From: Candidatus Aminicenantota bacterium
GTDB lineage: Bacteria; Acidobacteriota; Aminicenantia; Aminicenantales; UBA4085
NCBI GenBank assembly: GCA_026393865.1
Contig: JAPKZI010000072.1
Span: forward strand, 1-33,882
Length of the DNA: 33,882 nucleotides
Direction of reading: 5' to 3'
Below, piece after piece: positions 1 to 33,882 of the stretch. Below the pieces are notes generated by a model. That model made no database searches, was not told where the DNA came from, and was given only the letters and a program-made list of their open reading frames with translations. Within the stretch, counting starts at the first letter, position 1; the number at the start of each line of letters is the position of its first letter. The translations under genes and the position numbers were made by a program.

Positions 1-208
1 AACGGCGGCCGCAAGGACGATGGGAAGGCTGATGACGTCCGGGGCAAGCCCGCTATAAAATGGAAGAAAATCGTCCCCTTTTACGTCAAAATAATAAGAA
101 GGGATAGCTATGGACGTCGTAATGATAGGATATCATAAGAATACCGCCTTCAAGGGCTGTTCGGTTCAGCCCCGACTTCATAACCACGATATGGAGGGGA
201 ATCATTTC
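1..208. other. Upstream segment without a confident gene
   Basis: I see no convincing complete gene here. An ATG at 110 is in frame with the TonB receptor and would add 33 residues, but that extension precedes the hydrophobic signal peptide and has no signal character of its own, so I treat it as leader. On the minus strand an open frame running off the left edge has a hydrophobic look and could be the start of a divergent gene. Too little is visible to call it. Confidence 0.4.
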
Positions 209-2947
209 ATGACCGCAAAACGCAGATCTACGATTTTTTTGTTCACTCTGTTCTTATGGATCGTCTGCGGTTCACTCGCAGCATTCGCCGCGGCCGAGAC
301 CGGTACGATCACCGGAATCGTCCGGGACACGGCGGGAGAGGGCCTGGCCCGAGCCCGAGTCTCGCTTCTCAGCGGCGAGCGGACGGCCGTCGCCGGAACG
401 ATCTCCGGCCCGGACGGCCGGTTTGTTTTCGACAAAATTCCGGCCGGCCGCTACGTCATCGCCGTCACTCTGCTCGGATTCAACGATCGCCGCCAGCCCG
501 TCGCGGTGAAATCCGGCCTCGCCGCCCAGGTCGAGGTGACGCTCGAGATCACCCCGGTCGAGGCCGAGGTCACCGTGACCTCGACGGCCGGCGCCATCCG
601 GGACCTTGAGACGCTGACCCAGCCGGTCAACGTCATCGAATCGTCCGAGATCCTCGAACGGAGCAAAGCCGTGGTGGCCCAGGTCGCGCTCGAGGAGCCG
701 GGCGTCCAACTGCTCCGGACGAGCCCGAGCATCGCCGGCATCTACGTCCGGGGTTTGACCGGGAACAAGGTCAATACGTACGTCGACGGGGTCCGTTATT
801 CGACCTCCTCCGTCCGCGGCGGCATCACCACCTTCATGGACCTCGTCGACCCGGCTAGCCTCCAGTTCGTCGAGATCCTGCGCGGCCCGAACAGCGCCCA
901 ATACGGAAGCGACGCGCTCGGCGGAAGCATCCAGTTCCTGACCCGGGTTCCCGCGGTCTCAGGCGGCCCGCCGCGTTTCTGGGGACATATCGGCGGCCAA
1001 TTCAACGCCGCCGACACGAGCTACGGAGCGAACTTCTCGGCCCAGTATTCCGCGGCCAAGTTCGGCCTGCTTCTGAGTTCCGCCGCCCGGCGGATCAACC
1101 TCATCCGCCCCGGGCAAGGTCTCGACTCGCACGCGGCGGTCACCCGTTTCTTCGGACTCTCTTCGGACAAACTCATGTCCGACCGGCTGCCCGACACCGA
1201 TTTCACCCAATACGGGGGCATGCTCAAGTTCAACTGGACGCCTTCCGCCTCGGACCAGATCCTCATCTCATACTCCCAGGTGCGCCAGGAGGGGGGCAAG
1301 CGCTACGATCAGCTGCTCGGCGGGGACGGCAACCTTGTCGCCGATTTGAAGGGACTCCGAGGCGACCTCTTTTACCTGAAATATAACCGGGCCAACATCG
1401 GTCCGTTCGACCAGATCACCGCCGTTTATTCCTACAACGCCCAGCGCGAAGAGCGCATCAACCAGGGCGGCAACGGCAATCCGGCGGCGACGATCACCCA
1501 CGAGCCGGAGCGGACCGTGGCCCACGGCTTCCAGCTCAAGGCCACGAAACTGTGGGGAAATCGCCAAGAGCTTCTGTTCGGATTCGACTACTATCCAGAA
1601 CATGTCGAAGCGCCTTCGACCGGATTCAATCCGGTGACGGGGATCTCCTCGGTCCGCCGCGGGCGCGTCCCGGATGGGGCGATGTATCAGAACCTCGGCC
1701 TCTATGTCCAGGACGCCATAGTCATCATCCCCGACAAGCTTCGGTTCGTCGGCGGCGTGCGATACGGCGCCTCCCGCTACGAATCCAAGGCTTCCGACAG
1801 CCCGCTCGTGAACGGCAAACCGCTCTGGCCGGACGATAGTCTCAGCGTATCGAACGTGACCTTTCGGGCCGGCCTGGTCGGGACGCTGGTGAAGGGATTG
1901 AGCCTCTCGGCCAACGTCAGCCGGGGCTTCCGCGCTCCCCACATCACCGACCTCGGGACGGTCGGCCTGACGGGATCGGGCTTCCAGGTTTCGGCCGACG
2001 CGGTCCAAGGCCTGGGGGCCATGGTCGGAGACACCGCCGCCGGCACGGCCGTGTCCAGCGGGAAAGCGGTCGAAAAGCTCCGCCCGGAGACGAGCCTGAC
2101 CTGGGAGGCGGGCCTCAGCTACAGGAGCGCGGACTTCACCACCGAGACCTCCGTCTTCCTCAACACCATCCGGGACAACATCGTCTACCAGGCGCTGATC
2201 CTGCCGTCGGGAGCGGTCGGAAAGACCCTCGGCGACCAGACCATCACCACCCAGACCGAAGGAGGGGTGGTCTATGTCCCCGCCTCGGCGAGTCCCGTGC
2301 TCGTTAGGACGAATTTCGGCGACGCGCGCGTCTTTGGTATCGAGCACTCTCTCCAATGGCGCATCACGGAGCGCTTTTCGGCGGCCACCGTTCTGACCAT
2401 CCTCAAGGCCGAAGACATCGCCACGGGGCTGGCCCCCAACATCGAGGGCGGGACCCCCGGAACGGACTTTTACCTGAAGCTGCGGTATTCACACCCGAGC
2501 GGGAAGTTCTGGCTTGAGCCGATCCTCCACGCGGTCGGGAAACAGACTCGTTTATCGAGCCTCGACCTCGAGGACCGGCGGACCGGGGCCACCCGGACGC
2601 GGTCGAACATCAAGAACTTTTTTTATTACGGCGCGACCGCAAGAGGATGGATCGGGCCGGGTCCGGACGGCGCCTTTGGCAACGCCGACGATATCCTCCT
2701 CAAGACGGGCGAGACGCTGGCCCAGATCCAGGACCGCGTCCTGGGCGTCGGAGTCAGTTCGGCGCCGCTGTTCACGGCGGTCCCCGGCTATCTGACGGTC
2801 AACATCCGGGCCGGCTTCAAGATCGGCAAGCGGCACGACTTCATCATCGAGCTGGAGAACCTGACGGACGAGAACTACCGGGGGATCGCCTGGGGCATGG
2901 ACGCACCCGGACGCAGCCTCTCGATTTCCTATCTGGCCGGGTTTTGA
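209..2947 (+). CDS. TonB-dependent outer-membrane receptor with N-terminal carboxypeptidase-regulatory-like domain
   Basis: The 912-residue product is predicted to import a ligand across the outer membrane using TonB energy; the substrate cannot be read from sequence. Start 209 is chosen because GGAGGGG lies 9 nt upstream and the protein then opens with a basic stretch and a hydrophobic signal peptide ending near AAFA (residues 1-27). Next comes a beta-sandwich of the CarboxypepD_reg type (about residues 28-115, GTITGIVRDTAGEGL), a plug domain (about 130-240, with YVRGLTGNKVNTYVDGVR and ILRGPNSAQYGSDALGGSI), and a long beta-barrel ending in the C-terminal aromatic residue typical of Omp85-inserted barrels (SYLAGF). 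The length is normal for the family. It converges with the serine hydrolase gene, leaving only 33 bp between stop codons. SusC-like receptors share this layout, but no SusD-type partner is in the window. Confidence 0.93.
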   Translation: MTAKRRSTIFLFTLFLWIVCGSLAAFAAAETGTITGIVRDTAGEGLARARVSLLSGERTAVAGTISGPDGRFVFDKIPAGRYVIAVTLLGFNDRRQPVAVKSGLAAQVEVTLEITPVEAEVTVTSTAGAIRDLETLTQPVNVIESSEILERSKAVVAQVALEEPGVQLLRTSPSIAGIYVRGLTGNKVNTYVDGVRYSTSSVRGGITTFMDLVDPASLQFVEILRGPNSAQYGSDALGGSIQFLTRVPAVSGGPPRFWGHIGGQFNAADTSYGANFSAQYSAAKFGLLLSSAARRINLIRPGQGLDSHAAVTRFFGLSSDKLMSDRLPDTDFTQYGGMLKFNWTPSASDQILISYSQVRQEGGKRYDQLLGGDGNLVADLKGLRGDLFYLKYNRANIGPFDQITAVYSYNAQREERINQGGNGNPAATITHEPERTVAHGFQLKATKLWGNRQELLFGFDYYPEHVEAPSTGFNPVTGISSVRRGRVPDGAMYQNLGLYVQDAIVIIPDKLRFVGGVRYGASRYESKASDSPLVNGKPLWPDDSLSVSNVTFRAGLVGTLVKGLSLSANVSRGFRAPHITDLGTVGLTGSGFQVSADAVQGLGAMVGDTAAGTAVSSGKAVEKLRPETSLTWEAGLSYRSADFTTETSVFLNTIRDNIVYQALILPSGAVGKTLGDQTITTQTEGGVVYVPASASPVLVRTNFGDARVFGIEHSLQWRITERFSAATVLTILKAEDIATGLAPNIEGGTPGTDFYLKLRYSHPSGKFWLEPILHAVGKQTRLSSLDLEDRRTGATRTRSNIKNFFYYGATARGWIGPGPDGAFGNADDILLKTGETLAQIQDRVLGVGVSSAPLFTAVPGYLTVNIRAGFKIGKRHDFIIELENLTDENYRGIAWGMDAPGRSLSISYLAGF

Positions 2948-2980
2948 GCGCAGAGAGCCGCGTCCGCAGCTCGCTGTCCT

Positions 2981-4360
2981 TCAGCGCGGAAGCCAGGTCC
3001 GGATCTGTCGGGCGACGCTGGTGGCGGCCGGCGGATCGAGGTTGGCTAGGACGATGATCGCGTAGCCCCGTTGGGGATCCCATTCAACCGCCGCGTTGAG
3101 ACCGGGGGCTCCGCCGGCTATGCCGAATCCGCCCTGCAGTTCGGGGGCGGCCGATCCGAAGGTCCCTTTGTTCAGAGCGATAACGTATTTCAGAAGATCG
3201 GCCGCGGTCGAGTAGCCTCCGCCGGCCGAACTCCCCTTTCCGGGCAGCGAATCGTAATTCCGCTTCCGCGCCGCGCCGCTTCCCGTGTATCCGACAGCCC
3301 GGTTCCCGACGACAGCGTCCTTCTCGAAGGAATCCGTATCGAGCATCCCGGCCGGTTTGAAGATATGTTCACGGACGTAGGCGTAATAATCCGTACCCGA
3401 AGCTTTTTCGACGATCAGGCCGAGGACAACGTATCCGCCGTTGGAATACATGTTTCGCGACCCCGGCTCGAACTCGAGCGGCCGGTCGGCGAAGAGCGGC
3501 AAGTAGTCCTTGAGCGTCCGGAGTTTCTCTTTGGGCGTCGCCTCATAGCGCTCGCCGAAGAAATCGCCGATGCCGGAGGTCATATCCAGGAGGTGGCGGA
3601 CCGTGACCTTGGTTGCGGCGTCCGCGTTCGGATACTCCGGGAGGCATTTCTTGATGGAATCGTCGATGTTGATCTTCCCTTCGGCGGCGAGCCGGCGGAC
3701 GGCGAGGCCGGTGAACGATTTATTGATCGAGCCGATGTTGAACTTCGTATCGGTCCGGTTGGGGGCCTTCGCCTCGCGGTCGGCCAGGCCGTAAGCTTCG
3801 AAGAGAACAGGCGCTCCTTTATGAGCGACCAGGATGACGCCGGAAAAGGAGTCCGCCGAGGCGGCCTTCTTGGCGTACTCGCCGACCGTCGCGGCGAGCT
3901 CGGCATCGTCCTTTTTCGGATCGGGGGGCGGGCCGCCTTCCTCGCCGAGATCCATCACCCGCACAGCGAGGAGGCCGAACGGTTCGACAGACTCGAATTG
4001 AAAATCGAGGCTGACCACCGGACCGTTCGAGCCGCGGGCGACGAGGCTGACCAGATCGGCCCGGCTTTCGACGACTTTGCGGATCTCGAGAGTCCCCAGC
4101 CGCTCCCGCATCTGCCGGTAGCGGGCCAACCGCGTCTCAACCGGATTCTTCTGGAGCGAGTCCTTAGCCACGTTCGCCGTGAAGAAGTCCTTCATAGCCG
4201 CCTCTCCGGCATTGAAAGCCTTCACGTAGGCCTCGACCCGGCGTCCGGCCTGGGTTTGGGAAAGAGAGGATGGCGGGGCCTGGCCGGCGGCCAACGCGCC
4301 CAAGCCAAGGAGAGCCAGGGACAGATAAGTTTTTTTCATCATGGGCACCTTGTTGTTCAT
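2981..4360 (-). CDS. Serine hydrolase, beta-lactamase class C / D-Ala-D-Ala carboxypeptidase fold, secreted
   Basis: The 459-residue protein has an N-terminal signal peptide (MKKTYLSLALLGLGALAAG), an alpha/beta segment of about 110 residues (about 40-135), and a penicillin-binding-protein-like serine hydrolase domain (about 160-459). The catalytic S-x-x-K is Ser211-Ile-Asn-Lys214 and the second motif is Tyr305-Ser-Asn307. The third motif, usually K-T-G or H-x-G before GGAPG, reads GIAGGAPGLN with no His or Lys, so the third active-site element is altered or shortened. Such proteins are esterases, peptidases or amidases; the substrate is unknown. The start could also be the ATG pair at 4342/4339, immediately before the basic signal-peptide N-terminus. 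It lies 96 bp downstream of the MFS gene in the same orientation, so co-transcription is possible. Confidence 0.85.
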   Translation of the reverse strand: MNNKVPMMKKTYLSLALLGLGALAAGQAPPSSLSQTQAGRRVEAYVKAFNAGEAAMKDFFTANVAKDSLQKNPVETRLARYRQMRERLGTLEIRKVVESRADLVSLVARGSNGPVVSLDFQFESVEPFGLLAVRVMDLGEEGGPPPDPKKDDAELAATVGEYAKKAASADSFSGVILVAHKGAPVLFEAYGLADREAKAPNRTDTKFNIGSINKSFTGLAVRRLAAEGKINIDDSIKKCLPEYPNADAATKVTVRHLLDMTSGIGDFFGERYEATPKEKLRTLKDYLPLFADRPLEFEPGSRNMYSNGGYVVLGLIVEKASGTDYYAYVREHIFKPAGMLDTDSFEKDAVVGNRAVGYTGSGAARKRNYDSLPGKGSSAGGGYSTAADLLKYVIALNKGTFGSAAPELQGGFGIAGGAPGLNAAVEWDPQRGYAIIVLANLDPPAATSVARQIRTWLPR

Positions 4361-4456
4361 CTTACTCTCGACTCGGATATCTTTTCAACGTCCGGAGAGC
4401 TAAAATCGTTGCCTGCGGAGCGGTTGACAGAGCCCGCCTTACCTGACCTCGGTCGG

Positions 4457-5758
4457 TCAGGGTCTGGCGACGTGTTTGAGATCGTCGTCGAGGGGAGTCA
4501 TCCTGGGCATGATGAGATGGATGACGACCAGAGCGCAGGGATAAAGCAGGCCGGCGACGAGGAAGGCGAAGAAATATCCTTTCCGGCCGCTTTGATCGAG
4601 GATTTTCCCCAGTCCCAAGTCAGCCGCGATCCCGGCCAGCGTGCCGATCATGCCGCCGATCCCCACGACCGAAGCGGTGGCCTTTTTTGGAAAGACATCG
4701 GAAACGAGGGTGAAGGCGTTGGCCGACCAGGCCTGGTGCCCGGCCGCGGCCAGGGCCATGAGCCCCACGGCCAGCCACTGGCTGGACGTCTGCGTGGCGA
4801 AGACGACGGGCATGATGACCACGGCGCAGATGAGCAAGGTCGTTTTCCGGGCCCGGTTGATCGGCCAGCCTTTTTTGATAAAGGCCGAGGACATCCAGCC
4901 GCCGGCGATGCTTCCGAAATCGGCGACCACGTAGATGACGACCAGGGGAAGGGCCAGGCCCTTGAGGGCCAGGCCGAACTGGGCGTTCAAGAAGAAGGTC
5001 CCCCAAAAAAGATAAAAGAACCAGACGGCGTCCGGGAGCTTGGCCACGGCGAAAGCCCAGGTCTCTTTGACCGGGAGGACCTTCCGCCAAGGGATCTTGT
5101 CCACCGTTTCGGGCGAGGAGTCGCTCAAGATATAATTTAGTTCGGGAGCCGAAAGCTTGGGATGGACCTCCGGCTTTTGATAGGTCTTAAGCCAGAGGAA
5201 GACCCACGCGGCGCTGAAAGCGGCCGTGACGAAAAAGGCCAACTGCCAGCCCTGTCCCTGTCCGCCGACGATCATGGGAATGAACAGGGGAGCCAGGATG
5301 GCCCCGACGTTCGTTCCGGCGTTGAAGATGCCGGTGGCCAGGGCCCGCTCCTTTTTCGGGAACCATTCGGCGATCGTTTTGATGCAGGCCGGGAAGTTGC
5401 CGGCCTCGCCGAATCCCAGGCCGAAGCGGGCGACCGCGAAACCGATCCAGCCCATGCCCTTGGTGACCAGGGCGTGGAGCATGCTGAACACGCTCCAGGT
5501 CCCGATGGAAAAGACGTATCCTTTCTTCGCCCCGATTTTGTCGATAAAGGCGCCCATGGCCAAAAGGCCGAAGGCGTAGGCGAACTTGAAGGCGATGAGG
5601 ATGTAGGAATACTGTTGATTGGTCCAGGCGAAGACGTGGTCGCGAAGGGTCGGACCCAGGACGCCGAGGATGCTCCGGTCGACATAGTTGATGGTCGTGG
5701 CCATGAAGAGAAGGGCCAGGATCCGCCAGCGGAAGGAGCCGATCCTCTGTTTGGACAT
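4457..5758 (-). CDS. MFS transporter, ExuT-like anion:cation symporter family (sugar acid / hexuronate type)
   Basis: The 433-residue protein is a 12-TM major facilitator. The N-terminal signature TTINYVDRSILGVLGPTLRD, the loop GAFIDKIGAKKGY after TM2 and RFGLGFGEAGNFPACIKTI in TM4 are characteristic of the ACS family containing ExuT and glucarate/galactonate carriers. Proton-coupled uptake of a hexuronate or related organic anion across the inner membrane is the likely role. A GTG at 5779 is in frame, but it overlaps the -10 hexamer of a good promoter (5778-5807). The ATG at 5758, with GGGAG 10 nt upstream, is therefore preferred. No uronate catabolic genes are adjacent, so the substrate stays open. 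The serine hydrolase gene follows after 96 bp. Confidence 0.85.
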   Translation of the reverse strand: MSKQRIGSFRWRILALLFMATTINYVDRSILGVLGPTLRDHVFAWTNQQYSYILIAFKFAYAFGLLAMGAFIDKIGAKKGYVFSIGTWSVFSMLHALVTKGMGWIGFAVARFGLGFGEAGNFPACIKTIAEWFPKKERALATGIFNAGTNVGAILAPLFIPMIVGGQGQGWQLAFFVTAAFSAAWVFLWLKTYQKPEVHPKLSAPELNYILSDSSPETVDKIPWRKVLPVKETWAFAVAKLPDAVWFFYLFWGTFFLNAQFGLALKGLALPLVVIYVVADFGSIAGGWMSSAFIKKGWPINRARKTTLLICAVVIMPVVFATQTSSQWLAVGLMALAAAGHQAWSANAFTLVSDVFPKKATASVVGIGGMIGTLAGIAADLGLGKILDQSGRKGYFFAFLVAGLLYPCALVVIHLIMPRMTPLDDDLKHVARP

Positions 5759-5777
5759 CCGGGATGATCTCCCGGAC

Positions 5778-5807
5778 ACTATATCGCCGATGAAAAGCCG
5801 GTGTCAA
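5778..5807 (-). promoter_or_regulatory. Sigma-70 type promoter for the MFS transporter
   Basis: Read on the minus strand: TTGACA (5807-5802), an 18-nt spacer, then TATAGT (5783-5778). Transcription would start near 5771, giving a leader of about a dozen nucleotides that still includes the GGGAG ribosome site. This placement decides the start codon at 5758. Confidence 0.6.
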
Positions 5808-5894
5808 CGAAACCGGAAAAAAGAGACGGCCGGCGGAGAAAAACTATCCGGGCCGGACCGGTCAGCGAGCGGCCGACCGGCGTCGGCGAGGTCC

Positions 5895-6464
5895 TCATTT
5901 CGTAGCGCAATAAACATAGGCCGGAGGCAGGTTTTTCCAGACAACACGGGTCCGTTCAAGCTTGTCAAAATATCTGCCTAAAAGGTCGAGCAGGCGCTGA
6001 TGGCCTTTGGATTTCACCCGGTGAACATAGGCGTAGGCGACGAATCGCCCGCCGGAAGAAAGCGATTGCCCGATAAGATCCAGGAGTTCTTCCAATCGTC
6101 CTTCCTTCAAGACCGTCAAGGGAAGCCCGCTGATGATGGCCTGGCAATCGTCGATGTCATGCTTCTTGAGGTAGGTCTTCAGATTGAGAGCGTCATCACA
6201 ATATACGGTCGCGTCCGGACATTTCTTCCGGAGATGTTTCACGAATTTCGGATTGATCTCCACGGCGAGGTATTTCGCTTCTAAAGACAGCATTTTCATG
6301 ATCTGTTTCGTCGCGCCGCCGCTGCCGGGACCGAGTTCAATGACGACCTCGGCGTGGGGGAGATCGGCCATTTCAAGCATGATCCGGGTCAGGGCCTTGG
6401 AATCCGGAATTATGGAGCTGGTTCGGATCGGATGTTTGAGACACTCCATAAGGAGATTGGCCAT
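5895..6464 (-). CDS. Class I SAM-dependent methyltransferase, phospholipid N-methyltransferase-like
   Basis: The 189-residue protein has a Rossmann-type methyltransferase fold. Motif I is VIELGPGSGG (residues 41-50), the acidic residue binding the SAM ribose is in LAVEINPKF, the next motif is DDALNL, and IISGLPL occupies the motif IV position. The opening LKHPIRTSSIIPDSKALTRIM and the short length match the COG3963-type phospholipid (phosphatidylethanolamine) N-methyltransferases, which also resemble rRNA adenine dimethylases. Membrane-lipid headgroup methylation is the best guess, but rRNA or small-molecule substrates are not excluded. GGAGG sits 8 nt before the ATG at 6464, so the start is secure. 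No obvious operon partner is adjacent. Confidence 0.78.
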   Translation of the reverse strand: MANLLMECLKHPIRTSSIIPDSKALTRIMLEMADLPHAEVVIELGPGSGGATKQIMKMLSLEAKYLAVEINPKFVKHLRKKCPDATVYCDDALNLKTYLKKHDIDDCQAIISGLPLTVLKEGRLEELLDLIGQSLSSGGRFVAYAYVHRVKSKGHQRLLDLLGRYFDKLERTRVVWKNLPPAYVYCATK

Positions 6465-6808
6465 GGACGTTACCTCCGCCGGCCGCCGAGCCTAGAGATC
6501 TCAGCCGCCTCTTTAAAATCAAAATGGGACGCAATGGTTTTTAGAGTCAAGGGACGAGCCTTCGGCTCGCCACTCGCCCGTGGCTTGTATCCACGGGCGA
6601 GTACGGCGGAAGTGGGCCCCCGGGCAAAGCCCGGAGCCCCGGCCGCCGTCGAGAAGCCTCTCGCCCGGCTTTTCCCTCGTTCAACCTGAGGATATGAATC
6701 CCCGCTCCATTATATGCGAAATCCGGAAAAATAGGGATACCCTGGCCGCAACTGGGTCGTCTGTCGCCGAAATAAAAACGAAATGAAGGGGAGGAGCGAA
6801 GAATCGCC
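6465..6808. other. Intergenic region carrying one copy of the 104-bp hairpin repeat
   Basis: This 344-bp gap lies between the methyltransferase start and the stop of the cysteate-synthase-like gene. About a third of it is the repeat at 6546-6649. The remainder (6465-6545 and 6650-6808) shows no gene, terminator or clear promoter that I can support. Confidence 0.5.
6546..6649 (+). repeat. 104-bp three-hairpin dispersed repeat, copy 1
   Basis: This copy is the same length as 8569-8672, lies in the same orientation, and differs at only 6 positions. It can fold into three consecutive hairpins: CGAGCC/GGCTCG with loop TTC (about 6555-6569); a 12-bp stem ACTCGCCCGTGG/CCACGGGCGAGT with a 7-nt loop (about 6571-6601); and CCGGGC/GCCCGG with loop AAA (about 6620-6634). 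It is not coding. It resembles REP/MITE-type or other structured dispersed elements; no associated transposase is next to it. Confidence 0.85.
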
Positions 6809-8086
6809 TTACCCGAAGAACCTCCGGATCGCCTCTTCGGTCGCTTCCCGGCGCTTCAGAACGAATCGAGGAAGAAGGCGGTGGATGCGAAATTCTTCGA
6901 ACAACCGCCTCTTCCCTCCGCCGGTAATGTTCAACAGAACCATATCCCCGGTCGAGATCAGATGCCGGTCCACGGCCTCGATCAGGGCCGCCGCGGCGAC
7001 GGCCGCCGCAGGGTCCAGATCGATGCCTTCGAGCCGTTCGAAGAGACTCGCTGCTTCAGCCGCTTGTTCGTTCGTTACGCTCGACATGGAGCCCCTGGTG
7101 TCCGAAAGAGCGTCGAATACTCCGCCCCGGATCCCATAAGGAGGTTTTCGGTTCGAGAGGACATGGGCGGAAACGCGCGAAAGCCTGGATTTGAGTTCCG
7201 CTTCGGGGACCTCCAGGAGGGCGCGTGATCCGGCTCTCCAGGCGTCCGTCATGGGGGTGAAGGGATGGTTCTGGGCGAGATGGAGTTTCATTTTCGCCCC
7301 GCCGAAACGGCCGTCCTCCAGCAGCCGGTCCGCGGCCTCCCAAGACGCGATGCCGCCCGTCCCGGAGCCGACGGCTTGAAAGTAATGGTCGGGGATCCGT
7401 CCCGACATGACGGCGGCGGACAGCAACGCCGTGCCCATCCCGTCGCGCCGGGCGACATTCTTGGCGCCTCCTTCGGCCGCGTATCCCGGCCTTTTTGCGA
7501 TCATGTCGGCGACCTGGATCGCGTCGAAATAATCGGCGCCGTCGTCGACGCCGACGAGAACCACCGAATCCGAGAACGGCCTCGTGGACCACAGGCTGTC
7601 CAGCCCGCCCTCATGGACCACAAGGACCAGGGGGATATCGTTGGCGGAACAGACTTCGGCGAACGCCCGGGCCGTGTTGCCCGCGGACGCGACAACGAGC
7701 GTCCGGGCCGTATCGTCGAATCGGGAGCAGACCGGCGGGGCCTCGAGTTCTTTGAACGTGCAGGTTTTCATGTCGGCGCCCCGCTCGGGCCAATATCCGG
7801 AAAAGGCGATCCAGAGGTCATCGAGCCCAAGCGCCCGGCCGAGTTTTTCGCCGCGAAAAGAGACCGGGACTCCGCTGGTTTTCACCGGCCTCCTCAAGGG
7901 GAGCCAGTCCCCGAACCGGAACATGCCGTCCCCGTCGTCCCGGACAGAGAGCTGCCGGGCGGCATAATCCGCGCGCAGCAAAGCGGGACCATGGAGCTCA
8001 TCGCAGGACAGGAGGTGGTCGTCTTCGACGAACGTTTTGCCGCATTCCACGCAGCGGAGCGTGTAGGGGGTCGATTGGAAGTCCAT
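6809..8086 (-). CDS. Cysteate-synthase-like PLP enzyme (threonine synthase superfamily)
   Basis: The 425-residue protein is a fold-type II PLP enzyme. It opens with a Cys motif typical of threonine-synthase relatives (YTLRCVECG, Cys12 and Cys15, with Cys28 further on). Lys112 in MKTCTFKELEA is the probable PLP Schiff-base lysine. SAGNT (about 134-138) and GSGTGGIAS are the substrate- and phosphate-binding loops. The segments FRFGDWLPL, FSGYWPERGA and TFKELEA fit my recollection of cysteate synthase, which converts O-phosphoserine plus sulfite to L-cysteate in methanogen coenzyme M synthesis, better than canonical threonine synthase, which reads NPTGSFKDRG here. GTG 8119 and ATG 8104 are also in frame, but AGAGGTG lies about 6 nt before the ATG at 8086. 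A plain threonine synthase paralogue is the main alternative. Confidence 0.65.
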   Translation of the reverse strand: MDFQSTPYTLRCVECGKTFVEDDHLLSCDELHGPALLRADYAARQLSVRDDGDGMFRFGDWLPLRRPVKTSGVPVSFRGEKLGRALGLDDLWIAFSGYWPERGADMKTCTFKELEAPPVCSRFDDTARTLVVASAGNTARAFAEVCSANDIPLVLVVHEGGLDSLWSTRPFSDSVVLVGVDDGADYFDAIQVADMIAKRPGYAAEGGAKNVARRDGMGTALLSAAVMSGRIPDHYFQAVGSGTGGIASWEAADRLLEDGRFGGAKMKLHLAQNHPFTPMTDAWRAGSRALLEVPEAELKSRLSRVSAHVLSNRKPPYGIRGGVFDALSDTRGSMSSVTNEQAAEAASLFERLEGIDLDPAAAVAAAALIEAVDRHLISTGDMVLLNITGGGKRRLFEEFRIHRLLPRFVLKRREATEEAIRRFFG

Positions 8087-8122
8087 GTCACGCACCTCTT
8101 TCATCCAATACAAAGACACCCC

Positions 8123-8150
8123 ATCATATCCAATTTATAGGATTTATCAA
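8123..8150 (-). promoter_or_regulatory. Candidate sigma-70 promoter for the cysteate-synthase-like gene
   Basis: On the minus strand TTGATA (8150-8145) is followed by a 16-nt spacer and TATGAT (8128-8123). A start near 8116 would exclude the upstream GTG codon at 8119 from the mRNA, agreeing with the ATG at 8086 as start. Confidence 0.45.
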
Positions 8151-8166
8151 CTGAAAAAGGGAGAAA

Positions 8167-8194
8167 CGGGAAGGCCCGGGATTCCCGCTTTTTT
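8167..8194. terminator. Hairpin terminator, probably bidirectional
   Basis: CGGGAA (8167-8172) pairs with TTCCCG (8182-8187) around a GC-rich loop. On the plus strand a run of T follows (8189-8194). On the minus strand the stem is followed by TTTCTCCC and five more T. It lies 15 bp beyond the stop of the minus-strand sigma-like gene and so most likely ends that transcript. Confidence 0.45.
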
Positions 8195-8208
8195 CGACTT
8201 TAAGGATT

Positions 8209-8478
8209 TCAGAGCGGATCGGCGGGAGCGGTTTTTCGTTCCGATAGGTGCCGCAGTTTGCTGATGCCGGATCGTTCGATATTCTGAACCCTGGCGATGG
8301 AAATCCCGAGGGCGTCCGCGATGTCCTTATAAGTCCGGGGTTCTTGCCTCGACAGCCCGTAGCGCATGATGATGGCGAACTGCTCCCGCGCCCTTAGGCT
8401 CTTCAGCGCGTCTAAGATGTCCTCGCCGAAGGAACGAATGATCGCCAGGGAGTTGGCGTTAAGAAACGGCTTCCTCAA
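8209..8478 (-). CDS. Standalone sigma-70 region-4 (helix-turn-helix) protein
   Basis: The 89-residue product consists almost entirely of a sigma region 4. A helix with LRAREQFAIIMRYGL (compare the region 4.1 motif of RpoD, LxxREquiv.xxRxGL) precedes the HTH segment YKDIADALGISIARVQNIE plus RSGISKLRHL, which parallels the -35-recognition helix of RpoD (R-Q-I-E-x-x-A-L-x-K-L-R). No region 2 is present, so it cannot act alone as a sigma factor. It could be a regulator, an anti-sigma or DNA-binding modulator, or the relic of a larger sigma gene. The start is TTG at 8478, with GAGGTG 5 nt upstream. It lies upstream of the cysteate-synthase-like gene in the same orientation, but a terminator and a new promoter separate them. 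Confidence 0.75.
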   Translation of the reverse strand: MRKPFLNANSLAIIRSFGEDILDALKSLRAREQFAIIMRYGLSRQEPRTYKDIADALGISIARVQNIERSGISKLRHLSERKTAPADPL

Positions 8479-8568
8479 TCCCTCACCTCAAGCTCAAAAA
8501 TCCATTCTTAGTCCTTGCCTTGCCCATTTAGTCGGGGACATCCGCTGAAAATTGAATAATCGCGGACG

Positions 8569-8672
8569 GTCAAGGGACGAGCCTTCGGCTCGCCACTCGC
8601 CCGTGGCTTATATCTACGGGCGAGTACGGCGGAAGTAGACCCCCGGGTAAAGCCCGGGGCCCCGGCCGCCGT
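8569..8672 (+). repeat. 104-bp three-hairpin dispersed repeat, copy 2
   Basis: This is the direct repeat of 6546-6649, with 6 substitutions and no indel. In the central hairpin the one stem change turns a G-C pair into G-U, and in the third hairpin C to T again leaves a G-U pair while A to G adds pairing that lengthens the stem to 8 bp. The stems are thus kept while sequence drifts. It lies just beyond the 3' end of the GH13 gene and upstream of the sigma-like gene. Confidence 0.85.
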
Positions 8673-8723
8673 GGGAAAGATTTCCCTGGCTTGAACAGCC
8701 GAGCCGGGAGGTCGGGCTTTCGC

Positions 8724-11700
8724 CTAATTGATCAAGGCCGCTTTGAGCTTTGCCAATTGATACCCGGACCGCGCCTCGGCCTCGGACAGGCTTTTAATGA
8801 CCTCAAACGCGTCGGCGATGGCGGCCGGGACGTCGCCGGCCGGCATGGCCGGGTCCGCGGTGAGGTCTACGACCGCGACGGCCATCAGCCACCACAGCAG
8901 CTTCTCGAACGCTTCCTTATTGAAGTAAGCGATGCCTTGATATTCATTGACCTGCAGAAGCTGCCTGGCATCGTCGTCGCCCAACAGGGCTTCGGCCGTA
9001 TGAAGGGGGCGCTTCTTCGGGGCAACGTCTGTCCGGTGCCAATGTTGAAGCGTCGTCAGCGCCTTGATCGCGGTGGCGGCCTGTTCCGATGCGGCGCCGT
9101 CGATTCCCATCTCGCGAAGCGTGGCCATTAAAAGAGGAGCCAACCGCCAGTCATCGATGCGCCGACGGCCCAAGGATCGGACTCCGGCCCACCCGAGCAA
9201 CGAGGCCCAGGCCAGGCGGACTTCGATCGGCGGCGCCGCCGTCGATCCGTCCTTGTCGCCCACCGGCAGGGAGCTTTCATCCCGCTTCTCCGCCCGCAGC
9301 CCCGAAAGCAGATAGCGGACCGCCGTCCTGTATTTCACGGATCTGGGCCGCGGAAACCGGCCGGCGACGATGGGGAGGTGAAGGACGGCCTCGAAATCGC
9401 GCCGCATCGCCGTCGGTTCGATCGGTTCCTCAGCCGCCTCCGGCAGATCCTGAAGGCCGCGCAGAATGCGGAGAGACTTCTCGACAACCTCATCGCCGGG
9501 CTTTGGATTCAACGGCGCGGCTGGATCCAAGACCCGGTTCTCCAGCAGCCATTGGAAGAAGCCGGCGTTGACAAGCTCTTTAAGCGGAGCCAGGACCGGC
9601 CGCAAAAAGACGTCGCGCGCCGCCTCTTCGATGTTGGGCAGTCCGCCCCCCCTCAAGTCGTCCGCCAATCTGGCGTAGCGCTTGGCTCCATCATCCCGGA
9701 CTTCTCGAAAGTCCATGTAAACACGATAGTTATACGCGCCGAGCTCGACGTAAAGACCCTCCCGGCAGAGGTCGCGGCTGTTGCGGAGGTATTCCAGGCC
9801 GATCGTCTGATCCTTGAACACCACCCACAACTCCGGGTCGTCGTGCAGCCGCAGGCCGTCTCTCAGGTCTTTCCGGACCATCGTCTTTTCCTCGCCAAAC
9901 CCTGTTTTGACGGCGAAGGCCGCCGAGGTTCGGATCCAGCCGCGCGTGTCCGCGTATTTATTGTGGTAGACGACGAGCGCCCGCTCGTCGCCGCGGCCGT
10001 TCGAATAGGCGAAGACGTTCTCGTCGACGCGGCCGTCGGGCCGGTACAGATCGTAAAGGAGGAACTGGTCGACACCCGAGAAGAGGTGGCGTTTGTGGAA
10101 TAGCGGGACGATCTCGCGCTCGTGCCGTTCGACGAACCAGGGCTTCGGCTGTTCGTCGTGGTACGCCCGGCGATACTCCATGCCGTACTTCTCGGCGAAA
10201 CCTTCCACCTGCCCGTGACCGACCATCGGCAGGCCGGGCAGCGTGGCCAGCATTGTGCACACCCCGAAGTATTTGTCGCCGTCGCCGAACTGCTCGATCG
10301 CCGTCCGCTCGTCCGGATTGTTCATGAAGTTCACGTAGCGCTTCAACACTTCCGGATCAAACTCCAGGGTGGCCTTCATCACCCCGCGGTATTTGGCGTT
10401 GTCTTCGTCCCGGAGCATGTTCATGAAGGCGCTGTTGTACACGCGATGCATGCCCAGGGTGCGGACGAAGTATCCTTCCATCAGCCAGAACGCTTCGGCC
10501 AGAAGAAGAGTGTCGGGCGCCTCGGCCGCCACCCGATCGACCACGTCGCGCCAGAACTCGACGGGGATCGCCGCGTCGAACGCGTCCCGGGTCAGACCGT
10601 GCTCGGCGCGCGACGGGATCGCCCCGCCCGTCCCCGGTTCGGGGAACCATAACCGCTGATAATGCCTCTTGGCCAGGGTCATGGCCGCGTCGAAGCGGAT
10701 CACAGGGAAATCGCGGGCCACGCGGAGGATCGTCCGGATGACCGCCTCGCGGACCTCGGCCTTGAGGAAATCCAGCTGGGCAGTGTCGTTCCACGGATAG
10801 CTCGTGCCGTCGTTGCCGTGGTAGATGTATTTGACCGCGCCCGTCCATTTGTCGAAGCGCTTAAAAACCACGGCCGCGTCGGCCCGGTCATAGTAGCGGT
10901 TCTCGATCTGGATGCCGACGCGGGCGTCCCAGGACAGGTCCGGCCCGTCGAAAGCGTAGGCCGGAAACGGCGGCCGGTCAAGCCCGATGAACCAGTCGGG
11001 ATGCTCGATCACCCAGCGGGAATCGATGCCCATGTGGTTCGGGACCATATCGCTGGCCAGCCGGATGCCGCGCCGGCGGGCCCGGCCCTTGAGGTCCTGA
11101 AGGGCCGCCTCCCCGCCCAGGTCCTCGGCGATCATATAGTCAAAGAGCGAGTAAGCGGAAGCGACGGCCTCGGGATTGCCCATCATCTGCTTGATGCGCC
11201 GCGAGGCCTGGCTGCGCTCCCACAAGCCGATCAACCACAACCCCGTGAAGCCGCGACGGCGAAGCCGATCGAGCTCTTCGTCGGGGATCTGGTCGAGCCG
11301 GGAAATCGGCCGCCGATATTCCTTCGACAGTTGATCGAGCCAGACATACGTGCTCTTCGCGATCAAGACGATGTTCGGCATCCAATCGAGATCGGGACTG
11401 TATCGCTCAGGTTCCGGATCCGGAGCGCGCCGGCCCGAACCGCCCGCATGCGGGCCGAACAAGGCCAGCGAAGCGGCCTGCGCTTCGGGGCCGAAGACCG
11501 GCGGCCGGGCCGGCCCGGCGCCGGTGAAGACCGCTTTCTCCTCCTCCTGGATGAAATCGAGGCCGCGCCAGACCCGGGCGGCGAGCGGGCCCAAGACCGG
11601 GCCCCAGCGCTCGCGGATGAATTCGAGCTGCGCCGCCAGGGAATCGGGGGCGGCCAGGGCGGGGGCGCGGAGGAGATCGATCAGGTTTTGGTCATCGGGG

Positions 11701-12278
11701 CCGAAACGAGGCTGCTCGGCGAAGAATCCGCCCAAGCCCGTCATTATTTCAGGATAGGCCGTTTCCGTCCTGAGCGGCTCGTCGTCGAACAGTTCCCGGA
11801 ACGCCCCGAAGGCCGGATTCAAGTTGGCCAGCCAGACCATCAGCATTTCTTCGAGGGCGGTCTGCCGGTGGGTCAGGCCGCCCGTCTCGCCGGCCAGGAA
11901 GTCCTCGACGGTCAGCTTGTTTTTATACACGGCGACTGGAGGGAACTCGTCGAGGAAGCGGAGCAGCGTCGTCTCGACGGCCTCCGGCCCGATCCGGGCC
12001 GTCAGCCAGTCGAGCGCCTCCTGCATCACCCGCGGGTTCTTCCTTTCGCGATAAACGCGCAGGACGGCGTGCTGCAGTTCATCGATCAAGCCCAGGGCGT
12101 TGATCTGTCCGGCCCGGATCGCCCGCTCCGGCGGGCGTTTGGCGTTGATCTTTTGAGCGAACACGCGCGCCGCGACGAAGTCGGCGAAAATGACGTTGCC
12201 GTCGAAGGCGAACAGGGAGTCCTCGAAACCATAGGCGTCGCGGGCCCGGCGTGAAACGTGGAATTCGAAGAGGGCCAT
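8724..12278 (-). CDS. Large GH13 alpha-amylase-family protein (1184 aa)
   Basis: The central TIM barrel carries recognisable GH13 regions. Region I is SDMVPNHMG (Asp410-His415), region II is VIRFDAAMTL with the probable nucleophile Asp530, and region III is LLLAEAFWLM with acid/base Glu595. Region IV is FMNNPDERTA, keeping transition-state stabiliser Asp656 but replacing the usual N-H-D histidine. An extension of about 290 residues with no motif I can name precedes the barrel, and about 450 residues follow it. No signal peptide is seen, so it is probably cytoplasmic. It starts 7 bp after the stop of the glucan phosphorylase gene, so the pair forms an operon acting on alpha-glucan or glycogen. 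Whether it hydrolyses, debranches or transfers glucan cannot be decided from sequence. Confidence 0.8.
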   Translation of the reverse strand: MALFEFHVSRRARDAYGFEDSLFAFDGNVIFADFVAARVFAQKINAKRPPERAIRAGQINALGLIDELQHAVLRVYRERKNPRVMQEALDWLTARIGPEAVETTLLRFLDEFPPVAVYKNKLTVEDFLAGETGGLTHRQTALEEMLMVWLANLNPAFGAFRELFDDEPLRTETAYPEIMTGLGGFFAEQPRFGPDDQNLIDLLRAPALAAPDSLAAQLEFIRERWGPVLGPLAARVWRGLDFIQEEEKAVFTGAGPARPPVFGPEAQAASLALFGPHAGGSGRRAPDPEPERYSPDLDWMPNIVLIAKSTYVWLDQLSKEYRRPISRLDQIPDEELDRLRRRGFTGLWLIGLWERSQASRRIKQMMGNPEAVASAYSLFDYMIAEDLGGEAALQDLKGRARRRGIRLASDMVPNHMGIDSRWVIEHPDWFIGLDRPPFPAYAFDGPDLSWDARVGIQIENRYYDRADAAVVFKRFDKWTGAVKYIYHGNDGTSYPWNDTAQLDFLKAEVREAVIRTILRVARDFPVIRFDAAMTLAKRHYQRLWFPEPGTGGAIPSRAEHGLTRDAFDAAIPVEFWRDVVDRVAAEAPDTLLLAEAFWLMEGYFVRTLGMHRVYNSAFMNMLRDEDNAKYRGVMKATLEFDPEVLKRYVNFMNNPDERTAIEQFGDGDKYFGVCTMLATLPGLPMVGHGQVEGFAEKYGMEYRRAYHDEQPKPWFVERHEREIVPLFHKRHLFSGVDQFLLYDLYRPDGRVDENVFAYSNGRGDERALVVYHNKYADTRGWIRTSAAFAVKTGFGEEKTMVRKDLRDGLRLHDDPELWVVFKDQTIGLEYLRNSRDLCREGLYVELGAYNYRVYMDFREVRDDGAKRYARLADDLRGGGLPNIEEAARDVFLRPVLAPLKELVNAGFFQWLLENRVLDPAAPLNPKPGDEVVEKSLRILRGLQDLPEAAEEPIEPTAMRRDFEAVLHLPIVAGRFPRPRSVKYRTAVRYLLSGLRAEKRDESSLPVGDKDGSTAAPPIEVRLAWASLLGWAGVRSLGRRRIDDWRLAPLLMATLREMGIDGAASEQAATAIKALTTLQHWHRTDVAPKKRPLHTAEALLGDDDARQLLQVNEYQGIAYFNKEAFEKLLWWLMAVAVVDLTADPAMPAGDVPAAIADAFEVIKSLSEAEARSGYQLAKLKAALIN

Positions 12279-12285
12279 GAGATCT

Positions 12286-14043
12286 TCAGTCTTTGACGAC
12301 GGCGTCCTCGAACCTCATTCCGTAAGCCCGTTCGACGTACTCGCGGACCATCCTGTGGGTGTTGAAATAGGCGGCGTTCTTAATGGCGCCTTTCATCACT
12401 CTTGCCCACTCGTCCGGGTCGGCATAGGCCGGCCGGACATCGTTCTTGAGGCGGCGGCAGAAGCTCTCGAAATCGGCCGCGTCCGAGCCGGGGTTGTTCA
12501 GCTCGTCGTCACGAGGCTCTTCCCCGATCGACCAGCCCCCCTGCCTTTCGCCGCCCCCCTCTTTGGGGACCTCGTCCCACCAGCCGTCGATGGTCGAGAA
12601 GCTCGGGACACCGTTATGCGCCGCTTTCATGCCGCTCGTGCCGCTCGCCTCCCAAGGCCGGCGGGGCAGGTTGAGCCAGACGTCCGCCCCCGCGGCGAGG
12701 AGGAGGCCCTTGTTCATCTCGTAGTTCGGCAGGAAGACGACCTTGAGCCGGTCCTTGAGCTTCTCGGCGTTCTTCAGCACGTCGGTGATGACGCCCTTGC
12801 CCGGTTCATCCTTGGGATGGGCTTTCCCCGAGAAGATGAATTGGACCTGCCCGCCGCCGCTCGCTTCGACCAGCCTGTCCAGGTCGGAGAAGATGAGATT
12901 TCCTCTTTTATAGGTCGCGAACCTTCGGGCGAAACCGACGGTGAGCTTGTCCTCGTCCAAAATCTCGCCCGTGCTCTTTTTGACGTAATCCAGTAGGTTC
13001 CGCTTGGCGACCTTGTGCGCCTGGAGGATCACCTCATCGGAGATCCTATCGACCACCCCCAAGAGGGAGGGATCCGCCCGCCAGTTCTTTTGATAATGAA
13101 AGCCGTTGAAGTACTCGTCGTAGAGCTTCTTGAAGACCTTGCTGGTCCACGTCCTGGAGTGGACGCCGTTCGTGATGCTGTCGATGGCGTAGCCGGGGAA
13201 CATGCCCCGGGAGACGATCCCGTGCCGGCGGGCGACGGCGTTGGCGTAGCGGCTCAGATTGAGGGCGAGCCGGGTCATGTTCAGGCAGTCCCGTCCGCCC
13301 AGGGCCCGCAAATCGACCCCGTCGACAAAGCGGCCGAGCATGCCCTGGACCTTCCCGTAATCGAACATGTCGTGCCCCGCCTCAACCGGCGTGTGGGTCG
13401 TGAAGACGGTCCGGGACCTGGCCCCTTCATATCCGTATCTCTTCAATAGTTCCAAGGGAGCGAACCCGGCGTGCCCCTCGTTCAAGTGATAGGTCCGGGG
13501 GAGCGAGATCTCGCCGTTCTCGGCGAGAAGATGGAGCATCTTGATCCCGCCGATCCCCAGGACTTGTTCCTGGGCGATTCGCCAATAGTTCTGGTCGTTC
13601 ACGCCTTTCTTGTAGAGCTGGTCCGTGATCTCGTCGTCCCAGGGATGGCCGGCGTTGCCTCGGGTGAAAAGGAAGTAGTGCGGCTGGGGGAAGTTGGTGT
13701 TCCCGATGTAATACATCCGCGCGCAGCCCACCGTGACTTCCCGTCCTTCGATCTCGATCGTCACGGTATAGGGGAGCTCGGTCATATATTCGATCGGGTC
13801 GAGCCGGTTGTATTCCTCCACCTGTCTCATGTTGACGATCTTCTGGTCGAAGTAGCCGACATTGTAGAGGAGGGTGACGGCCGAGATCGGCAGTCTGAGG
13901 TCGGCGGCCGATTTCAGGAAATCCCCGGCCAGAACGCCGAGGCCTCCGGAGTAGGTCTTCAATTCCGGATAGATGGCGACCTCCATGGTGAAGTAGGCCG
14001 CCAGAATATCTCGATGTCTCACTTGGTCAAACCTCTCGCGCAA
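12286..14043 (-). CDS. glgP: Alpha-glucan phosphorylase (short GlgP type)
   Basis: The enzyme phosphorolyses alpha-1,4-glucan (glycogen or maltodextrin) to glucose-1-phosphate. The 585-residue protein has the N-terminal YSGGLGVLAGDFLKSAADL block, HLNEGHAGFAPLEL, the ribose/phosphate region FARRFATYKR, and the PLP-lysine block EASGTSGMKAAHNGV with Lys473. This is the short family (TIGR02094-like) rather than the 800-residue GlgP/MalP form. The written start is a TTG at 14043; a GTG at 14022 with AGAGG 9 nt upstream is equally plausible and would give a 578-residue protein starting near RHRDILAAYFTME. The GH13 gene follows 7 bp downstream. Upstream is a divergent control region with a perfect palindrome. 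Confidence 0.9.
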   Translation of the reverse strand: MRERFDQVRHRDILAAYFTMEVAIYPELKTYSGGLGVLAGDFLKSAADLRLPISAVTLLYNVGYFDQKIVNMRQVEEYNRLDPIEYMTELPYTVTIEIEGREVTVGCARMYYIGNTNFPQPHYFLFTRGNAGHPWDDEITDQLYKKGVNDQNYWRIAQEQVLGIGGIKMLHLLAENGEISLPRTYHLNEGHAGFAPLELLKRYGYEGARSRTVFTTHTPVEAGHDMFDYGKVQGMLGRFVDGVDLRALGGRDCLNMTRLALNLSRYANAVARRHGIVSRGMFPGYAIDSITNGVHSRTWTSKVFKKLYDEYFNGFHYQKNWRADPSLLGVVDRISDEVILQAHKVAKRNLLDYVKKSTGEILDEDKLTVGFARRFATYKRGNLIFSDLDRLVEASGGGQVQFIFSGKAHPKDEPGKGVITDVLKNAEKLKDRLKVVFLPNYEMNKGLLLAAGADVWLNLPRRPWEASGTSGMKAAHNGVPSFSTIDGWWDEVPKEGGGERQGGWSIGEEPRDDELNNPGSDAADFESFCRRLKNDVRPAYADPDEWARVMKGAIKNAAYFNTHRMVREYVERAYGMRFEDAVVKD

Positions 14044-14094
14044 TATATCCCTGTCCGGCGACGGTTGTCAATGAAACCTTCCGGCGACGGAAAG

Positions 14095-14149
14095 GGGGAC
14101 GACGCACTCTGTCCCTATTTTTAAAATAGGGACAGAGTGCGTCGTCCCC
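14095..14149. repeat. Perfect 55-bp palindrome (27-bp arms, 1-nt centre)
   Basis: The left arm 14095-14121 is the exact reverse complement of 14123-14149, with one T between them. The outer ends begin GGGGACGACGCAC and the centre is A/T-rich. It lies between the divergently transcribed glgP gene and the redox-sensor operon. Its size, perfect symmetry and GGGGAC ends suggest a REP/MITE-like non-autonomous element; a very strong hairpin or regulatory cruciform is the alternative. A 9-nt direct repeat GGTCAGGCG follows at 14150 and 14161. Confidence 0.85.
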
Positions 14150-14178
14150 GGTCAGGCGAAGGTCAGGCGGCCGGGCAT

Positions 14179-14208
14179 TTGACGCGGCGGAAGATGTTGC
14201 CGTATACT
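14179..14208 (+). promoter_or_regulatory. Sigma-70 promoter for the redox-sensor operon
   Basis: TTGACG (14179-14184), an 18-nt spacer, TATACT (14203-14208). Transcription would begin near 14215, leaving a leader of about 64 nt before the ATG at 14279. It probably drives 14279 through 21279, since no comparable promoter was noticed between those closely spaced genes. Confidence 0.55.
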
Positions 14209-14278
14209 GGGACGGCCAATAACATATCCAAGGACAACGGCTTTATAAGAAGAGGGTTCAAACATAAGGGAGCCTGAC

Positions 14279-14974
14279 ATGGAGAAGAAAACGGCGTCGT
14301 TCATCCGCGTCTATTGCCCCGAGCTGATGGCCATGATCAATCCAGGGGAATGGACGGACTGCCCCTATTTTCGGGGCCAGAAACTGGATGTGTCCGATTC
14401 CGAGGAGGCGCTCAAACAGATCTTCCGCTGCCACGTCCAATGCGATTCCAAGATCCAATATCAATATTACGAGGACGGCCAGCTGGTGGAGCGGGTGGAA
14501 GAGTCCGTCGAGGACCAGGACAGCCTCCGCCGGATCCTTTCCCTCGTCATGAAATCCTCAAAGGCCGCCGCCAAGAAGAAGGAAAAGAAGGTCCTCATCG
14601 TCGATGACGACATCGATTTCCTGGAGATGCATTCGGCCGTCCTGACCCACCGCGGCTACCACGTCATCACCGCCCAGAGCACCAAGGAATGCCTGGAGAA
14701 ACTGGACAAGGCCAAGCCCGACGTCGTGGTGCTCGACGTCATGATGGAGCAGTTCGATTCGGGCTTCAAGCTGAGCAAGACGATCAAGGAGAAACACCAC
14801 GACCTCCCGGTGATGCTGCTGACCTCCATCGGGGCCCAGACCGGCCTGGAATTCTCCTCCAATCAGGACATCCTGAAGGCGACGGGCGCGGACATTCTTC
14901 TGGACAAGCCGGTCAGCCCCAAGGTCTTCATCGACGAGATTGAGAAGCTGACCGCTCCCAAGAAAAAGAGCTGA
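14279..14974 (+). CDS. Response regulator with Cys-containing N-terminal domain
   Basis: The 231-residue protein has a C-terminal receiver domain (about residues 100-228): acidic pocket VLIVDDD, phospho-acceptor Asp153 (VVVLDVMME), the LLTS Thr/Ser position and LLDKPVSP with the conserved Lys. The first 95 residues form a separate domain with several cysteines (VYCPEL, TDCPYF, FRCHVQC) that I cannot assign. Between the Ser of LLTS and the Lys there is a longer-than-usual segment with TGLEFSSNQDILK, matched at the same place by TGYRFSLQEDGYWMK in the regulator at 17043. There is no DNA-binding output domain. AGGGAG lies 7 nt before the ATG. It is followed by the hydrogenase-like kinase after 15 bp. 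Confidence 0.82.
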   Translation: MEKKTASFIRVYCPELMAMINPGEWTDCPYFRGQKLDVSDSEEALKQIFRCHVQCDSKIQYQYYEDGQLVERVEESVEDQDSLRRILSLVMKSSKAAAKKKEKKVLIVDDDIDFLEMHSAVLTHRGYHVITAQSTKECLEKLDKAKPDVVVLDVMMEQFDSGFKLSKTIKEKHHDLPVMLLTSIGAQTGLEFSSNQDILKATGADILLDKPVSPKVFIDEIEKLTAPKKKS

Positions 14975-14989
14975 GCGCTCTTCATCGCC

Positions 14990-17074
14990 ATGGACCTCCT
15001 GAGCATCTCCGAGACGAAATGCCGCCAATGTTACCGGTGCGTCCGGGAGTGTCCGACCAACGCCCTCAAGATCGACCACGGCAAGGTCAAGCGGATCTGG
15101 AGCCGTTGCATCCTCTGCGGCATTTGTTATCAATATTGTCCGCACGACGCCGTGAGCGCCCAAACCGGGGTCAAGCGCGTCCAGGAGCTTTTGGATTCCG
15201 GCGAAAAGGTCATCGTCTGCCTGGACCCGACTTTTCCGGCGGTTTTGGACAAGGGAACCCCCGGGCAACTGGTGACCTCGCTTAAAAAACTGGGCTTCCA
15301 CGAGGTCTGGGAAGCCGCCGTCGGCGGGGACCCGGTCACCAGGGCTTATGACGCCTGGATCCGCAAGGATAAGGAAGCCTCCTGGATCTCGTCGTTCTGC
15401 CCTTCGCTCGTCTATTACGTCGAGAAGTTCGTCCCCCAGCTCAAAGACCAGTTCGTGCCGATCGTTTCGCCTATGATCGCCTGCGGCATGATCGCCAAAC
15501 ACCTCCACGGCGCCGGGACGAAAGTTATCTATGTCGGCCCCTGCATCTCCAGGATCTGGGAGCGGATGAGCCGCTACGGCAAGGAATACATCGATTACGT
15601 CCTGATCTACCACGACATCAGCAACATGCTGAAAGCGAAGGGCATCGAGCGGGAGAAGCAGGAGCCCTCGGAGTTCGACGGGCCGCCGAGCGGCCTGGGG
15701 CGGATCCTGAGCTTCTCCGGCGGCATGAGCAAAGGAGTGGGGTTCGAACAGGACCTCCTCAACATGGACCACGTGGTCGAAGCCGGGGCCGACGAAGCCA
15801 TCCGGGCGCTGAAACAGTTCCAGGAAGGGAAGATCCGGTCGAAGTTCCTCGATCTTCTGTTCTGTAAGGGGTGCATCAACGGGCCCGCCACGGATAAAAA
15901 CATTTCGGGTCCCAGCCGAAAACAGATCGTCGTGGATTTCATCAAGGCTCAGCAGAAAAAGCGCCCGGCGAACGGGGCCGCCGATATCCGAAAGCTGCCG
16001 TTGAACTTGAAGCGGAGCTTCGCCGCGCGGGACGTGGCCATGCCCGATCCCAAGGAAGCCGAGATCCAGGCCGTCTTGACCCAGTTGGGAAAAACGTACC
16101 CCGACCGGAACCAGGACTGCGGGGCATGCGGTTACGGTTCGTGCCGGGAGAAAGCCAAGGCCGTCGTCCAGGGCCTGGCCGAGATGGAGATGTGCCCCCA
16201 CTATCTCCTCGAACGGCTTCAGGGGCTGTATTCGAGCCTCGAAAAATCCCACTTCCAATTGAAAAGCTCCCACGAGGAGTTGGAGCGCGCTCAGCAGCAG
16301 CTGATCCAGACGGAAAAAATGGCCTCCCTCGGTCAGCTGGCCGCCGGCGTGGCCCATGAACTGAACAACCCCATCGGGACGATCATGATGTTCAGCCGGA
16401 TCCTGCAGGAGGAATTACGCGATAACGAGAAGTGGCAGAACGATATCACCCTGGTCGTCCAGGAGGCGGACCGGGCGGCCAAGATCATCAAGGACCTCCT
16501 GAGCTTCGCCAAGGAAACCAAGGTCAAACCGGGACTGGTGAACATCAACACGGTGATGAAAGAGGCCTTGTCCCTCCTGATCAAGCAGGCCATCTTTCAC
16601 AACGTCGAGGTCCGGACGGAACTCGACCCGAAGCTTCCCTCGACCTTCGCCGACCCCGACCTGCTCAAGCAGGTCTTTTTGAACATCATTCTGAACGGGG
16701 TCCAGGCCATGGACGGCAAAGGGACTCTGACCATCCAAAGCCGGAAGCTCGACAAGGGAAAGAAGATCGAGATCCGCATCCAGGACACGGGCAAGGGCAT
16801 CCCCGAAGAGAATCTGCCCCGGCTTTTCGATCCGTTTTTCACCACGAAGGAAAAAGGCACCGGTCTGGGCCTGGCCCTCGTTTACAGCCTCGTCTCAAAA
16901 CATCAAGGCACGGTGACCGCCGAGAGCCGGATGGGACACGGCGCCGCTTTCATCATCACCCTGCCCGTCCTCGGTCAAAAAGAATGGCAAAATAAGGATC
17001 ACCCCATCACCGACCTGAAAAACGCTCCCAAAGGGAAAGAGCATGACAGTCACGGCAAAGATCTTATTGGTTGA
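14990..17074 (+). CDS. Ferredoxin / [FeFe]-hydrogenase-like / 4Fe-4S sensor histidine kinase
   Basis: The 694-residue fusion reads, in order: two 4Fe-4S ferredoxin motifs (Cys11-14-17-21 and Cys40-43-46-50); a [FeFe]-hydrogenase large-subunit-like domain (about 70-300) with Cys137 (SSFCPSL), Cys165 (MIACGM), Cys185 (VGPCISR) and Cys292/Cys295 (FCKGCING); a further 4Fe-4S motif (Cys377, Cys380, Cys385, Cys402); a coiled coil; and a histidine kinase core with His456 (GVAHELNNP), N box LNIILNGVQAM, DTGKGIPEE and GTGLGLAL. There are no membrane helices, so it is a cytoplasmic redox or H2 sensor. The last H-cluster motif is CxxC instead of CxxxC, suggesting sensing rather than catalysis. It resembles the HydS-type kinases linked to [FeFe] hydrogenase clusters. 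Its 3' end overlaps the next regulator by 32 bp. Confidence 0.88.
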   Translation: MDLLSISETKCRQCYRCVRECPTNALKIDHGKVKRIWSRCILCGICYQYCPHDAVSAQTGVKRVQELLDSGEKVIVCLDPTFPAVLDKGTPGQLVTSLKKLGFHEVWEAAVGGDPVTRAYDAWIRKDKEASWISSFCPSLVYYVEKFVPQLKDQFVPIVSPMIACGMIAKHLHGAGTKVIYVGPCISRIWERMSRYGKEYIDYVLIYHDISNMLKAKGIEREKQEPSEFDGPPSGLGRILSFSGGMSKGVGFEQDLLNMDHVVEAGADEAIRALKQFQEGKIRSKFLDLLFCKGCINGPATDKNISGPSRKQIVVDFIKAQQKKRPANGAADIRKLPLNLKRSFAARDVAMPDPKEAEIQAVLTQLGKTYPDRNQDCGACGYGSCREKAKAVVQGLAEMEMCPHYLLERLQGLYSSLEKSHFQLKSSHEELERAQQQLIQTEKMASLGQLAAGVAHELNNPIGTIMMFSRILQEELRDNEKWQNDITLVVQEADRAAKIIKDLLSFAKETKVKPGLVNINTVMKEALSLLIKQAIFHNVEVRTELDPKLPSTFADPDLLKQVFLNIILNGVQAMDGKGTLTIQSRKLDKGKKIEIRIQDTGKGIPEENLPRLFDPFFTTKEKGTGLGLALVYSLVSKHQGTVTAESRMGHGAAFIITLPVLGQKEWQNKDHPITDLKNAPKGKEHDSHGKDLIG

Positions 17075-17450
17075 CGACGACCCGGATTTCCTGGACATGC
17101 ACAAGGCCATCCTGGCCAACCACGGCTACGAGGTGATCACGGCGACGAGCGGCGGGGAAGGGATGGAACGCGTCCGGACTGATATGCCGGACGCGATCAT
17201 CCTCGATCTGATGATGGAAAAGCACGACGCCGGATTTTCATTCAGCCGGCAGATCAAGATGGACCCGCTTTTTAAAAGGATCCCGATCCTCATGGTGACC
17301 TCCGTCGCCGAGGCGACCGGCTACCGCTTTTCCCTCCAGGAGGACGGATACTGGATGAAGACCGACGACTTTCTGGACAAGCCGGTCAAGCCGGAGGTGC
17401 TTCTGGAGCGGGTGGAGCGCATGTTGAAGAAATCGAGGGAGGCCCCGTGA
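17043..17450 (+). CDS. Single-domain response regulator
   Basis: This 135-residue receiver domain stands alone. The acidic pocket is LLVDDD, the phospho-acceptor Asp55 (IILDLMME), the switch residue is in MVTS, and Lys is in FLDKPVKP. It closely resembles the receiver half of the regulator at 14279, including the extended TGYRFSLQEDGYWMK segment before the final strand. The two probably arose by duplication and may compete for, or relay, phosphate from the hydrogenase-like kinase. Its ATG lies inside the 3' end of the kinase gene with GGGAAAGAG upstream, indicating translational coupling. Confidence 0.88.
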   Translation: MTVTAKILLVDDDPDFLDMHKAILANHGYEVITATSGGEGMERVRTDMPDAIILDLMMEKHDAGFSFSRQIKMDPLFKRIPILMVTSVAEATGYRFSLQEDGYWMKTDDFLDKPVKPEVLLERVERMLKKSREAP

Positions 17451-17512
17451 ACCATCCCGCCGAGATTCTCGCCATCAACGACAAGATGGGAAAAGCCAAG
17501 GAGAGCGAGTGA
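17447..17512 (+). pseudogene. 21-codon REC-like remnant or micro-ORF, coupled at both ends
   Basis: A GTG overlaps the TGA of the preceding regulator (GTGA), and this frame ends in a TGA overlapping the GTG of the next kinase. The 21-residue product contains PAEILAINDKMG, which aligns with PAEILVVDDEMG at the start of the downstream receiver domain (identical at P, A, E, I, L, D, M and G). It therefore looks like the truncated first strand and acidic pocket of a duplicated receiver gene. It may survive because it couples translation of its neighbours, or it may simply be a relic. A functional peptide is possible but unsupported. Confidence 0.6.
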
Positions 17513-18996
17513 CCAAGCCCGCTGAAATTCTCGTCGTTGATGACGAGATGGGGATCCGCGAAGGCTGCAAACGGGCTTTGAGCCGGCTGGGATACGCCGT
17601 CGATCTGGCCGAGGACGGCGCGGTCGGGTTCCGAAAGGTCCAGGAAAAACAATACGATCTCATCCTCATGGACCTGATGATGCCCGGGATCGGCGGCCTG
17701 GACCTGATCAAGAAGGTCCACGACATCGACCCCGAGATCATCATTGTCGTCATCACCGGCTACGCGACGATCGAAACGGCCGTCGAGGCGACCAAGCGGG
17801 GCGCCTACGATTATCTACCGAAACCCTTCGCCCCCGAAACGCTGGCCGTCCTGGTCAAGCGGGGATTGGAGAAACGCGAGCTCCGGCTCGAAGCGCAGCG
17901 GCTGCACCATGAACGGGATCAGCGCCTCCTTGAGCTGGCCGGCGAAAAAAGCCGGTTGCGGACCATCATCGGCTGCATGGCGGACGGCGTCTTGGTCACG
18001 AACCTCGAGCGCCAGCTCGTCCTCTGGAACGCCGCCGCCGTGAAAATGCTGAGGCTCAGCGGCACGGACGAGCCCGGCCGGCCGCTGTCGCATTACGTCA
18101 AAGCCCCGTCCATCAACGAAGCCCTCCAGAACGTCCTCTCCTCCAAGGACGCCGGCCTGGCCATGATCAGCCAGGAGATCCGCCTCGAAGATCCGGAGCT
18201 CGTTCTGATGGCCCAGATGGCCCCCGTGCGCGACGAGGCCGGAACGCTTCTCGGCGCCGTCACGGTCCTGCGCGACATCACCAAACTCAAGGAGATCGAA
18301 AAGATCAAATCGCAGTTCGTTTCCATGGTCGCCCACGAGCTCCGTTCGCCGCTGGCGGCGATCGAAGGCTGGCTCGACGTCGTTCTTTCGGGGGCCGCCG
18401 GCGATGATGAGCGGAAGAAAGAGGCTTGGCTCGAGCGGGCCAAGGAGCGGGCCCATTCCCTCCTGGCCCTCGTCAACGACCTTTTAGAGATCAGCAAGAT
18501 CGAGGCGGGCAAGGTCGCCCTCAAGATGGAATCCGTCCAGGTGGCCGACATCATCCGAAAACTGGTCGATTTCCTCAAGCCGGAGGCCGACCGGAAGGCC
18601 CTCTCCTTCACCATCCAGATGCCCGAAGCGCTGCCGACCGTCCAGGCCGACGTTCAGGACATGGAGAAGCTCTTCACCAACCTGATCAGCAACGCCATCA
18701 AATATAACGTGGACAAGGGCTCCGTGACGATCGAGGCCACGGTCGACGCTCAATACGTCGGATTCCACGTCAGGGACACGGGGATCGGCATGGCCCCGGA
18801 ACACCTGCCCCGGATCTTCGACGATTTCTTCCGCATCGAGGACAAGCGGACGAGCAAGATCAGCGGCACGGGACTAGGCCTGACGATCGCCAAGAAGATC
18901 GTCGACTCGCATTTCGGACATCTCGAGGTGAAGAGCCGACCGGATCAAGGCAGCACCTTCTCCGTTTACCTGCCCTACCAGAAACGAACGAAATAG
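17509..18996 (+). CDS. Hybrid sensor kinase: receiver - PAS - HisKA - HATPase
   Basis: The 495-residue cytoplasmic protein starts with a receiver domain (about 5-120; VVDDE, Asp55 in LILMDLMMPG, Lys in YLPKPF). A helical linker and a PAS domain follow (about 150-265; IIGCMADGVLVTNLERQLV, ending in AVTVLRDITKLKEIE). Next is a HisKA domain with His276 (SMVAHELRSPLAAIEG) and an HATPase (LISNAIKYN, DTGIGMAPEHL, GTGLGLTIA). The REC-first layout suggests it receives phosphate from, or is modulated by, the hydrogenase-like kinase upstream, then signals onward. No DNA-binding output is encoded here. The start is GTG 17509 with GGAGAG upstream, overlapping the TGA of the micro-ORF. Confidence 0.87.
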   Translation: MTKPAEILVVDDEMGIREGCKRALSRLGYAVDLAEDGAVGFRKVQEKQYDLILMDLMMPGIGGLDLIKKVHDIDPEIIIVVITGYATIETAVEATKRGAYDYLPKPFAPETLAVLVKRGLEKRELRLEAQRLHHERDQRLLELAGEKSRLRTIIGCMADGVLVTNLERQLVLWNAAAVKMLRLSGTDEPGRPLSHYVKAPSINEALQNVLSSKDAGLAMISQEIRLEDPELVLMAQMAPVRDEAGTLLGAVTVLRDITKLKEIEKIKSQFVSMVAHELRSPLAAIEGWLDVVLSGAAGDDERKKEAWLERAKERAHSLLALVNDLLEISKIEAGKVALKMESVQVADIIRKLVDFLKPEADRKALSFTIQMPEALPTVQADVQDMEKLFTNLISNAIKYNVDKGSVTIEATVDAQYVGFHVRDTGIGMAPEHLPRIFDDFFRIEDKRTSKISGTGLGLTIAKKIVDSHFGHLEVKSRPDQGSTFSVYLPYQKRTK

Positions 18997-19014
18997 CGGC
19001 GGAAAGGCACCCCC

Positions 19015-21279
19015 ATGAATTCCAGCATCACTCCCCAGGTCAACGAGATCCTCAGGAAGGAACGGCTCGCTCCGTCCATCACTCTCTTCGAGGTCCATTC
19101 GCCTCTCGTCGCGAACGCGGTCCGGGCCGGTCAATTCGTCGTGGTCCGGGCCGACGACTACGCGGAGCGGATCCCCTTGACCGTCGTCGACCGCGATCCC
19201 GACCGCCGGTCCATCACCCTCATCATTCAGGCCGTCGGGGTCTCAACCCGGAAAATGGAAAAGCTGAACGTCGGAGAGGCGTTCTTAGACGTCGTCGGAC
19301 CCTTGGGAAGGCCGACGGAGATCAAAAAAACGGGGACCGTCGTCTGTATCGGCGGAGGCGTCGGAGTCGCTCCCGTCTATCCCATCACCAAAGCCTTCAA
19401 AGAGGCCGGGAACCGCGTCCTTTCGATCATCGGGGCCAAAACCAAGGAAATGCTGATCCTGGAGCCGGAGATGCGGGCGATAAGCGATGATCTCTTCATC
19501 ACCACGGACGACGGCAGCGCCGGCCGTCACGGGTTTGTCACGAACGAGCTCCAGCGGCTCCTCGACGAGAAGGTGCCGATCGATGAAGTCGTCGCCATCG
19601 GCCCCGGGATTATGATGAAGGCCGTTTCCGAACTGACCCGCAAGCATGGGATACCGACCCTGGTCAGCCTCAACGCGCTCATGGTCGACGGGACGGGGAT
19701 GTGCGGATGCTGCCGGATCACCGTCGGGAACAAAACGAAGTTCGTCTGTGTGGACGGCCCGGAGTTCGACGGCCACCAGGTGGATTTCGCCGAGCTCCTT
19801 AAGCGGGCGGACATGTACCGGCGCGAGGAGCATCGGGCCCTATGGGACCACGAATGCCGGCTCCAGGAGGCCGAGAAGAAACTGAAACGGGCCAACAAGC
19901 TGGAACCCATGCCCAAACAGGATCCCAAACTCAGGATCCGGAACTTCGACGAGGTCGCCCTGGGTTACACCCGGGACTTGGCCATGCGAGAAGCCTCCCG
20001 CTGCCTGGACTGCAAGAAATCGCCCTGCGTCGCCGGCTGCCCCGTCGATATCGACATCCCCGCCTTCATCAAGCTCATCCGGAACGGGGATTTCATAGGG
20101 GCCATCCACAAGATCAAGGAGAAGAACAGCCTGCCGGCCATCTGCGGCCGCGTCTGCCCGCAGGAGGACCAATGCGAGGTCGTCTGCGTTCTAGCCAAGA
20201 AAGGACAGCCGGTCGCCATCGGCCGCTTGGAGCGGTTCGTGGCCGATCACGAATTCCAGCAGGGCGACGTCCGCCTGCCCCACCCGGCCCCGTCGACGGG
20301 GAAGAAAGTGGCCGTTATCGGGGCCGGCCCGGCGGGCTTGACCGCGGCCAGCGAGCTCATCAAATTGGGACACGCCGTCACCGTCTTCGAAGCCCTCCAC
20401 AAAACGGGCGGAGTGCTCGTCTACGGCATTCCCGAGTTCCGCCTGCCCAAGTGGATCGTTCAGCGCGAAAGCGAATACATCGGGAAACTGGGCGCCGAGA
20501 TGAAGCTCAGCCACGTGGCCGGAAAATCCTTCACCATCGACGACCTGTTCCATCAGGGCTACGAGGCCGTCTTCATCGGGACGGGGGCCGGCCTGCCGTA
20601 CTTCATGGAGATCCCCGGCGAGAACCTCAACGGCGTATATTCCGCCAACGAGTTCCTCACCCGGGCGAACCTCATGAAAGCCTATCTCTTTCCCGAATAC
20701 AGCACGCCCATCCATCTCGGACGGAAGATCGCCGTCGTCGGCGGCGGGAACGTGGCCATGGACGCGGCCCGGACCTCTCTCCGCCTGGGCGCGGAGAACG
20801 TTTACCTCATCTACCGCCGGGCTCGGGAGCAGATGCCTGCCCGGGCGGAAGAGATCGAGAACGCCTTCGAGGAAGGCGTCCAACCCCATCTGTTGACCAA
20901 TCCCATCCGCATCCTGGGGAACGAGCGGGGCTGGGTCAAAGGGATCGAATGCATCAAAATGGAATTGGGCGAACCGGACGCCTCCGGGAGGAGAAAACCC
21001 ATTCCCGTCCAAGGGTCCGAACACGTCACCGATGTGGACATGGTCATCATGGCCATCGGGCAGGGACCCAATCCCCTGCTGACCTCGACGACCCCGGACC
21101 TGACCCTGACCAAATGGGGCAATATCGTCGCCGACCTGGAAACGGGCAAGACCTCCAAAAAAGGCGTGTTCGCCGGCGGAGATATCGTCACCGGCGGAGC
21201 GACGGTTATCCTGGCCATGGGCGCGGGCAAGAAAGCGGCCAAGGCGATCGACGCCTACCTGAAGGACGGGGTCTGGTAA
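19015..21279 (+). CDS. NfnA-NfnB fusion: NADH-dependent reduced ferredoxin:NADP+ oxidoreductase-like flavoprotein
   Basis: The 754-residue protein joins two subunits that are often separate. Residues about 1-285 are a ferredoxin-reductase/PyrK-like FAD-NAD module with IGGGVGVAPVYPI and a [2Fe-2S] site (Cys230, Cys232, Cys233, Cys245). Residues about 300-754 are a GltD-like module: two [4Fe-4S] motifs (Cys330/333/338/342 and Cys377/381/387/391), FAD-binding VAVIGAGPAGLTAASEL, NADPH-binding VVGGGNVAMDAARTS and the closing GGDIVTGGATVILAMGAGKK. Such enzymes balance NADH, NADPH and ferredoxin, by electron bifurcation in NfnAB. Sulfide dehydrogenase (SudAB) is a close alternative. GGAAAGG precedes the ATG. 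It follows the kinase gene after 18 bp, so it is probably in the same operon and may be tied to what the sensors measure. Confidence 0.87.
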   Translation: MNSSITPQVNEILRKERLAPSITLFEVHSPLVANAVRAGQFVVVRADDYAERIPLTVVDRDPDRRSITLIIQAVGVSTRKMEKLNVGEAFLDVVGPLGRPTEIKKTGTVVCIGGGVGVAPVYPITKAFKEAGNRVLSIIGAKTKEMLILEPEMRAISDDLFITTDDGSAGRHGFVTNELQRLLDEKVPIDEVVAIGPGIMMKAVSELTRKHGIPTLVSLNALMVDGTGMCGCCRITVGNKTKFVCVDGPEFDGHQVDFAELLKRADMYRREEHRALWDHECRLQEAEKKLKRANKLEPMPKQDPKLRIRNFDEVALGYTRDLAMREASRCLDCKKSPCVAGCPVDIDIPAFIKLIRNGDFIGAIHKIKEKNSLPAICGRVCPQEDQCEVVCVLAKKGQPVAIGRLERFVADHEFQQGDVRLPHPAPSTGKKVAVIGAGPAGLTAASELIKLGHAVTVFEALHKTGGVLVYGIPEFRLPKWIVQRESEYIGKLGAEMKLSHVAGKSFTIDDLFHQGYEAVFIGTGAGLPYFMEIPGENLNGVYSANEFLTRANLMKAYLFPEYSTPIHLGRKIAVVGGGNVAMDAARTSLRLGAENVYLIYRRAREQMPARAEEIENAFEEGVQPHLLTNPIRILGNERGWVKGIECIKMELGEPDASGRRKPIPVQGSEHVTDVDMVIMAIGQGPNPLLTSTTPDLTLTKWGNIVADLETGKTSKKGVFAGGDIVTGGATVILAMGAGKKAAKAIDAYLKDGVW

Positions 21280-21315
21280 GTCATTGACACAAAAAGTGCT
21301 CCCTCGTCGGGCTGA

Positions 21316-22650
21316 ATGAGTGCTTTCCTCGTGATAAAAAAGGGACAGCCGCAAGCCGGGATGAAAAAGAAAAACTCTCGTCCTTTGTCGCACCCGAATC
21401 CGGATAAGGCGGCCGGCCGGAGGACGGAAAATCCTCTCGAAAAACTGGTCCGTCTGGCCGATAAACCCACGCTCGAGAACTTGGTCTTGGACCTAACCAG
21501 GGGGGATCCTTCTCTCTACCGCCGAAGCCTGGATTGTCTTCGATCCGCCGTGAAGCTGACGGGCGAGGAATCCTCGGCGGCCGAAGTCGACAGCCTGATG
21601 GCTTTGTGGGATGAGTTGGAAAGCGATCTTGAAGAGATCGACGATTTAGGAGGAGGAGACGACGACACGGTGGATCGTGTCGACGAACTTCTCTTTGACT
21701 TGGCCGAGAAGTTGAAAAAAGCGAAAATTCCTTGCGACGATCGCCGCCTGTTTCTCGAAAAAGCCTTGCCCTATATCCGGAGTGGAAACGCCGGCATGGA
21801 CGACCAACTGTACGCCTTGGCCTATGCCGCCTGCCGGGACGCGGAAGACCGTCGGCACTTCGCCCGACGACTTGAGGACGTCGGAAGCCACTGGGCTTTG
21901 GTGAACGCTATGCGCATCTACCGCGAGCTTAACGACCGGGAAAAATATCTCGATCTGCGACTTCGTGACCTGGATTATGGAGACGATTATCACGACCTGG
22001 CGGATTTCTACTGGAAACACGGAGAGAGGGAGAAGGCTTTAAAAACGGCCCGCGACGGTCTGGCCAAAGGCCGAGGCCGCCTGACCGAATTGCGCAATTT
22101 CATGGCCGAACGGGCCAAAGCGTCCGGCGACCGTCAAGGATTCCTCGACCTCCATTTTCAAGAGACGGTGGACGGATTGACGTTCGAGGGATATCGCAAA
22201 TTTCGAGCGCTCTGCAAAAAAGAGGAATGGAACCGCTATGAGCCGAAATTGATGGAGACGCTCTCCAAGGCTTGGACTTCCGAACAAGTGAAGATTCGCC
22301 TTCACCGTGGTGAGGACGCATTGGCCGCCGAGATCATTTCCCGCCAACGGCTTGAGCGTTATACAAGTCATGAATTCCTGTCCCAAGCCAAGCGATTGGA
22401 AAAGACGCATCCGGAGAAAATTCTCAAGTTCTACGGAACCGGCGTGGGTTCTCTTCGCCATCCCATGCCTCGGAAAGAATACGCCCGCATCGCGAACGCG
22501 TTGGGAATGATCCGGCGTGTCATGGTGGACGTCCTGAACGACGCCGACCGGTGGAATCGATACAAAGCGGAGATCCTCCGCAAAACGGAACGCTGGCCCG
22601 CATTCCACGAGGAGGCGGCCGAACGGATAGCCGATTGGAAACCGGAATGA
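21316..22650 (+). CDS. Hypothetical helical-repeat protein (resembles the C-terminal part of SWIM zinc-finger / DUF6880 proteins)
   Basis: The 444-residue protein has a charged, disordered N-terminus and then almost only predicted helices. Repeated motifs such as LADFYWKHGEREKALKTARD and DLRLRDLDYGDDYHDL resemble TPR-like repeats. The overall look resembles the region downstream of SWIM zinc fingers in DUF6880-type proteins, but no SWIM Cys/His motif is present. Function is unknown. The ATG at 21361 (MKKKNSRPL) is an alternative start; neither has a strong ribosome site. The gene ends in ATGA shared with the CcbP-like gene, so the two are translationally coupled. Confidence 0.6.
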   Translation: MSAFLVIKKGQPQAGMKKKNSRPLSHPNPDKAAGRRTENPLEKLVRLADKPTLENLVLDLTRGDPSLYRRSLDCLRSAVKLTGEESSAAEVDSLMALWDELESDLEEIDDLGGGDDDTVDRVDELLFDLAEKLKKAKIPCDDRRLFLEKALPYIRSGNAGMDDQLYALAYAACRDAEDRRHFARRLEDVGSHWALVNAMRIYRELNDREKYLDLRLRDLDYGDDYHDLADFYWKHGEREKALKTARDGLAKGRGRLTELRNFMAERAKASGDRQGFLDLHFQETVDGLTFEGYRKFRALCKKEEWNRYEPKLMETLSKAWTSEQVKIRLHRGEDALAAEIISRQRLERYTSHEFLSQAKRLEKTHPEKILKFYGTGVGSLRHPMPRKEYARIANALGMIRRVMVDVLNDADRWNRYKAEILRKTERWPAFHEEAAERIADWKPE

Positions 22651-23003
22651 ATGGGCCGAAGTCCAAATCGGGAAAAGCCAAGAACGATCGCCCGAGCCGA
22701 ATCTCCCGATCTCGGATCGAGGCCATGATTGCCGAGGCCACCGTGGATTGTTACAATGACAGCGAACAGTCCGGGGGCTTGTTCAATATGATGGAAGAGA
22801 ACCTCGTCCTCCCCTTCAAGACTTCGGTTCTCGGCGTCGATGTCATCGTTGAAAAGCTGGATATCTCTCCCCCGGACGAAATCGTGGCCGTATGTCGCAG
22901 GGATCGTCACCGGGTTCGGATTCCCATCCTGGATCTTCCATTGCCTCAAAAGCGGCCGGCCGGAGCGGAATGGATCGAAGCCTATCGACATTGGAGTCGG
23001 TAA
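22647..23003 (+). CDS. CcbP-like calcium-binding protein
   Basis: The 118-residue acidic protein contains RIEAMIAEATVDCYNDSEQ, EENLVLPFKTSVLG and ILDLPLPQKRPAGAEWIEAY. These match my recollection of the small calcium-binding protein family typified by cyanobacterial CcbP (pattern: acidic helix, D-x-Y, then an E-x-N/K-L-x-[LF]-PF strand). It probably binds Ca2+ through surface acidic residues. The start at 22647 is chosen because the ATG overlaps the TGA of the upstream gene (ATGA), a classic coupling signal; longer in-frame extensions run inside that gene. It is the last clear gene before the debris region. Confidence 0.62.
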   Translation: MNGPKSKSGKAKNDRPSRISRSRIEAMIAEATVDCYNDSEQSGGLFNMMEENLVLPFKTSVLGVDVIVEKLDISPPDEIVAVCRRDRHRVRIPILDLPLPQKRPAGAEWIEAYRHWSR

Positions 23004-23548
23004 AAGAGAGAGATAGGAATCCAGTTGCGGAAGATCTCGGACGAAGTCGGTGAGGGACGAAGCCTTCTCCTTATGCGCGGAGCGTTTCGCTCCAAGAATC
23101 TCGATGAATTCCCAAACCTCACGGTCAAGAAGATCCCTAAGGCAGTTCTCAACCGATGTGAATGGGGCAAAGACGATAACAGTCTGGAGATTCAGAATTT
23201 CCCCATGAAAACGCCGGAAGAACAGAAGGAACCGGAAGTTTCCGCCGCCGCTCGGAAACCGCGCTTCGAGGAGGAAAGGCGGCTCGCCGTTCAACCCTCG
23301 AGGGACAAAATTTGCTTTTTCGCGCTCCGCGACATTCCTTCCTAAAAAGCTCGGAATCAATACCTTCCATCGCGTAAAGAGCCTTCAAAATCTAAAGACG
23401 AACGTGCTGCCCGTTGATAATTCCGGCTGCGAATCGGATCGACCGCGTAGACCTTCCGGATCAGGGCCGCCCAGCTCTTGGATGGGATGCGCTTCTCTTC
23501 CTCTGGAAGTTCTTCGGCGCTGAGGGTATAATAGAAGGGGAGGCGAAG
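23004..23548. other. Gene-poor region with only weak open frames
   Basis: No gene is supported over this 545 bp. A plus frame from a TTG at 23025 to 23345 encodes 106 charged residues with no recognisable family. The minus strand holds the transposase scrap listed at 23435-23518. A TATAAT hexamer at 23527-23532, without a good -35, precedes the DUF433 remnant. Confidence 0.4.
23435..23518 (-). pseudogene. IS91-type transposase fragment (C-terminal region)
   Basis: Read on the minus strand, this segment encodes EEEKRIPSKSWAALIRKVYA followed by VDP. That closely resembles the conserved C-terminal block of IS91/IS1294-type transposases, where a K-[ST]-W-x-x-L-I-x-[KR]-[IV]-Y-x-[VA]-D-P-L motif precedes a Cys-x-x-Cys zinc site. 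Similarity stops right after D-P and the expected cysteines are absent, so this is a dead fragment. Two N-terminal fragments of the same family lie at 24863 and 28622. Confidence 0.5.
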
Positions 23549-23725
23549 ATGACCAATCAGCAATTATTGGCCCGGATTGTTCTGGATCCCAAGGTTATGG
23601 TCGGAAAACCCGTCATTCGCGGAACACGGAGACGAAAGGAATGCGTTTTCTCGCTAAATATAGGTTTTGCGAAAAGGATATGGACATGGGTCAAAAGGAA
23701 AATATCCGAATCCAAAAAGAACTGA
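23549..23725 (+). pseudogene. Truncated DUF433-family (antitoxin-type) gene
   Basis: The first 27 codons encode the DUF433 opening, with LLARIVLDPKVMVGKPVIRG then TR, starting at an ATG with GGGGAGG upstream. In intact members this is followed by IP and a helix-turn-helix-like domain of about 50 residues. Here the frame instead runs through unrelated sequence to a stop at 23725. The gene is therefore cut about one third of the way in, and its former 3' part is replaced by the start of the nucleotidyltransferase region. Confidence 0.65.
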
Positions 23726-24009
23726 AAAAATTTAAGGCCGGGGTCTCGCGCGATTTTCCGGTCCAAAAGATGTATGTCTTCGGCTCGCGGGCACGAGGCA
23801 CGGCCGGGAAATTCGGCGATATCGACCTCCTCATCGTCAGTCCGAAGTTCAGGGGCCTGGATTTCATTCGTCGCGGCGCTCGTATGTACGATCATTGGGA
23901 AATCGATCATCCCGTGGATTTTCTCTGTTATTCACCCGAGGAATTTAAACGGATGAAGAATCGCGCGACCATCGTTCGCGAAGCCGTCCTTCACGGCATC
24001 GAAATCTAG
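23686..24009 (+). CDS. MNT-type minimal nucleotidyltransferase domain protein
   Basis: The 107-residue protein is a small Pol-beta-superfamily nucleotidyltransferase. The signature is FGSRARGTAGKFGDIDLLIV (G-S followed by D-x-D), with a third acidic position expected in HPVDFLCYS. Such proteins usually act as the antitoxin or AMPylating partner of a HEPN toxin, or in small-molecule modification. No HEPN gene is adjacent. I prefer ATG 23686, with AAGGA 7 nt upstream, over in-frame ATGs at 23680 and 23641 because the extra residues look like readthrough of the broken upstream gene. It overlaps the tail of the DUF433 remnant in a different frame. Confidence 0.75.
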   Translation: MGQKENIRIQKELKKFKAGVSRDFPVQKMYVFGSRARGTAGKFGDIDLLIVSPKFRGLDFIRRGARMYDHWEIDHPVDFLCYSPEEFKRMKNRATIVREAVLHGIEI

Positions 24010-24105
24010 TTGCTTCGTCCTGACGAATCTTCCGAAACCAAATTAGGGAGACGCAAAACATATTTCGCTCTTTTCCCCAGCTTTACTCTCATCCGAAATA
24101 GGGAA

Positions 24106-24145
24106 TAAAAAAAGGGCGGATTTCCTTACCGGGGCATCCGCCCTT
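24106..24145 (-). terminator. Intrinsic terminator on the minus strand
   Basis: A 10-bp stem AAGGGCGGAT (24112-24121) / ATCCGCCCTT (24136-24145) encloses a 14-nt loop. On the minus strand it runs directly into a U-tract (plus-strand A-run 24107-24113). No minus-strand protein gene lies upstream of it, so it would terminate either an unannotated RNA or antisense transcription. On the plus strand it could weakly terminate the nucleotidyltransferase transcript, but no T-run follows. Confidence 0.6.
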
Positions 24146-24223
24146 GCTTGCGAATAAAGGTCGACCGCTTTCGAGAATCCCGTTTCCTGACCGGGGGCAT
24201 GGTAAGCTGAAGCCTGGAAGTCA

Positions 24224-24252
24224 TTGACATTTCTTGATTTTTAAGCTATAAA
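24224..24252 (+). promoter_or_regulatory. Near-consensus sigma-70 promoter for the CBS-pair gene
   Basis: TTGACA (24224-24229), a 17-nt spacer, TATAAA (24247-24252). A start near 24259 gives a leader of about 70 nt. This is the best-matching promoter in the window and implies strong basal expression. Confidence 0.75.
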
Positions 24253-24327
24253 AGTAACCGTTGATCTCAGGGAAAGCTTCTCATTTGTACGTCCCCAATT
24301 TTCATTATTTCATAAAACGAGGATTCC

Positions 24328-24765
24328 ATGTTCAATGTAAAAACCATCCTGGATAAGAAAGGACATGATGTCTGGACCATTTCCCCGGAAGCCAAGGTCA
24401 TCGACGCGCTGAAACTCATGGCGGACAAGGGCGTCGGGGCGCTCGTCGTGATGTATAAGGACCGGGTGACGGGCCTCTTTTCAGAGAGGGATTATGCCCG
24501 GAAGGTGGTCCTCCACGGCAAATCGTCGATCGATACCCCGGTCAAAGAGATCATGACGTTTCGGGTCTACTGCGTGAACCTCGATACGCCGGTCGAGGAA
24601 TGCATGACCTTGATGACGGAGAAACGCGTCCGCCATTTGCCTGTCGTCGACAAAGGGAAGCTGGTCGGCCTTGTTTCGAGCGGAGATGTGGTCAAATCGA
24701 TCATGTCGAAACAGAGCAATACTCTCGAGAGCCTCCAGGACTACATCAAGGGAAAGTACAGCTGA
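24328..24765 (+). CDS. CBS-domain pair protein
   Basis: The 145-residue protein consists of two CBS motifs. The first is VWTISPEAKVIDALKLMADK through GLFSERDYARKVV, the second VYCVNLDTPVEECMTLMTEK through GLVSSGDVVKSIM. CBS pairs bind adenosyl nucleotides (AMP, ATP, SAM) and act as energy or redox sensors for partner proteins. No effector domain is fused. GAGG lies 5 nt upstream of the ATG, and a near-consensus promoter precedes it. The gene appears monocistronic and is intact amid debris on both sides. Confidence 0.9.
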   Translation: MFNVKTILDKKGHDVWTISPEAKVIDALKLMADKGVGALVVMYKDRVTGLFSERDYARKVVLHGKSSIDTPVKEIMTFRVYCVNLDTPVEECMTLMTEKRVRHLPVVDKGKLVGLVSSGDVVKSIMSKQSNTLESLQDYIKGKYS

Positions 24766-24961
24766 CGGCTCTTTAATCCGGGCGCGTCCTCAACGCGTTC
24801 AAGACGCTTTTCGTCGCCTCGATGACCTCCGGAAGGCCAAGCCATGAGGTCAGATAGCAAAACCGGAAGGCACGGTTCTCTACCGGGTGCTGTTCTATCA
24901 TTTCGAGCGGGTTCTGGCGGATTATGAGAGCCGCTTCGAGAAGGCGTACGGCTAACGTTCA
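24766..24961. other. Degenerate region containing a transposase scrap
   Basis: Outside the IS91-type fragment at 24863-24955 there is no recognisable plus-strand gene. On the minus strand, from about 24870 down to a TAA near 24775, a short frame encodes FRFCYLTSWLGLPEVIEA and more. It has a protein-like look and may be the C-terminal scrap of another broken gene that I cannot name. Confidence 0.3.
24863..24955 (+). pseudogene. IS91-type transposase fragment (N-terminal), copy A
   Basis: The frame encodes P-E-G then TVLYRVLFYHFERVLADYES, then RFEKAYG and a stop. It matches the fragment at 28622 (TVLYRVLFHHFERFLAEYEE, RFEKAYG) at most positions, and both match the N-terminal block of IS91-family transposases. 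It is cut at both ends, directly abutting the xylulokinase scrap downstream. Confidence 0.6.
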
Positions 24962-25201
24962 TTGCCGAGAAGCCGCCTCTGGCTTCAGATCGTGGCCGAC
25001 ATCCTCGGGACTCCCGTCGCGACGCTCCAGGAGCAGGAGGCGGCGGCCTATGGCGCGGCCCTTCAGACGATTTGGACCTACCAACGGGAACACGGCCGGA
25101 CCGTCGCTATCACAGAGATTACGAACGATATGGTCAAGAAGGACAAGTTGGCCGCCGAGCCGAATCCCGATAAGGCCAGAATTTATGCCGCGCTTCAATA
25201 G
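24962..25201 (+). pseudogene. Xylulokinase / FGGY-kinase C-terminal fragment
   Basis: The 79-residue open frame starts abruptly with RSRLWLQIVADILGTPVATL and continues EQEAAAYGAALQTIW. This is the conserved C-terminal block of FGGY carbohydrate kinases such as xylulokinase (K-S-x-x-W-x-Q-I-x-A-D-x-L-G, then E-x-x-A-x-G-A-A). The ATP- and sugar-binding upstream parts, about 400 residues, are missing. It begins exactly where the transposase scrap ends, suggesting that an insertion and deletion removed the rest of the gene. Confidence 0.65.
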
Positions 25202-25241
25202 CGATTCAATTCCCTTTGGAAGACGCCCGACCCGGAATTCA

Positions 25242-25256
25242 AAGCCCATCGGGCTT
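25242..25256 (+). other. Short hairpin between the xylulokinase scrap and the next promoter
   Basis: AAGCCC (25242-25247) pairs with GGGCTT (25251-25256) around the triloop ATC. It lacks a following T-run, so it may be a weak or decayed terminator of the former kinase gene. Confidence 0.25.
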
Positions 25257-25288
25257 AAGATTCATCCTCGCGGCCCTTTTCGCGGTCC

Positions 25289-25317
25289 TTGACTCGGCCG
25301 GATGACGCGTATATATT
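25289..25317 (+). promoter_or_regulatory. Sigma-70 promoter for the 916-aa secreted protein
   Basis: TTGACT (25289-25294), a 17-nt spacer, TATATT (25312-25317). The start would be near 25324, only 18 nt before the TTG start codon, leaving room for the strong GAGGAGGG ribosome site. Confidence 0.6.
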
Positions 25318-25341
25318 ATCGCCGGAACGAGGAGGGTCGAT

Positions 25342-28092
25342 TTGCCGAGAAAAGTTTTCCGGTCTTTTCTTTTTCTTCTTCTGGTTTCGCTCGCCGCCGT
25401 TTTCCTCTTGTCCGGCGATTCTTTCCAGATCCGCGGAGGGAATGAGGCCGAATCGATGTCTCAAGTCTTGCGGTATTCTCCCGAGAAACCTTTGCCGGGA
25501 ACGTCCCTGCGGATCGAATTCAATCCGCGGGGAACGGTCCTTGAAATCGCCGCGAAGGTTTATGCCGTAGCCTACACGAACCGGGGAAGCCGATATCCCC
25601 AAGCCAAGGAGATCCCTCTCGCCAAGGAGAACGATATCTGGTCGGCCCAAATCGAGATCGACGGGAAAACCCGGGGTCTCCATCTTAAGTTCGGAGACGC
25701 CTCGACGACGGAGCCGACGCGAAGCCTCCAATATTCGATCCCTCTCTACGATCCCAACGGCAACCGCGTCCCGGGGAACCTGGCATTCCAGGCCGAGGCC
25801 TACTCCCTGTGGGGAGAAACCCTCCTCGGACTGAAGCCGGATTGGGATAAGGCCTATTCCTTGTTTCAGGAGGAATTCAAAACGCATCCTGAACTGAAAT
25901 GGGAATACTTGGACGCTTATTTCAGGTCGGTTCACAACGCCGGAAAGGAAGACCGAAAAGAAATCATCCTCAAGGACCTCGAAGCGTTCGAGGCGGAAAA
26001 GGGCGCGACTCAGGCCGAACTCCCCTTTCTGGAACGCTGGTATCGAATCATCGGCTTTCCGGATAAAGCGCGAAAATATGCCCGTCTTCGGCAACCGAAT
26101 CAATCCCTGGCCGACGAAGAAGAGCGTTATCAAGCTATTTTGTCGGCGAGGGACGCAGAGGCCAAGTTCACCCTTCTGGAGAGTTTTCGAGCCGAATTCC
26201 CCGAAAGTCGACTGACGGAGAGTCTCTTGTTATCGGTCCACCAATCGCTCCTGGCTCGGAAGAATTATTCCCGAGGTCAAAAAATCCTGGACGAGTTTCT
26301 AAAAATCAATTCGCGCTTGTCATGGGCCTGGCTCGGTTTTGCCCGGAATCTTTCAAACGCCAGAGTGGATTTGGAAAAAGCCGGGGAACTGGCCTGCCGA
26401 GGGTTGGAAATCGCCCGGGAGGACGCGGCCCGCGCGGAAAAAGCGAGCAGCTCCGCGAGGATCCCATCGGGATATACGGAAAAAGAATGGGCCGACCGCC
26501 GGGCCAGTACTTTGATCGTCCCCCTGACCACTTACGGCGAGGTCCTCCTCCGGCTCGAACGGAACGAAGAGGCCTGCCTGGCGCTCAAGGAGGCTTTCGT
26601 CTTATCGCGGGGCCGCGACGAGCGGGCTAACGAAATCTACGCCCAAGCCTTGGTGAAAACCGGAGATTATCCGGCCGCCGTGGATATTCTCGCCCGATTG
26701 GCCCGCAAAGCGGGCGGCTTTGGCCGGCTTCAGATCATGGATCTATATTTCGAAGCCCTCGTCGGAGCGGGGCAGAATGAAAAAGCCCTGGCCGAGATCG
26801 AGACTTATGTCCGGGCGCAGGGGGAATCCCCGCACCGGCGAAGGCTGTTCCTGGAGGCTTCCCGGAAGTTGTTCGCCGACGACGAGGCTGCGACGAAAGC
26901 TTGGGCCCGGGTTTCCCGTCTCGCCCAAAAAACAGTGGAGTTTCGACGGAGCCTGTTGAACGATCCGCTCCCCCTCCTCTCCTTCCAAGACTCGGCCGGA
27001 AAAGCGATCTCCCTGTCGGAATTCGCCGGCCGGGTGGCGGTCCTGTATTTTTGGTCGGAGCGGGAAACCGCGAGTCTGAAACCGCTTTCCCCGCTTGCGG
27101 CGATCGCCAAAGAACGCGGCGGCCCAGAGGCCGCCCCGATCGTCTCTGTCCGCATTCTTGACAATCCGAGTGAAGACCGCGAAGCCGGAGTCCGCCACCT
27201 CCGAGACCGCGGGCTCGTCTTTCCCGTCCATCTCAACATCGCGCGGGAAGCGCTTTCGGATTTCGGTATCGTCCTCCCCCCGGCCGTCATAGTCCTCGAC
27301 CCCAAAGGTATCATTCGATATCGGAAATGCGATCTGGACGTTCCGGATGAAATCCTGGCGGAAGATATCGGCTTGATGATCGATTTGGCCGGCCGGAGCG
27401 ATCAAATTCTGTTCCCGGCCGCCGCGCTCCAAATCCCGAAAAAGGAAATCCGCACCCCGGATGAATCGGCCGGCCCCGGTACGCCCTGGTCCATCGTCCC
27501 CGGAGTCCAGGTCGGGCCGATCACCAACCGGACGAGCGAGTCCCAGATCCGAGCGCTCTTCGGGCTAGAGAATGTCCGAAGACAAGACATCCAACTTGAG
27601 GAGGGTGCGTCGTTCCCGGGGACGGTAGTCTATCCGGATGATCCCGAAAAGACCGTCATCATCCGCTGGCGGGACCCTTCCTTCCGCAATCTGCCCGAAT
27701 CCGTCCTTTTCCGGGGTCCCCGGTCGATCTGGAAGACGGACAAAGGGCTGTCTCTCGGATTGACCCTCAAGGAAATCGAAACGATCAACGGAAAGCCGTT
27801 CGCTCTCTACGGCTTCGGCTGGGATTATGGAGGTACGGTCGCCGGAGCCGAGGGCGGGATTCTGGCCGAACTCGGGGAAAAAGAACATGATTCCGTCGCC
27901 GTCCGGTCTTTGATCCTCCGCCTGTCGGCGGAGATTTTCCCGACCGGACCGATCCCGCTCACCCAAGACGAATACCTGAAGCTTACGGGGGAACGGATCT
28001 TTCGTTCGGACCATCCCGGTATGCAAAGACTGAATCCCCGTGTCCATGAGATGATCATTATGTTCCCCCCGCCCGAAATCAAACGAAATTGA
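25342..28092 (+). CDS. Secreted TPR-rich protein with cysteine-less thioredoxin-like domain
   Basis: The 916-residue protein starts at TTG with GAGGAGGG just upstream. An N-terminal membrane anchor or signal (FLFLLLVSLAAVFLLSG) is followed by a beta-rich region (about 40-140), a long helical part with TPR-like repeats (about 150-530; for example LLRLERNEEACLALKEAF, ALVKTGDYPAAVDILARLA), and a TlpA/AhpC-type thioredoxin fold (about 545-680; LSEFAGRVAVLYFWSERETA). Where active members carry W-C-x-x-C the sequence is WSERETAS, so no redox cysteine pair exists. The last 220 residues form an unassigned domain (NRTSESQIRALFGLENVRR, YGFGWDYGGTVAG). It probably acts as an envelope scaffold or binding protein. 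Its 3' end overlaps a broken minus-strand gene by 14 bp. Confidence 0.7.
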   Translation: MPRKVFRSFLFLLLVSLAAVFLLSGDSFQIRGGNEAESMSQVLRYSPEKPLPGTSLRIEFNPRGTVLEIAAKVYAVAYTNRGSRYPQAKEIPLAKENDIWSAQIEIDGKTRGLHLKFGDASTTEPTRSLQYSIPLYDPNGNRVPGNLAFQAEAYSLWGETLLGLKPDWDKAYSLFQEEFKTHPELKWEYLDAYFRSVHNAGKEDRKEIILKDLEAFEAEKGATQAELPFLERWYRIIGFPDKARKYARLRQPNQSLADEEERYQAILSARDAEAKFTLLESFRAEFPESRLTESLLLSVHQSLLARKNYSRGQKILDEFLKINSRLSWAWLGFARNLSNARVDLEKAGELACRGLEIAREDAARAEKASSSARIPSGYTEKEWADRRASTLIVPLTTYGEVLLRLERNEEACLALKEAFVLSRGRDERANEIYAQALVKTGDYPAAVDILARLARKAGGFGRLQIMDLYFEALVGAGQNEKALAEIETYVRAQGESPHRRRLFLEASRKLFADDEAATKAWARVSRLAQKTVEFRRSLLNDPLPLLSFQDSAGKAISLSEFAGRVAVLYFWSERETASLKPLSPLAAIAKERGGPEAAPIVSVRILDNPSEDREAGVRHLRDRGLVFPVHLNIAREALSDFGIVLPPAVIVLDPKGIIRYRKCDLDVPDEILAEDIGLMIDLAGRSDQILFPAAALQIPKKEIRTPDESAGPGTPWSIVPGVQVGPITNRTSESQIRALFGLENVRRQDIQLEEGASFPGTVVYPDDPEKTVIIRWRDPSFRNLPESVLFRGPRSIWKTDKGLSLGLTLKEIETINGKPFALYGFGWDYGGTVAGAEGGILAELGEKEHDSVAVRSLILRLSAEIFPTGPIPLTQDEYLKLTGERIFRSDHPGMQRLNPRVHEMIIMFPPPEIKRN

Positions 28093-28440
28093 TTTTCCGC
28101 CCGATGCTCGGCCAAGTGTAGTGCCGATCGATCTCTTCGACCGAGGTGAATTCGGCTAAAGGATGGGATACGCATTCCTCGTAGGCGCCCGTTCCATAGT
28201 CCACGACCTCTTTCCGGCATCCAAAGACGTCCATTCCCAGGGGCAGCGGCGGGCCGATATAATCCGGCTTGATTTTCACCCAAAATCGACGCCCAGCTTC
28301 TCAAGAGCCTCCCGCGCTGTGGCGCATCCCAAATGAGCCATGAGTTTGGCCGTGAACTCGTCGGTGGCCCAGTAATCCATGGGCACTCTGTCGGGTTTCT
28401 CGCGTCGGAGAACGGCCAGCCAGCGTTCTAAGGGTGTCAT
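28079..28440 (-). pseudogene. Uroporphyrinogen-decarboxylase-family gene remnant, frameshifted and truncated
   Basis: From an ATG at 28440 one frame encodes MTPLERWLAVLRREKPDRVP, then MDYWATDEF and EALEKLGVDFG, and stops. The next frame carries on directly with KPDYIGPPLPLGMDVFG, then YGTGAYEECVSHPLAEFTS and VEEIDRHYTWP, and ends in unrelated residues. Together they match the first third of UroD-family proteins (corrinoid methyltransferase-like or uroporphyrinogen decarboxylase-like, normally 340-400 aa). One extra T in the four-T run near 28285 would restore the frame. The remaining two thirds are absent, replaced by the 3' end of the neighbouring gene. Confidence 0.72.
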
Positions 28441-28621
28441 TAATGACGGTGCAAGTCCTTATGCATAATTCTGCGCGTTTCCAGGAGGCGGCCGGCAGGT
28501 CGGCAAGCCCGCAGTTCATGAACTCGTCATTTTCGGCCTGCTGGGGCTCTTCCAGTCTTTTCAGGGGGAGACACGGCCTTAGCCGTGACGTTGGCTCGTT
28601 TCTTGGGGCTTTTTTCCCGCC
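28441..28621. other. Non-coding segment with hairpins ahead of a transposase remnant
   Basis: CACGGC (28572-28577) / GCCGTG (28582-28587) forms a hairpin with loop CTTA, and CCCGCCATGGCGGG (28616-28629) is a perfect 14-bp palindrome that includes the ATG of the transposase fragment. No gene is seen. The hairpins could be relics of the terminal structures of an IS91-type element. Confidence 0.4.
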
Positions 28622-28758
28622 ATGGCGGGAGTCTATCGTCCCCGATATCCGGAGCGGACCGTCCTCTACCGGGTGCTTTTCCATCATTTCGAGCGCTTCC
28701 TGGCCGAGTATGAGGAGCGTTTCGAGAAGGCATACGGTTATTTCCGGCCGATCATCAT
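28622..28758 (+). pseudogene. IS91-type transposase fragment (N-terminal), copy B
   Basis: From ATG 28622 the frame encodes YRPRYPERTVLYRVLFHHFE, then RFLAEYEERFEKAYGYFRPII, the characteristic N-terminus of IS91-family transposases. After PII the sequence changes to unrelated residues, so only about 45 of the usual 350-400 codons remain. It is closely similar to copy A at 24863 but extends further at both ends. Confidence 0.68.
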
Positions 28759-28846
28759 CCCCGATTCGCCTCGAGGAATTAGTCGTCGGGTTTTCGGTTG
28801 CCGATCCGGGTTCCAACGCGCTAGACTGTATCGCGAGAGCATAACC

Positions 28847-29035
28847 ATGAAGGCCTTGGACAAGAGCGCCAAACCGACGCCCGGTCGCATCCCCGGCAAG
28901 GATAAGCAAATATGGTATGACGCCCTGTCGTCCGGCTACGGCGGAGGATTGCCGCGCAAGAGGGCCCTGCTTGAATTGGAAGCCGGCAAGCGCGTCCTGG
29001 GGCCGGCGTTGTTCACGGCCGGAGGGAAGAAATGA
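28847..29035 (+). CDS. Small hypothetical protein (62 aa), possibly a gene fragment
   Basis: An ATG at 28847 opens a 62-residue basic frame (SAKPTPGRIPGKDKQIWYDA and following) ending in a TGA that overlaps the ATG of the next frame (ATGA). I do not recognise it. The ribosome site is poor. It could be a genuine small coupled ORF or the broken upstream part of the Fe-S protein that follows. Confidence 0.35.
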   Translation: MKALDKSAKPTPGRIPGKDKQIWYDALSSGYGGGLPRKRALLELEAGKRVLGPALFTAGGKK

Positions 29036-29268
29036 ACCAAGTGTTCGCGCCGGTTGGTCAAGTCAAAGCGCATATGAAAAAACGCGCCGATGAGATGCCT
29101 CGCGAGGATGTGGTTGTCTATTGCGTATCATGCATTAAGGCGATACATATCGGAGGCAAGAGGCCGCGGCATTTGGTCGATCTCCTGTTCGGAGAAGATA
29201 CAGAGCCGGGCACGTTCGAGCCGGACGAGTGGCACGCGGAGTTGCAGGAGTATATCGACCGGCACTAG
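29032..29268 (+). pseudogene. Fragment of a CCG-type Fe-S / heterodisulfide-reductase-like protein
   Basis: The 78-residue frame contains VVVYCVSCIKAIHIGGKRPRH then LVDLLFGEDTEPGTFEPDEW. This resembles the end of a CCG (cysteine-rich) domain in heterodisulfide reductase D-like Fe-S oxidoreductases, where a Y-C-x-x-C is followed by GG-x-x-x-R-H-L-x-D-L-L. Only the last CCG half is present, without the earlier cysteines and ferredoxin part, so I regard it as a C-terminal remnant. It could still be translated through the ATGA overlap with the small ORF before it. Confidence 0.5.
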
Positions 29269-29298
29269 GGCGGTCTCGATTCCACCGCTTCCCCATCC

Positions 29299-30447
29299 TC
29301 ATTCCAAATTCCAGGTCACGGCGTAGCGCTTGATGGTCTGGTAGCCGTCTTCGTCCTCGTCAACGGAATACATCTTTCCTTTCCGTATCATTGCCCTTTC
29401 TTTCAAGTTTAAAACAGCCAGGTATCGTCCCTCTTTATCGAAAAGGTCGTAGAAAACGCATTGCCCGTTTGCATCCTTCCTCCAAGTTTGGACATAGATT
29501 CGCCCTTCTTCGTCGACCAATAAGTTTCTAAACGCTGAATGAAAATTCGAAAAAGCCGGCGTGATGCCCGCCGGAAGGTCCTTCTTGGCCTCCTCGATTT
29601 CCGCGTCCGAGACTTTGATCGGATTGTATTCCTTTTGGATCTTCCGGACGAGTTTGTTTTGGGCACCGAAGACGAGAATTTCGTAGGTTTTCGGATAGCC
29701 GTAGATAATATTGTCCTGATCGTCGATCGTCCAACGGGCAATGGGGAGGAATGGGTCAAAGGCGGTCACTTTTGGGGCGGGCGTCCTCGCCAGTTCGGCG
29801 ATGAGATTCATCTTGGCGTCGAATTTCTTGAGGGCGTAGGATGGATCCGGCGGGGTGACGATCCCCTCGGTCAGAACGAGATTTCCCATTGAATCTACCC
29901 GGCCTGCCAATCCCCAAATCGTGCTCGTCGAAACATGGCGGAGGAAATTCCCGTCCAGCCCAAAAAAAGATACGCGCCGCGAGGACTGAAGGACGCAGAG
30001 CTCGTTTTTCGTTCGATTGATGGAGAGCTGGGAAGGAAGATACAGCTCTCCAGGGCCCTGGCCTTGCCGGCCGATGGTGCGAAGGAATCGGCCCAAGGCG
30101 TCGAAGACCTTGATATCCGCAGATTTGGAGTCAAGAACGTAAATCCGGCCCTCATCATCGACGATGATTTGGCGGACATCGGAGATCATGTACCGGTCAT
30201 TGGCGCCGGTCGTCGGGATCGTCAAATCTTCCTTCAGCGAAAACGCCGCGCCCTTGAACATCGGCTCCTTGGGATTGTGGACGACGGTCACGCCGCCCTC
30301 TTTCGTGATCGTCCCTTTCCATTGGGGGAAGCTCTGGGCAGGGACCAGTCCAGGAATGGAAAAAAACGAGAGGGCCAGCATCGACGCGCAACCGGTCCAT
30401 CGAATAATTCTTAGAAACAAGTGATGTGTCCCCGTATTTTTATTCAT
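29299..30447 (-). CDS. Secreted 6-bladed beta-propeller (NHL-like) protein 1
   Basis: The 382-residue protein has an N-terminal signal segment (about 15-38, ASMLALSFFSIPGLVPAQS) and a beta-propeller built of strand repeats such as IIVDDEGRIYVLDSKSADIK, VFDALGRFLRTIGRQGQGPGE and LLVDEEGRIYVQTW. The GRQGQGPGE loop is typical of the '6-bladed beta-propeller' family abundant in Bacteroidota and Aminicenantes-like genomes. The ligand is unknown; a cell-surface binding role is likely. GGAGG is 9 nt upstream of the ATG at 30447. The ATG overlaps the stop of the small lipoprotein-like ORF (ATGA), which implies coupling. Confidence 0.82.
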   Translation of the reverse strand: MNKNTGTHHLFLRIIRWTGCASMLALSFFSIPGLVPAQSFPQWKGTITKEGGVTVVHNPKEPMFKGAAFSLKEDLTIPTTGANDRYMISDVRQIIVDDEGRIYVLDSKSADIKVFDALGRFLRTIGRQGQGPGELYLPSQLSINRTKNELCVLQSSRRVSFFGLDGNFLRHVSTSTIWGLAGRVDSMGNLVLTEGIVTPPDPSYALKKFDAKMNLIAELARTPAPKVTAFDPFLPIARWTIDDQDNIIYGYPKTYEILVFGAQNKLVRKIQKEYNPIKVSDAEIEEAKKDLPAGITPAFSNFHSAFRNLLVDEEGRIYVQTWRKDANGQCVFYDLFDKEGRYLAVLNLKERAMIRKGKMYSVDEDEDGYQTIKRYAVTWNLE

Positions 30448-30662
30448 TTAATGGGTCCTCCGGCATTCTCCCTTCCCGCTGAAAATGAGGATGAACTCCA
30501 GTTTGGTAAATGTCCGGTCGACTTTTCCGGATGGATTTTTTTATCCGCGTACCTCGGCCGAGAGCCGCTTACCCGGACGACTTCACTCTTCGATCTGCAT
30601 GACACGAGCACGACGCCGATAACGACGACACCAAAAACGATAAGCTTCGTTTTTTTAACCAT
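30444..30662 (-). CDS. Small lipoprotein-like ORF (72 aa)
   Basis: An ATG at 30662 with GGAG 10 nt upstream opens a 72-residue frame: basic start MVKKTK, hydrophobic stretch LIVFGVVVIGVVLVSC ending in a plausible lipobox (L-V-S-C), then a short polar tail. The TGA overlaps the ATG of propeller protein 1. It looks like the front end of a lipoprotein of the propeller type cut short after about 35 residues, or a small genuine lipoprotein. It begins 62 bp after the stop of propeller protein 2, in the same orientation. Confidence 0.45.
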   Translation of the reverse strand: MVKKTKLIVFGVVVIGVVLVSCRSKSEVVRVSGSRPRYADKKIHPEKSTGHLPNWSSSSFSAGRENAGGPIK

Positions 30663-30723
30663 GACCAAAAATCTCCGGCTGAGCTTGAGGGCGGTCTCGG
30701 CCATCGCCAGCGCGCTGCTTGGG

Positions 30724-31848
30724 TTAAATTCTATACTTGACGATGGAAAAGTTCCAATCCGTGTCATGCTCGATGGCATAAAGAAAATCACCCCGGATCA
30801 AGACCGGATAATACCTCTGAGAAATGTTGTCCCCCGTCCTGATGTTCAAAAGCGGCAGCCAGAAATTATCCGCGTATTTTCCATCGGAGTCGAAGACGTC
30901 GACCAAGACGCCCTTGAGGGGATCATAAGTGGAGGTGAGGGCCCAGATATGATCTTTGTGGACGAGGAGCCTGTAGACATCATTGTCATATTCGGGCATT
31001 TTCCGGGTATCCCTCGGGTCTTGCTTCTTATATTTCGCCCGCCGATAGGATCGGCGAAATATTCCGGTGACCTCCGCCTTCTTAAAATCAATCCGTTTGA
31101 TGAGATACTCCGGGGTATGAACCATATAAAGATATTCTTGGTTATCGCTGTAAAAACTCAGGCGCGTAATATCGGAATAGCTGGAGGCCGTTCTCCCTCC
31201 GCCGAATTCCCGAATCTGAAGATATTGTTGAGTCGTGAATGAACAGGACGAGGGATTGAACGTCCCGTCGTCGTTCACAAGAAATAGGCTATGGTCGCTT
31301 TCAATAAAGCCGACGGCCTGAGCGGGATTTTTTCGCTTGTGATCAAGCATGAAATATTTTTGGCCGCAAAAAGCCAATAGCCTATAAAATATCTTATTGG
31401 CGAATTTTAGCTCCCTGATGAGTTTTCCTTCGAAGTCGGTTTTGATGAGTTTGTTGGACGGAGCGCTAAAAAAGAGTACGTTATTGTCGTTGACGAGGAA
31501 ATCCGTGATCTCGGTCGTAATTTCGCCGGGCCCCTGGCCCGTCTTCACCAGGTTTTTCTTAAAGCGGCCGTCCGAAGAGAATTCATAAAGGGCGAGGCCG
31601 TCTTGGACGAAGATGGATCCATCAAGCCCGACGTCCAGTCCCCAAGGCAATTTGAAGTAAAATCCTTTTCCCTCGTCCTTGATTCGCAAAACCTCCTGTA
31701 TCGGGATTGTCCGTCCCGCGTTTTTCGAAGCCGGCCGATCAGAATTTTCGATGATTTCTTGGGTAAAAACGGAAGGACTCAATGAATCCGATAATAAGAG
31801 GGCCAAAAACAGAGCCGCCAGACGGCTCCTCTTCTCGTTTCTTTTCAT
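30724..31848 (-). CDS. Secreted 6-bladed beta-propeller (NHL-like) protein 2
   Basis: The 374-residue protein starts with a signal peptide (LAALFLALLLSDSLSPSVF) and has the same layout as the neighbouring propeller: WGLDVGLDGSIFVQDGLAL, then YEFSSDGRFKKNLVKTGQGP with the GQGPGE loop, and blade strands such as LFLVNDDGTFNPSS and LVDVFDSDGKYADNFWLP. Overall identity to propeller 1 looks low, so this is an old duplication or separate acquisition. AGAGGTGAGGA precedes the ATG at 31848. It is first in the minus-strand group with the small lipoprotein-like ORF and propeller 1. Confidence 0.82.
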   Translation of the reverse strand: MKRNEKRSRLAALFLALLLSDSLSPSVFTQEIIENSDRPASKNAGRTIPIQEVLRIKDEGKGFYFKLPWGLDVGLDGSIFVQDGLALYEFSSDGRFKKNLVKTGQGPGEITTEITDFLVNDNNVLFFSAPSNKLIKTDFEGKLIRELKFANKIFYRLLAFCGQKYFMLDHKRKNPAQAVGFIESDHSLFLVNDDGTFNPSSCSFTTQQYLQIREFGGGRTASSYSDITRLSFYSDNQEYLYMVHTPEYLIKRIDFKKAEVTGIFRRSYRRAKYKKQDPRDTRKMPEYDNDVYRLLVHKDHIWALTSTYDPLKGVLVDVFDSDGKYADNFWLPLLNIRTGDNISQRYYPVLIRGDFLYAIEHDTDWNFSIVKYRI

Positions 31849-31949
31849 TCCTCACCTCTCTCGTTGTCCCTAACTATGATACGCCTAAAGCCGCGAGAAT
31901 ATTTAGCCGCGGGCCGATCCCGCCCTGCTCCTCGAAATAGCGGTCTTTC

Positions 31950-31958
31950 TGATATAAT
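31950..31958 (+). promoter_or_regulatory. Extended -10 promoter for the tricorn-like gene
   Basis: TGA-TATAAT (TG at 31950-31951, TATAAT 31953-31958) forms an extended -10 element with no good -35. The start would be near 31965, about 22 nt before the ATG at 31987. Confidence 0.45.
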
Positions 31959-31986
31959 AGAATATTCTATTTTCCTGGAGGGCTCC

Positions 31987-33882
31987 ATGAAAGATTTCGG
32001 AATCCGCATCGGCAAATCCCTGGCATCGCTGTTCATCCTGGTTCTGAGCGCCATCCCCCTGCAGGCCCAGGACAAGCCTCTGTGGCTGCGCTATCCGGCC
32101 ATTTCGCCGGATGGACAGGCCATCCTATTCTGTTGCAAAGGCGATATTTACAAAGTCCCCGCCGCGGGCGGGCAGGCCTATCCGCTGACCATCAGCGAGG
32201 CCTACGAATACGCCCCCGTCTGGAGCCACGACGGGAAGTCCATCGCCTTCGCTTCCGACCGGTTCGGCAATTTCGACGTTTATGTCATGCCGGCCTCCGG
32301 CGGCGAGGCCAAACGCTTGACCTACCATTCCGCGTCGGACGTCCCCAGCGGATTCACGGCCGACGATAAAAACATCCTCTTCACCTCGGCCCGGCAAGAT
32401 TCGGCCTCCAACGTCCAGTTCCCGATGTCCGTATTCCCCGAGCTCTATCGGGTCCCCGTGACCGGAGGAGAAGCGGCGCTCGTCCTGACCCAGCCGGCGA
32501 TTTCCGCGACCGTCAATCCGGCCGGCGACAAGATCATCTACCACGACCAGAAAGGATATGAGAGCGACTGGCGCAAGCACCATACGTCGTCCGTGACCCG
32601 GGACATTTGGGTCTATGACTTGAAAACGAAGAAAAATATCCAGTTGACGACCTTCAAGGGCGAGGACCGCAATCCCGTGTTCGACGGCAACGGCGACGAT
32701 TATTACTATCTGAGCGAACAAAGCGGCTCGTTCAATGTCTATAAAAGTTCCCTCAGCAAACCGGCCGTTTCAACCCCCCTGACCAGTTTCACCAAGAATC
32801 CCGTCCGTTTTTTGACCCGCTCGATCGCGGGCGTCTTCTGCTTCGGTTACGACGGCGAGATCTACACCAAGTCCGGGACGGCGGCGCCGAAAAGAATCGA
32901 CGTCCGCATCGCCGAGGACGGCCGCCAGGTTCTGGAGCGGACCATGCCCATCGGCAGCGGCATCACCGAGATGCGGCTGTCGCCCAACGGCAAGGAGATC
33001 GCCTACGTCTTCCGCGGCGAGATCTTCGTCGGCAGCGTCGAGGGCGGCGTCACCAAACGCATCACCAACACGCCCTGGCAGGAGCGCAGCGTGAGCTTCA
33101 GCCCCGACGGCCGGACGCTCGTCTACGCCGCCGAGCAGAACAACAACTGGAACGTCTATACGACGTCGATCATGCGCAAGGAAGAGCCCTACTTCTACGC
33201 CGCGACGGTCCTGAAAGAGGACCCGATCGTAGCCACCGCGGCCGAGGAATTCCAGCCCGAATTCTCGCCTGACGGCAAGGAAATCGCCTACCTGGAAAAC
33301 CGGGTCGTCCTGAAGGCCATCAACCTGGCCTCCAAGCAAAGCCGAATGATCCTGCCGGCGGAATGCAATTATTCCTATGCCGACGGCGACCAGAACTTCC
33401 GCTGGAGCCCGGACGGGAAATGGTTTCTGGTCCAGTTCGGATTCGTCCGGCTATTCTCTCCCCAGGTCGGATTGATTTCGAGCGACGGGAAAGGCAAGGT
33501 CATCAACCTGACCAAGAGCGGCTTCGACAACGTCGCGGCCCGCTGGGGCATGGACGGCACGATGATGTATTGGGGCTGCACGAGGGAAGGCGCCACAAAC
33601 ATCGATGGATCTCCCGTGACCTACGATGTGTATGGCATGTTTTTCACTCGAGACGCCTATGACCGGTTCCGGCTGTCCAAGACGGATTTCGCCCTGTTGA
33701 AGGAGCAGGAAGAAAAGGCGAAAGAAGATAAGGCCAAGGAGGACAAGGACAAGCCCAAAGACCCCAAAGCCAAGGACACGGAGGCCAAGAAGGAAGAGCC
33801 GAAAAAAGACATCGTCATCGAGATCGACGGCCTGGACCAGCGCAAAGCCCGGTTGACCATCCATTCCGCCGACATCGCCGAC
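31987..33882 (+). CDS. Tricorn-like S41-family protease, N-terminal propeller half (runs off the window)
   Basis: The first 632 residues are present. A signal peptide (residues 1-28, ending PLQAQ) is followed by WD40/TolB-type propeller repeats: YPAISPDGQAILFCCKGDIY, VWSHDGKSIAFASDRFGNFD, MRLSPNGKEIAYVFRGEIF, SFSPDGRTLVYAAEQNNNWN and WSPDGKWFLVQFG. A Lys/Glu/Asp-rich linker (about 570-605) leads to DIVIEIDGLDQRKARLTI, as in tricorn-type peptidases that carry PDZ and S41 serine protease domains further on. The catalytic part lies beyond position 33882. The likely role is periplasmic peptide degradation. CTGGAGG precedes the ATG. Confidence 0.85.
   Translation, partial: MKDFGIRIGKSLASLFILVLSAIPLQAQDKPLWLRYPAISPDGQAILFCCKGDIYKVPAAGGQAYPLTISEAYEYAPVWSHDGKSIAFASDRFGNFDVYVMPASGGEAKRLTYHSASDVPSGFTADDKNILFTSARQDSASNVQFPMSVFPELYRVPVTGGEAALVLTQPAISATVNPAGDKIIYHDQKGYESDWRKHHTSSVTRDIWVYDLKTKKNIQLTTFKGEDRNPVFDGNGDDYYYLSEQSGSFNVYKSSLSKPAVSTPLTSFTKNPVRFLTRSIAGVFCFGYDGEIYTKSGTAAPKRIDVRIAEDGRQVLERTMPIGSGITEMRLSPNGKEIAYVFRGEIFVGSVEGGVTKRITNTPWQERSVSFSPDGRTLVYAAEQNNNWNVYTTSIMRKEEPYFYAATVLKEDPIVATAAEEFQPEFSPDGKEIAYLENRVVLKAINLASKQSRMILPAECNYSYADGDQNFRWSPDGKWFLVQFGFVRLFSPQVGLISSDGKGKVINLTKSGFDNVAARWGMDGTMMYWGCTREGATNIDGSPVTYDVYGMFFTRDAYDRFRLSKTDFALLKEQEEKAKEDKAKEDKDKPKDPKAKDTEAKKEEPKKDIVIEIDGLDQRKARLTIHSADIAD

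Follow-up and report, generated by a model that had tools for sequence, protein, structure and literature searches.

The electron-bifurcating transhydrogenase NfnAB balances the NADH, NADPH and ferredoxin of the cell. Sensor kinases built on an [FeFe]-hydrogenase scaffold are classified in group C of the hydrogenase database HydDB, where the entry for group C1 reads 'histidine kinase-linked (putative), undetermined role' (PMC5037454). In a 2024 study, H-cluster motifs could hardly be found in the C1 proteins of Hydrogenedentota, and their function was left open (PMC11406978). The sensory proteins TmHydS and TamHydS bear H-clusters when matured and do so without C299 (PMC8163306, PMC10055695); the Cx2Cx4Cx16C motif has been defined in the first of these works (PMC8163306). 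Here, we describe a five-gene unit of an uncultured anaerobic bacterium that places a kinase of this type beside a fused NfnAB. No description of an NfnAB-linked kinase unit was found in a collection of open-access papers that covers part of the literature.

Organization of the five-gene locus

The window, meaning the whole stretch of 33,882 nucleotides that was analysed, is one entire contig (G000:C141) of a Candidatus Aminicenantes genome (Acidobacteriota, 86% complete). Five open reading frames on the same strand encode the proteins P1 to P5 (Table 1), and their Pfam and NCBIfam domains agree with the functions named in an earlier note on this DNA. That note also described the genes as overlapping or separated by at most 18 bp. 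The description fits the P1-P2, P2-P3 and P4-P5 spacings (15, -32 and 18 bp), and it does not fit P3-P4, which lie 58 bp apart. No DNA-binding domain was detected in P1 to P5 with Pfam and NCBIfam, as the note had stated for the regulators, and this lack is conserved in the related loci.

Table 1 Features of the NfnAB-linked signalling locus in the window.
Feature	Coordinates	Strand	Basis and details
P1 response regulator	14279..14974	+	Pfam REC 105-221; ~95-aa N-terminal domain; phospho-Asp D153
P2 [FeFe]-hydrogenase-like histidine kinase	14990..17074	+	Pfam/NCBIfam domains, alignments
P3 stand-alone receiver	17043..17450	+	Pfam; phospho-Asp D55
P4 REC-PAS-HisKA-HATPase kinase	17509..18996	+	Pfam; kept in six full loci
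P5 fused NfnB-NfnA	19015..21279	+	NCBIfam NF009414/TIGR01316; PDB matches 4ylf, 5jca
Sigma-70-like promoter match TTGACG-18-TATACT	14179..14208	+	Consensus scan, 10/12; predicted only
26-bp near-perfect hairpin	14095..14150	.	RNA fold -53.5 kcal/mol, z -12.25
21-codon ORF in P3-P4 gap	17447..17512	+	Sequence reading, spacing table

A 21-codon ORF spans the gap between P3 and P4, with an overlap of 4 nt at either gene (GTGA/GTGA). Its sequence, NHPAEILAINDKMGKAKESE, is similar to the first part of the P4 receiver and has the look of a receiver that collapsed and was joined to a receiver tail. A longer counterpart is located at about 2503-2592 in the nearest relative (L006), the other full loci have none, and the ORF is probably a remnant. 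The sigma-70-like match is positioned 70 bp 5' of the first ATG; as the product of a consensus scan, it is not evidence of function. The hairpin sits between the operon and a divergent glycogen-phosphorylase-like gene. It has no Rfam match, and its arm sequence occurs in the assembled genome at this site only. The divergent region 5' of the operon (window 8724-14043, minus strand) holds this gene together with a very long alpha-amylase-like gene (1184 aa). On the other side, at window 23414-24009, a short DUF433-like ORF precedes a small, nucleotidyltransferase-like ORF (GSRARG...D.D). This pair, recognised by eye, might be of the toxin-antitoxin type or a remnant of one.

Conservation of the unit

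The N-terminal domain of P1 served as the marker for a distribution survey covering the Acidobacteriota; one contig scan gave two relatives. In a sample of 297 genomes of the phylum, the domain occurs only as part of this unit, in the genome of the window and in G064, a member of another class. Within the window's own class, 9 of 142 genomes give a strong match, and ten genera are represented when three weak hits are included. The carriers amount to 11 distinct genomes including L006 and L007, the identical loci of the L007 genome and G307 being counted once.

All five genes occur in the same order and on the same strand in six loci (G000, G341, G340, G302, G307/L007 and G064). Five further loci are partial, with P1-P4 (G337), P2-P5 (L006) or P1 and part of P2 up to the contig end (G338, G339 and G299). 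No related contig long enough to show the order departs from it, which rules out a chance juxtaposition of the five genes. The overlap of P2 and P3 measures 32 or 35 bp in all six full loci, and the flanking genes are unrelated and differ from genome to genome. For all genes compared (against L006, G338 or G341), dN/dS lies between 0.08 and 0.18, indicating purifying selection on all five. In the P2 tree, the NfnAB-linked kinases form one clade with a support of 100/100. The proposal that the five genes are one unit is therefore borne out by several families of the order and by a genome of another class. Of the two observations named beforehand as refuting it, neither was made: the order recurs beyond this genome, and NfnAB, far from being separate in relatives, is fused and directly downstream wherever the contig reaches. 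Some horizontal transfer would be compatible with the scattered distribution of the carriers, G064 among them.

L006 departs from this pattern in sequence, with an in-frame TAG stop at codon 253 of P2 (L006 46-2130). Its P4 gene (2589-4139) carries a 21-aa in-frame insertion, of which 46-49 bp are also found at window positions 6604-6652 and 8627-8672; the P4 frame thus seems to have taken up a small dispersed repeat.

A hydrogenase-like sensor kinase

P2 consists of two 4Fe4S domains, Fe_hyd_lg_C (E 2e-37), the FeS domain PF04060 and a HisKA/HATPase transmitter (Pfam/NCBIfam). The two [4Fe-4S] motifs comprise C11/14/17/21 and C40/43/46/50. By homology to PF02906, C137, C185, C292 and C295 are the four cubane cysteines of the H-domain, and all four are present in every NfnAB-linked copy that holds the site. 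The C-terminal Cx2Cx4Cx16C motif is present as well (C377/380/385/402). The transmitter is NtrB/ZraS-like with H456 as its HisKA phospho-acceptor, and in sequence readings and alignments the phospho-acceptor Asp and His residues and the ATPase motifs of the phosphorelay are intact. A plasmid search returned only Bacillota C3-type sensors of ~30% identity and unrelated kinases. An AlphaFold2 model of P2 from a two-row alignment reached a pLDDT of 35 and was not used.

The pocket of the H-domain is altered at two positions. F136 occupies the place of C299, and R188 that of K358, the lysine of PCxxK; both C299 and K358 are residues typical of the H-cluster pocket. Phe and Arg are found in all NfnAB-linked copies holding the site, whereas K358 is kept by all 17 of the hydrogenase-operon relatives examined and also by the group C proteins of the Bacillota Ruminococcus albus, Monoglobus and Acetoanaerobium. 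The sister clade (G022 and G035), which is likewise devoid of HydG, has Lys at this position in G022 and Asn in G035, and this variation fits a relaxed constraint on the pocket.

Synthesis of the [2Fe] subcluster requires a maturase. None of the 11 carrier genomes, one of which consists of a single contig, has HydG, and HydF does not exceed the cut-off in any of the four carriers tested. Some carriers are incomplete, yet it is improbable that HydG is missing in all 11 through incompleteness alone. Lacking HydG, P2 most likely bears Fe-S cubanes only. Among genomes with P2 relatives in a hydrogenase context, 16 of 18 have HydG over the cut-off. Across the class, 11 of 142 genomes do, none of them from the window's order. 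The absence is thus a feature of the whole order and not tied to this operon; it removes H2 sensing and does not itself explain the link to NfnAB. A missing C299 has no diagnostic value by itself, since TmHydS and TamHydS are also without it; on sequence grounds, the change at K358 together with the absent maturase is the stronger evidence. A connection to [FeFe] hydrogenases and H2, as anticipated in the earlier note, thus finds no support in the maturase counts or the pocket residues, and the six full loci contain no hydrogenase genes. A hydrogen reading of P2 is unlikely, and this hydrogenase-derived sensor has probably lost hydrogen binding. Its role as an Fe-S sensor is well supported; its target we infer.

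Receivers, second kinase and NfnAB

The N-terminal domain of P1 contains four cysteines (C13, C28, C51 and C55) that are invariant in 10 of 10 copies. It belongs to no Pfam family, the only matches of its profile are zinc-ribbon-like and fall short of significance (ribosomal L32, E 0.24), and nothing was found in viral contigs. In a structure model of P1, the receiver is good and the N-terminal domain has a pLDDT of mostly 55-70; the top fold-search matches are receivers only. We regard this four-cysteine region as a putative new domain that may bind a metal or a cluster. The alpha-1 face of the receiver reads DxDFLxMH in both P1 and P3 and differs in P4 (DDEMGIRE). This agreement suggests one kinase for P1 and P3, and P4 would be a second tier.

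P5 combines a DHODB-type Fe-S domain, Fer4_20 and Pyr_redox_2, and scores 1096.9 bits against NF009414 (cut-off 1103). It matches both NfnAB subunits of Thermotoga maritima (4ylf) and Pyrococcus furiosus (5jca) over their full length, and the matches take in the CPQExQCE motif region. By homology, P5 is an NfnAB transhydrogenase with predicted bifurcating activity. In every locus whose contig extends this far, the fused gene comes immediately after P4.

The genome of the window has two further nfnAB loci outside the unit, on contigs C67 and C167. Downstream of the C67 locus come DRTGG-like, HATPase and Fe-hydrogenase-like regulator genes, so that two of the three Nfn loci of this genome adjoin H-domain regulators. 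Three more H-domain proteins are encoded in DRTGG/HATPase/PHP-type cassettes of this HydG-less genome, on C67 (L077), C92 (L078) and C152 (L080). Those on C67 and C92 adjoin Nfn- or NuoF-GltD-type enzymes, and the C67 copy is split across two overlapping frames.

Possible signal and output of the unit

We give slightly more credence than doubt to a self-contained redox-control unit, in which an H-cluster-free kinase would signal through the receivers to NfnAB or to a distant regulator. P2 would have started out as a group C [FeFe]-hydrogenase sensor and would now hold Fe-S clusters only. It would take its electrons from reduced ferredoxin or an NAD(P)H-linked donor and report the low-potential redox state rather than H2. 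A plausible electron path leads from the ferredoxin-type clusters at the surface to the buried cubane, then to the cluster beside the transmitter and into the kinase. We postulate that P2 phosphorylates P1, P3 or both, and that P4 forms a second tier. The target would most likely be the co-encoded NfnAB. A phosphorylated receiver could dock on it directly, in the case of P1 by way of the four-cysteine domain, or control could be exerted on operon synthesis. The outcome would be a feedback between the ferredoxin/NADPH poise and NfnAB, which itself sets this poise. The two extra nfnAB loci of the genome and the in-frame stop in P2 of L006 speak against this explanation. Moreover, co-transcription with P1 to P4 is no proof that NfnAB is regulated; on sequence grounds, it may be the effector, the signal source or just a co-expressed partner.

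A narrower version, in which the former hydrogenase kinase is a pure ferredoxin-potential sensor and the four-cysteine receiver P1 docks on NfnAB for control at the protein level, appears to us doubtful. If true, the unit would work like a thermostat that adjusts flavin-based electron bifurcation post-translationally.

Alternatively, P2 and P4 could pass their signal to a response regulator whose gene lies elsewhere, such as an NtrC-type sigma-54 activator; NfnAB would then be a co-transcribed electron donor or just a co-regulated gene and no direct protein target. We consider this possible, if on balance unlikely, and a serious rival because the gene after the P2 homologue in the sister clade encodes an NtrC-type sigma-54 regulator. 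The type of the P2 transmitter, an NtrC-type regulator on another contig of the window's genome and the redox repressor Rex in the hydrogenase operons of relatives point in the same direction. However, the NfnAB-linked loci and their immediate neighbourhoods are all devoid of such a regulator, and all of these loci keep two dedicated stand-alone receivers.

Fe-S clusters are generally oxygen-labile, and P2 might instead sense Fe-S stress (O2, NO or iron supply), cluster loss being the signal and NfnAB being induced to restore reductant. The four-cysteine domain of P1 would suit such a role, but the exposed pairs of ferredoxin-type clusters and the ferredoxin enzyme as partner better fit electron exchange, and no copy of the unit includes oxygen-defence genes; we give this explanation little weight. 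Least probable by far is a working group C sensory hydrogenase with an H-cluster and an operon that responds to H2, for although the domain plan, the cubane cysteines and the Cx2Cx4Cx16C motif are those of group C sensors (PMC8163306) and true sensory hydrogenases are often without C299 (PMC10055695), the missing HydG (11 of 11 carriers) and HydF (4 of 4 tested) and the Arg in place of the Lys of related group C proteins argue against it.

The unit joins two open questions, namely the control of flavin-based electron bifurcation and, as raised by PMC11406978, what C1 'hydrogenases' without H-cluster motifs sense. It offers a conserved pairing of an apparently H-cluster-free sensor kinase with NfnAB, for which five proteins suffice for tests. 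Such kinases should not be annotated as hydrogen sensors, nor should surveys of Aminicenantes metagenomes count them among the hydrogenases.

Comparison with known systems

The hydrogenase operons of Acidobacteriota (L041-L056) have features of their own. Classic HydA proteins carry the motif TSCCP. In 13 of 13 HydA proteins examined from these operons, the motif reads TSCSP, with Ser at the C300 cubane ligand position. A Rex-type repressor (PF06971 and PF02629) is encoded 5' of two of them (L043 2104-2802 and L048 2972-3607), and none was seen in the NfnAB-linked unit.

With the putative sensory [FeFe] hydrogenases of HydDB groups C1 and C3 (HydS), including BfuT of Bfu subtype V, P2 shares the two [4Fe-4S] motifs, the H-domain with its four cubane cysteines, the Cx2Cx4Cx16C motif, the kinase and an adjoining redox enzyme. 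It differs from them in the replacement of C299 by Phe and of K358 by Arg, in having no PAS domain and in the absence of HydG. Unlike BfuT-type regulators, P2 has no Bfu/HydABC hydrogenase beside it in the six full loci; the enzyme encoded with it is NfnAB. Acidobacteriota hydrogenase operons such as L046, L048 and L054 contain the same types of REC, FeFe-kinase, REC and REC-kinase genes in a similar order, and they too adjoin an enzyme with an NfnA/GltD-type domain. In these operons, however, the enzyme is HydA with a NuoF-GltD fusion, HydG is present and the P1 N-terminal domain is absent; their kinases are 33-37% identical to P2 (18 genomes, operon context where visible). P5 resembles NfnAB of T. 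maritima and P. furiosus (4ylf, 5jca) in both full-length subunits and in the aligned [4Fe-4S] motif regions of NfnA, and is unlike them in being a fused NfnB-NfnA encoded within a signalling operon.
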